NCBI GenBank assembly: GCA_028709785.1
Contig: JAQUTK010000002.1
Coordinates: 62,001 to 126,000 of the forward strand
Reading direction: 5' to 3'
From: Bacteroidales bacterium
Lineage (GTDB): Bacteria; Bacteroidota; Bacteroidia; Bacteroidales; JAQUTK01
Length of the DNA: 64,000 nt
Each line of letters begins with the position of its first letter. The first letter of the stretch is position 1. The notes under the pieces were generated by a model. The model did not search any database. It was not told where the DNA came from and was given only the letters and a program-made list of their open reading frames with translations. Below, piece by piece: positions 1 through 64,000 of the stretch. Position numbers and translations under genes: made by a program.

Positions 1-21
1 TCTATCGATCATATTCTATTG

Positions 22-576
22 TTATAAGATTACTGCTAAAAATTTAACTGTCTTTCCGTTCAGAGCTTTCATACCATGTTCCAGTCCGGAATTAAAATAG
101 ATACTGTCGCCCTCATGAAGTATTAAGTCCTTCCCGTTGATGGTCAGCTGAAGTGTTCCTTCCAGCACCATATTGAACTCCTGACCTGCATGGCTGTTCA
201 GATGAATGGAAGTGTCTTCGGGCTTAGGCTCTACAGTGACAATGAACGGATCTGCTTTTCGGTTCTTAAATCCGGCACCCAGAGAGTTGTATTTATATGC
301 CTTTGTGCGTTCCATTGCAATACCTTGTCCGGCACGGGTAAGGTAATATGACTCAACATGTGGTTCGTCTCCAAACAAAATAGCAGTCATTTCAACGCCA
401 TATTGCTTGCAGATACTTTGCAAGAGACTAATGGAGATGTCTTTTTTCCCGCTTTCATAACTTTCATACTCTTCTTTCGAGATTCCGGCGGTTTTTGCAA
501 AGTCTTCTATTGAAGCATCCAATGCGTCGCGCAGTCCTTTGAGTCGTTGCGCTATTTGCTCAATTTGATCATTCAT
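22..576 (-). CDS. XRE-family regulator with C-terminal cupin domain
   Basis: A 184-residue cytoplasmic transcription regulator. Residues about 7-65 form a helix-turn-helix of the Xre/Cro type (the stretch GISKEEYESYESGKK contains the recognition-helix region). Residues about 105-180 are a small cupin barrel with the usual His-containing strands (NSHAGQEFN and GLEHGM). In this family the HTH binds DNA and the cupin senses a small metabolite, but the ligand cannot be read from the sequence. The ATG is 12 nt downstream of the stop of the TldE-like gene, so it is probably the last gene of that three-gene transcript. Whether it regulates the peptidase pair is inference. Confidence 0.85.
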   Translation of the reverse strand: MNDQIEQIAQRLKGLRDALDASIEDFAKTAGISKEEYESYESGKKDISISLLQSICKQYGVEMTAILFGDEPHVESYYLTRAGQGIAMERTKAYKYNSLGAGFKNRKADPFIVTVEPKPEDTSIHLNSHAGQEFNMVLEGTLQLTINGKDLILHEGDSIYFNSGLEHGMKALNGKTVKFLAVIL

Positions 577-588
577 ACGTAGTCGTAA

Positions 589-2280
589 TTATTTTTTGAT
601 TTTCTTATTCTTCTGTAAGTCAGCAAGCGGAGATGCAACGACAGGCTTTTTGTCACGAGTTTTAATACCGTCTTTGCTCAACTCAATATCTTCAAGCAGG
701 ATAGAGGATGGACAAATATAAGAGGTTAGCGTTTGATTGTAGCGCATATTGGTGACGGTCTGTTCGGAACAGATTCCTGCCATCTTCTTCATTTGACGAA
801 CATCAATATTGGAGATTGTGCCTCCCCGCATGAGTTGCTCACTTCCATCTTTCACGCTTACCCTATAAATAAGAGGTTTTGAAATGTCTGTTCCGCGAAG
901 GATATAGGCATACTCTTCTCCTCCTTCTTTTGCCAGTTGGATTAATTTTTCTTTGAGTTGTTTCTTGCTCTCTCCATTAGTGGCTTCAAAGTTGATAACA
1001 CCGGGTTGAATGTTCGTTCTCAGAGTCGAACCGGGTGCTGACGGTTTGCAATGACCATTTGAAAGAGAAGTTCTCAGCGTAGGAATACGGTCATTGGCGA
1101 CGTTCCTAAGAATACCATTTTCGACCATAACGAGTCTCTCCGGAGGAACAACACCTTCTGCGTCCACTTCATAAGCTCCATACAATTGGACTCCATTAAA
1201 TTCTTTCAGTCCCGGAATACTGGTCACATTCAGATTGATGGGCAGGATTTTCCGGTTAAGTCTTTCTTCCATAGATTTGCGCTCATTGGAATTCAATGAT
1301 GTTCTGTAACCAGTCATTCCGGATCCGTGCACATTGAATTTGCTTAATTGAGCAACGACCTGCATGCCCTCAAAAAGTACCGGACCATCATACGTTTCGT
1401 TCACTTTCGGAGCATTCTTTAAAGCAATGATACGTTGAGCGAGTTCTTCTGCAGCACGGAGAATAGAGTCTTCAGATGGGATGTCAGCATCGTTCAGTAC
1501 TTCATAGTAAATCCGATCTGTAAGGTTTCCACCGTCTTCTGTACGAACTGTTGCTATAATTTCCAGATTGGACCAGTCTTGCGGATTAACAATCTTACTT
1601 CCTTCATTACTCATGTAGTAATCATCAGAGCTCAAAATTTGCAGCGTAAGTTGGTTGTCGATAATGTCCGGGTATTTTGTGAATACGGAAGTGACGGCTT
1701 CTGCTGTTTTTTTCCAATACTCTTTTCTGCTGAATGTCTGCTCAAAGCGATGTTCCGACTTCTTCTCTATGGGAGTGATTTTCGAAAGATCATCCAACGC
1801 CTCCATCTCCGGAGAAACGTTCATCTGCTTCCACTTTAACATTTTAGCATCATACTCTGTGGCGGCGTCTTTGTATGCTCCATCAGATGCGAGCCAAAGA
1901 TTTCGCCTTATCTCATCATAGTCATAATCGACAGGTATGTTGCCGGATTGATTTTGCTTGACGTAAGAAGCATCAGTAAAATTAAAGTTTGCCCGATGAT
2001 AGTCGCCAACCATCAGATCTGCCCGAAATTGATTGAATTGTCCTCCGTTGCAAAAGGTTAATTCTCCAAAACTGGCCGTGAGCTGAAAGACTTCATTTGT
2101 ACGAATCGTATAGGCGCAAAAGAAGGGTTTTTGCATGTTTGGAAGAGAAAGACCACTCATTGTGCGACTTAGTTCATCATTCATCGCCTGAAATAGGATC
2201 GTTTCCTTTTCTTCCTTCGCTTTTGTATCAGTGAAAGCCACACACAAAAGTGCGGCAAACAGGATTGCTTTCAGTTTCAT
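589..2280 (-). CDS. Exported TldE/PmbA-like peptidase partner
   Basis: 563 residues, TldD/PmbA (U62/M103) family. An N-terminal signal peptide is visible (MKLKAILFAALLCVAF), so the protein should act outside the cytoplasm, unlike E. coli TldD/TldE. No HExxxH zinc motif is present; the equivalent region reads GMQVVAQLSKFNVHG. This makes it the TldE-type non-catalytic partner of the heteromeric protease. The C-terminal conserved block with GICSEQ is intact. Its start lies 2 nt from the stop of the TldD-like gene upstream, so the two are co-transcribed and probably translationally coupled. The absence of the zinc motif is normal for this half of the pair and does not indicate decay. Confidence 0.85.
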   Translation of the reverse strand: MKLKAILFAALLCVAFTDTKAKEEKETILFQAMNDELSRTMSGLSLPNMQKPFFCAYTIRTNEVFQLTASFGELTFCNGGQFNQFRADLMVGDYHRANFNFTDASYVKQNQSGNIPVDYDYDEIRRNLWLASDGAYKDAATEYDAKMLKWKQMNVSPEMEALDDLSKITPIEKKSEHRFEQTFSRKEYWKKTAEAVTSVFTKYPDIIDNQLTLQILSSDDYYMSNEGSKIVNPQDWSNLEIIATVRTEDGGNLTDRIYYEVLNDADIPSEDSILRAAEELAQRIIALKNAPKVNETYDGPVLFEGMQVVAQLSKFNVHGSGMTGYRTSLNSNERKSMEERLNRKILPINLNVTSIPGLKEFNGVQLYGAYEVDAEGVVPPERLVMVENGILRNVANDRIPTLRTSLSNGHCKPSAPGSTLRTNIQPGVINFEATNGESKKQLKEKLIQLAKEGGEEYAYILRGTDISKPLIYRVSVKDGSEQLMRGGTISNIDVRQMKKMAGICSEQTVTNMRYNQTLTSYICPSSILLEDIELSKDGIKTRDKKPVVASPLADLQKNKKIKK

Positions 2281-2282
2281 GA

Positions 2283-3995
2283 TTACTTCGTTTCTTTAGA
2301 TTGATTACTTTGGGGGCGGGGAAGAATAGGTAATTTCTCGTCAGACTTACTTGCTTTTTGCGTCTCGATAACGTTCACGAAGACTTCCGGAGAAATTCCT
2401 GTCACAGGAATGCTGCCGGATTCAGCACCGCAGATTCCGGTAAAGATTCCTGCCTTGTCACCCACTTTACTTATTTGAGAAAACATGGATAGAGGAGTTC
2501 CAATCAGTGTGACGCCACGAACCAGTTCGTCGGGCTGTCCGTTTACATAGACACGATACACTTCCAGTGGAGTTACATTAAACGCATTAGGATTGTATCT
2601 TCCTGTCTGCGTAAAGCCTCCGGAGACCTTGGTAAAGTAGTAACCATATTCTTTTCCCTGCTTTTTTGCCTCTTCTTTTAAGATGGAACGAAGTTCTTCA
2701 CTCGTCTTGGGAGCTGTGGTGGTAATAATAAGGTTTGACTGACGTGTAACGGGATCTCTGCCGGGAGCTGCCCGCCCATGACCATTGGAAGCCGGGAAGC
2801 CTTCAATCGGAGTTCTTGACATAAGAAACTCCTTTAGAATACCGTCTTTCACAACATCCACTTTTTTTGATTTTACTCCTTCGTCGTCATAGAGATATGA
2901 TCCGTTCAGGTCCGTTCCTCCGAAAGACTTGATCGTTGGATCCATGATGACAGAAATATCAGAAGGAAGTACCGGTTCGCCGACTTTCTTTTTAAATGTT
3001 TGTCCGTCGGATTCACTCTTCAGTCGTTGTCCTTCGATGCGATGGCCAAAGATCTCATGAAAGAATACTCCGGAAGCTTCCGGAGATAAAATCGCCGGAC
3101 CAGTATATGAATCGACTATTGGTGATGTACGAAGCTTAACGAGCGTCTCAGCCATTTCGCGCGTTTCTTTGAGAATTGTTTCATGCGCCGTAATCCCTTT
3201 CGGTTCGTAGGCAAAGTATGAAAGATATAAAGGAAGATACATGCCATCGTCGGCAACTACTTGAGCAGAAACCATCACACGGCAATAACTTAAGTTTTGA
3301 GCAATTTCTGTTCCTTCAGAAGAAACATAATATTTACGGTACCGCTGAAAAGAGAAAGAGGCCTCTCCAGAGCGTATCTCAGGATACTCCTTGAAAATTG
3401 CAGAATACTCTTTGATCCGCTCTTCCCAAAGAGCAGAGTCCACTCGTAATTGAGCGCTTGTCAATTCTTTTTCTATATACTTTACAGGGACTTCTTTAGA
3501 ATAGTCGTCGGACTTGTCTTCTTTTTCTACACGAACCTGTGCTTTTGACTTTACATTGGCAAGGTTCTGAATCCCATTGTCCCATGCACCTCGTGTTGCT
3601 TTCCATATCACCATTCGTGTGGCGTCTCCCTTCTCGTCATCCAACGGAATTCGCCAGGCGCCCGAAGAGGAAGTCATTCCTTTTTGTGCTATCTCCCGGT
3701 AATTGTCCATTTGGTATGAACCAATCCGAACCATTGGAGTGAGTGTTTTAGCGTGATTTTCAGTCATTTTTTGATATAGACTACCAAAACTTGCTCTGGT
3801 AGATGACTCGTAAACATCATCGACGCGATACGAGATAAAGTAAGGAGTAGATTCCCCAGAGGCCTTGAACTGATCAGTTTCGCGCTGAAGTTCACTTTTC
3901 AAAATCGAAAGCAAGTGGTCTTCAGCCCGTACTTCCAGAAGAAAAACAGTGCTGAGTGCCAACAAAGAAAGAGAAACAAGAAGTCTTTTTTTCAT
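2283..3995 (-). CDS. Exported TldD-like metalloprotease (catalytic partner)
   Basis: 570 residues from the chosen ATG at 3995. A nine-codon longer start at 4022 exists, but the likely promoter box at 4033-4040 would leave it almost leaderless, and MKKRLLVSLSLLALS is a clean signal-peptide start. The HExxxH zinc motif (HEIFGH, about residues 313-318) is intact, followed by the family's C-terminal GICGAESG block. TldD/TldE proteases of E. coli mature microcin B17 and degrade CcdA in the cytosol. This pair has signal peptides and so probably works on exported peptides; the substrate is unknown. First gene of the unit tldD-tldE-xre. Confidence 0.88.
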   Translation of the reverse strand: MKKRLLVSLSLLALSTVFLLEVRAEDHLLSILKSELQRETDQFKASGESTPYFISYRVDDVYESSTRASFGSLYQKMTENHAKTLTPMVRIGSYQMDNYREIAQKGMTSSSGAWRIPLDDEKGDATRMVIWKATRGAWDNGIQNLANVKSKAQVRVEKEDKSDDYSKEVPVKYIEKELTSAQLRVDSALWEERIKEYSAIFKEYPEIRSGEASFSFQRYRKYYVSSEGTEIAQNLSYCRVMVSAQVVADDGMYLPLYLSYFAYEPKGITAHETILKETREMAETLVKLRTSPIVDSYTGPAILSPEASGVFFHEIFGHRIEGQRLKSESDGQTFKKKVGEPVLPSDISVIMDPTIKSFGGTDLNGSYLYDDEGVKSKKVDVVKDGILKEFLMSRTPIEGFPASNGHGRAAPGRDPVTRQSNLIITTTAPKTSEELRSILKEEAKKQGKEYGYYFTKVSGGFTQTGRYNPNAFNVTPLEVYRVYVNGQPDELVRGVTLIGTPLSMFSQISKVGDKAGIFTGICGAESGSIPVTGISPEVFVNVIETQKASKSDEKLPILPRPQSNQSKETK

Positions 3996-4032
3996 TGCAT
4001 TGATGTATGTTGTTTTTACCATAATAAGGGAC

Positions 4033-4040
4033 CAAAGTTA
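4033..4040 (-). promoter_or_regulatory. -7 promoter box of the tldD-like operon
   Basis: TAACTTTG on the minus strand matches the Bacteroidota -7 consensus TAnnTTTG and sits 38 nt upstream of the chosen ATG. No convincing -33 TTTG is seen at the usual spacing. Confidence 0.5.
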
Positions 4041-4113
4041 CAAAATAGAATAATACTGTTTAATTATTTGATTATTAAAATGTCAGAGTTAAGTGTATTA
4101 TTCCCTTTTTTTG

Positions 4114-4121
4114 TACATTTG
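4114..4121 (+). promoter_or_regulatory. -7 promoter box of pruA
   Basis: TACATTTG matches TAnnTTTG and lies about 32 nt before the pruA ATG at 4153. It overlaps the first codons of a longer in-frame reading from 4093, which argues for the downstream start. Confidence 0.5.
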
Positions 4122-4152
4122 CTTCCCTAATTTCAAATCAATAATAATACAG

Positions 4153-5781
4153 ATGAATAACTCCATTTTTAACTTCGCGAAACCTGTTAATGAGCCGGTT
4201 CTATCTTTTATTCCCGGATCTAAAGAAAGGGTTGCTCTTGAAAAGGCATTGAAGGAAGTATCTTCTCAACCAATAGAAATACCTCTTGTTATCGGAGGCA
4301 AGGAAATCCGTACCGGCAATATAGGGAAAGTTGTGATGCCTCACAATCATCAGCATGTATTGGCCACGTATCACAAGGCCGGCGCGAATGAAGTGCAGAT
4401 GGCGATTGACGCAGCAATGGCTGCGCGTAAAGAGTGGTCTGAGCTGGCCTGGATTGAACGGGCTTCCATTATGCATAAGATCGCCGAACTTGTTTCCACA
4501 AAGTATCGTTATCTTATGGATGCTTGTCTGATGCTTGGCCAGAGCAAGAATGTCTACCAGGCAGAGATTGATGGTGTTTGCGAATTAATCGACTTTTTGC
4601 GCTTCAACGCCTATTTTGCATCAAAGATTTACTGCGAACAGCCGGAGTCTGATAAAGGGATTATCAATCGTACAGAGTATCGTCCTTTGGAAGGATTTGT
4701 ATTTACGCTGACACCCTTTAACTTCACCTCCATCGCGTCCAATCTGAATATGGCTCCTGCCATGATGGGAAATGTCTGTTTGTGGAAGCCTTCAACAACA
4801 GCATTGCTCTCCAACTATCTTTTGATGAAGATATTCAAAGAAGCCGGTTTGCCGGATGGTGTTGTCAATTTTATTCCAGGACAGGGAAGTCTGATTGGTA
4901 GCGTAGTCACCAAAAGTCCTGATTTTGCAGGGTTCCATTTTACAGGTTCGACAGGAACATTTAACACCATATGGAAAGCAATAGGTGAGAATCTTCCTAT
5001 TTATAAGAACTATCCCAAAATAGTAGGTGAGACCGGAGGCAAAGATTTTATTTTCGCTCATGCTTCGGCACCAGTCCAGGAACTTGCTGTGGCTATTGTT
5101 CGAGGTGCCTTTGAATATCAGGGTCAGAAATGTTCGGCAGCTTCGCGTGCGTATGTGCCTGCTTCCATCTGGCCGGAAGTAAAGGAGAAAGTTGGAATAA
5201 TGCTCAAAGAGATTAAGATGGGAGATGTGACTACCTATTCCAACTTTATCAATGCTGTGATTGACGAAGCTTCTTTTGACAACTGCATGAACTATATCAA
5301 TGACGCCAAGGCTTCTGCAGATGCAGAGATTGTCTTTGGAGGCAACGGCGATAAAACGAAAGGTTATTTTGTTGAACCAACGGTTATCCTTGCAACAAAA
5401 CCTGATTACAAGAGTATGGTTGAAGAGATCTTCGGTCCCATCATCACTATTTATGTCTATGAAGACAGTAGATACGAGGAAATGCTCAATGTGTGCGATT
5501 CTTCCACTCCTTATGCGTTGACCGGCTCCATCTTTGCGCGTGATCGCTATGTGATTGAAGCTGCAATGAACAAGCTGCGTTATTCTGCCGGCAACTTCTA
5601 TATTAATGATAAACCAACCGGCGCCGTAGTGGGACAGCAACCCTTCGGTGGTTCCCGTGCATCCGGAACAAACGATAAAGCCGGTTCTGCGTTGAATCTC
5701 TACCGATGGATCAATCCTCGTTCGATAAAAGAAACCCTGGTGGCAGCAACGGATTATAAATATCCTTTCCTGGCTGATTGA
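4153..5781 (+). CDS. pruA: L-glutamate gamma-semialdehyde dehydrogenase
   Basis: 542 residues, cytoplasmic NAD-dependent aldehyde dehydrogenase that oxidises L-glutamate 5-semialdehyde (from pyrroline-5-carboxylate) to glutamate, the second step of proline breakdown and part of arginine/ornithine use. The catalytic Cys is in GQKCSAASRAY and the general-base Glu in VGETGGKDF; the nucleotide-binding FTGSTGTF is present. Start chosen at ATG 4153, because the 20 extra codons back to GTG 4093 precede or overlap the promoter box and are not conserved-looking. Monofunctional, with no PutA proline dehydrogenase domain and no putA beside it. Stands alone, followed by a hairpin terminator. Confidence 0.95.
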   Translation: MNNSIFNFAKPVNEPVLSFIPGSKERVALEKALKEVSSQPIEIPLVIGGKEIRTGNIGKVVMPHNHQHVLATYHKAGANEVQMAIDAAMAARKEWSELAWIERASIMHKIAELVSTKYRYLMDACLMLGQSKNVYQAEIDGVCELIDFLRFNAYFASKIYCEQPESDKGIINRTEYRPLEGFVFTLTPFNFTSIASNLNMAPAMMGNVCLWKPSTTALLSNYLLMKIFKEAGLPDGVVNFIPGQGSLIGSVVTKSPDFAGFHFTGSTGTFNTIWKAIGENLPIYKNYPKIVGETGGKDFIFAHASAPVQELAVAIVRGAFEYQGQKCSAASRAYVPASIWPEVKEKVGIMLKEIKMGDVTTYSNFINAVIDEASFDNCMNYINDAKASADAEIVFGGNGDKTKGYFVEPTVILATKPDYKSMVEEIFGPIITIYVYEDSRYEEMLNVCDSSTPYALTGSIFARDRYVIEAAMNKLRYSAGNFYINDKPTGAVVGQQPFGGSRASGTNDKAGSALNLYRWINPRSIKETLVAATDYKYPFLAD

Positions 5782-5817
5782 CCAAACGATGTGATTATTC
5801 ATATTCGTTGAACATAT

Positions 5818-5858
5818 AAATGCGCTTGCCTTTTCTCAGAGGCGGCGCATTTCTTTTC
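5818..5858 (+). terminator. Rho-independent terminator of pruA
   Basis: AAATGCGC pairs with GCGCATTT across a loop, followed by a C/T-rich tail (CTTTTCT). It lies 37 nt after the pruA stop. Confidence 0.6.
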
Positions 5859-5941
5859 TACAAGCTTTTTAAAAAGTACAAGAAGTATAGCGATGATTTC
5901 TCTTCTGAATGGTTCTGAAAGAGTTTCAAAATGAACCATCA

Positions 5942-6003
5942 AACGGATAGGCATCCGCCGACCGTTTCACCTATATGAAACGGTCGGCGGATGCCTATCC
6001 GTT
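5942..6003. repeat. Long perfect intergenic hairpin (28-bp arms)
   Basis: Two 28-nt arms (5942-5969 and 5976-6003) are perfect reverse complements around a 6-nt loop CCTATA. The arms are GC-richer than the surroundings and end at the loop in CCGTTTCA/TGAAACGG. There is no T-tract, and the pruA terminator already lies upstream, so a simple terminator role is unlikely. Confidence 0.9.
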
Positions 6004-6160
6004 GAGGAAAACATACAGATGTTTTTAGAGCCCTTTCAATGTCCCTTATAATCCCCTGTGGGCAATCTTTTTTTTTACACATAGCAGTAAAGAAGTTTGT
6101 TTAAAATATTTAATCGCCTCAAAACAACATACTAAAAGAATGCGTTCAATTTATTTTATT

Positions 6161-6168
6161 TATATTTG
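6161..6168 (+). promoter_or_regulatory. -7 promoter box of the GH109-like gene
   Basis: TATATTTG, a full match to TAnnTTTG, 74 nt upstream of the ATG. It implies a 5' leader of roughly 65 nt. Confidence 0.55.
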
Positions 6169-6242
6169 CGGCGTAATTCGTTTAGGAATCTATCTCTGAT
6201 CAATCAGAACTCAACATTAAAACTCAATAATTACTTTACAAC

Positions 6243-7652
6243 ATGGAAAAATCAAACCGCAGATCTTTTGTTAAGAAGATGACTGCCATGGGCATTGCTT
6301 CAGCTAGCCTCATTGGGGCAAATGCAATTGCTGCTAATGCAACAACACCCGAACCCGCTCCCGAAAAGAAAAAAAATGCCAAGAAGAATGATGGCAAGTA
6401 TCGTTTTGGCTTTATCGGAACCGGATCTCGTTGCCAGGAACACATCAATAATGTGCTTTCTTTTGACGATACAGTGATTGTGGCTATTTGTGACACACAA
6501 CAGGGCCCCATCCAAAGTACTCTTAAACACATTGCAAATAACGGTAAGCAGGATGCCCCAAAGGTATATACCGGAAGTGAACGGGCTTTCGAACAGATGC
6601 TGAATAATGAAGAATTTGACTGTGTGATCATTGCTAGTCCGTGGGAATGGCATGTTCCGATGTCGCTCGCAGCAATGAAAGCGGGAGTTCCATATGTTGG
6701 AGTAGAAGTTTCTGCTGCCAATACTGTCGAAGAATGCTGGGATTTGGTGAATGTTTCAGAGGCTACAGGAAGTCAGCTGAACATTATGGAGAACGTGTGC
6801 TACCGTCAGGACGTGATGGCTGCTTTGAGAATGGTACGGGAAGGACTCTTTGGTGAACTGATTCATACCCGCTGCGGATATCAGCATGATCTGCGTGAAG
6901 TAAAATTCAATGATGGAAAGAATTATAATTTTGTCAAAGGTGGCGAATTGAGAATGGGCCCCGAGGCTTTCGCTGAGGCTCAATGGCGTACACAACACTC
7001 TGTGTGTCGTAATGGAGATATCTATCCGACTCATGGTATCGGGCCGGTTGCAAACTGTCTGGATATAAACCGTGGTAACCGTTTCACGAAACTTTCTTCT
7101 ATGGCTACCCAGTCTCTGGGCTTACATAAATATATTGTTGATAATGGTGGTGCTGATCACAAGTTGGCTAAACTAAAATTCAATTTAGGAGACATCGTTA
7201 CCACACAGATTCAATGTGCGAATGGTCAGACCGTTATATGTACGCATGATACGAACTCTCCACGTCCATATTCTTTGGGTTTCCGTGTTCAGGGAACAGA
7301 AGGTTTATGGGAAGATGATGGTTCACGTGTGTATGTTGAAGGAAAATCTAAGCCTCATACATGGGATCCGGCAGAGAAATGGCTCAAAGAGTATGATCAC
7401 AAGATGTGGGCTGAACTGGGTGCAAAAGCTGCCGGTGCAGGTCATGGCGGAATGGATTATATTATGATGTGCGACCTTATGGATGCTATTCGCAACAAGA
7501 AGCCGGCTCCAATGGATTGCTATGATGCTGCTGCCTGGAGTGCCGTTTCCGGTTTGTCTGAAATGTCTATTGCACGCGGTGGTGCTTTGGTTGACTTCCC
7601 TGACTTCACACGAGGTCACTGGATTGTTCGCAAGCCTGCATTTGCACTTTGA
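6243..7652 (+). CDS. Tat-exported Gfo/Idh/MocA protein, GH109 (alpha-N-acetylgalactosaminidase) type
   Basis: 469 residues. The N-terminus has a twin-arginine signal (RRSFVKK at residues 6-12) followed by a hydrophobic segment and a Lys/Ala/Pro linker, so a folded NAD-carrying protein is probably exported by Tat. The Rossmann motif GFIGTGSR is at 56-63. The rest matches GH109 glycosidases along its length: the EVSAANTVEECW block, ENVCY, HDLR, YPTHGIGPV, TNSPRPYS and GHGGMDY. GH109 enzymes use tightly bound NAD and a redox-assisted mechanism to hydrolyse alpha-GalNAc. The exact substrate here is inference; many family members are only annotated as oxidoreductases. Monocistronic, with its own promoter and a bidirectional terminator. 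Confidence 0.85.
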   Translation: MEKSNRRSFVKKMTAMGIASASLIGANAIAANATTPEPAPEKKKNAKKNDGKYRFGFIGTGSRCQEHINNVLSFDDTVIVAICDTQQGPIQSTLKHIANNGKQDAPKVYTGSERAFEQMLNNEEFDCVIIASPWEWHVPMSLAAMKAGVPYVGVEVSAANTVEECWDLVNVSEATGSQLNIMENVCYRQDVMAALRMVREGLFGELIHTRCGYQHDLREVKFNDGKNYNFVKGGELRMGPEAFAEAQWRTQHSVCRNGDIYPTHGIGPVANCLDINRGNRFTKLSSMATQSLGLHKYIVDNGGADHKLAKLKFNLGDIVTTQIQCANGQTVICTHDTNSPRPYSLGFRVQGTEGLWEDDGSRVYVEGKSKPHTWDPAEKWLKEYDHKMWAELGAKAAGAGHGGMDYIMMCDLMDAIRNKKPAPMDCYDAAAWSAVSGLSEMSIARGGALVDFPDFTRGHWIVRKPAFAL

Positions 7653-7671
7653 TTCATATCGATTGATACAA

Positions 7672-7706
7672 AAAATGGGGCGCCTTTTCGAGACGCCCCA
7701 TTTTAT
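7672..7706. terminator. Bidirectional terminator between GH109-like gene and tsaB
   Basis: AAAATGGGGCG (7672-7682) pairs with CGCCCCATTTT (7694-7704), followed by T-rich sequence on the plus strand and preceded by an A-run that becomes a T-run for tsaB on the minus strand. Confidence 0.85.
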
Positions 7707-7734
7707 TTTGAATCAAATTATTTCGGATTGGCAA

Positions 7735-8424
7735 TCAAAACGGCTTTTTACTGACTGTCGCAACAAACTCTTTTAGATAGAAGGGTTCAAAGTATGCCGG
7801 ATCTTTTACAACTTTCCCTTCTGATATAGCCTTTTGAATCAATGGAAACATATTTCTGGCCAAAGGGGCAATCTCTTTTAAATAATGTACTTGCTTTCCC
7901 AGTTTGTCTACGCATTTCTCTGCGCCATCACCAAAGATATACAACTCCCCGTTCGCACGGTAATCCAGATATGACTCTTCATCAATGATATCAGCGGAAA
8001 CAGGTTTTATCTCTTCCAGCGTCATCGAATATATTCCTGAATAAACCTCCATACGACGAGCGTCTATCATTGGACAGAGCAGGGCATGGGCAGGTAGCTG
8101 TTGCTCAGTAATTACTGTTGAAGCAAGAAGTGGCAACGTCTGAATAGGTATCAGGGGAATATCTGTTCCGAAGCAGATACCTTTAGCCAAAGCGACTCCA
8201 ATCCGTAGTCCGGTGTAAGAACCGGGGCCGCAACTGACAGCAACGGCGTCTATTGAGAGTTTATTATCCTTTGCGTAACTAGTTGCTTCATGAACAAAAT
8301 CACCTAACAGTGAAGCGTGGGAAGGACCGTTCAATTCTTCTTTTGTGAAAACAGGGTTCCCGTCTACAAGTAATGCGACAGAACAGGGGCGGGTAGCCGT
8401 TTCAATACACAGGATCGTTTTCAT
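7735..8424 (-). CDS. tsaB: tRNA threonylcarbamoyladenosine biosynthesis protein TsaB
   Basis: 229 residues, the YeaZ/TsaB member of the ASKHA fold. It is the inactive TsaD paralogue that dimerises with TsaD in the complex that installs t6A37 on ANN-decoding tRNAs. It begins with the nucleotide-binding-like LCIETATRPCSVAL and contains the family block VSCGPGSYTGLRIG. Length is typical. tsaD is not in the window. Promoter TAACTTTG lies 23 nt upstream, back to back with the yicC promoter. Confidence 0.93.
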   Translation of the reverse strand: MKTILCIETATRPCSVALLVDGNPVFTKEELNGPSHASLLGDFVHEATSYAKDNKLSIDAVAVSCGPGSYTGLRIGVALAKGICFGTDIPLIPIQTLPLLASTVITEQQLPAHALLCPMIDARRMEVYSGIYSMTLEEIKPVSADIIDEESYLDYRANGELYIFGDGAEKCVDKLGKQVHYLKEIAPLARNMFPLIQKAISEGKVVKDPAYFEPFYLKEFVATVSKKPF

Positions 8425-8446
8425 TATAATATGCTTATTTCGGTCA

Positions 8447-8454
8447 CAAAGTTA
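8447..8454 (-). promoter_or_regulatory. -7 promoter box of tsaB
   Basis: TAACTTTG on the minus strand, 23 nt upstream of the tsaB ATG, identical to the boxes before the tldD-like gene and leuS. Confidence 0.5.
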
Positions 8455-8495
8455 CATTTTTGCAGTGAACGGGACGAAATTCGGGGAATATAAAT

Positions 8496-8503
8496 TACTT
8501 TTG
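8496..8503 (+). promoter_or_regulatory. -7 promoter box of yicC-gmk-nadD
   Basis: TACTTTTG, 19 nt upstream of the yicC ATG at 8522. It supports the downstream start over the long upstream reading from GTG 8345. Confidence 0.55.
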
Positions 8504-8521
8504 TATAAAACAATAAAGGAT

Positions 8522-9394
8522 ATGATACAGTCAATGACGGGTTTCGGCAAAGCTGTTGCCGAATTGCCCAGCAAGAAAGTGACGATAGAAATAAAGTCAC
8601 TCAATAGTAAACAAATGGATCTTTCGACTCGTATTCCCGGAGTTTATAGGGAAAAAGAGATGTTGGTACGTTCTATTTTAGCTCAGGAATTGGAACGTGG
8701 AAAAGTTGATTTCTCCATTTTTGTTGAGAGTATAGGCAAAGAGTCTGGTACTTCAATGAACGTTTCTGTCATAGAGAATTATATGAACCAGATTAATACT
8801 TTGTCTCAGAGCTTAAACATCCCGGTTCCTGAAAACTGGTTTGAGATACTTCTTAAATTGCCGGATGTGATGAAGTCTGATATTCAGGAGCTTGATGAAG
8901 AAGAGTGGAATATTGTGTTTGAAGCAATCAAGCAAGCCCTTAAGCAATTTACGGCTTTTCGTATTCAGGAAGGAAAAATGTTGGAAGCTTTGTTTACCGA
9001 AAAGATAGCCTCTATCAAAAGTATGCTTGGCGAACTGGAACTCTATGAAGCGGAGCGGATTGAAAAAGTTCGCGCCAGAATAGAAGAGGCTCTGGAGAAT
9101 ACAATCAGTAAAGATTACGATAAGAACCGCCTTGAACAGGAGATGATTTATTATATAGAAAAGCTGGATGTCAATGAAGAGAAGAATCGGTTGGCTAATC
9201 ATCTGAAGTATTTTCTTGAAACAATGAACAATGCCAAAGGACAGGGAAAGAAGCTCGGGTTTATCGCTCAGGAAATGGGGCGTGAAATTAATACGCTCGG
9301 CTCAAAATCCAACCATTCCGAAATGCAAAAGATTGTAGTCCGAATGAAGGATGAGCTGGAACAGATTAAAGAACAGGTTCTAAACGTTTTGTAA
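8522..9394 (+). CDS. YicC family endoribonuclease
   Basis: 290 residues, starting with the family's hallmark SMTGFGKA. YicC-like proteins are cytoplasmic and have been shown in E. coli to act as endoribonucleases (RnaYC/YicC, linked to sRNA RyhB turnover). An N-terminal YicC domain (about 1-155) is followed by a C-terminal DUF1732 domain (about 205-290) ending in NHSEMQKIVVRMKDELEQIKEQ. The ATG at 8522 was chosen because the 59 upstream codons run through tsaB's promoter and coding region. It overlaps nothing downstream; gmk begins 2 nt after the stop. Confidence 0.9.
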   Translation: MIQSMTGFGKAVAELPSKKVTIEIKSLNSKQMDLSTRIPGVYREKEMLVRSILAQELERGKVDFSIFVESIGKESGTSMNVSVIENYMNQINTLSQSLNIPVPENWFEILLKLPDVMKSDIQELDEEEWNIVFEAIKQALKQFTAFRIQEGKMLEALFTEKIASIKSMLGELELYEAERIEKVRARIEEALENTISKDYDKNRLEQEMIYYIEKLDVNEEKNRLANHLKYFLETMNNAKGQGKKLGFIAQEMGREINTLGSKSNHSEMQKIVVRMKDELEQIKEQVLNVL

Positions 9395-9396
9395 GA

Positions 9397-9963
9397 ATGG
9401 CAGGCAAACTGATTATATTTTCTGCTCCGTCAGGTTCAGGTAAGAGTACGATTATTCAGTTTCTGATGCAACAGAACCTGAATATGGCCTTTTCTGTATC
9501 AGCCACAAGTCGAGCACCGAGAGGTTCCGAACAGCATGGGAAAGAGTATTTCTTCTTATCACCCTCCGAGTTTCGCACAAAAATCAGCGAAGAGGCTTTT
9601 CTGGAATATGAAGAAGTCTATAAGGATACGTACTATGGCACTCTGAAAAGTGTGGTCGAAGAGATGGTGAGTGCAGGCAAAAATGTTGTCTTTGATGTGG
9701 ATGTGGTTGGTGGAGTAAATATAAAAAAGTTTTACGGCGACCGTGCTTTATCGGTATTTATCATGCCTCCCGGCCTTGACGCTTTGCGTGAACGGTTGAT
9801 CAGCCGGGGCACTGATACGATGGAAGTTATTGAAAAACGCCTTGCAAAGGCAGAGTATGAAATCAGCTTTGCTCATAAATTTGATGTGATAATAAAGAAT
9901 GAGATACTTGAGAAAGCTGAAGAAGAAGCTTTGAAGGTGATTCGAAAGTTTATAGAACAATGA
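9397..9963 (+). CDS. gmk: Guanylate kinase
   Basis: 188 residues, cytoplasmic, phosphorylates GMP to GDP with ATP. The P-loop SAPSGSGKST is at residues 8-17, and the GMP-binding region includes TSRAPRGSEQHGKEYFF and EYEEVYKDTYYG. Length is normal. It lies in the tight run yicC-gmk-nadD: its TGA overlaps the nadD ATG (ATGA), implying translational coupling. Confidence 0.96.
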   Translation: MAGKLIIFSAPSGSGKSTIIQFLMQQNLNMAFSVSATSRAPRGSEQHGKEYFFLSPSEFRTKISEEAFLEYEEVYKDTYYGTLKSVVEEMVSAGKNVVFDVDVVGGVNIKKFYGDRALSVFIMPPGLDALRERLISRGTDTMEVIEKRLAKAEYEISFAHKFDVIIKNEILEKAEEEALKVIRKFIEQ

Positions 9964-10544
9964 AACGAGTAGCAATATATAGTGGCTCTTTTAATCCGAT
10001 TCATATCGGACATACCGCATTAGCCAACTATATGTGTGAGTATGGCGATATTGATGAGGTCTGGTTTTCTGTTTCCCCTCAGAATCCACTGAAAGAAACG
10101 GGAGGACTGGCTTCAGATGAACATCGGATAGAGATGGTCAGACTTGCGCTGGAAGGATATCCAAAGTTTGTTCTTTGCGATATAGAGATGCACCTCCCTC
10201 GTCCCTCCTATACAATTCATACGCTTGAAGCGTTGAAAAAACAATATCCTGATTTTTCTTTCGTTTTAATGATAGGAGCCGATAATTGGGATTTGTTCTC
10301 CCTTTGGAAAGAACCTGAACGTATCATAAACGAGTTTGGGTTACTTATCTATCCGCGTATGGGTTATGGTGAATCGTTGAAAGGAATTGACCGTCCCAAT
10401 GTGACGCTTATTCATGCACCCGTATTAGATATTTCATCTACCTGTATACGCGATGCTTTTAGTCAGGGAAAGGATCCCCGTTTTTTCTTATCGGAAAGAG
10501 TATATGAGTATATTTGTAAACATCAGATTTATCAACAGGTTTAG
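9960..10544 (+). CDS. nadD: Nicotinate-nucleotide adenylyltransferase
   Basis: 194 residues. Joins nicotinate mononucleotide and ATP to deaminated NAD, the penultimate step of NAD synthesis. The nucleotidyltransferase signature GSFNPIHIGH is at residues 9-18 and the C-terminal ISSTCIRD loop is intact. Translationally coupled to gmk. The NAD gene nadA is 14 kb away in the same window. The 3' end overlaps the start of the MORN-repeat gene by 41 nt in another frame. Confidence 0.95.
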   Translation: MKRVAIYSGSFNPIHIGHTALANYMCEYGDIDEVWFSVSPQNPLKETGGLASDEHRIEMVRLALEGYPKFVLCDIEMHLPRPSYTIHTLEALKKQYPDFSFVLMIGADNWDLFSLWKEPERIINEFGLLIYPRMGYGESLKGIDRPNVTLIHAPVLDISSTCIRDAFSQGKDPRFFLSERVYEYICKHQIYQQV

Positions 10545-11205
10545 TTTCCCTATTAAAAAAGCAGGGCTGCTGCTTCTGTTCTATGTGTTGTGCCTGCCCA
10601 TCATTGCCCAGCGAAAAGACATTAAGACGGTTTCCGGCGATTGTGAGAACGGGGACGCCCTTGTCATTTATAAGAACGGAGATAGATATGACGGCTTCTT
10701 CAAAGATAGTCTCTATGAGGGTCAGGGAATGCTCCGGTTGAAATCAAAGGAGTATTATGAAGGTGCTTTCTCTAAGGGACTATATGATGGTGCCGGATAT
10801 CTTCAATTACCGAATAAAGATGTATATGAAGGTTCGTTTAAGGCGGGTCTCTATGATGGAAACGGAACTTTGACCGAATACAAAGGAAGAACCTATACCG
10901 GTAGTTTTTTAAAAGGGAAAATGAATGGGTCGGGAAGTATTTCACTTCCAAACGGAGATAAGTATATCGGTTCGTTTAAGAATGACGAAATAGACGGTTA
11001 TGGAGAATATTATTCACAAGGTTATCTCACCAACGGATTGTTTCGTAAAAGCAAACTGATCAATGGCAAGATTGTTAACCTGGAAACGCAGGAGTTTGTT
11101 ACATTTACAAAAGGAAAGCCTGATTCTTCCGTTGAAAATTTCCCTGATTCCGTGAGCTCCGGCGTGAGGAAACTGACAATAGTCAACGTCATACCGAAAA
11201 AATAG
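10504..11205 (+). CDS. Exported MORN-repeat protein
   Basis: 233 residues from the ATG at 10504; a longer in-frame reading from 10453 lies deeper inside nadD. Residues about 13-36 form a signal peptide (KKAGLLLLFYVLCLP ending IIAQ). The body has five MORN repeats of about 23 residues (pattern YxGxFxxGxxxGxG, e.g. YEGAFSKGLYDGAGY), then a short non-repeat tail. MORN repeats are beta-hairpins that bind lipids or proteins; no enzymatic domain is present and the role is unknown. The start overlaps nadD by 41 nt. The 3' end overlaps the LytTR gene on the other strand by 17 bp, so the two units converge without a separate terminator. Confidence 0.8.
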   Translation: MSIFVNIRFINRFSFPIKKAGLLLLFYVLCLPIIAQRKDIKTVSGDCENGDALVIYKNGDRYDGFFKDSLYEGQGMLRLKSKEYYEGAFSKGLYDGAGYLQLPNKDVYEGSFKAGLYDGNGTLTEYKGRTYTGSFLKGKMNGSGSISLPNGDKYIGSFKNDEIDGYGEYYSQGYLTNGLFRKSKLINGKIVNLETQEFVTFTKGKPDSSVENFPDSVSSGVRKLTIVNVIPKK

Positions 11206-11911
11206 CAATCTTATTGATGAACGATTGAAAAGCATCTTTGTAAGAGTCCGAAATAGGAATGTAAACCTTCCCGAAAACGATGCGGTTGCGTTCAATGACC
11301 TTGATCTTATCTCCACGAACAATATACGAACGGTGTACCCGTACAAAGTCTTTTTCGGGTAGCAGATCTTCAACTGACTTCATGCTCATCAGAGAGAGAA
11401 TTGGAAAGGCTTCTCCTTCCAGATAAAATTTAATATAGTCTTTCAATCCCTCTATGTACAGTATCCGCTTTAATTCAATCTGAACCAGTTTGTATTCAGA
11501 CTTGACGAAGATATACTCCGGACCAGCCACATGAACTGCAGGACTTTGAAGATGTTCATGCCACTCCAATGCGCGCTGTGCAGATTGCAGGAAATCGGAA
11601 TAACTAATCGGTTTTAACAGATAGTCCAACGCATTGACTTTATATCCATCCAGAGCATAGCTGCTGAAAGCTGTTGTAAAGATGATCTTGCACGACTTCT
11701 TTACCATTCTTGAAAACTCGATACCGTTTATCTCTGGCATTTGAATGTCAAGAAACAGGAGATCAACCTTTTCGCTAGAGATAAGGTCGGTAGCTTCAAC
11801 GGCATTGCTGAATTGTCCGACCAGATTAAGAAAAGAAGTTTTCTTTACATAGCTTACCAGCAGGTCGAGAGCCAAAGGCTCGTCGTCTATGACGCAACAG
11901 TTGATTGTCAT
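11189..11911 (-). CDS. LytTR-type response regulator
   Basis: 240 residues. The receiver domain (1-118) has acidic pair D9/D10, phospho-acceptor D55 (FLDIQMP) and the KP Lys in YLLKPIS. A LytTR DNA-binding domain (about 140-235) contains FVRVHRSYIV, the family hallmark. Its ATG overlaps the kinase stop (ATGA), so kinase and regulator are one unit. LytTR regulators in Bacteroidota commonly control envelope and efflux genes. Here the pair directly follows the TolC-MacAB-like operon on the same strand, suggesting but not proving a regulatory link. Confidence 0.93.
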   Translation of the reverse strand: MTINCCVIDDEPLALDLLVSYVKKTSFLNLVGQFSNAVEATDLISSEKVDLLFLDIQMPEINGIEFSRMVKKSCKIIFTTAFSSYALDGYKVNALDYLLKPISYSDFLQSAQRALEWHEHLQSPAVHVAGPEYIFVKSEYKLVQIELKRILYIEGLKDYIKFYLEGEAFPILSLMSMKSVEDLLPEKDFVRVHRSYIVRGDKIKVIERNRIVFGKVYIPISDSYKDAFQSFINKIAIFSV

Positions 11912-13005
11912 GCTTGTTTATTCTTTGGTTTGTTCAGATAAATGGTCAGAGAGGAGCAATAAGTCTCTTTGTTCATTTCAATATCCCATTTGTAGAGTCC
12001 CGGATAAATCAGTCCCAGTCTTTTACGAAGATGTTCCAATCCGATGCCCGAACCGCTTTTATCCTGATCCGTTTTGGGGAAATAGCTGTTTTCTATCTTG
12101 CAGACAATCTCTTCTCCCTGTTTTTCATAAATAGTGATGTAGATAAAGGAAGGGTGGCTATAGCTTACTCCATGTTTGAAGGCGTTTTCAATCATTGTAA
12201 TAAACAACATCGGAGCAACCACAGTTTCACTTTGATCATTCACAAGAATGTTTGTCTCCAGTTTGACAGAATCCGAGAGACGGATGCGCATGAGTTCTAT
12301 GTAGTTTTTAATAAAGTCGATCTCCTTTACAAGCGGAACAAACGGCTGGTTGTTTTCGTAGAGCACATAACGAAGCAACTTACTTAAATCATGAACTGCC
12401 TGTTGGGCTTTTTCAGGAGAGAAAGCGATCAGTGCATAGATATTATTCAGTGTATTGAGGAGGAAATGAGGATTGAGCTGGTTTTTCAGGTTCTTCAGTT
12501 CCGCTTCGCTTTTGCTTTTTTCCAGCTCCTGACGTTCTTTTTCGGCATTATTCCAACGGAATGTCATTTTTATCGCCGCACATAAGGCTACGGTAAGCGC
12601 CAAAGAGAAAATATTGCGCAGGATATGTACGATTGCAAAGAAGTAAACTCCTTCTTTGGGGAAGGGAGGCCTGGGCCCTTTCCCGATGAATGTGGTGCTT
12701 AGATATTCAATCCAAAGATGTAAACCAATTGCAAAGATGATCACCAAAAAGGAATTAACAAGGATGAACTGTCGCTTCTTGTTGGAAAAAAGTAATTTGT
12801 TGACTAACCAGATATAGTTTATGTAAAAGAGAATCAAGAAGGTTAGTGGCACTATATAGTGCTTGATATTTTCTTGAATAGTCAAAAACTTTCCATCCTT
12901 ATCTCCAAAGAAGAGAGGAAAAGAGAAGAATATTGCCCAACCAATGACGTGAATTATTGGATGGAGCGACTCTTTGTTTTTAGATAGAGACATTGTAGTT
13001 TCCAT
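11908..13005 (-). CDS. LytS/YehU-type sensor histidine kinase
   Basis: 365 residues. Four predicted membrane segments in residues about 18-160 are followed by a short coiled coil and the His_kinase domain, with the phospho-acceptor His in NQLNPHFLLNTLNN. A GHKL ATPase domain follows (ENAFKHG and GIGLEHLRKRL). No separate extracytoplasmic sensor domain is visible, so sensing is likely by the membrane segments. The ATG at 12993 (fifth codon) is a plausible alternative because the -7 box at 13020-13027 leaves little leader for 13005. Coupled to the LytTR gene by ATGA. Confidence 0.92.
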   Translation of the reverse strand: METTMSLSKNKESLHPIIHVIGWAIFFSFPLFFGDKDGKFLTIQENIKHYIVPLTFLILFYINYIWLVNKLLFSNKKRQFILVNSFLVIIFAIGLHLWIEYLSTTFIGKGPRPPFPKEGVYFFAIVHILRNIFSLALTVALCAAIKMTFRWNNAEKERQELEKSKSEAELKNLKNQLNPHFLLNTLNNIYALIAFSPEKAQQAVHDLSKLLRYVLYENNQPFVPLVKEIDFIKNYIELMRIRLSDSVKLETNILVNDQSETVVAPMLFITMIENAFKHGVSYSHPSFIYITIYEKQGEEIVCKIENSYFPKTDQDKSGSGIGLEHLRKRLGLIYPGLYKWDIEMNKETYCSSLTIYLNKPKNKQA

Positions 13006-13019
13006 TACTTATTAGTTTA

Positions 13020-13027
13020 CAAAAATA
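13020..13027 (-). promoter_or_regulatory. -7 promoter box of the LytS-LytTR pair
   Basis: TATTTTTG on the minus strand just upstream of the kinase gene. It indicates that the two-component genes have their own promoter separate from the efflux operon. Confidence 0.5.
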
Positions 13028-13050
13028 CGTATTATTCTGAATTCTAAAAA

Positions 13051-13111
13051 TATCCGCCGGATGAAAAGGCAAAAGCTTCACAGCGTCCTACTTCTCTTGA
13101 CCCGGCGGATA
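13051..13111. repeat. Inverted repeat after the efflux operon
   Basis: TATCCGCCGG (13051-13060) is the exact reverse complement of CCGGCGGATA (13102-13111), with a 41-nt interior. It lies between the permease stop and the kinase promoter. It may end the efflux transcript, but no T-tract follows the stem. Confidence 0.6.
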
Positions 13112-13136
13112 GACAAAACAACACCAACATTTTTAA

Positions 13137-14357
13137 TTATTCATATCGTATGGCATCGATCGGATCCAGCTCAGAAGCCTTCTTGGCCGGATACCATCCA
13201 AAGAATATGCCTGTTATCGTACACACGGCAAAGGAGAGAATAACTGAGTAGGGCTGTATGTATACCGGCCAACTCAACACAGCATTGACGAAAAATGAAG
13301 AGCCAATGCCAATTACAACGCCTATCAATCCGCCGGTAATACTGATTAGAATGGCCTCGATGAGGAACTGAGACAAAATATCAATGCCTCTGGCTCCAAC
13401 TGACATCCGTAAACCGATCTCGCGGGTTCTTTCCGTGACAGAAACATACATAATATTCATGATTCCGATACCACCGACAAGCAGTGAAATTCCCGCGATA
13501 CAAGCGAGCAGTATGGTCATCATGTCTGTTGTTGAGGTCAGCATGCTGCTCAGCTCCTCTTGTGAACGGATGCTGAAGTCATCCTCATCCGTCTCTTTCA
13601 ACTTGTGATTAGAGCGAAGAATTTCTGTAATCTCCTCTGTTGCTTTCTCAGTCATCGCTTCTGTGATTGCAGAGGCATAAATGCTCTGGATATAGGTGAT
13701 GGCAAGAACTCTTTTTTGCACCGTTGTATAAGGAGCCAATACCAGATTATCCTGATCCTGCCCCATACTGTTATATCCTTTCGGAACGAGTGTACCAATG
13801 ATCTTGAACGGAATTTTGTTGAATCTGATTACTTTTCCGATCGGATTCTCGCCGTCAGGAAACAGATTATCTGTAACCGTTTTTCCTACCAGGCAGACTT
13901 TGGCGGAGGAAAGAATATCCTGTTCGGTAAACATCTCACCATCTTTTACGGATATTTTTCGAATCTCCATATAATCCTCAGATATTCCGTTCATTGTAGA
14001 AGGAAAGTTATTAGCCCCGTAAATAAACTGTCCGCTGCTGTTTACAGAAGGAGAGCAAGCAGAGATATAGGAAGCCTTATTGACAATGGACTGGTAGTCT
14101 GTTAGCTTTAACGTCTGCATGCTTGAGGCTTCCTGGCGCACACCTCCTCTTTCCATGTTACCCGGATGGATCATAATCATATTAGAACCCATCTCTGAGA
14201 TTTCAGATTGGATACTTTTCTTTGAACCCTGTCCGATAGCTAGCATGGTTATAACGGAGGCTACACCGATAATTATTCCCAACATCGTCAGGAATCCTCT
14301 AAACTTGTTATTCCCCAGTGCACGAAGTGCTATCTTAAATAAGTTTGTGAAGTTCAT
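13137..14357 (-). CDS. MacB-like ABC transporter permease (FtsX/MacB fold)
   Basis: 406 residues. One N-terminal membrane segment (about 20-40) starts with LGIIIGVASVITMLA. A large periplasmic MacB_PCD domain (about 45-250) follows, then three C-terminal segments with the FtsX block VTERTREIGLRMSVGAR, finishing in YPAKKASELDPIDAIRYE. This is a mechanotransmission-type transporter half that works with a separate ATPase; in E. coli MacB the two are fused. Fourth gene of tolC-macA-ATPase-permease. The substrate is unknown; family members export macrolides, peptides or lipoprotein-like molecules. Confidence 0.92.
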   Translation of the reverse strand: MNFTNLFKIALRALGNNKFRGFLTMLGIIIGVASVITMLAIGQGSKKSIQSEISEMGSNMIMIHPGNMERGGVRQEASSMQTLKLTDYQSIVNKASYISACSPSVNSSGQFIYGANNFPSTMNGISEDYMEIRKISVKDGEMFTEQDILSSAKVCLVGKTVTDNLFPDGENPIGKVIRFNKIPFKIIGTLVPKGYNSMGQDQDNLVLAPYTTVQKRVLAITYIQSIYASAITEAMTEKATEEITEILRSNHKLKETDEDDFSIRSQEELSSMLTSTTDMMTILLACIAGISLLVGGIGIMNIMYVSVTERTREIGLRMSVGARGIDILSQFLIEAILISITGGLIGVVIGIGSSFFVNAVLSWPVYIQPYSVILSFAVCTITGIFFGWYPAKKASELDPIDAIRYE

Positions 14358-14372
14358 ATGCTTAATTTTTTG

Positions 14373-15116
14373 TCAGTCATTCATAACAGGCAACAGGTCG
14401 AGTGCTTTCTGCGCAGACTCAATATGTTGGTTATATTTGTCTTCAATAATACGTCCATCTTTGAGTACAATATTACGGCTACTGTATGTCGCAATTTCCG
14501 GGTTATGTGTGACAAAGATGATCGTTCGTCCTGCTTGATGCAGTTTTTGAAACAAGACCAGAATCTCAACAGATGTTCTCGTGTCCAGATTTCCTGTTGC
14601 TTCATCTGCAAGTATTAATACCGGGTCATTGACAAGAGCCCGCGCAATGGCGACTCTTTGTTGCTGACCGCCTGACATCTGATTGGACTTGTGGTACACT
14701 CTGTCTGCAAGTCCGACAGCATTGAGAGCCTGTAACGCTTTTTCTTTGCGAAATTTAGCCGATACATTCGGATTGTACATCAAAGGAAGTTCTACGTTTT
14801 CCAAAGCATTTGTCTTTGGAAGCAAGTTGTAAGATTGAAAGACAAAACCGATCTTGTTGTTACGCAGTCTGGCTCTTTCATTCTTTCCCATCTGTCGGAC
14901 TGAATAGCCATCGAGATAATACTCTCCATCTGAGGGAGTATCAAGACATCCCAGGGTATTCAGCAAAGTAGATTTTCCGGAGCCGCTGGTACCCATGATT
15001 GTCACAAACTCTCCCGGGAAGATGGAAAAGGTGACTCCCCGAAGAGCATGCACAGTTTCCGAACCCACAATAAAGTCTCGCTGTATATTCTCCAGCTGTA
15101 TGATAGGCTTTTCCAT
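14373..15116 (-). CDS. MacB/LolD-type ABC ATPase
   Basis: 247 residues, cytoplasmic nucleotide-binding subunit. Walker A GTSGSGKSTLLN, Q-loop FVFQSYNLLPKT, signature MSGGQQQRVAIARAL, Walker B ILADEATGNLD and H-loop FVTHNPEIA are all intact. Its stop is 15 nt before the permease start and its start 2 nt from the adaptor stop, consistent with one complex. The C-terminal 25 residues after the H-loop region are short, as in LolD-class ATPases. Confidence 0.95.
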   Translation of the reverse strand: MEKPIIQLENIQRDFIVGSETVHALRGVTFSIFPGEFVTIMGTSGSGKSTLLNTLGCLDTPSDGEYYLDGYSVRQMGKNERARLRNNKIGFVFQSYNLLPKTNALENVELPLMYNPNVSAKFRKEKALQALNAVGLADRVYHKSNQMSGGQQQRVAIARALVNDPVLILADEATGNLDTRTSVEILVLFQKLHQAGRTIIFVTHNPEIATYSSRNIVLKDGRIIEDKYNQHIESAQKALDLLPVMND

Positions 15117-15118
15117 CG

Positions 15119-16336
15119 TTATTTTTTGTTTTTGTTGGCACCGGGACGTTGAGGCATGAACGGACTGGTTTCGCTGCTTTTTGAACTGTCAGCCGTTTTT
15201 GCCACTACTTCACCGCTGCTTGCTGTTACTTCAACAATGACCTCTTCTCCCTCTTTAAGTCCCGAGAGTATTTCTGTTGATACACCATTGGACTTGCCAA
15301 CAACTACGTTCTTTGCCTGGAATACATTTCCATTCTTTTGCCAAATAACGTGTTTGGCAGAATCTTTACCATCCTTCTGTTCAACCGGAACGATCTCTGT
15401 ATTCTCTCCCAAAACTTCTTTGGTTGGAGTAAAGCGAAACGCTTTGGCAGGGACCAGCAAGATTCCCTTCTTTTCTGTTGTGTAGATGGAGATGTTTGCT
15501 GTTAATCCGGGTTTCAGCTTCAGTTCAGGGTTTGGAGCATTCACGATCACCTCGTAGGTCACAACGTTTGAGGTTGTTGTAGCTTCCAGACGAACCTGTG
15601 TAACGATACCCTCGAAAACATCATTTGGGTAAGCGTCAACCGTAAAAGAAACACGTTGTCCCTCTTTCACCTCGCCTAAATCAGCCTCATCCACATTGGC
15701 AACCACCTGCATTTTCGAAAGGTCATTTGCGATAGTGAACAGTGTTGGGGTACTGTAGCTTGCAGCAACCGTTTGTCCTTCATCAACGGCACGGGAAATG
15801 ACAACGCCATCTATCGGTGATTTGATCATTGCATAGGAGAGATTTCGTTTCGCTTTCTCTACATTGAACTTACTCTTTTCATAGGCATTCTTTGCTTTCT
15901 GATAGGTATAGCTGGCTGTTTCGAAGTCTGTTTCACTTACGAGCTCTTTTTTATACAGTTGCTCAGTACGTTCGAAGTTCTTCTTTTGATACTCATATTC
16001 CGTTTTAGCAGATCCCATGTCGGCATTCACCGACGAGAGTTCTGAAAGAAGTACTTCCTTATCCAATTCAGCAATGAGCTGTCCCTTTTTTACTACTGAA
16101 TTGAAGTCCACGTATATCTTGTCAATAATTCCGGAAACCTGTGTTCCTACTTCCACTTGTGTAATGGCTTCAACCGAACCTGTTGCTGTCACAATGTTTG
16201 AGATATCCCCTTTCACAATTTTCTCGGTCTTAACCACCAATTGCGCTTTTGGAGCAGATTTCATAAAATACCATGTGCAGCCTCCGATAACAACCACAAC
16301 TATTGCGGCAATCATCCATTTTGATTGTTTCTTCAT
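15119..16336 (-). CDS. MacA-like periplasmic adaptor (HlyD/RND adaptor family)
   Basis: 405 residues. An N-terminal membrane anchor (about 8-25) is followed by a lipoyl-like half-motif (GTQVSGIIDKIYVDFNSVVK), a long alpha-helical hairpin (about 95-175), the second lipoyl half (SPIDGVVISRAVDEGQ), a beta-barrel and a membrane-proximal domain, and a Ser/Lys-rich tail (SSKSSETSPFMPQ). The adaptor bridges the MacB-type pump and the TolC-type channel in the periplasm. Position second in the tolC-first operon matches that role. Confidence 0.93.
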   Translation of the reverse strand: MKKQSKWMIAAIVVVVIGGCTWYFMKSAPKAQLVVKTEKIVKGDISNIVTATGSVEAITQVEVGTQVSGIIDKIYVDFNSVVKKGQLIAELDKEVLLSELSSVNADMGSAKTEYEYQKKNFERTEQLYKKELVSETDFETASYTYQKAKNAYEKSKFNVEKAKRNLSYAMIKSPIDGVVISRAVDEGQTVAASYSTPTLFTIANDLSKMQVVANVDEADLGEVKEGQRVSFTVDAYPNDVFEGIVTQVRLEATTTSNVVTYEVIVNAPNPELKLKPGLTANISIYTTEKKGILLVPAKAFRFTPTKEVLGENTEIVPVEQKDGKDSAKHVIWQKNGNVFQAKNVVVGKSNGVSTEILSGLKEGEEVIVEVTASSGEVVAKTADSSKSSETSPFMPQRPGANKNKK

Positions 16337-16349
16337 TGTTATATGCGTT

Positions 16350-17684
16350 TTATTCGTTTATCTGAATAGGTTTGTTTTGATAGAAATTGAGCAACTGAAG
16401 GTTCATGATGGTCATATATTTTGCCTGGACCATCTCTTGCTGAGCATTTACCAGATTACTCTTTTCAGTCAGCAATTCCAGCGTATTTTTCATTCCCAGA
16501 TTAAACTGCTCCTGTATCAGTTCGTTGCTTGACTCCACATATTTCACATTTTCCAGTGCAGAGGTGTAGCGGTTCTGATAAGATATTGCAGCCTGATAGA
16601 CCGTCTCAATCGATTTCAATAACTCTTTCTGAGCGCTTTGCAATTCCAATTCACTTTGCTCAATCTGAAGTTTTGCCTTCTTTACTGCTGTGGTTGTAGA
16701 GCGTTGATTAAGGATCGGAATATTGAGCGATAACCCCATATTTTGATTAAAGTTATTGCTGATCTGAGAAGAAAAAGAGTTGCTGTTGGCAGATGCCGTT
16801 CCGGTTCCCAGTGAAGCATTGAGGCTGATAGTTGGAAGATAACCTGCTTTTGCTTTGTTTACTCCTATTTTAGCAGACTTGATTGAAAGATCCATGCTCT
16901 TTATTTCCGGCAACGACTGAAGGGCAATCTGGTATATCTCTGCTTTTGCAGGGAGAACTTGCAAGATCTCTTCATCGCCCAGTTCAGAGAAAGAGAGATT
17001 CATCTCCTCGTTGATATCCAGTTCGAGCAACTGTTTCAGCTGTAGCTTTGTCTCTTCCAGGGTAGCTTGTGCCGCAACCAACTGGTATTTGTCTGTGCTG
17101 TATTGCGATTCCAGTTGAGCAACATCCGTTTTGGAGATGGATCCGGCTGCAAGCAACGCTTTGGAGCGGTCAAGCTGTACTTTAGAAACAGCAACCGTGT
17201 TTTCATTGATTTTTACCGTTTCATGAGCATAAAGCAACTGAAGATACACCTGCGTGATTTGCAGTTCGATGTTATTCTTTGCCTCTTCGATAGCCAGTTC
17301 CTGAATAGAGTTTGTCAGTTTGGACTGTTTCAGGTTATAGTATCTCTCGCCACCCGAAAAGAGGGTCCAGTTGGCTCCCAACGAATAGTTTCCCGTATAG
17401 GATCCACTGCTGGATGCGATACCGGTGCTCAAACTGTTTTTAGCAGCGGCACGACGGGAAAACGACTGAGAACTGGAGGCAGAAAGCGAAGGAGTAAATT
17501 GTGCTTTTGCCTGTTTGGTGTCTTCAATGCCGGACTTGTAAGTGATTAGGCTTTGTTTGACTTGAATGTTGTTGGTCAAAGCATAATCAATGCAACTCTT
17601 CAAATTCCACTGTTGTGGTTTCTGCTGCGCAAAGATTGCTGTGGTAAGCAGCAGTGATGCGAAAATCAATTTTATGCGTTTCAT
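16350..17684 (-). CDS. TolC-family outer membrane channel
   Basis: 444 residues with a signal peptide (MKRIKLIFASLLLTTAIFAQ). It has the two-fold repeated helical hairpins of the outer membrane efflux protein family, Ala/Gln/Leu-rich helices and Ser/Asn-rich barrel strands. It forms the trimeric duct that connects the adaptor to the outside. First gene of the efflux operon, with a well-placed promoter at 17709-17740. Confidence 0.93.
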   Translation of the reverse strand: MKRIKLIFASLLLTTAIFAQQKPQQWNLKSCIDYALTNNIQVKQSLITYKSGIEDTKQAKAQFTPSLSASSSQSFSRRAAAKNSLSTGIASSSGSYTGNYSLGANWTLFSGGERYYNLKQSKLTNSIQELAIEEAKNNIELQITQVYLQLLYAHETVKINENTVAVSKVQLDRSKALLAAGSISKTDVAQLESQYSTDKYQLVAAQATLEETKLQLKQLLELDINEEMNLSFSELGDEEILQVLPAKAEIYQIALQSLPEIKSMDLSIKSAKIGVNKAKAGYLPTISLNASLGTGTASANSNSFSSQISNNFNQNMGLSLNIPILNQRSTTTAVKKAKLQIEQSELELQSAQKELLKSIETVYQAAISYQNRYTSALENVKYVESSNELIQEQFNLGMKNTLELLTEKSNLVNAQQEMVQAKYMTIMNLQLLNFYQNKPIQINE

Positions 17685-17708
17685 ACTTCTCGTAGTTTAA
17701 TTACGATG

Positions 17709-17740
17709 CAAATATAAAACGGTGTTGCAGCGGTGAACAA
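17709..17740 (-). promoter_or_regulatory. Promoter of the tolC-macAB-like operon
   Basis: On the minus strand TATATTTG (17709-17716) is preceded, 21 nt upstream, by a TTG (17738-17740). This matches the Bacteroidota -7 TAnnTTTG / -33 TTTG arrangement and its usual spacing. Confidence 0.6.
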
Positions 17741-17810
17741 GTAAAATAGACGGAGCCCCCGTTTTTATCGACCAAACTGAGAATCCAATCTAATCCTTGC
17801 ACAAAAACAA

Positions 17811-17911
17811 CCTGAAGGTTTTGAAATTTCATATGGACGCGTTCCCCGCTTCACTCGAGCGAAACGGGATTTTGTCTCGAGTGAAACGAGAGGCTTTCCA
17901 GTACCTTCAGG
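17811..17911. repeat. Compound palindromic element with GTGAAACG core
   Basis: Outer arms CCTGAAGGT (17811-17819) and ACCTTCAGG (17903-17911) enclose an inner pair, TTCACTCGAG (17850-17859) and CTCGAGTGAA (17876-17885). The inner part is also a direct repeat: CTCGAGCGAAACG (17855-17867) and CTCGAGTGAAACG (17876-17888). Confidence 0.8.
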
Positions 17912-17958
17912 GGAAGAGTGACAACAAAGTTTGCCTGCCTGTCTAATAAGTTTCTTCA

Positions 17959-18015
17959 CAGCATATAACGACAAGAGACGATAGAAAATCTACCGCCTCT
18001 TGTCGTTATATGCTG
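17959..18015. repeat. Perfect 19-bp inverted repeat downstream of porZ
   Basis: Arms 17959-17977 and 17997-18015 are perfect reverse complements (CAGCATATAACGACAAGAG and its complement) around a 19-nt loop. It starts 12 nt past the porZ stop, so it would form in the porZ mRNA 3' end. No T-run follows, so it may protect the 3' end rather than terminate intrinsically. Confidence 0.85.
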
Positions 18016-18027
18016 TTGACGTCGCTC

Positions 18028-20346
18028 TTACTTTATCATCACAATCTTGGTTACAACTCCCTTCTTACCATCGGGAGTAGCGGAATAAACCAGATAAACT
18101 CCACTGCTTACACGGTTATCGTTTCCATCTCTTCCATTCCATGAAATCTCTCCGCCAAGAGAAACACCAGTGAAGATTTTGCGCCCTTCGACATCAGTAA
18201 TGGTCACTTCAGAATTTTCCATCAATCCGCGTATGGTGATCGGACCTTCAAAATCAGGAGCTACCGGATTAGGGAAAGCGTATGCATCGCTGTAATCAGA
18301 CTTACCTTCAATGGCATCACTCATATAAGAAACCAGACCGGATTCCGTACCAATGAATACTTCTCCATTATCCGGGTTAATCGTCAGCGAAAGAATTCGA
18401 TTGGAAAGCAGCGGACTGTTTTCTTTGGTAAAGTGATGAATTGTTTTTTTACCATTATCACTCAGCAGATAGACCCCATTCCCTTCCGTGCCAATCCATT
18501 TCCTGTTTCCCCCATCAATGGCTATGCAATTGAGTTGTTCATTTTCGAGCAGATAACTGGCAGCTACCGAGCCGTCGGTAGACTGACTGGCATCTTCCAA
18601 CGGCACTTTCACCCTTGTGCAGCGAAAATTAGCATTGAAGACTCTGTTTGGATTTGGGAATAACAGCGGACCTTTATCCGTGCCAACCCATATGGTTCCG
18701 TTCTTATCTTCGACAGCACAAAATACGCCGGATGGATAAACAATTTTCCCTTCCGTATCTGTGAATGAATGGAAATAGACACTCCGATGCTTACTCACGT
18801 TCTCAAGATCACCATTTATATCCAGCACAAAGAGTCCACACTCATCTACATTACGAGGCAAGATGATCCATTTGTCTCCGTTGGACATATGGTTAATCTG
18901 CGAGATCGTCGCCTTCTTTTTTAAGTCCGGATAGGATAGTGAGAGCCAGGTAGAATCTTTTTTTAATACCCTGATGGTACTATCCACCAGATAATTGCTC
19001 ATCCAAAGATTCTGATCTTCATCATAGCTGAGCGCATCTACACGCACATACTGATAATTCAGTTTATTTGTCGGTAGAGCTGATTCCAACGCACTGTTGG
19101 TAAAGGTATGAAGTTTGACGAGCTTATGGTCTTTAAACTCGTACAAGCCGTCGCCGCAGGATGCTGCGAAAATATGGTTTCTGTCATTCGGGTCAGCTGC
19201 CAGACTGATGATATCCATATAATCGATCTGTTTCGTCAGGTCGCGAATCGAGTCGGAATTGTAATTAAGCCACTTGTCACCTTCATACAACATGATGCTC
19301 CCTTTGGTAAAATAACGGTTTCCCCACCGGCCTCCACCAGCCATCATCAGTCTTTTTTGAGAATAACTCATAAAGAAAGGCACATTCGTCATCGGACCAT
19401 CAGGCAGGAAGGGTTGATTGACCAGTTCGTAGGTACCGTCGGCTTGAATCTTGAAAGAAAGCAATCCACTTCCGTTTACACTGGCCCAATAACTATTGGA
19501 GGAAGAGGAATACGCAAGAGTAGCCATCTCAAAAGGTGAATTGGCTGTAACAACATTTTGATCGTTGGTACAAATCGTTATACTTTTAGCAGTACGATAA
19601 ACCAGTTTTTGATTGACAAGAATCATATCCAAAATGGCGCCACTCTTAAAGGTGCTCCAGGTATTGTCAGCTTGCAATATGTAAATTCCTGTTTTTGCAA
19701 TCAACAAATGAAACTTACCATCAAAATACAGCAGTTTGTCGCCGGTTTTAGCATCCATTATCTTCCAGTTGTGGATATCCAGCAGATTATCAGACAACGA
19801 AGCGATGTATATTCCCTTTTCGGAAAGAGCATAGATATGATTGTTATACACGATCGTGTTTTTCACTTTTACACCAAGCGTATAGGTATCGGCAATCTCT
19901 TTCTTCTCCATATTGACGACCATGATTCCAAAATCTGTCGATAAGTAGGCATACTTGTCATCGAAATAGATATCGTTTACTACTTTGGAAGAAGTCAGGG
20001 CTTTGTTCATCAGATCCGGAATATTATACAACTCGGTGCCGTCAATGATATCGATATCCGAATTAGCATAAACAATGACCAGCAGATTTTTCTTTTCATC
20101 ATACGCCATCTTTTGTGCAGATATATCACTGATGCCATTCTCACGAGTATAAATCTCCAGGTTATTGTCTTGCGTATCAAAACTGAATATATTACCCAGA
20201 GAGACGGCAAAAACTTTCGGTCCGGCGGGTGTTATGGCTGTTATATTTCCAAAAGCCGGGTAGCTTTTCCACTCTCCGATGGCCTGTTGAGCAAAGCAGG
20301 AAAGTCCGATTAAATAGAGTAAAGAATAGAAAAAGAGTCGTTTCAT
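18028..20346 (-). CDS. porZ: Type IX secretion protein PorZ (beta-propeller, CTD)
   Basis: 772 residues, very close to the 776 of P. gingivalis PorZ. A signal peptide ([20 protein letters not shown]) is followed by two beta-propellers made of two-component-regulator-propeller-like repeats (e.g. [29 protein letters not shown] and [15 protein letters not shown]). The protein ends in a type IX C-terminal domain ([11 protein letters not shown] to [17 protein letters not shown]). PorZ is part of the surface attachment complex with PorU/V/Q and recognises A-LPS. Its ATG overlaps the rdgB stop (ATGA). porU, porV and porQ are not in the window. Confidence rests on length, architecture and the presence of porPKLMN nearby. 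Confidence 0.85.
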
Positions 20347-20921
20347 ATTCTTGAATTTAAGTATTGAATAAGTAATTGAGTTGCCTTGCCGCGGTGACTG
20401 ATTTTGTTCTTCTGTGCACTATCCATCTCGGCAAATGTTTCGGAATACCCATCAGGACGGAAAAGAGGATCGTATCCAAACCCTTCCGAACCATGCCGAC
20501 TTTCCAATATTTCTCCTTTGACAATCCCCTCAAAATAAGAAACCTCATCCTCCAGAATCAAAGCGATGACCGTACGAAATTGTGCCCTTCGGCTACTTTT
20601 GTCCTTCAATTCATCGAGTAGTTTATCCATGTTCTTTTCAGATCCTCCGCCACTATATCGGGCAGAAAAGACTCCGGGAGCATTATTCAAAGCTTCCACC
20701 TCCAAACCTGAATCATCGGCGAAACAGTCCATTCCATACTTTTCATGGATATAGGCTGCTTTTTGAAGCGCATTTCCTTCAAACGTATCTGCTGTTTCCG
20801 GTATCTCGTCTTCACATTGAATATCTTTCAGACTAAGTATTTCAAAGTGATCACCTACAATTTGAGAGATTTCTTCCAGTTTGTGTTTATTGTTGGTCGC
20901 AAAGACTATTTTCTTCTTCAT
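20343..20921 (-). CDS. rdgB: Non-canonical purine NTP pyrophosphatase (HAM1/RdgB)
   Basis: 192 residues. Hydrolyses dITP, XTP and ITP to monophosphates and so keeps deaminated purines out of DNA. Substrate-binding [12 protein letters not shown] at the N-terminus, [28 protein letters not shown] and the final SHRGKA are all present. Translationally coupled to porZ (ATGA). Confidence 0.95.
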
Positions 20922-20947
20922 TTTCTATTTATGTCCGGATTAAACGA

Positions 20948-20955
20948 CAAATATA
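20948..20955 (-). promoter_or_regulatory. -7 promoter box of rdgB-porZ
   Basis: TATATTTG on the minus strand, 27 nt upstream of the rdgB ATG. This is the only promoter-like box I see for porZ. Confidence 0.5.
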
Positions 20956-21008
20956 CTATATCATACCAAATAAACGAATTGACCGCGGCGGTTATTTCAT
21001 GGATTCCG

Positions 21009-21016
21009 TATATTTG
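21009..21016 (+). promoter_or_regulatory. -7 promoter box of the plus-strand glycosyltransferase
   Basis: TATATTTG, 19 nt before the ATG at 21035; supports that start over the one at 20999, which would lie upstream of the box. Confidence 0.5.
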
Positions 21017-21034
21017 CGATACAAATCTCGGGAT

Positions 21035-22039
21035 ATGAATTCGTATAATTGGGAAGGACCTTTGGTATCGGTCGTCATCGTTACCTATAATCAGGAAGCA
21101 TATATAAGTCAGGCCATTGAAAGCGCTCTGGCTCAGAAATGCTCATTTCCAATTGAAATCGTGATTGGTGAAGATGGTTCCAAAGACAATACGGGCAAGA
21201 TATGCGCGGACTATGCACTCCGTTATCCGGATATTATTCGATTGACGCGAAATGAAACGAACAAAGGATTGATGGACAATTACTTTGATACGATGCTGCG
21301 GGCAAGGGGAAAATACATTGCGGACTGTGCAGGTGATGATTATTGGATTGATCCTTACAAATTGCAAAGACAAGTGGATCTGTTGGAAAACAATCCCGAT
21401 GTAGTGCTTACTCATACCAATTATAAGGAATTGCACACCGCTGACAATCGTATCGTGGATGATATTTATGGATTGCGCCATATCGTCAAACCGGAAAGAT
21501 GTTCCTATAAGAATCATGTATACGATCTGATCAACCAGATAAATGCTCCGTTTGTATTTACAGGAAGTAGTTGCTTTGTGACAAAGGCTTTTCTGAATGC
21601 ATATCATTCAAACAGTTCCTTTTTCCGCAACAAAGAGTATCCTTGTGAAGACTTTCAACTGGTATTTTTCCTTCTTAAAGAGGGTGACTTTCTGTATGAA
21701 GCGGCAGAAACTACGGTCTATCGAATCAATGACGGTTCTGTAAGCTATATGTCCAACCTTCAAAAGCAATTACAGTTTGCTTTCTCCTCTTTTACATTGA
21801 AGACAGATCTGTTAATGACCGATTCTTTTGATATCAAACGATGTGCTTCTTTCTTTGAAACCAGATTGAAAGAAATACTATCGCTCTGTATACGTTTAAA
21901 GGAGTCCAATCCGGCTACTGAAGCATTGCAAATAACTCGCGATCTGGGATATCCCGTTTCACTGCGTATCCAAATTTATGAATGGATATTGAGTTCGAAG
22001 ACACTCTCGTTCTTTTTCCGCAAACTGAAAGGTGATTGA
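21035..22039 (+). CDS. Family 2 glycosyltransferase
   Basis: 334 residues from ATG 21035. GT-A fold: the N-terminal VSVVIVTYNQEAYISQAIES, IGEDGSKDNT and the metal-binding CAGDDYWIDP are present. No membrane segments, so it acts at the cytoplasmic face of the inner membrane on a lipid-linked or sugar acceptor. The 3' end faces the next glycosyltransferase on the other strand with only 37 nt between. Sugar specificity cannot be read; likely surface-polysaccharide assembly. Confidence 0.9.
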   Translation: MNSYNWEGPLVSVVIVTYNQEAYISQAIESALAQKCSFPIEIVIGEDGSKDNTGKICADYALRYPDIIRLTRNETNKGLMDNYFDTMLRARGKYIADCAGDDYWIDPYKLQRQVDLLENNPDVVLTHTNYKELHTADNRIVDDIYGLRHIVKPERCSYKNHVYDLINQINAPFVFTGSSCFVTKAFLNAYHSNSSFFRNKEYPCEDFQLVFFLLKEGDFLYEAAETTVYRINDGSVSYMSNLQKQLQFAFSSFTLKTDLLMTDSFDIKRCASFFETRLKEILSLCIRLKESNPATEALQITRDLGYPVSLRIQIYEWILSSKTLSFFFRKLKGD

Positions 22040-22076
22040 GAGCACACTGATGAAACACTGATTGTAATAGATCCTA

Positions 22077-23012
22077 TCAGAAAAAGAGTTTGGCGAAAAA
22101 CCAGGAACATCGCCCTCCCATCGAAATATAACGATAAATCAACGGGCAAAACAAACGAAACAGAGGCTCTTTTCCAATCATTGGAATCAGCTGATTATAG
22201 TAATATCTGCCCAAATCTTTCCGACCCTCACGTGCATAGTTGCCGGCAAGCAACAGAAAACGAAAATAAACAGCTACAAGAAGCTTTTTCGTATCCGGAC
22301 GTTCCATTGCTTGTATATTTTTATAGACTGTCTCTACGGCTTTGTAAAGAGAATTGTGCGCATCTGAAAAATTACGTCCTGAAATAGTATCATCATGAAC
22401 ATGGGCGCGACACAATGGAGGATATTTTATCCAGTATATATTTTCGGTGTAGAGTAATAAGCGAACTCCGACTTCCCAATCCTGCCATCTTTGAAGGGAT
22501 TCATCCCATCCTCCTATCGTGCGTATCACATCTCGTTTGACAGTAAAATTCTGAGTGGCCAGCATTCCCCTGATGATCTGCATCCTCGGCTGATTGGAGT
22601 AACAGCGGATCCGTACATGTTCGTTTTTTTCGTTTTTATAAAAAGTATACGTATAGGCAATAATATCTGCCTGCTTTTTCGATATAGCCTGATGGATCGT
22701 ATTTATCATTTCCGGAAAAAGTTCGTCGTCTGAATCAAAGAAGGTGACATATTCTGATTCTACAGCTTCAAGTCCCTTATTTCGAGCCGCATTGGCTCCT
22801 TTTTTTTGCTCTTCCAAGACTTTTACAATCAGTTGATCCGATTGATTTTTCTCTTTAAACTCATTGCATAAAGCCAATGAATTATCTGTTGATCCGTTAT
22901 CCACTAAAATCAATTCGATCGGACGGTACGTCTGACTAAGTATCGAATCAAACGTTCGTTGAATGAACTGCGAACGGTTGTATACCGGAATGACAATTGC
23001 GATGGATTCCAT
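22077..23012 (-). CDS. Family 2 glycosyltransferase
   Basis: 311 residues. GT-A domain with IAIVIPVYNRSQFIQRTFDS, LVDNGSTDNS and FFDSDDEL (DXD-type metal site), then GGWDESLQRWQDWEVGVRLL, a typical acceptor-side block of GT2 enzymes that decorate O-antigen or capsule. Soluble, with a slightly hydrophobic C-terminus (FRLFCPLIYRYISMGGR). The start abuts the stop of the following glycosyltransferase gene, so the two are one unit, probably with nadA upstream. Confidence 0.9.
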   Translation of the reverse strand: MESIAIVIPVYNRSQFIQRTFDSILSQTYRPIELILVDNGSTDNSLALCNEFKEKNQSDQLIVKVLEEQKKGANAARNKGLEAVESEYVTFFDSDDELFPEMINTIHQAISKKQADIIAYTYTFYKNEKNEHVRIRCYSNQPRMQIIRGMLATQNFTVKRDVIRTIGGWDESLQRWQDWEVGVRLLLYTENIYWIKYPPLCRAHVHDDTISGRNFSDAHNSLYKAVETVYKNIQAMERPDTKKLLVAVYFRFLLLAGNYAREGRKDLGRYYYNQLIPMIGKEPLFRLFCPLIYRYISMGGRCSWFFAKLFF

Positions 23013-23836
23013 TAAGCAGATGGTTTAGTCGACTTTTTAATAATGGAAATACCTTTCATCATCTGAAACAGATAGGTAAACGGATCGACTTTATTTTCAG
23101 CTAACGATTTTCTCTTTTTCAGTACATACCAACAAATACGGAGCAACGAAGAATATCCGTATATCTCCCAGGTCAACGCTCCTAATGTCTGATTTCTCTC
23201 GGGTGAAAAAAGATTCTTCTTTCCGGTAGACATATACGAATGAGAAACGATCGGATATGGAAAATAGTAAACCTGCAACTGTTTTAGCGTACAGTCATGA
23301 ATAAAGACATCTTCCTCTCCTGACAGAAAACAACCGCTACCCAATCCAAAACGGGTATCGAAACGAATGTTGTTCTGTTTAATTTTTGATATTCTGAACG
23401 TAATTTCTATCGAACTGATATCATGCCTTTGGTGCTTCGTTATTCGAAAAGGCTTTGAAGCATATTTTTTATACCGGAGTTCATCTTGAGCTGTCTGTAT
23501 CTGAAAACAGGCGACATCAATACCTTCATCTTTGTAGACACATGCTATGGTTTCAAAATAGGAAAGTTCATACCTCACATCATCATCTGCAATAATGGCA
23601 ATGTCTCCATCTGCCATATGAATTGCGTTGTTTCGGTTACGACAAAGACCTTTTCCTTTTATATGACTGATCTGCACATCCTCTCTCTTTAATTCTTCGG
23701 GTATATACACGTTCGAAGAATCGGTATATTGATGAGATATTTTATAGCGGATTGTATTCTTTACCTCCGGTAATAATACTTTACCCACTTTATTTATTCC
23801 ATCATCAATGGTGCAAATCAATACATCTATAATCAT
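23012..23836 (-). CDS. Divergent family 2 glycosyltransferase
   Basis: 274 residues. The N-terminus is MIIDVLICTIDDGINKVGK and the donor site is IIADDDVRY (DDD metal motif), with GLCRNRNNAIHMADGD resembling the GT2 template before it. The C-terminal region has GEEDVFIHDC (ED acceptor site). It probably adds one sugar to the same glycan as its neighbour. Its start is 6 nt from the nadA stop, so it appears to be transcribed with nadA. Divergent enough that the donor is unknowable from sequence. Confidence 0.8.
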   Translation of the reverse strand: MIIDVLICTIDDGINKVGKVLLPEVKNTIRYKISHQYTDSSNVYIPEELKREDVQISHIKGKGLCRNRNNAIHMADGDIAIIADDDVRYELSYFETIACVYKDEGIDVACFQIQTAQDELRYKKYASKPFRITKHQRHDISSIEITFRISKIKQNNIRFDTRFGLGSGCFLSGEEDVFIHDCTLKQLQVYYFPYPIVSHSYMSTGKKNLFSPERNQTLGALTWEIYGYSSLLRICWYVLKKRKSLAENKVDPFTYLFQMMKGISIIKKSTKPSA

Positions 23837-23842
23837 CTCATT

Positions 23843-24835
23843 TTACAATTCTAGCTCTTCAGATATTTTCAACATTTTGTGAATGGACTTTACGGCTTTT
23901 ATCTGAATGCTCTTTTCTACTTCGATTTCAGGCAATTCATACTTCAGACAATTGTATAGTTTTTGTAACGTATTCAACCGCATAAAATTACATTCGTTAC
24001 AAGCACAAGTGCTATCTTCCGGTGGCGCAGGAATGAATTCTTTAAAAGGATTGTGTTTTATCATTTCATGAATGATTCCTGATTCTGTGGCTACAATAAA
24101 TTGTTTACACTCCGATTGGGTGGCAAACTTGAGTAATGAAGCTGTTGAACCTATATGGTCAGCCAGTTGAAGCACATATTTCTTGCATTCCGGATGAGCC
24201 AGCACCAATGCATGAGGATATTTCTTTTTTAATTCAACAATCTTTTCAACAGAGAATTGTTCGTGTACATGGCAGGCACCATCCCATAGCAGCATGTTAC
24301 GACCGGTAATGGAGTTGATATAATTTCCTAAGTTTCGATCCGGACCAAATATTATTTTTTCATCTTTGGGGAAACTTTCGACTATTTGTCTGGCGTTGGT
24401 CGAAGTGACTACTATATCAGTGTAGGCTTTTACCTCTGCAGTGGTATTTACATAAGAAATGACTGTATAATCCGGATGCTCTTTGACAAACTGACTAAAT
24501 TTATCGGCCGGACAACTATCGGCCAATGAACAGCCGGCATTCAAATCCGGAACAAGAACTTTCTTTTGCGGACAAAGTATCTTTGCTGTTTCACCCATGA
24601 AGTGAACGCCGCACAATACAATTATATCCGCTTCTGTTTTGGCTGCTTGTTGAGCAAGCGCCAAACTGTCTCCAATATAATCAGCTATATCCTGAATCTC
24701 ATTGTTTTGATAATAGTGAGCCATTATCAAAGCATTTTTATCTTTCTTGAGTTGAAGAATGGCTGCACGAATATCCATATTCTTATCAATCGGCATATCT
24801 ACATACCCTTTTTCGATGTTCACTCCCTTTTCCAT
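23843..24835 (-). CDS. nadA: Quinolinate synthase A
   Basis: 330 residues. Condenses iminoaspartate with dihydroxyacetone phosphate to quinolinate in de novo NAD synthesis, using a [4Fe-4S] cluster. Cluster Cys residues lie in LCGVHFMGETAKI, LNAGCSLADSCPAD and the C-terminal DSTCACNECNFM. HYYQNNEIQDIADYIGDSL is the N-terminal substrate block. nadB and nadC are not beside it; instead two glycosyltransferases follow. Start taken at the first ATG; MPIDKNMD about 13 codons later is an alternative. Confidence 0.95.
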   Translation of the reverse strand: MEKGVNIEKGYVDMPIDKNMDIRAAILQLKKDKNALIMAHYYQNNEIQDIADYIGDSLALAQQAAKTEADIIVLCGVHFMGETAKILCPQKKVLVPDLNAGCSLADSCPADKFSQFVKEHPDYTVISYVNTTAEVKAYTDIVVTSTNARQIVESFPKDEKIIFGPDRNLGNYINSITGRNMLLWDGACHVHEQFSVEKIVELKKKYPHALVLAHPECKKYVLQLADHIGSTASLLKFATQSECKQFIVATESGIIHEMIKHNPFKEFIPAPPEDSTCACNECNFMRLNTLQKLYNCLKYELPEIEVEKSIQIKAVKSIHKMLKISEELEL

Positions 24836-25240
24836 TATTATAAGTATTTATTTTAGATATATATATTGGATAATGATAGTAATAATAGATTGTGAATACT
24901 GTTCATAACTTCGTCTTAAAATACTCATTGAAAGTTATTAATACATTTCTACAGCAAATCAAGAAGATATGAACAAAACTAATTTATCTTACCAATTGTA
25001 TATCTTGTTATTACATACTTTATTCACAATTGTGTATAACAGTGCAAATGTACGATGTTCATTTCTAATTTTTACTAGTATTGTTCATAAAAGCATTGGA
25101 AACTCTATGAAATAATGATCTAATTCATATTTCATTTTACGAATACTTTCTTATTACAGCTGTTATTGCTTATTTTGCAAGAGTAAGTTATGAAAAGTAA
25201 TCCATATGCTAATAACAGGTTATCAACAGAGATATAAACA
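24836..25240. other. AT-rich region with DnaA-box-like sites: candidate origin of replication (left part)
   Basis: 405 bp without a gene, strongly AT-rich. Two exact TTATNCACA DnaA boxes face each other: TTATTCACA (25020-25028) and, on the other strand, TTATACACA (25031-25039). One-mismatch sites are TGTGAATAC (24891-24899), TGTTCATAA (24900-24908 and 25082-25090) and TTATCAACA (25220-25228). Further sites lie on the other side of the methyltransferase gene. The flanking genes nadA and trmH are read away from this gap. Origin function is inference. Confidence 0.45.
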
Positions 25241-25768
25241 ATGAAGAAACTAAAAATAGAAGAATTACACAGAGTCACTCCCGAACAATATAAGATGCTT
25301 GATAAACTGCCTTTGGTGGTTGTATTGGATCATATTCGCAGTTTGAATAATGTAGGATCGGTATTTCGGACATCTGATGCCTTTCGGGTAAATAAAATAG
25401 TATTATGTGGTATCACGGCTGTTCCGCCGGATGCAGAGATTCATAAGACAGCACTGGGTGCTGAAAACTGTGTGGAATGGCAGTACTTTAAAGAAACAAA
25501 GGAAGCAGTATTGGCATTACAATCAGAGAATTATACTGTACTTGCAATCGAACAGGTCAAAGGTAGTGTGATGTTAGACAAACTTGTATTGGATAAGAAT
25601 AAGAAATATGCGGTAGTGTTGGGAAATGAAGTGAAAGGTGTACAGCAGGAAGTGGTTGATATCTGCAACGGATGTGTTGAATTGCCACAATACGGTACAA
25701 AGCACTCTTTAAATGTGGCGGTTACAGCAGGGATTGTTATTTGGGACTTTTTCAAACAACTTCAATAA
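25241..25768 (+). CDS. SpoU/TrmH-family RNA 2'-O-methyltransferase
   Basis: 175 residues. A SPOUT (alpha/beta knot) methyltransferase that transfers methyl from SAM to a ribose 2'-OH of tRNA or rRNA. Motif 1 is VVLDHIRSLNNVGSVFRTSDAF, motif 2 VVLGNEVKGV, motif 3 ELPQYGTKHSLNVAVTAGIV. It lacks the N-terminal substrate-binding extension of RlmB and is shorter than TrmH proper, so the target nucleotide is open. It sits isolated inside AT-rich DNA with DnaA-like boxes on both sides. Confidence 0.92.
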   Translation: MKKLKIEELHRVTPEQYKMLDKLPLVVVLDHIRSLNNVGSVFRTSDAFRVNKIVLCGITAVPPDAEIHKTALGAENCVEWQYFKETKEAVLALQSENYTVLAIEQVKGSVMLDKLVLDKNKKYAVVLGNEVKGVQQEVVDICNGCVELPQYGTKHSLNVAVTAGIVIWDFFKQLQ

Positions 25769-25961
25769 ACAGGTAATTAACCATGTTATCAACAACTTAT
25801 CACTATATAAGTGAATTGAATATAAGGTAATTACAATCTTTATGAACAATTGTTGAAAAGCACTATAAACAGCTGAATAATTGAGAGGGTGCATAGGTAT
25901 AATCCGGAATGAGTTGATTTCTTTCCGATACAGTGTGTACGTTCAAGTAAAGATGGATCGC
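25769..25961. other. AT-rich region with DnaA-box-like sites (right part)
   Basis: 193 bp without a gene. TTATCAACA (25786-25794) repeats the site at 25220-25228, and TTATGAACA (25840-25848) repeats the sequence found inverted at 24900 and 25082. Considered part of the candidate origin. Confidence 0.4.
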
Positions 25962-26606
25962 TTAGAGAACAGACGTTTTGATGGATTGCATCAGGACTAG
26001 TTTTGATTCTGGTCCCATGTTGAAAAGTATGTCGATAATACTGAGATTCGGAAGAAAACCATAGCGGGAGGTGAATACCTGATAATAGAACGGAGAGTTG
26101 AAAGCAGGATCAGTAATGGAATCCTTTCCGGGTTGGATCATTTCCCGGTAGTCTTCAAAATCAATCTTGTCTGGTGTCAGATATTCGGAAGTGTAATGAA
26201 TGTCTGGTTGGATATCGATAAGCGTACAAATAAGTTCGCGCAACTGCTCATTCATGTCAAGCAGGAAGGTATATTTCTTCGTATAAAAGGGCGCGAAATC
26301 ATCTTGGTAATACTCAAAAAAAGGCGTCGAATTGTATGCGGATATAATCGCATTCCAATGTAAATGCCGCCAGTTACCATGATCTGAAATACGGATATCT
26401 TTCGTCGGGGAATTAGGCGTGGTTGGTTTAACCACAGGAATAGAAAGTGTCAGTGGACCGTTGGCTCCGGCGATAACACAGCGGTTACGATAACTCTGCT
26501 TGATATAGTTTTCGTTGATTTCGATATAGACCGGTGTATCAGATATCAGCTTCGAATAATACTGAACAGGAGCAAGATAGTTGGATGTCAGACAGGTTGC
26601 TTTCAT
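25962..26606 (-). CDS. WbqC family protein
   Basis: 214 residues, WbqC-like family. Proteins of this family lie in O-antigen or cell-surface clusters in some genera and are conserved near signal peptidase genes in Bacteroidota; the biochemical role is unknown. Family blocks seen here are TSNYLAPVQYYSKLI at the N-terminus and NWRHLHWNAIISAYNSTPFF in the middle. No signal peptide or membrane segment. It starts 7 nt after the small signal peptidase paralogue, in the unit dapB-lepB-lepB2-wbqC. Confidence 0.88.
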   Translation of the reverse strand: MKATCLTSNYLAPVQYYSKLISDTPVYIEINENYIKQSYRNRCVIAGANGPLTLSIPVVKPTTPNSPTKDIRISDHGNWRHLHWNAIISAYNSTPFFEYYQDDFAPFYTKKYTFLLDMNEQLRELICTLIDIQPDIHYTSEYLTPDKIDFEDYREMIQPGKDSITDPAFNSPFYYQVFTSRYGFLPNLSIIDILFNMGPESKLVLMQSIKTSVL

Positions 26607-26613
26607 TGTTATA

Positions 26614-27633
26614 TCAACGAACTATTTGAAAGAATCTATTCCAACGAAAATAACTTTTTGGAGTCCCATAGGTAGAAACTGAAAACCAGATTGAACTAGC
26701 TTTACTGATGATATTTGTTTCAGGTACTAAACCATAACAACGTGAGTCACTCTGTGCTTCTCTGTTATCAGATAGCATCCAATAGTAGTTGTATTTAAAC
26801 GTATAAGAGGTAATCTTTTTACTGTTCACATAGATATTATTTCCCATCTTCAAAGCCCTGACGGGTTCGTAACAACAAATAATAGTTTCATAACGTTCGA
26901 TATTATCCGGTGTCAGTTTGATTGTCATATTTCTGGCCGGTATTACTATCGAAGTCATCTTTCCGGGAAGAGAATAAGGCAACAAAGCGATTGATTTGGG
27001 CAAATCTTCTTTGATTTTATAGAACTCAAGACGGTTGAGCAAACAAAAGGCCAGAGAGTCTCTTTGTTTGTGAAAGATTTGAAAGGGACCACCTTCAGAT
27101 GCTTTCAAAACATTCTTTATTTCTTTGATTTCAGAATAAGGAAATGAATAAAACTTCTTAACCAATGGGCTTTCTAATGTTGATTTACCGTTGATGACAA
27201 CAGGAAACGAAATCTTTTCATCAAACTGTAACTTGTCACCGGGAAGTCCTGCAATGCGACTGATTTCTATTTTTTGCTTATCAAGCGGCACATCTGTTTT
27301 TCTTTGAGACGGTCTGTTGAATAATACAACATCGTTGCGTTTTGCCATCATCTTTCCTATCCGAAAGTAAGGAAGCTGTAAGCGTGAAGAGTATGCTTTA
27401 GTACCTAAGAAATGAATAGAATCATGTGTAAATGGTATGGAAAGCAATGTTTGTGGCAAACGAACGCCATAACTTATTTTGGAAGCGATGATATAGTCAC
27501 CCGGAAGTAGACTATCTTCCATACAAGAAGAGGAGATTCTGAATGAACCAAACAGAAAACAACGGATTAACAGGGCAAAGCTAACGGCTATTGCCACTGT
27601 AATCCATCTTCTTATATGTGATTTCTTTTTCAA
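26614..27633 (-). CDS. Signal peptidase I paralogue lacking both catalytic residues
   Basis: 339 residues, S26 fold, one N-terminal membrane segment (about 10-29). Aligned to its neighbour and to E. coli LepB, the nucleophile Ser that precedes Met is Cys37 (SSSCMEDSLL), and the general-base Lys of the KRxxGLPGD block is Ser125 (EISRIAGLPGD). The codons are TGT and AGT. The rest of the fold is kept, including GDY, RNDVVLFN and box E SDNREAQSDSR, so this is not a decayed gene. It starts with TTG, whose TTGA overlaps the stop of the active lepB, so it is translated with it. Possibly a partner or regulator of LepB. Confidence 0.9.
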   Translation of the reverse strand: MKKKSHIRRWITVAIAVSFALLIRCFLFGSFRISSSCMEDSLLPGDYIIASKISYGVRLPQTLLSIPFTHDSIHFLGTKAYSSRLQLPYFRIGKMMAKRNDVVLFNRPSQRKTDVPLDKQKIEISRIAGLPGDKLQFDEKISFPVVINGKSTLESPLVKKFYSFPYSEIKEIKNVLKASEGGPFQIFHKQRDSLAFCLLNRLEFYKIKEDLPKSIALLPYSLPGKMTSIVIPARNMTIKLTPDNIERYETIICCYEPVRALKMGNNIYVNSKKITSYTFKYNYYWMLSDNREAQSDSRCYGLVPETNIISKASSIWFSVSTYGTPKSYFRWNRFFQIVR

Positions 27634-29054
27634 TCAGCGGCAGCTAAATTATCTACCCAATCGAATAATCGACTGAAACGAATCTTGCCATCAAACCACC
27701 CTCTGTCTTTGTCCAACGAAAGCCAAACCATAATAGGTTTTCCTACAATGTGATCTTCCGGTACAAAACCCCAATAGCGGGAATCTGCAGAGTTATGACG
27801 GTTGTCGCCCATCATCCAGTAATAATCCATTTTGAATGTGTAGGAACTTGCTTCTTTCCCATTAATGAATATCCGCCCCTCCTTAACTTTTAACTGATTT
27901 TCTTCATAAACGCGGATGATTCGCTCATAGATTGGAAGATTTTCTGCTGTCAGTTGAATGGATGCGCCTTTGGATGGAATCCAGATCGGACCATAATTAT
28001 CACGTGACCAACCCGTTTGAACACCAATAGGATAAGTGAAATCGAAAGTAGATGCCAGCTGAGCAGCCTCTTGTTCCGGAACAGAGAAGTCACTAACTAA
28101 AGTTTTGTAACGATCTGCACTGGTAGCAGGTTCCAAGGAGACAACAGACACATAATCTAAACGCTTTAGTGTTTCAAGCGCTTTTTGAGTCAAAGGAATA
28201 CGATAGATCGGTTTTGGAGAATTTGAAATCATTTTCTGATCTTCCTTGGATATACTCATCGAACGGAAATCTTCTTTTGAGAAATGTTTTCCGTTTGTTT
28301 GAATATAATAGCAGAACTGAGCATTCTTTGGAGTCTTTTGTTTTTCTCCGTTGATATAAATGATATTGTCTTTGATCTGAAGAGTTTCATTCGGAAGTCC
28401 CACGCAACGTTTCACATAATTCTCGCGGCGGTCAACCGGTCTGTAAATGATATCACCGAAGTCTTCTTTATTTGAGTTTACGACGTTTCTCCCATAAACA
28501 GCAGATAAGGTGTAATAATCGGCTGACATTTCATATTTGACCGCAACCGTATCACCGGCAGGAAAATTGAAGACTACAATATCGTTACGTTTGATAGAGC
28601 CTGTTCCAAGTAAACGTTTGTAATCCAAGTGAGGGAATTCAATGTATGATTTACAATTGAAAACCGGCAAGGTGTGCTGCGCTAACGGGAATGAAAGCGG
28701 AGTATTCGGAACCCTTGGTCCATAGCTAAGCTTACTAACAAACAGGTAATCTCCCACAAGCAAGGACTTTTCAAGAGAAGAACTTGGTATCTGATAATTT
28801 TGGAAGAAGAACGTGTTTATAAAATAGACGGCAACCAATGCAAAAACTATAGCATCTACCCACTCCATTACCTTTTTGAAGGCAACATTCTTCGATTTTC
28901 TCCAAAAACCGTATGGGATAAACTTTGTGAGATAGATATCAATGATAAGCAGTTCGCCAACCAAGATCCAATAATTGCCCATCCACGCAACAAACGCAAG
29001 ATAAAGTAGCGTGGCTATCCCAAACTTTATCCACTGTTTTTTAGAGAAGTTCAT
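27630..29054 (-). CDS. lepB: Signal peptidase I
   Basis: 474 residues, longer than the E. coli enzyme. Membrane segments at about 11-45 and 65-83 anchor it, with the catalytic domain in the periplasm. The nucleophile is Ser93 (IPSSSLEKSLLVGD, Ser before Leu where most LepB have Met) and the general base is Lys215 (ENYVKRCVGLPNE). Box E MGDNRHNSADSRYWGFVPE is intact. An insertion of roughly 45 residues separates box C from box D, common in Bacteroidota LepB. It cleaves Sec and lipid-free signal peptides, including those of T9SS components and cargo. Second gene after dapB. Confidence 0.94.
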   Translation of the reverse strand: MNFSKKQWIKFGIATLLYLAFVAWMGNYWILVGELLIIDIYLTKFIPYGFWRKSKNVAFKKVMEWVDAIVFALVAVYFINTFFFQNYQIPSSSLEKSLLVGDYLFVSKLSYGPRVPNTPLSFPLAQHTLPVFNCKSYIEFPHLDYKRLLGTGSIKRNDIVVFNFPAGDTVAVKYEMSADYYTLSAVYGRNVVNSNKEDFGDIIYRPVDRRENYVKRCVGLPNETLQIKDNIIYINGEKQKTPKNAQFCYYIQTNGKHFSKEDFRSMSISKEDQKMISNSPKPIYRIPLTQKALETLKRLDYVSVVSLEPATSADRYKTLVSDFSVPEQEAAQLASTFDFTYPIGVQTGWSRDNYGPIWIPSKGASIQLTAENLPIYERIIRVYEENQLKVKEGRIFINGKEASSYTFKMDYYWMMGDNRHNSADSRYWGFVPEDHIVGKPIMVWLSLDKDRGWFDGKIRFSRLFDWVDNLAAAD

Positions 29055-29063
29055 ATCTTTAGA

Positions 29064-29780
29064 TTAAAAAGTGAGCATATCTTTCATTCCTAAAAGTCCT
29101 TTTTTACCACAAGTAAATTCTGCGGCAAGCACAGCTCCCATGGCTAATCCTCTACGGTTTTTAGCATCATGTTTGATGGTGATAGTGTCAGCCTCAGATT
29201 CATAGTTGATAATGTGAATTCCAGGAACAGCACCTTCACGGATAGAATGAATAGCGAGCTCGTTGGCTGACTCTTCCACTTCTTTCACCCATTTATCTTT
29301 ATGTTCCACATTTTCAAGAATGCCTTCGGCAAGAGTGATTGCTGTGCCGCTTGGAGCATCCAGCTTTTGTGTGTGGTGAACCTCTGTCATGGAGATGTTA
29401 TACTCCGGAAAATGATTCATAATCCGGGCAAGATATCTGTTAAGCGCAAAGAAGATGTTGACTCCAAGGCTAAAGTTGGATGCCCAAAAGAACGTTTTCC
29501 CTTCTTTTTCAACAATGGTTTTTATTTCATCCCACTGGCTATTCCAGCCGGTAGTTCCGGAAACAAGCGCAACTCCCGATTTAAAACAACGTTTGTAGTT
29601 GTCAACTGCAACAGCAGGTGAGGTAAATTCTATGGCAACATCAGCACTTCGGAACTCCTCCGAATCAATGTCATCGATATTGTTAATATCAATGATAGAA
29701 ACAATTTTGTGACCGCGGGAAAGGGCTATCTGTTCGATCTCTTTGCCCATCTTTCCATATCCAATCAAAGCTATGCGCAT
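29064..29780 (-). CDS. dapB: 4-hydroxy-tetrahydrodipicolinate reductase
   Basis: 238 residues from ATG 29780; 27 further codons upstream to 29861 overlap the divergent gene and promoter and are not used. Cytoplasmic NAD(P)H reductase of lysine/diaminopimelate synthesis. Dinucleotide motif IGYGKMGKE at the N-terminus, active-site EVHHTQKLDAPSGTA and the VSGTTGW block are intact. Leads the unit dapB-lepB-lepB2-wbqC. The pairing of dapB with lepB is common in Bacteroidota. Confidence 0.95.
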   Translation of the reverse strand: MRIALIGYGKMGKEIEQIALSRGHKIVSIIDINNIDDIDSEEFRSADVAIEFTSPAVAVDNYKRCFKSGVALVSGTTGWNSQWDEIKTIVEKEGKTFFWASNFSLGVNIFFALNRYLARIMNHFPEYNISMTEVHHTQKLDAPSGTAITLAEGILENVEHKDKWVKEVEESANELAIHSIREGAVPGIHIINYESEADTITIKHDAKNRRGLAMGAVLAAEFTCGKKGLLGMKDMLTF

Positions 29781-29811
29781 AATCTTATAGTTTATAAAGA
29801 GAATTATGACG

Positions 29812-29819
29812 CAAAGGTA
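29812..29819 (-). promoter_or_regulatory. -7 promoter box of dapB-lepB-lepB2-wbqC
   Basis: TACCTTTG on the minus strand, 32 nt upstream of the chosen dapB ATG; supports the shorter start. Confidence 0.5.
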
Positions 29820-29831
29820 TAAAATATTATC

Positions 29832-29839
29832 TACTTTTG
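29832..29839 (+). promoter_or_regulatory. -7 promoter box of the DUF2851 gene
   Basis: TACTTTTG, 21 nt upstream of ATG 29860, back to back with the dapB promoter. Confidence 0.5.
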
Positions 29840-29859
29840 TCTCTATATAAAAGCGAAAC

Positions 29860-31134
29860 ATGGAGAAACTCCTGACGTATGTATGGAAGCATAAATTAAT
29901 GCTTCAGCATCAACAAACCACGACTGACGGCTGTACATTGGAAATTATTGATCCCGGGTTGTATAATTCAGACGCCGGACCCGACTTTTTTAATGCAAAG
30001 GTTCGAATTGATGGTGTTATGTGGGCAGGAAATGTTGAAATCCATACAAAGTCATCTGATTGGTTTCGCCATCACCACGAAGATGATCCGGCATACAATT
30101 CCGTCATCCTTCATGTTGTAGGAGAAATGGATCGGGAAGCGATTTGCCAGAATGGTCATCATCCATCTCATTATATTCTTTCTTGTCCTGAGGTTATCCG
30201 CACTAATTATTCCAACTTAACAACAAAAGAAGGATGTGTGTGTCACTCCAAACTTTCTTTGCTTGAACCCGTTCTTATCTCTTCCTGGAAATCGGCACTG
30301 ATGGCTGAAAGGCTTGAACGAAAGACTTCGTCAATCGTTGCACAGTTGGAACGCAACAAGGATGATTGGGAAGAGGTCCTTTATCAGACGCTCGGACGTT
30401 ATTTTGGTTTTGGAATCAACAATGACCTTTTTGAACAACTGATTCGTTCAATACCTTTGTCCTGTATTCGAAAGCACCGGAATAATCTGTTACAGATTGA
30501 GGCGCTGTTTTTTGGTCAGGCCGGTTTGTTGGTTCGAGAAGTGCTTCATGACAGATATGCTGAAGATCTGAAAAATGAATATGAGTTTTTGCAACACAAG
30601 TTTGGACTAGTTCCGTTAGAGAATCCTTTATGGAAGATGCTTCGAATCAGACCAGATAATTTTCCGCATGTTCGAATTGCCGAACTCGCAGCATTCGTGC
30701 AGAAATCAGAGAACCTGTTTTCAAAGATTATCGAAGCAGAGACTCTGAATGATTTCCGTTCACTTTTCAAAGTAGCCGCTTCACGCTATTGGGATACCCA
30801 TTTCAGCTTTACTCATGAATCTCCCCGTGTAGTAAAAAGTTTAGGAAAACGGGCCACAGATGTGTTGATTATCAATGTCGCTGTGCCGCTTTTATTTATT
30901 TACGGTCGCAACAACGATCGTTCTGATTTAGAAGAGCGCGCCTTTCAACTCTTGGAGTCATTACCTCCTGAACAAAATTATATTATCTATTCCTGGAGTT
31001 CTGCTGGTATGAAAGTGGAAAATGCTTTTGATTCGCAGGCTCTTATTCAGCTTCAAAAAGAATATTGTGACGTAAAAAAATGTTTGTGTTGCCGTTTTGG
31101 ACATAAATTATTGACTATTCCTCCATTAAATTGA
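29860..31134 (+). CDS. DUF2851 family protein
   Basis: 424 residues, member of the uncharacterised DUF2851 family found mainly in Bacteroidota. The N-terminal half carries the hallmark GPDFFNAKVRIDGVMWAGNVEIH, reminiscent of a PD-(D/E)xK-like beta sheet, and SYDWFRHHHEDDPAYNS-type spacing (here SSDWFRHHHEDDPAYNS). The C-terminal half is helical and ends in a Cys cluster, KKCLCCRFGHKLL, which could bind metal. No signal peptide. Function unknown. The following lipoprotein gene starts 24 nt beyond its stop. Confidence 0.85.
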   Translation: MEKLLTYVWKHKLMLQHQQTTTDGCTLEIIDPGLYNSDAGPDFFNAKVRIDGVMWAGNVEIHTKSSDWFRHHHEDDPAYNSVILHVVGEMDREAICQNGHHPSHYILSCPEVIRTNYSNLTTKEGCVCHSKLSLLEPVLISSWKSALMAERLERKTSSIVAQLERNKDDWEEVLYQTLGRYFGFGINNDLFEQLIRSIPLSCIRKHRNNLLQIEALFFGQAGLLVREVLHDRYAEDLKNEYEFLQHKFGLVPLENPLWKMLRIRPDNFPHVRIAELAAFVQKSENLFSKIIEAETLNDFRSLFKVAASRYWDTHFSFTHESPRVVKSLGKRATDVLIINVAVPLLFIYGRNNDRSDLEERAFQLLESLPPEQNYIIYSWSSAGMKVENAFDSQALIQLQKEYCDVKKCLCCRFGHKLLTIPPLN

Positions 31135-31145
31135 TAAAATCCTTA

Positions 31146-31153
31146 TACTTTTG
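31146..31153 (+). promoter_or_regulatory. -7-like box immediately before the Ig-like lipoprotein gene
   Basis: TACTTTTG ends 4 nt before ATG 31158, which would make the mRNA nearly leaderless. It may be chance or indicate an unusual start region. Confidence 0.3.
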
Positions 31154-31157
31154 TGCT

Positions 31158-33101
31158 ATGGTAAAAGGATTCAGACATTTAGCTAAAGCAATAATAGTAT
31201 CTGTTTTAGTTACTTCTTGTGCAAGTATGGGCAATCCTGGTGGGGGTCCGAGAGACGAGATGCCGCCGGTCTTTGTGGGGAGTACTCCTGCTCCCGGAGA
31301 GTTGAATTTCAATAAAAAGAAGATAGAAATAGTATTTGATGAAAATATTACGCTATCAAAACCTCAGGAAAAGGTAGTCATCTCTCCACCTCAAAAGAGT
31401 ATGCCTGTAATCAGAGGGGGAGGCAAACGGATTTTTGTGGAAATGAAAGATTCTCTGCAAAAGAACACAACGTACACAATTGATTTTAGTGATGCAATCT
31501 CAGATCTTAATGAGAAGAATTTATTGTCTGATTTTGCTCTTTCATTCTCTACCGGTTCGTATGTTGACTCTCTAATGGTTTCCGGAACGCTTATCAATGC
31601 GGAGAATCACGAATTAATTCAGAATATGATCGTGGGAGTTCAGCGTGCCGGAGCTGATTCTTTGTTTGAAACAGAGCCACTGCTTCGAATTTGCAAGACG
31701 AACTCCAAAGGGCAATTTTCTGTTCGCAATATAGCCCCGGGCTCCTATAAAATTTTTGCTTTAAATGATAAGGACCGAAACTATTACTACAGTCAGCCAG
31801 GAGAAGAGATTGCTTTTTGCGATTCTCTTGTAGTTCCCTCTTTTGCCCCTGAAATGAGAGCAGATACGATTTGGAAGGATTCAATCACGATTGATACAGT
31901 GAAGATGGTTCCCTTCACCCATTTTTATCCCGACGACATTGTGCTTTCTCTCTTTCAGAAAGAGTATGCACGTCAATATCTTGTGAAGAGTGAGCGCTTA
32001 CAAAAGGAGAAATTCTCTTTATATATGGCTACCAAGTCTGATTCTCTTCCGGTACTCAAACTATTGAACAAAGAGATTGGAGAGGATTGGCTGATCGCGG
32101 AGCACAGCGCTCATAAGGACACGATAGATTACTGGATCAAAGACAAAGAGCTCTATTCTATCGATACGTTAATCATCTCTGCCACCTATCTGAAAACAGA
32201 CTCCACAGATCAATTATCATTTGTGACTGATACTCTGAAAATAATCAATAAAGGGAAGAAGAAAGAAGAATTGAAGAAAGCAGAGCAAAAAAAGCAAAAG
32301 GAGCTAGCCGAACGAAGAAAGAAACAGGGAAAAGAGGTCAAAGAAGGTCCTCAAATAGAATATCTGTTGTTTAAAGAGAACATTTCATCCTCCATGGATG
32401 TGTTTGCTCCCTTCTATATCGAGTTTCAGGAACCGCTTCTTGCTTTTGAGAAGAGTGGGATTCATTTGAAAATCAAGCAGGATACGATCTGGAAAGAGGT
32501 TCCCTTTGAGATCCGTCCTGATTCACTGAGTCGTCGAAAGTATAATATATCCGTGGCCTGGAAGCCCGGAGCGGAATATACATTTGTTACTGATTCAGCC
32601 ATCTTTAAAGGATTGTATGGATTGACCAGTGATTACTACGAACGTCCGTTCAGAGTGAAAGGGATGGATTCCTATTCAAGTATAACCTTTTATGTGAAAG
32701 GAATAAAGGATCCTTCTTTTGTACAGATTTTGTCTAATCAGGATGCTCCTCTAAAGGATATTCCGGTCGTTAATGGAGTTGCGGAATATACTTATTTAAG
32801 TCCGGGAGAGTATTATGCACGATTAATAGTAGATCGTAACAAGAATGGTAAATGGGATGCGGGTTCATATCAAGATAAGATTCAGCCGGAAGAAGTGTTT
32901 TATTTTCCTAAGAAGTTTAATGTAAAAGTAAACTGGAATATTGAAGAGGATTGGGATCCGTATTCAGTGCCTTTGCTTCTGCAAAAGCCAGACAAACTTC
33001 GGAAGGTGAGCCGGTTTGATCTTGACAAAACAAAGAAAGGAAAAGAAAATGAAGAATCTGACATGTTTGAATTTGAATCGATGGGCGAAGGCGATTATTA
33101 A
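31158..33101 (+). CDS. Lipoprotein with N-terminal Ig-like (Big_5) domain
   Basis: 647 residues from ATG 31158; an upstream TTG at 31131 in the same frame would overlap the previous stop and is not favoured. Signal peptide with lipobox VTSC, then GNPGGGPRDE, a Bacteroidota-type start after the lipidated Cys. An Ig-like domain of the SbsA/Big_5 class spans about 35-125 (PGELNFNKKKIEIVFDE). A charged Lys/Glu-rich coiled segment lies around 370-410 (KKKEELKKAEQKKQKELA). The C-terminal region includes a CarboxypepD_reg-like LPxGEYxxRLIVDRNKNGKWD. Probably outer-membrane or surface; role unknown. Confidence 0.82.
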   Translation: MVKGFRHLAKAIIVSVLVTSCASMGNPGGGPRDEMPPVFVGSTPAPGELNFNKKKIEIVFDENITLSKPQEKVVISPPQKSMPVIRGGGKRIFVEMKDSLQKNTTYTIDFSDAISDLNEKNLLSDFALSFSTGSYVDSLMVSGTLINAENHELIQNMIVGVQRAGADSLFETEPLLRICKTNSKGQFSVRNIAPGSYKIFALNDKDRNYYYSQPGEEIAFCDSLVVPSFAPEMRADTIWKDSITIDTVKMVPFTHFYPDDIVLSLFQKEYARQYLVKSERLQKEKFSLYMATKSDSLPVLKLLNKEIGEDWLIAEHSAHKDTIDYWIKDKELYSIDTLIISATYLKTDSTDQLSFVTDTLKIINKGKKKEELKKAEQKKQKELAERRKKQGKEVKEGPQIEYLLFKENISSSMDVFAPFYIEFQEPLLAFEKSGIHLKIKQDTIWKEVPFEIRPDSLSRRKYNISVAWKPGAEYTFVTDSAIFKGLYGLTSDYYERPFRVKGMDSYSSITFYVKGIKDPSFVQILSNQDAPLKDIPVVNGVAEYTYLSPGEYYARLIVDRNKNGKWDAGSYQDKIQPEEVFYFPKKFNVKVNWNIEEDWDPYSVPLLLQKPDKLRKVSRFDLDKTKKGKENEESDMFEFESMGEGDY

Positions 33102-33873
33102 GCCTTTGTTATTCACTATTCTGTTTGTTACTTCAGGAGATTCTCTTTTTGCTCAGACCGCTTTAAAAGAGAATCTTCTCAAGGGTGAAAATCTTCAATA
33201 TGATCTCTATTACAAGAATGGGATCATGATCAGAGGAGGTAAGATTACCTTAAATTCACATCTAACAAACTTTGAAGGCAAGCAAGCATTTGAGTGCAAG
33301 ATGATTGCCGCAACGAATCGTTTTGTAGATAATTTCTATAAAGTTAGGGACACGCTGATTTCCTATCTGGATACGACCAATTTACAGACGCTACGTTTCT
33401 GGAAGTCGGCCAATGAAGGAAAGAAATATTCCTCTATTGAAGGCGGTACATTTTCCTACCGAAATGGAGAAATAGATGTGTATGCCTACAAGAAAAGGCC
33501 TGGGAAAGAGCTTGAAGAGGTGAACCTTACTGTCAAAGGAGAATGCACTGATATGGTAAGTGTAACATACCTGATCCGTGGTTTGGATATGAATACCGTA
33601 AAGAAGAATAAAGATATACCTCTAATGCTTTTCTCCGGGAAAAAGAAACACGATATGAAGCTACGGTATAAAGGAACCGAGCGAATCAAGGCCAATAACG
33701 ATAAGAAATACAACTGTTTGAAGTTTGTGCTATATGTCTATGATAAAGAGGCCTTTAAAGACGAAGAGTCCATGGTCTTCTGGATGACAGACGACGCCAA
33801 TCGTATTCCTATCCAACTAGACACCAAAGTGAAAGTCGGCACATTGCGTGGCATCTATAAAGGAAGCCGATAA
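33049..33873 (+). CDS. Exported DUF3108 family protein
   Basis: 274 residues. ATG 33049 is chosen for the signal peptide (AIIKPLLFTILFVTS ending SLFAQ) and an upstream AAAGAAAGGAAAAG. This places the first 18 codons inside the preceding lipoprotein gene in another frame (53-nt overlap). The DUF3108 domain fills the mature protein: GENLQYDLYYKNGIMIRGG, VDNFYKVRDTL and DANRIPIQLDTKVKVGTLR. DUF3108 proteins are exported beta-rich proteins of unknown function, often near outer-membrane genes. The stop codon lies in the stem of the terminator. Confidence 0.85.
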   Translation: MKNLTCLNLNRWAKAIIKPLLFTILFVTSGDSLFAQTALKENLLKGENLQYDLYYKNGIMIRGGKITLNSHLTNFEGKQAFECKMIAATNRFVDNFYKVRDTLISYLDTTNLQTLRFWKSANEGKKYSSIEGGTFSYRNGEIDVYAYKKRPGKELEEVNLTVKGECTDMVSVTYLIRGLDMNTVKKNKDIPLMLFSGKKKHDMKLRYKGTERIKANNDKKYNCLKFVLYVYDKEAFKDEESMVFWMTDDANRIPIQLDTKVKVGTLRGIYKGSR

Positions 33874-33884
33874 ATCGGCTTCCT
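33861..33884. terminator. Terminator between DUF3108 and CoA-disulfide reductase genes
   Basis: AGGAAGCCGAT and ATCGGCTTCCT are perfect 11-bp arms with a 2-nt loop, followed by TATTT. It contains the TAA stop of the DUF3108 gene and serves both converging units. Confidence 0.75.
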
Positions 33885-33886
33885 AT

Positions 33887-35551
33887 TTATACTGAAGGCT
33901 TTGGAAGTATCGCTGTTGCTGCTTTGTAAAGCCGGTAACCACCCGATAGGTTTCGGGTCTGATACCCTCTTGGCTGAAGTATTTTAAGAGCCAGATAGCC
34001 TCTGAGTCCAACAGCACAGAAGATAATAACCGGTTTATCTTTCGGAAGCTCGTTCAGGCGGAAGCGCAGTTCATCCACAGGAATATTGATGGCCCCCGGA
34101 ATTGTGCCGTATGCAACTTCTCCCGGAGTGCGGACATCCAATAAAGTAACATTTTGAAGATCCAGATCTTTCAGTTCCCTCCAGTAAATCACTGGCATAG
34201 CTCCACTGATGATATTTGAAGCCACATAACCGGCTATCGCAATCGGATCTTTTGCAGAAGAATAGGGAGGAGCATAGGCATGTTCCAGCTCAATCAGATC
34301 GTAGATTGCTCCTCCTTTCTTAATCAAAAGAGCGATTTGATCTATTCGTTTGTCCACCCCTGCGTTGCCTACTATTTGTGCGCCAAATAGTTTTCCGTTG
34401 TCCGGAGCAAAGGTTAGTTTGATGGTCAACATAGTAGCGCCGGGATAATAACCCGCGTTGGAGTTGGAATGTGTCGTCGAACTCAGATAGGACATACCCA
34501 TTGCTTTCAGTCTTTTGGCCGGCAGTCCCGTTGAGGCTACTGTCTGATCAAAGACTTTTGCAATAGAGGTCCCGATCGCTCCTTCGTATTCCGTGTGATT
34601 TCCAAAGACCATATTGTCTGCGACAATCCGTCCCTGACGGTTTGCCGGATTAGCCAGATAGTTTAACCAGGGCTTTCCGGTGATTGGATGAGGAAATTCA
34701 ACCGCATCTCCAACCGCATAAATATCTTTTGCAGAAGTTTCCAGATAACGGTTCACTTTAATCCCTTTTGTTTCCCCCAATTCAATCCCATTCTCACTGG
34801 CAAGTTTCGTATCAGGGCGGACCCCGATGGAGAGAATCACGAGATCTGTACGCAGAACTTCCCCGCTTTTAAGCGTAACCTCGAGTAGGTCCCCCTTTCT
34901 TTCAAACGCTTCAACCGACTTTCCTAACCAGAGAGTAACCCCTTTTTGAAGGATGTGATCATGGACCAATGTAGCCATTGAGAAGTCGATAGGAGCCATG
35001 ACCTGATCCATCATTTCTACAATCGAGACTTTTGTTCCCGCCTGATGCAAGTTTTCAGCCATTTCCAAGCCAATAAATCCGGCACCTACAATCAGTGCGT
35101 TTTTAACCTTGTGAGAAAGGATATACTCTTTGACTGCATCCGTGTCTTCTATGTTACGTAATGTAAAGATACCTTCCGAGTCAATCCCTTTCAGTGGCGG
35201 ACGAACCGGAATTGCTCCCGGAGAAAGTAGCAGACGGTCATATGATTCTGTATATTCTTTTCCTTCTGCATTTCGGATTCTGACTGTTTTGTTTGTCGCA
35301 TCAATGGACAATGCCTCATTTTCCACGCGAACATCAACATGGAAGCGTACGCCAAAGCTCAGAGGGGTTTGAACAAAAAGATTATCACGCTCTTTTATGG
35401 TTCCTCCGATGTAATAGGGCAATCCGCAATTAGCAAACGAGATGTATTTCCCCTTTTCTAATAGAATAATTTCTGCAAATTCATCTGCACGCCTAATTCT
35501 TGCTGCTGCGGTAGCTCCTCCGGCTACTCCACCGATAATCAGATGTTTCAT
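33887..35551 (-). CDS. CoA-disulfide reductase-like flavoprotein fused to rhodanese
   Basis: 554 residues from ATG 35551 (11 upstream codons are not supported). The FAD-binding GGVAGGATAAARIRR starts the protein and the redox Cys is Cys42 (FANCGLPYYIGG), as in CoADR/NADH-oxidase enzymes. NAD site at about 150-180 (NALIVGAGFIGLEMAE), dimerisation domain about 330-450. A C-terminal rhodanese domain (about 465-545) carries its active Cys in IIFCAVGLRGY. The length and order match CoADR-rhodanese fusions of Bacillus and Shewanella, which reduce CoA persulfides and disulfides. No DsrE or TusA domain. Stands alone. Confidence 0.92.
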   Translation of the reverse strand: MKHLIIGGVAGGATAAARIRRADEFAEIILLEKGKYISFANCGLPYYIGGTIKERDNLFVQTPLSFGVRFHVDVRVENEALSIDATNKTVRIRNAEGKEYTESYDRLLLSPGAIPVRPPLKGIDSEGIFTLRNIEDTDAVKEYILSHKVKNALIVGAGFIGLEMAENLHQAGTKVSIVEMMDQVMAPIDFSMATLVHDHILQKGVTLWLGKSVEAFERKGDLLEVTLKSGEVLRTDLVILSIGVRPDTKLASENGIELGETKGIKVNRYLETSAKDIYAVGDAVEFPHPITGKPWLNYLANPANRQGRIVADNMVFGNHTEYEGAIGTSIAKVFDQTVASTGLPAKRLKAMGMSYLSSTTHSNSNAGYYPGATMLTIKLTFAPDNGKLFGAQIVGNAGVDKRIDQIALLIKKGGAIYDLIELEHAYAPPYSSAKDPIAIAGYVASNIISGAMPVIYWRELKDLDLQNVTLLDVRTPGEVAYGTIPGAINIPVDELRFRLNELPKDKPVIIFCAVGLRGYLALKILQPRGYQTRNLSGGYRLYKAATAILPKPSV

Positions 35552-35786
35552 ACCAATTTTTTTTAGTTTAAATAAGTTTTCCAATGGAAAACAATGGCAA
35601 AGCTACAAATAATAACAGAACAAGCAACAAAGAGCGGCACAAAAATTAATTTTTCTTTGAGAGTTACTTCATGCGGAAGGAGGAGTTGTTCTGTCATTCA
35701 GAGAGACTCCATGCGATGAGCATCAAGAGTGTTTATAAATTCATTGAGATCTGCCTGTATCGACTATTAATCTGTTTAGAGAGAAA

Positions 35787-36569
35787 TCAGAAACTCCAGT
35801 TGCTGAGCCTGACTTTGCTTTCAATCGCTTCTTCCAGATCATCCGGAAGAACCGGAAAAAAATCTATTCCGGTTATCATTTCAATACGATCAACAGGGAC
35901 CGCATAGGAAGAAAGTGGCTCTCTTTCGTTACTATTGTTCATCAGAAAAGCAATACACTTTGGCTTTCCGGTATAAAGAGAAAGAATGATTTTAAAAAAC
36001 TGAGCCGGAACGGCAATGCGGTTTAGTCCAATGGTTTGATACCCCTCTTTGACTACCGGACCGGATATAACAATCAGTGCGCTATCCTGGGCTGCCCATT
36101 GCCGCACTCTCATTTCGAGTTGATTCCATCGCACGGAGTTTAGTTTGGAGTTTTGAGGACAGATATTTGAAAAGTAAAAGCATTCCAATTGTGCTTCCAT
36201 ATCATACCTCATGTCAGCACTTGGGGCAAGATGTCCCCGATCATAGCCGGAGCGTCTGTAATCAGCATCAACAGCACTGTTTCTTCCAAGAAGAGGATCC
36301 GGACGAAAGTTATTTTTCCGCCTCACCCTATTGATAAGCTCCTCTCTTGTGAGTTCGTAGGCCACCCAGTTGGCAATGCGCCATGTCGGATTAAAAGAGA
36401 GCCTGTATGCCTTGTGTTCGAGGATAATCTCATGAGTTCCGGCTTGTGAAGCGGGGGCATACATCCGGTCGGCACGCATCGCTTGTCGTTCCGGTTGTTT
36501 AGAAAAGCAAGATACGGAAGCCAACAACAGCCACAATAGCAACAAGGTTTTTCCAAAAAAGCGGCTCAT
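35787..36569 (-). CDS. Exported DNA/RNA non-specific endonuclease
   Basis: 260 residues from ATG 36569, preferred over 36647 because it begins a signal peptide (GKTLLLLWLLLASVSC, possibly lipidated at the Cys). NUC1/EndoG-type beta-beta-alpha-metal nuclease. The DRGH motif is SGYDRGHLAPSADM with the catalytic His, and the metal Asn is in FYFSNICPQNSKLN. The active domain spans about 75-250. Secreted nucleases of this kind scavenge nucleic acids or degrade extracellular traps; the choice is inference. Isolated gene. Confidence 0.92.
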   Translation of the reverse strand: MSRFFGKTLLLLWLLLASVSCFSKQPERQAMRADRMYAPASQAGTHEIILEHKAYRLSFNPTWRIANWVAYELTREELINRVRRKNNFRPDPLLGRNSAVDADYRRSGYDRGHLAPSADMRYDMEAQLECFYFSNICPQNSKLNSVRWNQLEMRVRQWAAQDSALIVISGPVVKEGYQTIGLNRIAVPAQFFKIILSLYTGKPKCIAFLMNNSNEREPLSSYAVPVDRIEMITGIDFFPVLPDDLEEAIESKVRLSNWSF

Positions 36570-37134
36570 CTGTAAGCCCTTTGTGGAACAAACAAGCTGA
36601 AGCTGTTTGCTAAAGGCATGCGTGAAATAAAAGCACCTTCTTTTCATACCAGATCATTTGCTCTATTGCGTTTGACATCGGTTCATATCGGCATGCATAA
36701 ACATCTGTTTCTGCTTGACCATTTATACGGTCGTTTGTATCGTTTCACAATTGTGAAACGATACAAACAACCGTATGTTTTGATCCTTATATACGGACGA
36801 AAATACTCATCGATAAGCATGTTTTGCTACGGACGTCGGGGAACTTCTGACGGGAACTCCTTCTGAGAATATTATTTTTTTATTTTCATTTTGCAAAAGG
36901 GCGGAACTCTTGATTTCAATGCACCAAGTGCACCAAGACATGCCTTACAATATGCTCTAAGGCTTTTTGACCTTTCTCTTTTTTACTTGCTCGGTTGATA
37001 ATTGCTTCCATTTTTGTTTGCTCCGAGGCTTTTTGTACCATTTATGGTTGAATAACAGAGGCCGGTAGCTTCCAAAATAAAACGAGATTCATTCCAAACG
37101 GTACAGAGTCGCAAAAAGAGAACGTTTGAACTGA
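36570..37134. other. Intergenic region between nuclease and GHL10 genes
   Basis: 565 bp. It holds the 52-bp palindrome at 36725-36776. On the minus strand, 36916-37041 is an open frame of 41 codons starting ATG, directly after a TAA in the same frame. It has no visible promoter box or family likeness, so I do not call it a gene. The short direct repeat GCACCAAGTGCACCAAG at 36921 lies at its 3' end. I see no other feature. Confidence 0.6.
36725..36776. repeat. 52-bp intergenic palindrome with zero loop
   Basis: Arms of 26 nt (36725-36750 and 36751-36776) are complementary at 25 of 26 positions and meet directly at the centre CACAATTGTG. The central 20 bp contain CGTTTCAC and GTGAAACG. No T-tract. 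It can extrude as a cruciform but is not shaped like an intrinsic terminator. Confidence 0.85.
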
Positions 37135-38682
37135 TCAGAGTTTGACTTTGATCAGCACACCTTTGCTTTCATTATGGAGACGATCAAAAGCAGTCACCAC
37201 ATATTTGTACTTCTTCTTTCCGTCCTTGAAAGGAAGAGCATATTTGTTTTCTGTCGTCACAGAGACTATTTTGCTCGGATTATCCAGATCAATCTTCTCA
37301 TCCTCCTTGAAACGATAGACGCAATAATTCGTTTGTCGGTTCATCTGATTCTTTTGATTGTCCGCTTTCCATTGCAGTATATATCCCTCTTTTTCCCAGA
37401 TGGCCTTAAGTTTCTTAACAGCAGACGGAGCTTTGTCATCCAGTTCGCTGATCACCGGAACAAAGGCGGGGAAGCGGTGGTAATGATTGGAAAGACTATC
37501 TAGTATGCCTCCCAGATTGTTTTGCATCATCTCTCCCGACCAGAAGCAGTTTCCTGCAATACGATCGTTTTTGCGAACTTCATTCATCTTTCGGGTTAGC
37601 TGATTCATTCCGTCGTATACAGGGTCATCCACTTTCGTTGTGCGTGAGATATCCTGTCCGATGTACAATGTTTTGTTTTCATTATTCTTTGCCCACCATT
37701 TCACCAATGTAGTGTAGTCGGCTTTGGCGTGCCCTACTTCCCAGTAAACCTGCGGAATATTATAATCTATCCATCCTTTCTGTACCCACAGTAATACATC
37801 TGCATATAGATCGTGATAGTTTGTCAAACCATTTGTTTCACTGCCACTTCCATCAGGAGTATTTTTCTTATTGCGGTAAATTCCAAAGGGGCTGATACCG
37901 AATTTTACCCATGGCTTGACCGATTTGATGGCATAACTCAGCTGTTCGATCAGCAGGTTGACATTGTTACGTCGCCAGTCTTCCAGACGGTCTTTCGAGA
38001 ATCCCTGTCCGGGACCATAATTTTGAAAGCATTCTTTATCAGGAAAAGCCTCTCCGGCCACGGGATACGGATAAAAATAATCATCCATGTGGATGGCATC
38101 CACGTCATAACGCGTCACAATATCCTTCACCACCTCGCAGATGAAGCTACGGCTCCACGGTTCACCCGGCTGAAAATAGATCTGCGTCCCATATTTGATA
38201 AAATACTCAGGATGTTTGTAATAGATATGATCTTTTGAGAATGTTTCGTTTCGGGTCGTTGCCACGCGATAGGGATTCAACCAGGCGTGCAGTTCCATGT
38301 TGCGCTTGTGGCATTCAGCAACCATAAACTCCAGCGGATCCCATTCAGGAGAGGGAGCCACACCTTGTTTGCCCGTGAGATATTTGCTCCACGGTTCCAG
38401 ATCTGATTTATAGAAAGCATCAGCTTGTGGACGCACCTGAAAGATGATTGCATTAATGCCCGATTGCTGATAAACGTCCAGTTGTTGGCGCAGATAGCTT
38501 CGCATCTCATCCGGTGTTTGATTACGGAATACGCCGTTTCCAACGGTATGCATCCATACGCCACGAAATTCCCGTTTGGGATAGTTTTGATAATTTACGC
38601 CGGCTGATTGATAAAGTTTATGAGTACAGGAACTCCCGATGAGTACCAGACAAAGAAGAGTGCTAAGTATTAAGTGCTTCAT
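37135..38682 (-). CDS. GHL10-type (DUF187) glycoside hydrolase-like lipoprotein
   Basis: 515 residues from ATG 38682, starting a signal peptide with lipobox LIGSSC. A TIM-barrel of the glycosyl-hydrolase-like 10 family follows: KREFRGVWMHTVGNG, AIIFQVRPQADAFY, ELHAWLNPYRV and HMDDYFYPYP (acidic active-site region). A fibronectin-like beta domain forms about the last 100 residues. Relatives such as YngK/DUF187 are thought to act on peptidoglycan or glycosaminoglycan-like chains; substrate not proven. Membrane-attached on the outer or inner membrane. Own promoter at 38722-38729. Confidence 0.9.
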   Translation of the reverse strand: MKHLILSTLLCLVLIGSSCTHKLYQSAGVNYQNYPKREFRGVWMHTVGNGVFRNQTPDEMRSYLRQQLDVYQQSGINAIIFQVRPQADAFYKSDLEPWSKYLTGKQGVAPSPEWDPLEFMVAECHKRNMELHAWLNPYRVATTRNETFSKDHIYYKHPEYFIKYGTQIYFQPGEPWSRSFICEVVKDIVTRYDVDAIHMDDYFYPYPVAGEAFPDKECFQNYGPGQGFSKDRLEDWRRNNVNLLIEQLSYAIKSVKPWVKFGISPFGIYRNKKNTPDGSGSETNGLTNYHDLYADVLLWVQKGWIDYNIPQVYWEVGHAKADYTTLVKWWAKNNENKTLYIGQDISRTTKVDDPVYDGMNQLTRKMNEVRKNDRIAGNCFWSGEMMQNNLGGILDSLSNHYHRFPAFVPVISELDDKAPSAVKKLKAIWEKEGYILQWKADNQKNQMNRQTNYCVYRFKEDEKIDLDNPSKIVSVTTENKYALPFKDGKKKYKYVVTAFDRLHNESKGVLIKVKL

Positions 38683-38721
38683 TCTTACAAGTGATTCGGT
38701 ATTATTTGATCTTTTACAACG

Positions 38722-38729
38722 CAAAACTA
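38722..38729 (-). promoter_or_regulatory. -7 promoter box of the GHL10 lipoprotein gene
   Basis: TAGTTTTG on the minus strand, 40 nt upstream of ATG 38682, divergent from the uvrA box. Confidence 0.5.
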
Positions 38730-38752
38730 CAAAATAAAGTCAAGATATGCAT

Positions 38753-38760
38753 TATCTTTG
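38753..38760 (+). promoter_or_regulatory. -7 promoter box of uvrA
   Basis: TATCTTTG, 20 nt upstream of the uvrA ATG. Confidence 0.5.
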
Positions 38761-38779
38761 CAGGTTGAAAGAATAAAAA

Positions 38780-41575
38780 ATGGAGAAAGATCAGATTCAC
38801 ATAAAAGGAGCGAGAGTCAATAATCTAAAGAATATTGAAGTCAAGATTCCACGCAATAAGATTGTAGTTATTACCGGACTTTCGGGTTCGGGAAAGTCTT
38901 CTTTGGCTTTTGATACGATGTATGCAGAGGGCCAGCGAAGATATGTGGAAAGTCTCTCTTCGTATGCACGCCAGTTTCTCGGACGGATGAGCCGACCGGA
39001 AGTAGATTTTATCCGGGGCATTCCTCCGGCAATTGCCATTCAGCAAAAAGTGAATACGAGCAATACGCGCTCTACGGTGGGCACTTCCACGGAGATATAT
39101 GAATACATCCGTCTTCTTTTTGCGCGTATTGGCAAGACATTCTCTCCCATCTCCGGTAATTTGGTTCAAAAACACCAGGTGGAAGATCTGATTACCTGTA
39201 TGCAAAGCTATCCGGAGGAGACGAAATACGCGTTATTCAGTCCGATAGAATTGAACGGGGAGCGTAGTATTGAGTCCTCTTTAAAAGCGTTGCAACAACA
39301 GGGATTTAACCGTATTGAGGTGGAAGGGAAACTCTTCCGTATAGAAGAAGTTCTCCTGTTTCCGGAGCTACTGACCGGCAAAGAGGTGTTGCTGCTTATC
39401 GACAGACTCTCTTCCGGCAAGGACAAAGAGAGTATCAGCCGCCTGTTTGACTCAGCAGAAACGGCCTTTTATCAAGGAAAAGGAGAGTGCCATCTTCATT
39501 TCTATATCTCCGAGGATCAGGTTGTCAAACACGTTTTCTCGCGACGGTTTGAACTTGACGGCATGAGCTTTGAGGAGCCGACCGACCTGATGTTCAATTT
39601 TAATTCACCATTGGGAGCTTGTCCTACCTGTAAAGGTTTCGGTGATGTGATTGGTATTGATGAAGATCTGGTCGTTCCCAATCAGACGTTATCGGTCTAT
39701 GAAGACTGTGTTGTTTGTTGGAAAGGCGAAAAGATGAGCGAATTCAAGAAAGAGATCATTCTGAATGCCGATAAGGTGGGCTTCCCTATTCATAAACCTT
39801 ATTTCCAACTGACCGGCGAACAAAAATCGCTGCTTTGGAAAGGTTGTTCCTACTTCGCGGGTATAGATGGTTTCTTCAAATTCCTGGAAGAGAACCAATA
39901 CAAGATTCAGTACCGAGTGATGAATTCCCGTTTCAGAGGTAAAACGATTTGTCCCGATTGCAATGGAACACGTCTGAAACCGGAAGCTCAATATGTCAGG
40001 GTCGGTGGAAAGTCTGTCACCGAATTGGTTCTCATGCCCATATCCGAACTCCAGGAATTCTTTCTGACACTTGATCTTGATTCGCACGATGCTGCTGTAG
40101 CTAAACGACTGATGACTGAGATAAAAAACCGAATTCGTTTCCTGATGGATGTCGGACTGGGTTATCTAACCCTCAATCGCGTCTCTTCTTCTCTTTCGGG
40201 AGGAGAGAGTCAGCGAATCAATCTGGCGACCTCTTTGGGAAGCACATTGGTCGGATCGCTTTATATATTGGATGAGCCCAGTATAGGACTTCATCCCAGA
40301 GATACAGCGCTTCTGATTCACGTATTGCAGCAATTGAAAGATTTGGGTAATACAGTTGTGGTGGTGGAGCATGACGAAGAGATTATCCGGGCTGCAGACT
40401 ATATCATTGACATTGGTCCGCAAGCCGGTCGCTTAGGAGGAAATATTGTGTATGAAGGAGATATGTCCAACCTGACTCCCGGAACAGAAAGTCATACCGT
40501 TCGCTATTTGCTGGGAGAAGAAAAAATAGAGATTCCCCCTGTTCGCCGTAAATGGAACAACTATGTCAAGGTTTGCGGTGCGTTGCAGAACAACCTGAAG
40601 AATATTGAAGTAAAGTTTCCTCTGGGCATCATGACTGTGGTAACCGGTGTCAGCGGATCCGGAAAATCCTCTTTGGTACGTGATATCTTATACAATGGAC
40701 TGAAGCGACGTCTTTCCGGTAGTCTGGAGAAGACAGGACGTATGGGTTGCTTTGAAGGAGACCTCTCTTTAATCACCAATATTGAGTTTGTCAATCAGAA
40801 TCCGATTGGCAAATCTTCCCGGTCCAATCCGGTAACTTACCTAAAGGCTTTTGATGATATCCGAAGCTTGTTTGCCTCTCAACCGCTTGCCAAGCAGATG
40901 GGATTTACTCCCGCGCATTTCTCTTTCAATGTGGATGGCGGCCGGTGTGAAGAGTGTAAGGGAGAGGGTACTGTTACCGTTGAGATGCAGTTTATGGCCG
41001 ATATCACTCTTGAATGTGATAGTTGTCATGGCAAACGGTTTAAGAGTGATGTCCTGGATGTTCTGTATAATGGAAAGAATATCAGTGATATATTGGATAT
41101 GACTGTCAACCAGGCAATAGAGTTCTTTGATAGTAAAGGTCCAATGGAAAAGAAGATCACTAAAAACATTCTCCCCTTGCAAGAGGTTGGTTTGGGTTAT
41201 ATCAAACTCGGACAGGCCTCCTCAACTCTTTCCGGAGGAGAAAGCCAGCGAGTCAAGTTGGCGTGGTTTTTAAGTCAGGAGAGTGAAGAAAAGGAGATTC
41301 TTATCTTTGACGAACCGACCACCGGTCTTCATTTTCATGATATAAATACCCTACTCAAAGCATTTAACCGGCTTATCGGCAAGGGGCATACGATTATTAT
41401 CATCGAACACAATCTGGAAGTGATCAAATGTGCTGATTATATCATTGATTTAGGTCCGGAAGGAGGAATAGATGGTGGTCATCTTGTTTGTGCGGGCACA
41501 CCGGAAGAGGTCGCACAACGCAAGGAGTCATACACTGGACAATGGCTTGCAAAAGTTCTGAATAGCAATAAATAA
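38780..41575 (+). CDS. uvrA: Excinuclease ABC subunit UvrA
   Basis: 931 residues, normal length. Two ABC-type ATPase modules: Walker [13 protein letters not shown] (33-44) and [13 protein letters not shown], signature [14 protein letters not shown] and [14 protein letters not shown]. Zinc-binding Cys pairs lie in CPTCKGFG and [16 protein letters not shown]. It binds UvrB and scans DNA for bulky lesions in nucleotide excision repair. The block [16 protein letters not shown] differs from the usual UvrA1 GLSPVISIEQ and recalls a second Bacteroidota paralogue, so the genome may have another uvrA; this is inference. Single-gene unit with its own promoter. Confidence 0.95.
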
Positions 41576-41587
41576 GAACGGATGAGG

Positions 41588-42691
41588 TCAGACAAAGCGG
41601 TTGAGTGCATCAATGACACGCGTAATCTCTTCCGCGGTATGCACAGGACTGAGCGGCAAACTTAATACTTCGTTATGAATCTTTTCAGTGACTGGGAAAG
41701 AGAGGCTTTTCCACTCCTTATAGGCCTCTTGCAGATGCGGTGGCTTCGGATAGTGTATCTGAGTCTCAATTCCTTCGTCTTTTAGCCACAACTGCAACTG
41801 ATCGCGTAGTTCCGGCACGCGAAGGGCAAAGATGTGAAACACATGGCCCTCACGGCATGGATATTCGGGGACGATCATACGCGGATTATGAATTTCTCTG
41901 ATATATCGTTCGGCATACGCTCTGCGCACTTCGTTGTCTTTGTCGAGTCGCTTCAGTTTCAACCGCAGCACGGCCGCTTGAATCTCATCCATCCGACTGT
42001 TGATTCCTTTGTACAGATGTGTATATTTGGTCAACGAGCCATAATTGGACAAAGCCCTGACAACCTTAGCCAGATCGGCGTCATTAGTCATTACAGCTCC
42101 GGCATCACTGAGAGCACCCAGATTCTTTCCCGGATAGAAGCTAAAGGCGGCGGCATCGCCTAAGTTGCCTGCCTTTTTCCCTTTATAAATAGCACCGTGT
42201 GCTTGGGCACTATCTTCCACCAGTTTCAGATGATGCCGTTTGGCAAGGATCGTAATCGGATCCATCGCACAGACGCGACCATACAGATGAACCGCCATAA
42301 TCGCTTTTGTGCGAGGAGTGATCAACGCTTCAATCTTCTCTTCATCCAGCAGAAAAGTATCAAGACGGGGTTCGCAAAGCACAGGAGTCAGTCCGCAACG
42401 GGTAATTGCCAGAATGGATGCAATATAGGTATTTGCGGGCACGATTATTTCGTCTCCGGGTTGCATGACTCCCATTTCCATATAGCCGGAAAATATCAGC
42501 GTCAGGGCATCCAGTCCGTTGCCGACTCCGACACAGAAGTTTGTTCCGCAATAGGCCGCAAACTCTTCTTCAAAAGCCTTCTTTTCTTCTCCGAAAAGAT
42601 ACCACCCCGACTGAACAACCTTCTCAATGGTTGCGGACAACTCCGGTTGAAAGGAGTCGGAGACTTTTTTAAGTTCGAGATAGTTTACCAT
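41588..42691 (-). CDS. DegT/DnrJ/EryC1 sugar aminotransferase (FdtB-like)
   Basis: 367 residues, PLP-dependent. The Schiff-base Lys is in [16 protein letters not shown], with the substrate-side [14 protein letters not shown] and [13 protein letters not shown] blocks. Members of this group aminate dTDP-3-keto-6-deoxyhexoses at C3. Directly preceded in the same unit by an acyltransferase and two FdtA-like ketoisomerases, so the pathway dTDP-glucose to dTDP-3-amino-3,6-dideoxy sugar is likely. The nucleotide-activation genes rmlA/rmlB are not here. Last gene of the unit. Confidence 0.9.
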
Positions 42692-42697
42692 GGCTAC

Positions 42698-43633
42698 TCA
42701 GAATTTTATTTCGTAGGTATCGTAATTGATGGCCCTGCCTCCAAAACCTTCTTTCTGAAAGAGCAGACCTTCATTGAGCACTGTGCCGCCATCTTCTACA
42801 GAGACGCCAAAATCAATGAAAGGGAAGTCTGTGTAAAAAGAGTGAATGAGTGTATCAAAGAGGAGATCTAAAGCTCCTGAGTTCCTTCCTGTTTCATTTG
42901 TAGCAATATATTGAATATGTGCCACCTCTTTGCAGAGATAGACGACACATCCTCCGATCAGAACCGAATCTTTAAAGACGCCTACCAAACGGATCTCTTT
43001 CGGGAAACGGATCTGAAGTAGTAGCATCTCTTCCAGCGAGTGAACCGGAGTTGTCTGATGTCTGGCGATCAGATTCTCGGTGAGAATTGTCCAGAAAGGT
43101 GCATATGCTTCCGTTTCAGCAACCGAAAGTCCCTCTCTCTTTGCCAGAGCCACCCCTCTTTTACGGAGCGTCTTGAAAGGAAGAGCTTTTCCGCCGGGCA
43201 ATGCCGAAGACATTTTTCGTTCCACGAGCGTGGCGTTGTTTCTGAACAAAGCGTATAAGTCTTCTCCGCAAGGATAACGGTGATAGATGGATGGAATCGT
43301 GTGATAGATCAGATTCTTTACTCCGTAGGTTGTTTTCAGTGTGTGAAGCAGCAGTTCGAAGCATTTCAAGACCAGTACTCCCCCGGTATTATCAGCCAGA
43401 ATCAGACCGCCGTAGGTCAGTCCCTGATGCGAGTGATAGGTAGTACCGTTCAGATTGCCCGGCAGTACGGCAATGTACGTAGTGCCCTCCATAAAGAGAA
43501 ACGAACAATCCGCAAAACGATCCGCATGATAATCCATGTATTCTCTCTTGAGCAGAAAGGTGCCGTTGCGGGAATGCTCGACAAAGTCATTCCAGACGTC
43601 ATGAAGACTCTCTATATAGCGTATTATCTGCAT
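42698..43633 (-). CDS. GNAT-like acyltransferase of the amino-sugar cluster
   Basis: 311 residues, GNAT fold of FemAB-like length with a duplicated core. Blocks seen: TYHSHQGLTYGGLI, a Lys/Arg-rich middle (LPFKTLRKRGVALAKREGL) and GGCVVYLCKEVAHIQYIATNETGRNSGALDLLFD near the acyl-CoA site. It lies between the FdtA-like cupin and the aminotransferase, with a 10-nt overlap with the former. N-acylation of the new C3 amine is the expected step, though known FdtC enzymes have a beta-helix fold, so this would be a different solution. Confidence 0.75.
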   Translation of the reverse strand: MQIIRYIESLHDVWNDFVEHSRNGTFLLKREYMDYHADRFADCSFLFMEGTTYIAVLPGNLNGTTYHSHQGLTYGGLILADNTGGVLVLKCFELLLHTLKTTYGVKNLIYHTIPSIYHRYPCGEDLYALFRNNATLVERKMSSALPGGKALPFKTLRKRGVALAKREGLSVAETEAYAPFWTILTENLIARHQTTPVHSLEEMLLLQIRFPKEIRLVGVFKDSVLIGGCVVYLCKEVAHIQYIATNETGRNSGALDLLFDTLIHSFYTDFPFIDFGVSVEDGGTVLNEGLLFQKEGFGGRAINYDTYEIKF

Positions 43634-44049
43634 CCCTTTTGTCTTTTGAAGTCTTCATACTCTTCCAGATAATCATCCGCCTGATATAGTTCAGAGGCGA
43701 GCACCAGACAGACTGCTCCCGAAGAAAAGTCATGCAGTTCGCGCCAGATACCCGGCACAATCAGTAAAGCAACATCCGGACGATTTAACCGCACAGTTTT
43801 CTGATTTGTTCCATCATCCAGCAAGACATCAAAACTGCCACAAGCTGCGATCACGTATTGGTATAACTGTCGGTGAGCATGGCCTCCCCGGGATGCTCCC
43901 GAAGGAATGTCATACGTATAATAGACCCGTTTAATATCAAAAGAAAGGTCTTTACTGCTATTCAGAGCAGTCAGATTACCGGCCCGGTTATGCTCTTTAG
44001 GCAGTGAAACAAGTTGGCAATCAGTGAGAGTTGATTGTAAGAAAGTCAT
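43624..44049 (-). CDS. FdtA/QdtA-type dTDP-6-deoxyhexose 3,4-ketoisomerase (complete active site)
   Basis: 141 residues, single cupin. Matches FdtA along its length: FDIKRVYYTYDIPSG, RGGHAHRQLYQYV and IWRELHDFSSGAVCLVLAS. Both His of the HAH motif (His57, His59), which serve in acid-base catalysis in FdtA, are present. It converts dTDP-4-keto-6-deoxyglucose to the 3-keto isomer. Overlaps the other cupin (4 nt, ATGA) and the acyltransferase (10 nt). Confidence 0.88.
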   Translation of the reverse strand: MTFLQSTLTDCQLVSLPKEHNRAGNLTALNSSKDLSFDIKRVYYTYDIPSGASRGGHAHRQLYQYVIAACGSFDVLLDDGTNQKTVRLNRPDVALLIVPGIWRELHDFSSGAVCLVLASELYQADDYLEEYEDFKRQKGCR

Positions 44050-44462
44050 CTTATCGCCTCCTTCCTGAGATTTACAAAGTCATGAAAGTCCCACACATAA
44101 TCATCCGGATCATATGCCGTTGAGGATAGCACCATACAGATGGCGTTGGTGGAGAAGTTTTCGATATTTCTCCACGTCATTCGCGGAACAAACAAACCAT
44201 AATAGGAACGGTTGAGAGAGAAGCGGTGTTCCTCTTTTCCATCGTGCAGCACCACATCAAAACTTCCTGATAAAGCCACGATAACTTCCTCCTGACAGCG
44301 AAAGGCATGACCACCTCTGCACTCCCCACCCGGCACATCATAGATCCAGTAGGTGCGTGCAATTTTAAAAGGAACATGGTTATTCTCTTCTATAAACGAC
44401 AGATTACCCCGTTCGTCTTCAATCTTAGGAAGCTGCAAGATGCAGGCATTAGGTGTTTTCAT
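44046..44462 (-). CDS. FdtA-like cupin with altered active-site motif
   Basis: 138 residues, cupin paralogue of the neighbouring ketoisomerase (roughly a third identical by eye; shared FKIARTYWIYDVPGG, SGSFDVVLHDGK and ENFSTNAICMVLSS). The FdtA HAH motif is HAF here (RGGHAFRCQEE, Phe54), so one catalytic His is lost. It may act as an inactive partner, as an epimerase variant or on a different sugar. First cupin of the cassette, with ATGA overlap to the complete one. A weak inverted repeat, GAAAGCC with GGCTTTC at 44476-44509, lies just upstream. Confidence 0.85.
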   Translation of the reverse strand: MKTPNACILQLPKIEDERGNLSFIEENNHVPFKIARTYWIYDVPGGECRGGHAFRCQEEVIVALSGSFDVVLHDGKEEHRFSLNRSYYGLFVPRMTWRNIENFSTNAICMVLSSTAYDPDDYVWDFHDFVNLRKEAIR

Positions 44463-44513
44463 GATCTATTAACGGGAAAGCCTCCGAATATAGTATAAAC
44501 GGGGCTTTCAACT

Positions 44514-45404
44514 TTATTTTACCTTGATATGATCAAACCCTTCGCCATACACACCAATTACCGCACTCTGCGAGATGAAAGCGTTCGGATCGAGGTCTTT
44601 TACCAGTCGGAAAATCGTCGTTGACTCCCGCTTCTTGGCAAGTACAAACATCACTTTTACTCCTTGTCCGGTGTAGAGTCCGGTACCGTCGAGCACGGTG
44701 ACTCCCCGGTGCAGATCCTTGTTGATACGCCGGCCAATGCGCTCATACTCCTTCGATACGATGAAGAACTGTACAGACTGACGGGCACTGTTGACCACCA
44801 GATCCAACACAAAGCTACTGATAGCGAGGGTAACAACACCATAGAGCACATTTTCCCAACGATGAAACACAAAGAAACTGGACGAGATGACAAAGATATC
44901 AAAGAAAAGAATGACTCTTCCCAAGGTGATATCCCTGTATTTGTTGATGATGGCGGCGATGATATCCGTGCCTCCTGTGCTGCCGTTAGAGATAAAGGCC
45001 AGACCAATACCCGTACCACAAAAGAAGGCTCCGATCACACTCGCCATAAAAGGATCTATCTGCATGACTACTCCAACGGTAAGCTTTTGAAGCAGAGAAG
45101 TAAGAAAGGTCAGCATAAATACGGCAAAGATCGTTTTGATGCTAAACCGAAAGCCCATGATCTTCAGTGCCAGCATCAACAGGAAGGCGTTGATGCCAAA
45201 ATAGACATATTGCACGGGAATGGCGTGACTTGAGGCGAAGTAGACCAGCGAAGCCACACCCGCCACGCCACCGGTAGTAATGTCATTAGGCAGCAAAAAC
45301 AGGATCCATCCGATTGCATAACAAAGTAATCCGATGGTAATCATGAAGTAGTCATGCGCTTCCCGCATCACTACCTGCCAGGTGGGCAACGTTAATCCTT
45401 TCAT
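44514..45404 (-). CDS. YitT family membrane protein
   Basis: 296 residues. Five to six membrane segments in two DUF161-type repeats (e.g. DYFMITIGLLCYAIGWILF and NGSTGGTDIIAAIINKY), then a C-terminal DUF2179 domain (about 215-290; GTGLYTGQGVKVMFVLAKKRE). Inner-membrane protein of unknown transport or regulatory function. It lies 12 nt downstream of leuS on the same strand and 51 nt upstream of the amino-sugar genes, so it may belong to a leuS-led transcript. Confidence 0.9.
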   Translation of the reverse strand: MKGLTLPTWQVVMREAHDYFMITIGLLCYAIGWILFLLPNDITTGGVAGVASLVYFASSHAIPVQYVYFGINAFLLMLALKIMGFRFSIKTIFAVFMLTFLTSLLQKLTVGVVMQIDPFMASVIGAFFCGTGIGLAFISNGSTGGTDIIAAIINKYRDITLGRVILFFDIFVISSSFFVFHRWENVLYGVVTLAISSFVLDLVVNSARQSVQFFIVSKEYERIGRRINKDLHRGVTVLDGTGLYTGQGVKVMFVLAKKRESTTIFRLVKDLDPNAFISQSAVIGVYGEGFDHIKVK

Positions 45405-45416
45405 ACGTTTGTGTTA

Positions 45417-48206
45417 TTAGAAGACAATATTTACCAGTTTATTGGGAACAACAATAATCTTCTTCGGCGATTTACCTTCCAGATATTTTGCAGTACCTTC
45501 AGCGGCAAGTGCGATCTTTTCAATCTCAGCCTTCTCGGTATCTGCCGGTAAATCGATGGTGAAACGGGTCTTTCCGTTGAACGAGATGGCATATGTTGCC
45601 ACATCTTCTTTCAGATAATCTTCATTGAAGGAGGGCCATTGCGCATCGCAAACAGTTCCTTTGTGTCCCAAAGCCTCCCACAACTCTTCACTGAGATGAG
45701 GCGCAAAAGGAGAAAGCAGTATGATGAGATCCTCAAGGATAAGACGTTTGTTACACTTCAGGGTGGACAACTCATTGACACAGATCATAAAGGCACTGAT
45801 GGCTGTGTTGTATGAGAAGCCTTCAATATCACCGGTAATCTTTTTGATCAGTTTGTGTATGGATTTCAGTTCCTCTTTGCCGGGCGTTTCGTCTGAGAGT
45901 GCAAACTCGTCGCCTTTGTTGGTAAACAAGTTCCATAATTTGCGAAGGAAGCGTGACGCGCCATCGATGCCATTTGTATCCCACGGCTTGGACTGTTCCA
46001 CCGGACCGAGAAACATCTCATAGATGCGGAGGGTATCAGCACCGTATTTCTCCACAATCATATCCGGATTCACCACGTTGAACATAGATTTGCTCATCTT
46101 CTCCACGGCCCATCCGCAGACATACTTCCCTTCGTCAAGAATGAACTCTGCATCGGCATATTCAGGACGCCATTGTTTGAAAGCTTCCAGATCCAGGATA
46201 TCGTTGGAGACGATATTTACATCCACATGGATTGGAGTCACCTCATACTGGTCTTTCAGTCTCAGAGAGACAAACGTATTGGAATCTTTGACACGATAGA
46301 CAAAGTTGCTTCGTCCCTGAATCATTCCCTGATTGATCAGACGTTGGAAGGGTTCTTCCTTCACAGACGCTCCGATGTCAAACAGGAATTTATTCCAGAA
46401 ACGGGAGTAGATCAAGTGGCCCGTAGCATGTTCGGTTCCGCCGACATACAGATCCACGTTTTGCCAGTAATTGACGGCATTCTCTGAAACCAGCGCATCG
46501 TTGTTGCTTGGGTCCATATACCGCAGGTAATAAGCCGAAGAACCGGCAAATCCCGGCATTGTATTCAGTTCGAGCGGATAACCTTCCTTGGTATTCCAGT
46601 TTTTGGCACGTCCCAGAGGAGGTTCGCCTGTTTCTGTCGGCAAATATTTGTCTATTTCAGGCAGCTCCAAAGGAAGATCCTTCACGTCCATCATCACAGG
46701 CTGTCCGTCTTTGTAATAGACAGGAAACGGTTCGCCCCAGTAACGCTGACGCGAAAAGGTTGCGTCGCGCAGACGGAAGTTGACCTTTACCTTACCCAGC
46801 CCTTTTTCTTTGATGTATATTTTTGTCTTTTCAATGGCCTCTTTGATAGTCAGTCCGTTGAGCACCAGACTGCCTTCAATCTCTTTGCCAGCCATCGGGG
46901 AGTTCATCATGATCCCTTCCTTGGCATCAAAGCTCTCTTCGGAAACGTCGCATCCTACAATCAGTGGACGGATTTCAAGATTGAAATGTTTTGCAAAAGC
47001 ATAGTCGCGGCTATCGTGCGCAGGCACTGCCATGATCGCTCCCGTGCCATATCCGGCCAGTACATAGTCGCTGATCCAAACCGGAATTGCTTCGTTGGTC
47101 AGCGGATTGATGGCATACGAACCGGAGAATACGCCACTCACACTGCGGTCGGCGATACGGTCGCGTTCTGTCCGTTTCTTTGTCCGCTCCAGATAGGCTT
47201 TTACCTCTTTCGCCTGTTCCCTGGTAGTCAGCTGCGCGGTCAGTTCGCTTTCAGGAGCCAGTACCATGAAGGTGACGCCAAAGATCGTATCGGCACGGGT
47301 CGTAAAGATAGTAAAGCTCAGATCCGAATCCTTCACTTTGAATTGCATCTCAGCCCCTTCGCTCCGTCCGATCCAGTTCTTTTGAGTCTCTTTCAGCGAG
47401 TCTGTCCAGTCGATTGTGTCCAATCCGTCAAGCAGACGCTGTGCATAGGCAGATACACGAAGGCACCACTGACGCATCATCTTTTGTTCGACGGGATAGC
47501 CCCCACGTAAAGAGAGTCCTTCGACCACCTCATCATTGGCAAGCACAGTGCCGAGTTTCGGACACCAGTTGACCATCGTATTGCCCAGATAGGCAATCCG
47601 GTAGTTCATCAACGTATCCAGTTTTTGATTTTCTGTCATTGCTTTCCATTCGGCAGCCGTTAATTCCAGTTCTTCGGAGCAGGCAGCATGGATACCTTCG
47701 GTACCATTGCGCTCCAGTTTCTCTATCAGCGCAGTGATTGGCTGTGCCTTCTTCAGATCGTCATTATAGTAGCTTTCAAACATTTGGATGAAAGCCCATT
47801 GTGTCCATTTGTAATAATTCGGTTCGCAGGTACGGATTTCACGGTCCCAGTCAAAAGAGAAACCGATCTTGTCCAGCTGTTCGCGGTAGCGGTTGATATT
47901 GTTGACGGTCGTAATTGCAGGGTGTTGTCCTGTCTGGATCGCATACTGTTCGGCGGGCAGACCATACGCATCGTATCCCATCGGATTGAGTACATTGTAG
48001 CCATTCAAACGTTTGTAGCGCGCGTAGATATCCGAAGCGATGTATCCGAGAGGGTGTCCCACATGGAGTCCTGCACCGGATGGATACGGAAACATGTTCA
48101 ATACATAAAATTTCTTTTTGGAAGGATCTTCGACTACTTTATAGGTCTTGTTCTTCACCCATTCTTTCTGCCATTTCTGCTCAATTTCCCTGAAATTATA
48201 TTCCAT
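45417..48206 (-). CDS. leuS: Leucyl-tRNA synthetase
   Basis: 929 residues. Class I synthetase: HIGH motif as [17 protein letters not shown] loop intact ([14 protein letters not shown]). A CP1 editing domain lies at about 230-420. The C-terminal anticodon-binding helical region and small terminal domain end in [13 protein letters not shown]. Charges tRNA-Leu. An own promoter lies at 48256-48263; the 22-bp periodic array sits about 110 bp further upstream. Confidence 0.97.
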
Positions 48207-48255
48207 ACAGCTCTTATTTTATGAGGATTGTGTCAATCTCGTTTTTTTCAAGCGA

Positions 48256-48263
48256 CAAAGTTA
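48256..48263 (-). promoter_or_regulatory. -7 promoter box of leuS
   Basis: TAACTTTG on the minus strand, 50 nt upstream of the leuS ATG. Confidence 0.5.
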
Positions 48264-48560
48264 GTGAAAGTTTGTGTAAGAAAAGGATACGGGAATAATA
48301 AAAACACGGAAAGGTACTGGATGACAAACAGAAAGAGTCTGTAGTTCTAACGAACTTTATCCTGATAGTTAAGTAAGCTCCCAACTGAGATCTTACAAGC
48401 TCTCAATTGGGATCCCGTGGGCTCCCGGCTGAGAACCCACGGGATCTCAGCTGAGGGCTTACTTAATCGTCCAATAAGCGGTGCGTAAGCTACCCTCTGA
48501 AAAAGTGTAAGCTGATGGAAGTAAATATCAAAAGAAACCGGATACGGTTTGTAGCAACAC
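48264..48560. other. Intergenic region upstream of leuS
   Basis: No gene. A 71-codon open frame (48347-48562, minus) translates the palindromic repeats and is not credible. The main content is the 22-bp periodic array at 48369-48466. The rest is featureless to my reading. Confidence 0.7.
48369..48466. repeat. Four-unit 22-bp periodic array of quasi-palindromes
   Basis: Four 16-bp units begin at 48377, 48399, 48421 and 48443, exactly 22 bp apart: GCTCCCAACTGAGATC, GCTCTCAATTGGGATC, GCTCCCGGCTGAGAAC, GATCTCAGCTGAGGGC. Each is near-palindromic. The array also folds as a whole: arms 48369-48392 and 48443-48466 are complementary at 21 of 24 positions, and an inner perfect 11-bp stem joins 48411-48421 with 48436-48446. 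Confidence 0.85.
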
Positions 48561-48598
48561 AAAAAAACGGAGAGGAACTCTTTGTTGTTCCTCCCCGT
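48561..48598 (-). terminator. Rho-independent terminator of the T9SS operon
   Basis: On the minus strand an imperfect hairpin, ACGGGGAGGAAC with GTTCCTCTCCGT, is followed by seven T. It lies 37 nt after the porN stop. Confidence 0.85.
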
Positions 48599-48634
48599 TC
48601 TGTGAAAAATCGTGTTGCAGTTCCTGTATGACTC

Positions 48635-49768
48635 CTATTTCCGAACAGAAGCACGTACCGTACGGCTACTGGATGTTTTAGTAGCAGGCGCTTTCGCTTT
48701 GCTCTTTGTAGTGGTACTTTTTGATTCGGCACGGGCCGTCTTCGCCTTTGCCTTCTTAGACTTATCCACGACGAGCGTTGTATCTGGTTTGACCCACAGG
48801 CTAGCCTCAAACGTATCGATCTGTTGTTCTATCTTCTCCCGTTCTTTCCGCAGTTTGGTGGAGTCATTATTGGCAATCTGTGCCAAACTCTTGTTGGCCA
48901 GGTTTGTGGCATAGAAGATATCTCCTTTATATTGCTTCATCGTGAAGTAATCAGCGTAAGTCAGGCGGAGCGTGTTGTTGGTGTTGCTTGACAAGATCGG
49001 CGTCTGGGTCAGGAATGGAGCCAGATCTTCGTACTTAACCCAGAACATCGCCACGCGGGTACTCATACCGAAGTCGTCTTGACGGATGATGAGCGGACAG
49101 ATGCAATAGATCGAAGAGGTAAATTGTGAAGAGCGCTGATCAAAGCGATACACCTCTTTGATGTAAAAACTCTTGACACTCTTGGAAGGAATATCGCTGT
49201 TCTCGATCTTGTAGGTAACGGTTTTGCTCCCACGTACCACCTCTTCTTCGTTGATGATCTCGTAAAGTTCGAGCAGATCTTTGAAATTAATCTTATGATC
49301 ATCGGTAAAGATTTCTCTTCCGTCTACATCTATTTCATAGGCTGTAATCTTCCCTTCTGCGAGCAGACGAAAGATTAGTGTGAAGAGATTGGCACGGTCG
49401 CCAATCGGAGTAGAAGGAGAGAACAAAGGCATGTTCTCTTCTTTTGTATCGCTCAACTCACGGTAGATCTCCCGCGACCATACTGTCTGATTGACCGAAA
49501 CGGGCTCACTGCCAAATTTGCTTTGCGCGCGGACAGAGAGTTGTTTGGGATCTGTTTTTTGCGCGGCAGCGGCAGCATCAAGTCTTTCTCTGGCAGAAGA
49601 TGTCGCTGCTGTGGTAGGAGCGGCAGCACCTCTGGTAGGAGTAGCAGCCGGTTTAGCAGGAGCGGCAGTTGCTTTTGCAGGAGCCGTTGGTCTGACGGTC
49701 TGTGCCCAAGTGACACTTGTACTTGCGAATGCCATAAGAAGTGTGGCAATTATTACTGTATGTTTCAT
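48635..49768 (-). CDS. porN: Type IX secretion protein PorN/GldN
   Basis: 377 residues with a signal peptide (to residue about 22). The GldN/PorN domain spans about 85-325 (VNQTVWSREIYRELSDTKEEN, ALLFTLIFRLL-type block and KYEDLAPFLTQTP). PorN sits with PorK in the periplasmic ring under the outer membrane. Both ends are unusual: residues 24-57 are nearly all Ala, Pro, Thr and Lys, and about 333-377 form a Lys/Ala/Ser/Thr tail resembling histone H1. Last gene of porP-K-L-M-N, followed by a terminator. Confidence 0.93.
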   Translation of the reverse strand: MKHTVIIATLLMAFASTSVTWAQTVRPTAPAKATAAPAKPAATPTRGAAAPTTAATSSARERLDAAAAAQKTDPKQLSVRAQSKFGSEPVSVNQTVWSREIYRELSDTKEENMPLFSPSTPIGDRANLFTLIFRLLAEGKITAYEIDVDGREIFTDDHKINFKDLLELYEIINEEEVVRGSKTVTYKIENSDIPSKSVKSFYIKEVYRFDQRSSQFTSSIYCICPLIIRQDDFGMSTRVAMFWVKYEDLAPFLTQTPILSSNTNNTLRLTYADYFTMKQYKGDIFYATNLANKSLAQIANNDSTKLRKEREKIEQQIDTFEASLWVKPDTTLVVDKSKKAKAKTARAESKSTTTKSKAKAPATKTSSSRTVRASVRK

Positions 49769-49783
49769 CTCTAATCGTATTTT

Positions 49784-51358
49784 CTATTTAAGTTTAACTT
49801 CCAGAGGAGGAAGACTTTGCTCTACACCATCGGGTCCGACTGCGCGGACTCCGGAGATAAAGAAGCGGTCTTCACTGCTCAAGCGACGAAATCGTGTCAC
49901 CATTCTCTCGGAAAATTTTGTTCCTTCTGTGCGTTCGATAACGTTGTCTCCCATGGCATTGAAGAATACTGTCTCAAAGCTCAGCACCTTGTATGTCACC
50001 TCCAGGAAGTCGTCATCCAAAGCGGCAATGATTCCGGGGGCAGCCAGCACGCTCGCTTTTGATATTGCGCGGTCACCTTTGTAGCGTTGTTGCACTCCTT
50101 TGTCGTCCGTGAAAACGATAAATGGACGAGGTGTAGGCAATGCGCGTACACGGAAGGTCTTGGTGGCAACCACCTGGCTTCGTCCGTCCAATGTGGCAGT
50201 GACTGCAATGAGACACTCTTTGCCGATCTGTGTTGGCTTCACGCTCCAGTTGTTTCCTGTGCGGGTGAGCGCTCCGTTGCCATTGGTGATGGATGCTGTC
50301 ACCTGATTGTTGGGCACACCCGGAACGGAGATTTCGATCGGATTCTCGATACCGGCATAGAAGACATTGACCAATGTTGGGGAGATTGTCGCGGTCGGTT
50401 CGACGACGGTATAATCTTCTTTGAAAGGACGCATGATTTTTGTCCCGTCTGCATGCTGTAACTCAATGAATCCGGTCAGGGAGAAGTTGCCGGTTGAATT
50501 GCAGATCATCTCATACTTCCCTTTCTGGTCAGCAGCGAGCTCCTTGTTATTGACATAATAACGGGGACGTTGAGTGGAATCTTCCGCTGAAAGTACCAGT
50601 TGGGCGGTATATTTTCCACCCCGTATCACATTGCGGGAGTTGGGTATCACATAGGCTTTGATCTGATTGACCCGGAAGTCGCTCACGTCAATGTTTGTAA
50701 CGAGCGTATGGACAATCTCCGACTCTGCGTAGCGAATGTCATTCTGAAGTTTGGTCAGGATCGTTACCGCAGCGGCCACAGGCATATTTTCAAACATGGA
50801 TTCTTCCCAATTCTTATTTGCTGCTTTTGCTTTCTTACTTCTCTCAGTGCTGAGGTTAGAAGCAATAATAGACCGTTTCAGGCTGTCTTGCACCATCGCA
50901 AGAATGGAAGTACGGTAACTGTTGATCGCCTTGTACAGTTTTTTGCCTTCATTGTTGGAAACATCTCTCAGCATGACCTGTCCGGCGGCATCTACATTGT
51001 CCAAGGCCTCGATGTTATTGACATCTCCTTTTTTCCCGTCAGCTTTCTTTACGATGCGCACTTTTAAATCTTGCGCATAATTGAAAAGAGAGTCGGAGAG
51101 TTTGCGGACCATCATTCCTTTATCATACCATTCTTTTACCTTTTCCGGGTTCTTTTTATAATATGATTCCAGGTTGTCATACAGAGAGTTGTTTTGTATT
51201 GTGGCATTTTCGGTCGTCTTGGAGATGCTTTTTTCTACCAGAGAAAACCCGTTCAAAACGTCTGAAGAGACGTTAAGAGCAAGCAAGGCGGTGAGGATGA
51301 TATACATCAGATTAATCATCTTCTGCCTCGGGGTCTCCGGTGCGTTAGTTGCTGCCAT
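49784..51358 (-). CDS. porM: Type IX secretion motor protein PorM/GldM
   Basis: 524 residues. One N-terminal membrane helix (INLMYIILTALLALNVSS, about 15-34), preceded by Arg11. In F. johnsoniae a conserved Arg at this place in GldM and a Glu in GldL are important for proton coupling. The rest is a periplasmic shaft of four domains (D1-D4), starting with coiled helices to about 220 and ending in beta domains (VNVFYAGIENPIEISVPG and the terminal LPPLEVKLK). With PorL it forms the inner-membrane rotary motor that drives the PorK/N ring. Located 15 nt from porN and 22 nt from porL. Confidence 0.95.
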   Translation of the reverse strand: MAATNAPETPRQKMINLMYIILTALLALNVSSDVLNGFSLVEKSISKTTENATIQNNSLYDNLESYYKKNPEKVKEWYDKGMMVRKLSDSLFNYAQDLKVRIVKKADGKKGDVNNIEALDNVDAAGQVMLRDVSNNEGKKLYKAINSYRTSILAMVQDSLKRSIIASNLSTERSKKAKAANKNWEESMFENMPVAAAVTILTKLQNDIRYAESEIVHTLVTNIDVSDFRVNQIKAYVIPNSRNVIRGGKYTAQLVLSAEDSTQRPRYYVNNKELAADQKGKYEMICNSTGNFSLTGFIELQHADGTKIMRPFKEDYTVVEPTATISPTLVNVFYAGIENPIEISVPGVPNNQVTASITNGNGALTRTGNNWSVKPTQIGKECLIAVTATLDGRSQVVATKTFRVRALPTPRPFIVFTDDKGVQQRYKGDRAISKASVLAAPGIIAALDDDFLEVTYKVLSFETVFFNAMGDNVIERTEGTKFSERMVTRFRRLSSEDRFFISGVRAVGPDGVEQSLPPLEVKLK

Positions 51359-51380
51359 ATCAGTTTGTTAGATTCTTTAT

Positions 51381-52370
51381 TTAAAAACGATTTCCGTTAT
51401 TCCCGTATATGTTTGCGGACATCGCATTGAGTATACGGCCGTACACAGTATTTAATGCAGAAAGTTGTTGCGCCATCTTTTCTGTCTCTTCACGGAACTT
51501 GCCTGTATCACCTGCAGAAGATTCATACATCTCTTTGATTCTGGTGAGACTGTTGTTTACTTTGTCGATAGCATCAATCTGCGAACTAAGACTCTTCAGC
51601 TGTATCTCATAAATTGTATTCAGTCCGGAGAGGTTACGGTTGATGGATTCCATCTGATTGATATAATCGATTGAGTTGTTTACAATACCTTCAGAATTAT
51701 CAGAGATACCCCGATAGGAGTTAAGCAGAGTTTCTGATACATTGGCCAGCGAACTGGCTGTTTGTCCGAAAGAGTTGACGTGCTCTGCCATCTTGGAGAT
51801 CTGTTGAGATGCCTGTGAGAGCTTTTGAATACTGTCAGATAAGCTTTCCACATCTTCATCACTAACGTTCAGTCCGGCAGGAATAAAAGGTTGCGCCCCG
51901 CCTGCACGGATCACGCCTCCTCCGGTGGATGCGAAGCCGCCCCCCGAAGGTACTGTTCCGTCCGTCTGCCCGGTAGCACCACCCACAATAACAACACCAG
52001 AGCCACCACCAACAGTTCCGGAACCCTCTCCGACGATACCCGAACCTCCTCCGACAAAACCGCCGATCTCTCCCTTAGCCAAGTTACTAAAGTCAGGTCT
52101 GTCCTCTTGTTTCTTACTGTCAAGCACAGGGAAAACTTCTTCCCATTTGTATACTTTAAAAGGTACATCAAATCCAAGCAGGATAAAGATCAGCGCTTCC
52201 GTTCCCATACCAAATGACAACATAATATTGGCATAAGGCAGGTGGATAATTTTAAATAAGGCACCGATAATCACAATGGCTGCTCCCCAGCTATATGCAA
52301 AGTTTGTAATTCTTCTTCCTTTATCGGAGACCATGAATCGTTCGATTCTGGTGAATTTTAGATTGTTCAT
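51381..52370 (-). CDS. porL: Type IX secretion motor protein PorL/GldL with Gly-rich linker
   Basis: 329 residues. Two N-terminal membrane helices (about 22-42 and 46-68). Helix 2 carries Glu58 in FGMGTEALIF, the class of acidic residue (Glu49 in F. johnsoniae GldL) used in proton-motive-force coupling. Between the helices and the cytoplasmic coiled-coil domain (about 170-320) is a Gly/Ser/Val-rich segment at about 102-158 with repeats such as GGGSGIVGEGSG. The C-terminal part is heptad-rich. The linker makes the protein longer than compact GldL forms. Confidence 0.94.
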   Translation of the reverse strand: MNNLKFTRIERFMVSDKGRRITNFAYSWGAAIVIIGALFKIIHLPYANIMLSFGMGTEALIFILLGFDVPFKVYKWEEVFPVLDSKKQEDRPDFSNLAKGEIGGFVGGGSGIVGEGSGTVGGGSGVVIVGGATGQTDGTVPSGGGFASTGGGVIRAGGAQPFIPAGLNVSDEDVESLSDSIQKLSQASQQISKMAEHVNSFGQTASSLANVSETLLNSYRGISDNSEGIVNNSIDYINQMESINRNLSGLNTIYEIQLKSLSSQIDAIDKVNNSLTRIKEMYESSAGDTGKFREETEKMAQQLSALNTVYGRILNAMSANIYGNNGNRF

Positions 52371-52382
52371 AGTTCTATCTTT

Positions 52383-53804
52383 TTACTTTCTTTTTCCGTT
52401 GCTTATCAGGGATCTTACACATCTGAAGCCGATATAGGAACGGCTCTCATTTTGGTACTCAAAGGTACGTGAGTCTGAACGTACAAATTCAGCGACATCT
52501 TTCCATGAGCCACCTCTTACCACTTTTCGTTTGAGATTATAGGGATCTTCTTTTGCTGCATCATAGCGGAAATCAGGGTTCATGTCATTTTGAGAAAGAA
52601 CGCCAGACTCTGTATACGCAGTAGAAGTCCATTCTGCAACGTTTCCGGCCATGTCATACAAACCGAATTCATTGGGAGCATAGGCTGCTACAGTGCCCGG
52701 GATTAAATTCCCGTCTTTCGGATAGTTACCCCTTTCCGGTTTGAAGTTGGCATAGAAACAGCCTTTTTGAGACTGAGTACCATTTGTTGCCCATGGATAA
52801 AGCTGATCCGTATTCCCTGCACGGGCCGCATATTCCCATTCTGCTTCAGTCGGCAGTCGGTATTCCATAATCTGCCGGCCGGACATATTAAATGTAGAGG
52901 CACGAAGCAGATTGGTACGCCATACACAAAAAGCCGTTGCTTGTTCCCAGGAGACACCGACTACCGGATAATTATTGTATCCCGGATGCGAAAAATAGAG
53001 TTTCATGTAAGGCTCGTTGTAACTGTTGGAAAAGTCATTTACCCAACAGGTCGTGTCAGGATATATGTTGACAATGCGTGTATGTAGAAAATCGTACAGA
53101 CTCTGCAGCGGACGGGTCACAGTCTGGTTGACGATACGGCCCTCGTCATCAAAAAAGGCTGTGTCTTTTGATATTATTACCTGCTGATTTGGATCAATGG
53201 TGATGTCTGTATTCCGCTCACGTTCCAACGGATTGATACGATTGCCTCTCAGTGCTGCAGTTGTATGATCAAACCATTCATAGTAATAATTCATCTGTGA
53301 AGCGTCCAGTGTCTTTACTCCGTCAATAGGATTCATGTAATAGACACTATTTAATGCGCGAAGTTCGTCTTCGGTTGCTCTCCGGGGAGTTGGAAGAGGT
53401 TTCTTCCAGTTCAGATGCGGCTTGATAGGATCACCGTTTTTATCCTCCTCAATCTTGTATGATTCATCGCCTCCATAGTTTGGATCAAAGAGTCGTTCAC
53501 GGATGATAGAGTCGCGTACCCAATAGACAAACTGTTTGTATTTGGAATTGGTTATTTCTGTCTCATCCATCCAGAAAGCGTCAACAGAGACTTCTTTGGA
53601 AGGCGCTGTAATTCCCCATAAAGAATCTTTTTCGTTGGGACCAATCTGTATGGAGCCGCTCTTGATCTGGACCATTCCATAAGGCGCCGGTTCTGACCAA
53701 GCTGTACCGCCTACACCGACTAACTCGCCGCTGCTGCTTCCTGTGCCCATGCAAGAGGTGAGGATCAGCATGGAAACAAAACTACTAACAATTAATTTTC
53801 TCAT
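52383..53804 (-). CDS. porK: Type IX secretion lipoprotein PorK/GldK
   Basis: 473 residues. Signal peptide with lipobox LTSC, then a Gly/Ser linker. A formylglycine-generating-enzyme-like (SUMF1/FGE) domain spans about 45-465: DAFWMDETEITNSKYKQFVYW, YPVVGVSWEQATAFCVWR, RLPTEAEWEYAARAGN, YDMAGNVAEWT and VVRGGSWKD. In GldK/PorK the fold is structural, not enzymatic. With PorN it forms the periplasmic ring attached to the outer membrane by its lipid. Lies 3 nt after porP and 12 nt before porL. Confidence 0.95.
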   Translation of the reverse strand: MRKLIVSSFVSMLILTSCMGTGSSSGELVGVGGTAWSEPAPYGMVQIKSGSIQIGPNEKDSLWGITAPSKEVSVDAFWMDETEITNSKYKQFVYWVRDSIIRERLFDPNYGGDESYKIEEDKNGDPIKPHLNWKKPLPTPRRATEDELRALNSVYYMNPIDGVKTLDASQMNYYYEWFDHTTAALRGNRINPLERERNTDITIDPNQQVIISKDTAFFDDEGRIVNQTVTRPLQSLYDFLHTRIVNIYPDTTCWVNDFSNSYNEPYMKLYFSHPGYNNYPVVGVSWEQATAFCVWRTNLLRASTFNMSGRQIMEYRLPTEAEWEYAARAGNTDQLYPWATNGTQSQKGCFYANFKPERGNYPKDGNLIPGTVAAYAPNEFGLYDMAGNVAEWTSTAYTESGVLSQNDMNPDFRYDAAKEDPYNLKRKVVRGGSWKDVAEFVRSDSRTFEYQNESRSYIGFRCVRSLISNGKRK

Positions 53805-53807
53805 ACT

Positions 53808-54764
53808 TTATAATATGCGTACGCTTTTGTGTTTGTTCTTACTGTTGTTTAAGTTCTTTAGATCAAAGCAATAACTCATTCCCAATTCATGACTCCCATT
53901 GGAAGCACCGGCCATCGTTGAGATACTTACGTCATAGGAATAACCGACCTGAATGCTTTTGATTTTGGCTCCTAGCAATACGACGACGGCATCTCCCGGA
54001 CGAAAGGTCAATCCTCCGGAAAAACGTTTATTATACCATCCTCTGAGAGTGACATCTATTTGAGTTGTAATAAGATCGCTTTTGACCATCAGAGATGGCT
54101 GTAATTCGATTAACGATTTTTTTAACGGAATATTGCACCCTCCTGAAAAATAAAAAGCCCGGGGCAGATAGGTCGTGGTTTTGGAATCCAGTTGTATCGT
54201 GCTTTCCATCATGTGTGTGGTAGAAAGTCCGACGTAATAGTTTTTATAGGAATAAAAAGCGCCAAAAGCTGCATCAAAGGTCATTCCTTGTCCGTTTGAA
54301 GTTGGAATACCGTCTTCGGATGATTGGTGATATTCGGAAGAAGGGATATATATCTTTGAAGCATCAAAACCCTGGTCAAATAAACCAAGCTGTGGTCCAA
54401 GACTTAGTTCTCCGCCGAAAAGTTTGAACTTTAGGGCATATTGCAGTGAAAAAGAGCGGTTGGTGAACAAACCGACACTTTCATTGAAGAAGCACACCCC
54501 GACACCTTGTTTTCGGTTGAAGAGCTTGAATGGTGCATCAACAGAGAAAAAGAAACTTTGAGGGGCATTTTTTACGCCGGCCCATTGGATGCGATCAATA
54601 CCGGAAACTTTAAGTACATTTTCCTTTCCCGCCGCCGCCGGATTGTAATAATTGAGCACATCAAAGTATTGGCTGAATTGCGCATCAACCTGTGCCCTGG
54701 CTCCTTCAGAGAGCAACAGGCAGCATGTTAATCCTAACAGCAGGTAGAGATTCTTTTTTTTCAT
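53808..54764 (-). CDS. porP: Type IX secretion outer membrane protein PorP/SprF
   Basis: 318 residues from ATG 54764 (six earlier codons rejected because the signal peptide MKKKNLYLLLGLTCCLLLSE starts here). PorP/SprF family 14-strand outer membrane barrel: QVDAQFSQYFDVLNYYNPAAAGKEN at the mature N-terminus is the family hallmark, and the C-terminal strand pattern VGYSYDVSISTMAGASNGSHELGMSY is present. It anchors the PorK/N ring to the outer membrane. First gene of the operon; I see no clear TAnnTTTG box before it, only spacer after a terminator at 54802-54842. Confidence 0.94.
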   Translation of the reverse strand: MKKKNLYLLLGLTCCLLLSEGARAQVDAQFSQYFDVLNYYNPAAAGKENVLKVSGIDRIQWAGVKNAPQSFFFSVDAPFKLFNRKQGVGVCFFNESVGLFTNRSFSLQYALKFKLFGGELSLGPQLGLFDQGFDASKIYIPSSEYHQSSEDGIPTSNGQGMTFDAAFGAFYSYKNYYVGLSTTHMMESTIQLDSKTTTYLPRAFYFSGGCNIPLKKSLIELQPSLMVKSDLITTQIDVTLRGWYNKRFSGGLTFRPGDAVVVLLGAKIKSIQVGYSYDVSISTMAGASNGSHELGMSYCFDLKNLNNSKNKHKSVRIL

Positions 54765-54801
54765 CTTTGATGTGTATAACAACGGCTTACATGTTTAAAA
54801 C

Positions 54802-54842
54802 AAAAAAGACGAATCAAAATTGCTTTTGAGCCGTCCTTTTTT
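54802..54842 (-). terminator. Terminator of the DUF2795 gene
   Basis: On the minus strand an imperfect stem (GGACGGCTCAAAA with TTTTGATTCGTC) is followed by six T and a G. It separates the DUF2795 transcript from porP. Confidence 0.7.
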
Positions 54843-54909
54843 AATGTTCGGCCGGGAAAATAGTTTTGATTTCCCGACAAGTGTATTTTCCTACAGTTAA
54901 AAGCAAAAA

Positions 54910-55131
54910 TCAGTATTCTTCCTCGTTAAAGAAAAAATCTTCTTTACTTGGATAATCAGGCCAGACATCTTCAATGCCTTCATATATATCACCTTCGTCT
55001 TCTATTTCCTGTAGGTTTTCAACAACCTCAAGAGGGGCTCCTGAGCGAATAGCATAGTCGACCAGTTCATCTTTGGTTGCAGGCCATGGAGCATCTTCCA
55101 ATTTTGATGCAAGTTCAAGTGTCCAATACAT
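54910..55131 (-). CDS. Small DUF2795-type acidic protein
   Basis: 73 residues, highly acidic at the C-terminus (ending PSKEDFFFNEEEY). The N-terminal 50 residues (LASKLEDAPWPATKDELVDYAIRSGAP, then VVENLQEIEDEG) match the DUF2795 small-domain pattern widespread in Bacteroidota. No signal peptide. Function unknown. Own promoter box at 55185-55192 and terminator at 54802-54842. It is the only gene in its unit. Confidence 0.8.
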   Translation of the reverse strand: MYWTLELASKLEDAPWPATKDELVDYAIRSGAPLEVVENLQEIEDEGDIYEGIEDVWPDYPSKEDFFFNEEEY

Positions 55132-55184
55132 AGTTATTATAATGCTTTAATTGGTTATTGCTTAAATACAATTCAAATTGGGCG

Positions 55185-55192
55185 CAAAAATA
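55185..55192 (-). promoter_or_regulatory. -7 promoter box of the DUF2795 gene
   Basis: TATTTTTG on the minus strand, 54 nt upstream of the ATG at 55131 and downstream of the cobalamin adenosyltransferase stop. Confidence 0.5.
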
Positions 55193-55212
55193 GATTTTTT
55201 TTTCAGATATTA

Positions 55213-55755
55213 TCAGATATCCCAAGGAATTTCACTGGTTCCGGTAACAAAACATTCTTTTCTTGCAATTAAAAAGAGATAATCAGAAAGTCTGTTCAGA
55301 AAAACCTTTATTGAGGAGTCGATGGGCTGCTTCTCATTCAATCTGAAAATAAGTCGTTCAGAACGTCTGCATACAGTTCGACAAACATGAGCCAGCGCAG
55401 CGGATCGTGTACCTCCGGGAAGGATGAAATTCGTTAATTTGGGAAGATCCAGCTCCAGAGCGTCTATGGCTTTTTCCAATAGTTGTATGTCATCATCAAA
55501 GATACCTCCGGATTCCTGCAACATCCTTTTTTCTTTTTCAGTTGCCAGATACGAACCAATAGAAAAGAGTTTGTTTTGAATAAAAAGAATCATATCACGC
55601 TCTCCATCATTATGCATATCGCAGAGTAATACTCCAAGAAACGAGTTGAGTTCGTCTATTGTGCCATAGGTCTCAATTTGCAGATCTGTTTTTGAGACGC
55701 GTGTACCACCGACAAGACTGGTACTTCCATCATCACCTTTCTTTGTGTAAATCAT
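55213..55755 (-). CDS. Cob(I)alamin adenosyltransferase, PduO type
   Basis: 180 residues. Transfers adenosyl from ATP to cob(I)alamin or cobyrinate diamide to make adenosylcobalamin. The ATP site TKKGDDGSTSLVGGTRVSK at the N-terminus and the helix block LAHVCRTVCRRSERLI are the family hallmarks, followed by FLNRLSDYLFLIAR. Trimeric cytoplasmic enzyme. Its start lies 25 nt after the methyltransferase stop on the same strand, so these two probably share a transcript. No B12-dependent enzyme is in the window. Confidence 0.93.
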   Translation of the reverse strand: MIYTKKGDDGSTSLVGGTRVSKTDLQIETYGTIDELNSFLGVLLCDMHNDGERDMILFIQNKLFSIGSYLATEKEKRMLQESGGIFDDDIQLLEKAIDALELDLPKLTNFILPGGTRSAALAHVCRTVCRRSERLIFRLNEKQPIDSSIKVFLNRLSDYLFLIARKECFVTGTSEIPWDI

Positions 55756-55780
55756 TAGTTTGTCCCTTTCTTTTCTTAAA

Positions 55781-56563
55781 TTAATAATAGAGTGAATAAT
55801 GTTTATTGGTTAACGATGGGTTGAATAATAGTATGCCCATCGAATACATATCTACCGCAGAAATAACCATTTCTTCATTTTTAAGTTCTTTCCAGAATTC
55901 ATACATTTCTTTGGATGCCCGTATGTTACGGATTACAAAGATGGATTGTTCATGCATCTTGGTGCGACACATCTTGTATAATTCGTGTATCGGTTGCTGC
56001 TGATTGGCATTCAGGCAGACAAAATCCAGTTTACCGATCTTATTTAGCACATCTTCCAACGATTCTGTCCATTTTCCTTTTACCAATTCAATGTTGGTTG
56101 AAGATTGGGCAGAGAATAATTTTTCCGATAGATTTTGCAGCAGAGGGTCTTCCTCAAGGGTGATACATTGACAATTCGTGTGAGGAGAAGCCATGTAAAG
56201 AGTATCCACGCCAAGACCTGTTCCTATCTCTAAAAGCGTTTCCGGATGGAAAAAATTGACCAGGCGGAACAAGAAGCGGCCATGTCGTTCCGGTGTCAAA
56301 GATTTCTGTAATCTTTTTTGTGATTCACGATTCTGAAGAAAAGAGGGATCATTTAACAAGGCATCGCGCAATTGTTCGATCCTCCTGTAGTCATAGTAAA
56401 GGCTTTTCTCTCTCAAAACATTTGTGATAAGAGAAAAAACAAAGGGAGAGTGAACGCCAAATCCTCTTCCATATTTTGCTTTTCGTATTTTCCACAGATA
56501 TTTTCTAGCCTTCCTGGGTCTATGCCAAAGAAATTGTCTTACTTTCTTTTCTTTCAAAGTCAT
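55781..56563 (-). CDS. Class I SAM-dependent methyltransferase
   Basis: 260 residues from ATG 56563; a 16-codon longer start at 56611 overlaps the promoter box. The Rossmann-like SAM site is ETLLEIGTGLGVDTLYM (about 105-121), with the acidic ITLEEDP after it. A basic N-terminus (FLWHRPRKARKYLWKIRKAKYGRG) precedes the domain and may bind RNA or membrane. A family of this kind is conserved in Bacteroidota but the substrate is unknown. Confidence 0.82.
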   Translation of the reverse strand: MTLKEKKVRQFLWHRPRKARKYLWKIRKAKYGRGFGVHSPFVFSLITNVLREKSLYYDYRRIEQLRDALLNDPSFLQNRESQKRLQKSLTPERHGRFLFRLVNFFHPETLLEIGTGLGVDTLYMASPHTNCQCITLEEDPLLQNLSEKLFSAQSSTNIELVKGKWTESLEDVLNKIGKLDFVCLNANQQQPIHELYKMCRTKMHEQSIFVIRNIRASKEMYEFWKELKNEEMVISAVDMYSMGILLFNPSLTNKHYSLYY

Positions 56564-56584
56564 TCGTTTCTGTTTTGAATGGAG

Positions 56585-56592
56585 CAAAGATA
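56585..56592 (-). promoter_or_regulatory. -7 promoter box of the methyltransferase-PduO unit
   Basis: TATCTTTG on the minus strand, 22 nt upstream of ATG 56563; supports the shorter start. Confidence 0.5.
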
Positions 56593-56762
56593 AGAAAAAA
56601 TGAATATGCAATACAGATAAGCAAAAATTCTCTTGTGAAGATAGCGATTGATTTGTTTCCGGTTTGGAAGGGAAAAGATGAGATACAAAGCTTTAAGAGC
56701 ATCGGAATCTGCTATTCATTCGTATTTTAGTACTAAAGAACAGATTGTTCGTTTGTTTTTTG

Positions 56763-56770
56763 TATTTTTG
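56763..56770 (+). promoter_or_regulatory. -7 promoter box of DUF4290-murA-rimM-M23-dxr-rseP
   Basis: TATTTTTG, 39 nt upstream of the DUF4290 ATG; a TTG lies at 56745-56747, a little closer than the usual -33 spacing. It is the only clear promoter before the six-gene run. Confidence 0.5.
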
Positions 56771-56808
56771 TCCCATCGAGTGTTTTTCCATAATAAAGAA
56801 AGGCAGCT

Positions 56809-57432
56809 ATGAAAGAATTTGATTACAATACGCAAGTGAAAAGATTAATATTACCTGAATATGGCAGGCACGTCCAGCAAATGGTGGATCATTGTGTCTC
56901 TCTGCCAACTAAAGAGGAACGTACGGTCTGTGCCTACTCTATCGTCAATCTGATGGGAAGTATGTTTCCTCATCTAAGAGATGTCAATGACTTCAAACAT
57001 AAATTGTGGGACCATCTTGCAATCATGTCAGAATTCAAATTGGATATTGATTATCCGTATGAAATTACCCGTAAGGATGATTTGTATGCCAAACCCGCAC
57101 AAATCCCTTATCCAAGCGTACGCATCCGTTATCGTCACTATGGACGATTTATTGAGAGTATGATCAAAAAGGCGGTGGATTATCCCGAAGGAGAAGAGAA
57201 GACTTTTCTGATAGCACTATTGGCCAATCAGATGAAAAAGAATTTTTTGATCTGGAACAAAGACTCTGTGGATGATCAAAAGATCTTTGATGATCTGAAA
57301 GAATACTCTCATGGAGCAATATCTCTTGATCAGCGCTTTGTTAAACTTATCGGTAACAGAGAAGGTGTGAATCCGGGAGCCGGTAATGCTAATTTCCGGA
57401 GACGTAGAAACATTCCCGGTGGAAGAATATAA
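56809..57432 (+). CDS. DUF4290 family protein
   Basis: 207 residues, DUF4290, a family found next to murA across Bacteroidota. Blocks YNTQVKRLILPEYGRHVQQMVDHC and MGSMFPHLRDVNDFKHKLWDHL are typical. Helical, soluble, with a basic Gly/Arg-rich tail (NANFRRRRNIPGG) that could contact nucleic acid. Function unknown; conserved position before murA suggests an envelope or growth role. First gene of the run; murA starts 12 nt after its stop. Confidence 0.85.
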   Translation: MKEFDYNTQVKRLILPEYGRHVQQMVDHCVSLPTKEERTVCAYSIVNLMGSMFPHLRDVNDFKHKLWDHLAIMSEFKLDIDYPYEITRKDDLYAKPAQIPYPSVRIRYRHYGRFIESMIKKAVDYPEGEEKTFLIALLANQMKKNFLIWNKDSVDDQKIFDDLKEYSHGAISLDQRFVKLIGNREGVNPGAGNANFRRRRNIPGGRI

Positions 57433-57443
57433 TTCTGAAGACT

Positions 57444-58748
57444 ATGGCTTCGTTTGTAATACAGGGAGGGCGCAGGTTAAGCGGTGAAATAACACCACAG
57501 GGAGCGAAAAATGAAGCGCTGCAAGTGATATGTGCCACATTGCTCACGTCGGAGAAAGTAGTAATCAACAATGTTCCGGATATCCTGGATGTTAATAATC
57601 TGATTCAGCTGCTTTCTGAGATGGGAGTCAAGGTGGAACGCGTTGGCAAAAAAAGCTACTCATTTCAGGCGGACGATCTAAACTTTTCGTTCCTCAATAC
57701 CGAAGAGTATTTAAAAAAGAATGGAGCTCTCAGGGGATCCGTTATGATTGTTGGACCTCTTGTAGCTCGTTTTGGCAAGGCGATCATTTCTAAACCCGGT
57801 GGCGATAAGATTGGGCGCAGAAGACTCGATACTCATTTTCTCGGCATTCAGAAACTTGGAGCCGACTTTTTCTATAACTCTTCCCGACAAGTATATGAGA
57901 TTACGGCATCGAAGCTGAAAGGAACTTACATGCTGCTTGATGAAGCTTCTGTAACAGGAACGGCTAATATATTGATGGCTGCAGTGCTTGCCGAGGGAAC
58001 GACAACGATCTATAATGCTGCTTGTGAACCCTACTTACAACAGTTGTCTAAGATGCTCATCTCGATGGGCGCGAAAATCTCTGGTGTCGGTTCGAACTTG
58101 CTCGTTATTGAGGGGGTGAGCTCGTTGCATGGATGTGACCATACGTTGCTTCCTGATATGATTGAGGTGGGTAGTTTCATCGGGATGGCGGCTATGACTG
58201 GCTCTGAACTTACCATTAAGAACGTTTCTTGTGCAGATCTCGGCATTATTCCCGATAGCTTTCGCAGACTAGGGATAAAGGTGGATCAGATCCAAGATGA
58301 TCTTTACATTCCGGCACAGGAGTCTTATGTTGTTGAAACTTTTATGGATGGCTCCATCATGACCATTGCAGATGCACCATGGCCCGGACTTACACCAGAC
58401 TTGTTGAGTGTTTTGCTCGTGGTGGCTACGCAGGCTCAGGGTTGTGTTTTATTTCATCAAAAGATGTTTGAAAGCCGTCTTTTCTTTGTGGACAAACTAA
58501 TTGACATGGGTGCGCAGATCATTTTGTGTGATCCTCATCGCGCAACAGTGATCGGACAAGGGAAAAGATTTCCCTTGAAAGCTTCTGTTATGACTTCACC
58601 CGACATTCGGGCGGGTATCGCACTGCTTATTGCCGCAATGTCTGCCAATGGATCCAGTACAATTCATAATATTGAACAGATAGATCGTGGCTACGAACAG
58701 ATTGACAGACGACTCAATCAACTGGGAGCAAGCATTACGCGTTTATGA
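57444..58748 (+). CDS. murA: UDP-N-acetylglucosamine 1-carboxyvinyltransferase (Cys-to-Asp active site)
   Basis: 434 residues. First committed step of peptidoglycan synthesis: transfers enolpyruvate from PEP to UDP-GlcNAc. The two-lobed inside-out barrel is complete (QGAKNEALQVICATLL, GSVMIVGPLVARFG, EVGSFIGMAAMTG, DIRAGIALLIAAM). At the loop where E. coli has the fosfomycin-reactive Cys115 (GGCxIG) this protein has Asp121 (PGGDKIGRRRLDTHF, codon GAT). The same substitution in Mycobacterium, Chlamydia and Borrelia gives intrinsic fosfomycin insensitivity with kept activity. ATGA overlap with rimM. Confidence 0.96.
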   Translation: MASFVIQGGRRLSGEITPQGAKNEALQVICATLLTSEKVVINNVPDILDVNNLIQLLSEMGVKVERVGKKSYSFQADDLNFSFLNTEEYLKKNGALRGSVMIVGPLVARFGKAIISKPGGDKIGRRRLDTHFLGIQKLGADFFYNSSRQVYEITASKLKGTYMLLDEASVTGTANILMAAVLAEGTTTIYNAACEPYLQQLSKMLISMGAKISGVGSNLLVIEGVSSLHGCDHTLLPDMIEVGSFIGMAAMTGSELTIKNVSCADLGIIPDSFRRLGIKVDQIQDDLYIPAQESYVVETFMDGSIMTIADAPWPGLTPDLLSVLLVVATQAQGCVLFHQKMFESRLFFVDKLIDMGAQIILCDPHRATVIGQGKRFPLKASVMTSPDIRAGIALLIAAMSANGSSTIHNIEQIDRGYEQIDRRLNQLGASITRL

Positions 58749-59260
58749 TAAAGATTGATGATTTTGTAAAGATAGGCACATTTGCCAAGCCTCACGGAGT
58801 GAAGGGCGAGGTTACCATGTTGTTTATCAATGATATCTTTGACCGGAGCGAATGCGATTGCATCGTTTGTCTGATTGATGCGATTCCGGTGCCATTCTTC
58901 ATAGAAAGCTACCGCTTTAAAGGAAGTTCGACTGCAATCATCAAATTGGAAGGTGTGGATGATGAGAAAGAAGCCAAGACATTTGCAGGACGTGACGTTT
59001 ATTTCCCTAAAGAGGAGATGGAAATGGAAGAAGAACATCTGTCGTGGGATTATTTCATCGGTTTCAAGATGATCGATAAAGAGCATGGTCTGTTGGGTGA
59101 AGTAACTGATGTGGACGAATCTACAATTAATGTTCTTTTCCAGGTTTCCGGTGAAAATGGCGAATTATTGATTCCTGCGAATGAACATTTTATTTCAAAG
59201 ATTGATCACAAGTCACGGATTATATATGTCTTGGTACCGGAAGGATTATTACATCTATAA
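58745..59260 (+). CDS. rimM: Ribosome maturation factor RimM
   Basis: 171 residues. N-terminal RimM domain (about 1-90; KIGTFAKPHGVKGEVTM) and C-terminal PRC-barrel (about 95-170; LIPANEHFISKIDHKSRIIYV). Binds S19 and assists 16S processing and 30S head assembly. Translationally coupled to murA (ATGA). The usual partner trmD is not adjacent. Confidence 0.94.
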   Translation: MIKIDDFVKIGTFAKPHGVKGEVTMLFINDIFDRSECDCIVCLIDAIPVPFFIESYRFKGSSTAIIKLEGVDDEKEAKTFAGRDVYFPKEEMEMEEEHLSWDYFIGFKMIDKEHGLLGEVTDVDESTINVLFQVSGENGELLIPANEHFISKIDHKSRIIYVLVPEGLLHL

Positions 59261-59265
59261 TAAGA

Positions 59266-60141
59266 ATGAAAAAGGAACTATCCAGTAAATATAAACGTTT
59301 CTGGCGTAAGATGCGTACCCTCTATCGCTTTACGGCATCCAATGAGAATTCGCTGGAGGAGGAGTTTACCTTTCGGCTTGTTCCTATGCAGATATTTCTC
59401 TTTGCAGTGTTTGCCGCTTTTTTTATAATTCTGCTCACTTCATTTGTGTTGTTGTTTACACCAATGAAAGCATATATGCCCGGATTTGTAGATCGCCGTC
59501 TCAGAAAAGAGATTGTCCGGAATGCTGCCGTGCTTGATTCTCTTTCTGATATTGTAACCATGCAGGAAGAGTATATCCATAATATACGCCGGGTAATGAA
59601 GGGAGATATTGCTGTCGATTCCCTGCCTTCTTATGATTCTCTGACCATACAGGTTAATCTGGATTCTCTTCAGGCATCTCAGGCGACAAAGCAATATGTC
59701 CGTCAGTTTGAGGAAGAGGAGAAATTTAACCTGGCCGCTAAGATCACAGAAATTCCGACGGAAGGTCTTTTCTTTTACAAACCGGTTCAACGGGGAATAA
59801 TTTCCGTAAAATTTGACAGATATGCAAAACATTTCGGAATAGATTTATTGACACATAAACAAGAACCGGTTCAAGCAACCCTTGATGGTACAGTAGTACT
59901 TTGTTGCCTTGGGATAGACGGGTATATTATTCAGGTACAGCACAAAAACAACTTTATCTCGTTGTATCGACATACTTCGGAGCTTCTTAAAAAGGAAGGC
60001 GACAAGGTTAAAGCCGGTGAAGCGATCGCAATAGCCGGAATGTATGAATCAGAAAAACCAGACTCGGAAGCGGCACTCGTACACTTTGAGCTTTGGTACA
60101 AAGGAAATCCTCTGAACCCGGAAGAGTATATCATATTTTGA
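59266..60141 (+). CDS. Membrane-anchored M23 (LytM-type) metallopeptidase
   Basis: 291 residues. A cytoplasmic basic N-terminus and one membrane helix (about 43-66; MQIFLFAVFAAFFIILL) lead to a periplasmic coiled segment (about 75-165) and a C-terminal LytM domain. Zinc-type residues appear as KHFGIDLLTH (HxxxD) and the His residues of LYRHTS and LVHFELW. This suggests an active peptidoglycan endopeptidase, or an EnvC-like regulator if one ligand is non-functional. Starts 5 nt after the rimM stop in the conserved cell-envelope run. Confidence 0.9.
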   Translation: MKKELSSKYKRFWRKMRTLYRFTASNENSLEEEFTFRLVPMQIFLFAVFAAFFIILLTSFVLLFTPMKAYMPGFVDRRLRKEIVRNAAVLDSLSDIVTMQEEYIHNIRRVMKGDIAVDSLPSYDSLTIQVNLDSLQASQATKQYVRQFEEEEKFNLAAKITEIPTEGLFFYKPVQRGIISVKFDRYAKHFGIDLLTHKQEPVQATLDGTVVLCCLGIDGYIIQVQHKNNFISLYRHTSELLKKEGDKVKAGEAIAIAGMYESEKPDSEAALVHFELWYKGNPLNPEEYIIF

Positions 60142-60154
60142 AGAAAATATCCAC

Positions 60155-61312
60155 ATGGAAGAAAAGAAAAAAAAGCTGGCCATACTAGGCTCAACCGGCT
60201 CTATCGGCACACAGGCTTTGGAGGTTGTTGCCGCACATTCTGAACTCTTTGAGGTGTATGTTCTTACTGCTAACAATCAGGTCGATCAGCTGATAAAGCA
60301 AGCCAGAGCTTTTCTTCCGGATTCAGTCGTGATAGCTAATCCAGACAAATATACGATCTTGAAAGAGGCTCTCTCGGACTTGCCTATAAAAATATATGCC
60401 GGTGAAGATGCGATTTCGCAGGTAGTTGGATCGTCTGAGATCGACATGGTATTGACGGCAATGGTAGGTTTTTCGGGATTAAAGCCAACTATACATGCGA
60501 TAAAAGCAGGCAAAGCGATTGCTTTAGCCAATAAAGAAACACTTGTGGTTGCAGGAGATCTGATTAGTCGTTTAGCGATGAAGCATCGTTCACCGATTAT
60601 ACCCGTTGACTCAGAGCATTCAGCGATCTTCCAGTGTTTGTCCGGAGAAGGAGATAGTGCTATAGAAAAGATTTTGCTGACAGCTTCCGGAGGACCTTTC
60701 CGGGGAAAAAGCCGCGACGAACTGAAGAACGTCACTTTTCGTGAGGCCTTGAAGCATCCGAACTGGTCCATGGGTGCCAAGGTGACGATTGACTCTGCGT
60801 CATTAATGAACAAAGGTTTGGAATCGATTGAAGCAAAATGGCTATTTAATGTTTCAATGGATCAGATAGAAGTTGTTGTTCATCCTCAATCGGTGATTCA
60901 TTCAATGGTACAGTTTGAAGATGGATGTGTCAAGGCGCAACTTGGACAACCCGATATGAGGCTCCCTATTCAATATGCTTTTTCATATCCTGAAAGAATA
61001 AATTCAACCTTTCCCCGTTTGTCTTTTAATAAGCAGATGTCATTGACCTTCGAAGAACCGGACAGGAAGACTTTCAGAAACCTGGATCTCGCATATGCTG
61101 CCATCCGTACCGGAGGAAATATGCCTTGTGTACTCAATGCGGCAAACGAGATTGCTGTTGAGGCTTTTCTGAAAGAGAGAATCGGCTTTTTAGAAATGTC
61201 GGATCTTATCGAGAAAACAATGCAGCGTGTAGGGTTTGTCAACAAACCAACTTATGAAGAATATGTGATGAGTGATCGTGAGGCCCGTCATATTGCTCTT
61301 GAATTGCTGTGA
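60155..61312 (+). CDS. dxr: 1-deoxy-D-xylulose 5-phosphate reductoisomerase
   Basis: 385 residues. Second step of the MEP isoprenoid pathway: rearranges and reduces DXP to MEP with NADPH. The NADPH motif LGSTGSIGTQALEVV is at 11-25, ANKETLVVAG and the metal/substrate site PVDSEHSAIFQC follow, and the catalytic loop includes HPNWSMGAKVTIDSA. Full length. It supplies undecaprenyl phosphate precursors for wall synthesis, fitting the run. 13 nt after the M23 gene; rseP starts 42 nt on. Confidence 0.96.
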   Translation: MEEKKKKLAILGSTGSIGTQALEVVAAHSELFEVYVLTANNQVDQLIKQARAFLPDSVVIANPDKYTILKEALSDLPIKIYAGEDAISQVVGSSEIDMVLTAMVGFSGLKPTIHAIKAGKAIALANKETLVVAGDLISRLAMKHRSPIIPVDSEHSAIFQCLSGEGDSAIEKILLTASGGPFRGKSRDELKNVTFREALKHPNWSMGAKVTIDSASLMNKGLESIEAKWLFNVSMDQIEVVVHPQSVIHSMVQFEDGCVKAQLGQPDMRLPIQYAFSYPERINSTFPRLSFNKQMSLTFEEPDRKTFRNLDLAYAAIRTGGNMPCVLNAANEIAVEAFLKERIGFLEMSDLIEKTMQRVGFVNKPTYEEYVMSDREARHIALELL

Positions 61313-61354
61313 GAGCGAAGTAGAATGTATATATAATTTATCCAAGAATATTCA

Positions 61355-62680
61355 ATGAATGCGATTTTAGTTGTTGTGCTGCAGTTTTTTGCGAGTTTGT
61401 CACTCCTTGTTGTTGTCCACGAGTTTGGACACTTCATTTCAGCACGTTTATTTAAAGTGAGAGTCGAAAAGTTTTATCTCTTCTTCAATCCATGGTTTTC
61501 CCTTTACAAATACAAACCAAAAAACAGTGATACGGAATATGGTATTGGTTGGCTTCCTTTGGGAGGCTACGTAAAGATTGCCGGAATGATTGACGAGTCT
61601 ATGGATAAAGAGCAGATGGCATTACCTCCCAAGCCAGACGAGTTCCGTTCGAAACCGGCTGGTCAACGACTGGTAATAATGGTTGCCGGTGTAGTTATGA
61701 ACTTTGTGATGGCGTTGTTGATTTATTCAATGGTGCTGTTTACATGGGGCGATACCTATCTCCCGACACAAAATGCAAAGATGGGTATGGAGTTCAGTCC
61801 GGTTGCTGAGCAGCTCGGATTCCGATCGGGTGATATTCTGGTCGCCGCTGATGGTATACCTTTTGAACGCTACAATGAGCATACATTACGTCAGATATCC
61901 TCAGCAAAAAAAGTAGAGGTTTTGCGTCAGAACACTTCTGTTTTTATAAACATCCCGGAAGATTTTATGGTTCGTCTTATGGCTGGTGCACAAGGTTTTG
62001 CAAGCTATCGAATACCTGTTATTGTGGATGAAGTTTCAAAAGGTTCTTCTGCTGAAGCAGCCGGACTTACAGCCGGAGACAGCATCTATGCGGTCAATGA
62101 CACTGTACAAACCTTTACTTTGATAGATTTTAAGAACCAGGCAAATTTGCATAAGTCTCAGCCGATAAAGATTAATTTCTACAGGAATGGCGTTGCTTCT
62201 TCTTGTATGGCAACTCCTGATACAGCTGGAATTGTTGGCTTCTCAACTCTTTATTCTCCATTGGATATTTATAAGACTGTGACGAAAGAATATGGTTTTT
62301 TCCAATCGTTCCCTGCAGGAGTCAACCTCGCGCTAAATACATTGAAAGGTTATGTCAGTGATATGCAATATGTCTTTACCAAAGAGGGAGCACAGAGTGT
62401 GGGAAGTTTTTTCACCATTGGAAGTCTATTCCCGGCTCAATTTGATGGACGTGTTTTCTGGCAAATGACAGCCTTCCTGTCTATTATACTTGCTTTTATG
62501 AATATTCTTCCAATTCCTGCACTGGATGGAGGACATGTATTCTTCTTGTTGGTGGAAGTTATTACCCGTCGCAAACCAAGTGATAAGTTCCTGGAATATG
62601 CACAAATGGTTGGCATGTTCTTATTGATTGCTCTTATGGCTTTGGCCTTAAGCAATGATATCAGAAGGTTCTTTTTCTAA
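61355..62680 (+). CDS. rseP: Site-2 protease RseP
   Basis: 441 residues, inner-membrane zinc metalloprotease. Active-site HEFGH at VVVHEFGHFISARLF (about 22-36) and the third metal ligand in NILPIPALDGGHV (about 387-399). Two PDZ domains lie between membrane segments (about 130-310). It releases anti-sigma factors or clears signal-peptide remnants. Last gene of the DUF4290-murA-rimM-M23-dxr-rseP run. The stop is directly before a large hairpin terminator. Confidence 0.95.
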   Translation: MNAILVVVLQFFASLSLLVVVHEFGHFISARLFKVRVEKFYLFFNPWFSLYKYKPKNSDTEYGIGWLPLGGYVKIAGMIDESMDKEQMALPPKPDEFRSKPAGQRLVIMVAGVVMNFVMALLIYSMVLFTWGDTYLPTQNAKMGMEFSPVAEQLGFRSGDILVAADGIPFERYNEHTLRQISSAKKVEVLRQNTSVFINIPEDFMVRLMAGAQGFASYRIPVIVDEVSKGSSAEAAGLTAGDSIYAVNDTVQTFTLIDFKNQANLHKSQPIKINFYRNGVASSCMATPDTAGIVGFSTLYSPLDIYKTVTKEYGFFQSFPAGVNLALNTLKGYVSDMQYVFTKEGAQSVGSFFTIGSLFPAQFDGRVFWQMTAFLSIILAFMNILPIPALDGGHVFFLLVEVITRRKPSDKFLEYAQMVGMFLLIALMALALSNDIRRFFF

Positions 62681-62690
62681 AAGATTCTTC

Positions 62691-62753
62691 CTGTAATACA
62701 TAAAAGAGAGCGGATGTCCTTTTAGGGCATCCGCTCTCTTTTATGTATTACAG
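62691..62753. terminator. Long bidirectional hairpin terminator after rseP
   Basis: Perfect 26-bp arms (62691-62716 and 62728-62753), extended by two further C-G pairs and one G-T wobble to a five-nt loop. It lies between two converging genes, 11 nt after rseP and 3 nt from the end of the GH38-like gene. The stem's inner AAAAGAGAG/CTCTCTTTT gives A/T runs on both strands but no long T tail. Confidence 0.8.
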
Positions 62754-62755
62754 GC

Positions 62756-64000
62756 TTAGCCGTGAATAATAAACTTCTTGGTAGCTACTTTTTGCTTTCC
62801 TTTTACAGTTACATAATATATGCCATTGCTTATTCGATTCTTCAAAGTCAGAGTTAATGAGGACGAATTATCCCTCTTTGAGCGATAGACTTCTCTACCA
62901 TTATTGTCTGTAATGGTAACTAATACTTCTGTTTCTTCATCAAAGCCTGATAGCTGAACTTCGAACGATTCGGAGGTAACCGGGTTTGGAGAAACAGTGA
63001 TTGAAGGTTTCTCTTTTGAGGATATTTCGTTCACTTCGGTGGGGTTATGGCCAAATAATTGAAACTCATAAATACGAGCTGCATTATCGCTTCCTGAATT
63101 AGTTATGTAAAGGCGAACTTTCTGTGCTGTAAATGGTGTTACCGACCTGCTGGTTGTGTTAAGTGTATTTCCGGTAATTGCGTCCACGTCAATCCATTGT
63201 GTACCTTCTAACCTTTGAATCTTGAAGTCTTTTGTGATGTAATTTACACTTTCAATCCCACCATGTTTTACCAGGTATTCACAGATCTCCATGCGGGACC
63301 CGAGGTCAATAATAAGCCATTTGTCTGAAGCAATATTTTGACACCATTTGGTCGATTCATTTCCATCGAGAGCCATTGACGGACTTTCGGCACTTCCGGT
63401 CATTCCTGAAGCTGTTGCCGTTTTTCCATTAGAGAGATTTTCTCCACAATGGACTGGTACAGATAAAGGAGCTTCTGTTTTTTGTACTTCTACTAATTCA
63501 GTTGCTGGTTTGGTGTCATCGTTCTCGTTATTGGCAGCTGTTACTGCGAAGATTGCTATTTGGGTATCATTGGGCAGAATCAACTCTTTTGCTCCATCAG
63601 GAAGTTTGATGCAATACTTAAACAAATAAGTAAATTGGTAAGGCTGATCGGTTTTAGAAATTCCATTGTGCATGTGATCTCCTACCCAAGCAATATTGTC
63701 CTTTTTAAAATAGTTATTAGTCATAATGGTATCACCTCCAACAACTTTGTAGAAAGAAGCCTGTCCTACAAAATTAGAGAAATAGGGAATGCTTAGCTTA
63801 AATCGAGTATTATCTACATAAAAATCGGCCGTAGAGCCATCCGTGTTTGAAGAGGCGGTAAGGATGTATAGTTTCTTATAGCCGCCGGGAATGGTGATCT
63901 TATTTCCATTACATTTCAACGCATTCTTTTTCCAGGTCTTTACAGAACCCATGGCAAAGGTTATTCCGTCAGAAAGAATTGTGTCGGGTAGTAACTCGGC
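62756..64000 (-). CDS. Secreted GH38-like protein, C-terminal part, with discoidin and T9SS sorting domains (partial)
   Basis: 414 residues are visible. The frame stays open past the internal ATG at 63952 to the window end (upstream codons read AELLPDTILSDGITFAMG), so the 5' end is outside. First comes a beta-domain whose pattern (LPDGAKELILPNDTQIAIFAVTAA, WVGDHMHNG, YQFTYLFKYC) recalls the C-terminal part of GH38-type alpha-mannosidases. An F5/8-type C (discoidin) carbohydrate-binding domain spans about residues 180-310. A type A T9SS sorting domain ends it (ITVSPNPVTSESFEVQ to NGIYYVTVKGKQKVATKKF). This is a likely T9SS cargo. The GH38 assignment needs the missing part. Confidence 0.7.
   Translation of the reverse strand, partial: AELLPDTILSDGITFAMGSVKTWKKNALKCNGNKITIPGGYKKLYILTASSNTDGSTADFYVDNTRFKLSIPYFSNFVGQASFYKVVGGDTIMTNNYFKKDNIAWVGDHMHNGISKTDQPYQFTYLFKYCIKLPDGAKELILPNDTQIAIFAVTAANNENDDTKPATELVEVQKTEAPLSVPVHCGENLSNGKTATASGMTGSAESPSMALDGNESTKWCQNIASDKWLIIDLGSRMEICEYLVKHGGIESVNYITKDFKIQRLEGTQWIDVDAITGNTLNTTSRSVTPFTAQKVRLYITNSGSDNAARIYEFQLFGHNPTEVNEISSKEKPSITVSPNPVTSESFEVQLSGFDEETEVLVTITDNNGREVYRSKRDNSSSLTLTLKNRISNGIYYVTVKGKQKVATKKFIIHG

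What the first reader, a model, noticed from the sequence alone, without database searches (positions are those of the whole stretch)
26614..27633. Signal peptidase I paralogue with both catalytic residues replaced
The 339-residue S26 protein directly behind the active lepB has Cys37 for the nucleophile Ser (SSSCMEDSLL) and Ser125 for the general-base Lys (EISRIAGLPGD), while the neighbour keeps Ser93 and Lys215. The codons TGT and AGT were read directly. The box E and GDY blocks and overall length are intact, and its TTG start overlaps the lepB stop, so it appears maintained and co-translated. It may be a pseudoprotease that modulates LepB, a substrate chaperone for T9SS cargo, or an enzyme with altered chemistry. 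I do not know of a described example of this pair.
Basis: partly seen in the sequence, partly recalled or inferred. Interest (0 to 1): 0.72.

Follow-up and report, generated by a model that had tools for sequence, protein, structure and literature searches.

The report
Dead signal peptidase partner beside LepB
Behind the gene for the enzyme that trims export tags from proteins (LepB), this bacterium and many of its relatives, including Bacteroides fragilis, carry a preserved copy that has lost its cutting residues and probably works as a helper rather than as an enzyme.

Summary
The 339-aa S26 protein (26614-27633, minus) has Cys37 where E. coli LepB has Ser90, and Ser125 where it has Lys145. 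Its upstream neighbour lepB keeps Ser93/Lys215. The sister species, from a separate assembly, has the same two codons and the same TTGA overlap; dN/dS is 0.11, so this is neither sequencing error nor decay.

The Cys/Ser pair is probably not special chemistry. A short S26 paralogue directly behind lepB recurs across Bacteroidales. In an order-wide sample, 54 of 56 such copies lack one or both catalytic residues (25 family codes). Replacements are diverse (G/S in Bacteroides including B. fragilis, Q/S, Q/A, A/S, K/K and others), while the rest of boxes B-E stays largely conserved. Short copies not behind lepB mostly keep Ser/Lys (10 of 13). Cys was seen only in the window's genus. The model has the signal-peptidase fold and also matches Streptococcus SipA, an S26 protein shown to work without the dyad.

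Best reading: a membrane-anchored pseudo-signal-peptidase, co-translated with LepB, acting as a non-catalytic partner. The dead-paralogue kind is known (SpsA, SipA); I found no report of this Bacteroidales lineage. The T9SS idea fails as a general function: three genomes with the gene lack sprA.

The parts
26614..27633 (-). Pseudo-signal-peptidase, S26 family, 339 aa, TTG start
   Evidence: dN/dS 0.114 against the sister species
27523..27525 (-). Cys37 codon TGT, position of the Ser nucleophile
27259..27261 (-). Ser125 codon AGT, position of the general-base Lys
27630..27633 (-). TTGA overlap of the lepB stop and the pseudo-peptidase start, conserved in the sister species
27630..29054 (-). lepB, active type I signal peptidase, 474 aa, Ser93/Lys215
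29064..29861 (-). dapB, upstream neighbour, also found beside lepB in many relatives
25962..26606 (-). WbqC-like gene, downstream neighbour, conserved in 50 of 76 loci examined
   Evidence: name from memory of the family, not tested by profile

Best explanation
It is a pseudo-signal-peptidase: an S26-fold, membrane-anchored protein that cannot cleave by the Ser-Lys mechanism. It is encoded with LepB and probably works with it as a non-catalytic partner, holding or presenting preproteins, or stabilising or tuning LepB. Shown: both residues replaced, S26 fold predicted, gene kept under purifying selection, and inactivation as the rule for this operon slot in the Bacteroidales sampled. Inferred: co-translation (from the TTGA overlap), partnership with LepB (from operon linkage) and peptide binding (from the conserved rest of boxes B-E and the SipA precedent).
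For: Residue replacement by alignment to solved LepB. Same codons and overlap in the sister species, dN/dS 0.114 against 0.058 for lepB. In nine further dead pairs where dS could be estimated, dN/dS is 0.04-0.21. Behind lepB 54 of 56 copies are dead, elsewhere 3 of 13 (counted; Fisher p = 5e-8). In the 48-member dead clade Met38, Gly45, Pro60, Pro108, Arg126, Gly132, Tyr283 and Trp285 are invariant while positions 37 and 125 vary. The clade has 48 rows at SH-aLRT 98 in the quick tree, and its thinned form of 36 rows has 100/98 in the careful tree. Fold matches E. coli LepB at Z 12.2 and SipA at Z 11.6. The LepB next to these copies keeps Ser/Lys.
Against: No interaction, expression or phenotype data. 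Linkage to lepB could be left over from tandem duplication rather than reflect a complex. In SipA a mutation meant to occlude the cleft (V99R) did not stop function (PMC4049620), so a conserved cleft does not prove peptide binding. S. aureus SpsA is dispensable (PMC12445088).
Confidence: 0.55

Rival explanations
1. A dead S26 protein that acts on its own as a chaperone or assembly factor for particular envelope proteins, as SipA does for pili, without touching LepB.
For: SipA, with the same fold (Z 11.6) and also without the dyad, is essential for pilus polymerisation (PMC4049620). The dead copies evolve faster than LepB, which would fit changing clients.
Against: The gene stays beside lepB across many families, with diverse residues in the same operon slot; a client-specific chaperone would be expected to travel with its clients. 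No candidate client gene is conserved beside it apart from dapB and the WbqC-like gene.
Confidence: 0.27
2. An enzyme with altered chemistry, using Cys37 as nucleophile.
For: Cys is a possible nucleophile, and both species of the genus keep Cys37/Ser125.
Against: No Lys at the base position; Cys was seen in no other lineage; close relatives of the same clade have Gly, Gln, Ala, Thr or Ser there; the Gly272 and Ser278 equivalents are also lost.
Confidence: 0.04
3. A redundant duplicate that has lost function and is decaying.
For: Catalytic residues gone; dN/dS about twice that of lepB.
Against: dN/dS 0.114 at dS 0.6, open frame and overlap kept in the sister species; open frames kept in relatives across 25 family codes.
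Confidence: 0.05
4. A chaperone for cargo of the type IX secretion system (T9SS).
For: The window's genome has sprA.
Against: Three genomes of the Bacteroides family with the gene (G059, G164, G257) have no sprA, while G028 and G002 have sprA and gave no short full-length match in the survey.
Confidence: 0.02

Closest known systems
Staphylococcus aureus SpsA (with SpsB)
   Same: S26 paralogue lacking two conserved catalytic residues beside an active SpsB (PMC12445088; that the genes are adjacent is from memory)
   Different: Gram-positive; reported dispensable; no order-wide set of repeatedly inactivated copies that I know of
Streptococcus pyogenes SipA (PDB 4n31)
   Same: S26 fold with both dyad residues replaced (Asp48/Gly85), cleft kept, Gly272 and Ser278 equivalents also changed (PMC4049620); model matches at Z 11.6
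   Different: Encoded in pilus clusters, needed for pilus polymerisation, not paired with lepB; 14% identity in the Foldseek alignment
Bacteroidales LepB, type I signal peptidase
   Same: Homologous along its length, 28% identity to the window's LepB, same boxes B-E
   Different: LepB is longer, has extra N-terminal helices and an insert before the Lys, and keeps Ser/Lys

Membership tests
Peptidase family S26 (PF10502) by homology | Profile match above the curated cut-off | tested here: met
   87.9 bits against cut-off 22.9; TIGR02227 93.1 against 47
Peptidase family S26 (PF10502) by homology | Signal-peptidase fold | tested here: met
   AF2 mean pLDDT 79.8; Z 12.2 to E. coli LepB
Active type I signal peptidase (LepB) | Ser nucleophile in box B | tested here: not met
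   Cys37
Active type I signal peptidase (LepB) | Lys general base in box D | tested here: not met
   Ser125
Active type I signal peptidase (LepB) | Cleaves preproteins | not testable with these tools
   needs biochemistry
Non-catalytic S26 paralogue (SpsA/SipA kind) | Dyad replaced, fold kept, gene maintained | tested here: met
Non-catalytic S26 paralogue (SpsA/SipA kind) | Function that does not need the dyad | not testable with these tools
   needs genetics
SipA pilus assembly factor | Encoded in a sortase pilus cluster | tested here: not met
   neighbours are lepB, dapB and a WbqC-like gene

The most novel reading that the evidence does not exclude
In many Bacteroidales families signal peptidase I is a two-subunit machine: catalytic LepB plus a dead S26 subunit that selects or holds substrates, in which catalysis was lost by at least two separate routes (Lys lost in one clade; Ser lost with Lys often kept in the other).
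Probability: 0.3. Interest if true: 0.8.

Novelty: new variant of a known kind. Interest (0 to 1): 0.55.

Why it matters
Signal peptidase I is usually described as one self-sufficient enzyme in Gram-negative bacteria. A preserved dead copy in the same operon slot across many Bacteroidales families, including laboratory Bacteroides, would suggest either a two-part signal peptidase or an unknown envelope-assembly factor. Both can be tested by deletion and pull-down in tractable strains.

Tried and rejected
Sequencing error: rejected, same codons in an independent assembly of the sister species. Shifted alignment: rejected by phmmer to solved LepB and by the family alignment. Cys-based chemistry: disfavoured. 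T9SS-specific role: rejected as the general function. Literature on Bacteroidales dead signal peptidases: none found in nine searches of the open library; subscription papers and preprints are not held. The LepB model was of low confidence (pLDDT 68) and I drew no argument from it. Model coordinates were not readable in the script box, so side-chain geometry around Cys37 was not measured. An early tally row for L099 (a broken lepB piece) and one for L165:406-1629 were excluded from the counts.

Full report
Observation. The ORF at 26614-27633 (minus strand, 339 aa, TTG start) is an S26 protein by Pfam and NCBIfam. phmmer against solved E. coli LepB puts Cys37 on Ser90 and Ser125 on Lys145, with box E aligned as well. 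The upstream gene (27630-29054) keeps Ser93 and Lys215. The assembly holds no other S26 gene. The two genes share TTGA.

Not an error and not decay. The other sampled species of the genus (G001; the same contig appears as L035, JAQUZH010000009.1) has 86% identity, the same TGT and AGT codons and the same TTGA overlap. NG86 gives dS 0.60, dN 0.068, dN/dS 0.114; for lepB 0.058. Nine other dead pairs with measurable dS give 0.04-0.21, each higher than its lepB where that could be compared. So the gene is under purifying selection, looser than lepB.

Relatives. A scan of named genomes and order-wide searches (with loci) gave many short S26 ORFs. The scan used the pattern ISR[CI], which favours dead copies, so I counted rates only. 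There 54 of 56 short copies within 700 bases behind lepB lack Ser, Lys or both; of 13 short copies not behind lepB, 10 keep the pair (counted; Fisher p = 5e-8). The rows are not phylogenetically independent, and the profile was built from dead copies, so the p-value is only a guide and the survey is not a census. The dead copies span 25 family codes. Residue pairs differ by lineage: G/S in Bacteroides including B. fragilis (L095), Q/S in Barnesiella (L037), S/S in Candidatus Azobacteroides (L036), C/S only in the window's genus.

Evolution. In a tree built without the two catalytic columns, the short copies fall together against LepB, and the window's protein lies in a clade in which no member keeps the Lys: 48 rows at SH-aLRT 98, or 36 rows after thinning at 100/98 (its bootstrap had not fully settled). 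The other large group often keeps Lys but has lost Ser (R/K, K/K, L/K, N/K). Live short copies nest nearby, and supported branches force at least two changes between live and dead. So inactivation probably happened more than once; the exact number is not resolved. In one family (f23) a full-length LepB-like copy upstream of lepB has also lost the dyad, again with Ser at the Lys site.

What is conserved. Within the 48-member clade Met38, Gly45, Pro60, Pro108, Arg126, Gly132, Tyr283 and Trp285 are invariant and Asp296-Ser-Arg nearly so, while sites 37 and 125 vary, as do the equivalents of Gly272 and Ser278. This is the pattern described for SipA, where the loss of Lys145 removes the need for Gly272 (PMC4049620).

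Structure. The AlphaFold2 model (pLDDT 79.8, pTM 0.76) matches E. coli LepB (Z 12.2), S. aureus SpsB (Z 10.1) and SipA (Z 11.6) in the second look with VIA-align (Foldseek). Whole-length TM-scores are low (about 0.35 by query) because of inserts and domain placement, so the match rests on the core.

Mechanism. Best supported: a non-catalytic S26 protein acting with LepB (0.55). Steps shown: catalytic residues gone, fold predicted, gene maintained, operon slot conserved. Steps inferred: co-translation, contact with LepB, peptide binding. The main rival is an independent assembly factor of the SipA type (0.27). Cys chemistry, decay and a T9SS role are unlikely for the reasons given in the rivals; sprA is absent from three genomes that carry the gene.

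Novelty. Dead S26 paralogues are known: SpsA (PMC12445088) and SipA (PMC4049620). I found no description of this Bacteroidales lineage in the open library, which does not cover subscription journals or preprints. I rate it a new variant of a known kind.

Noticed in passing
L172:3873-5183, L165:406-1629, L179:470-1804 (family f23): Three S26 genes in tandem: a full-length LepB-like copy with the dyad lost upstream of the live lepB, and a short dead copy behind it.
   Followed up: partly
window protein residues 154-219 (within 26614-27633): The model contains a beta-alpha-beta-beta-alpha-beta insert with ferredoxin-like matches to PII-like proteins at Z 5-6; such Z values can mean only a common arrangement.
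   Followed up: partly
L143, L175: The only two short copies behind lepB that keep Ser/Lys.
   Followed up: no
L155, L157, L164: Dead short copies with no lepB found within 700 bases upstream.
   Followed up: no
LepB of the window's clade, 27630-29054: The residue after the nucleophile is Leu (SLEKS) instead of the usual Met in the LepBs that accompany the window's clade (47 of 47).
   Followed up: no
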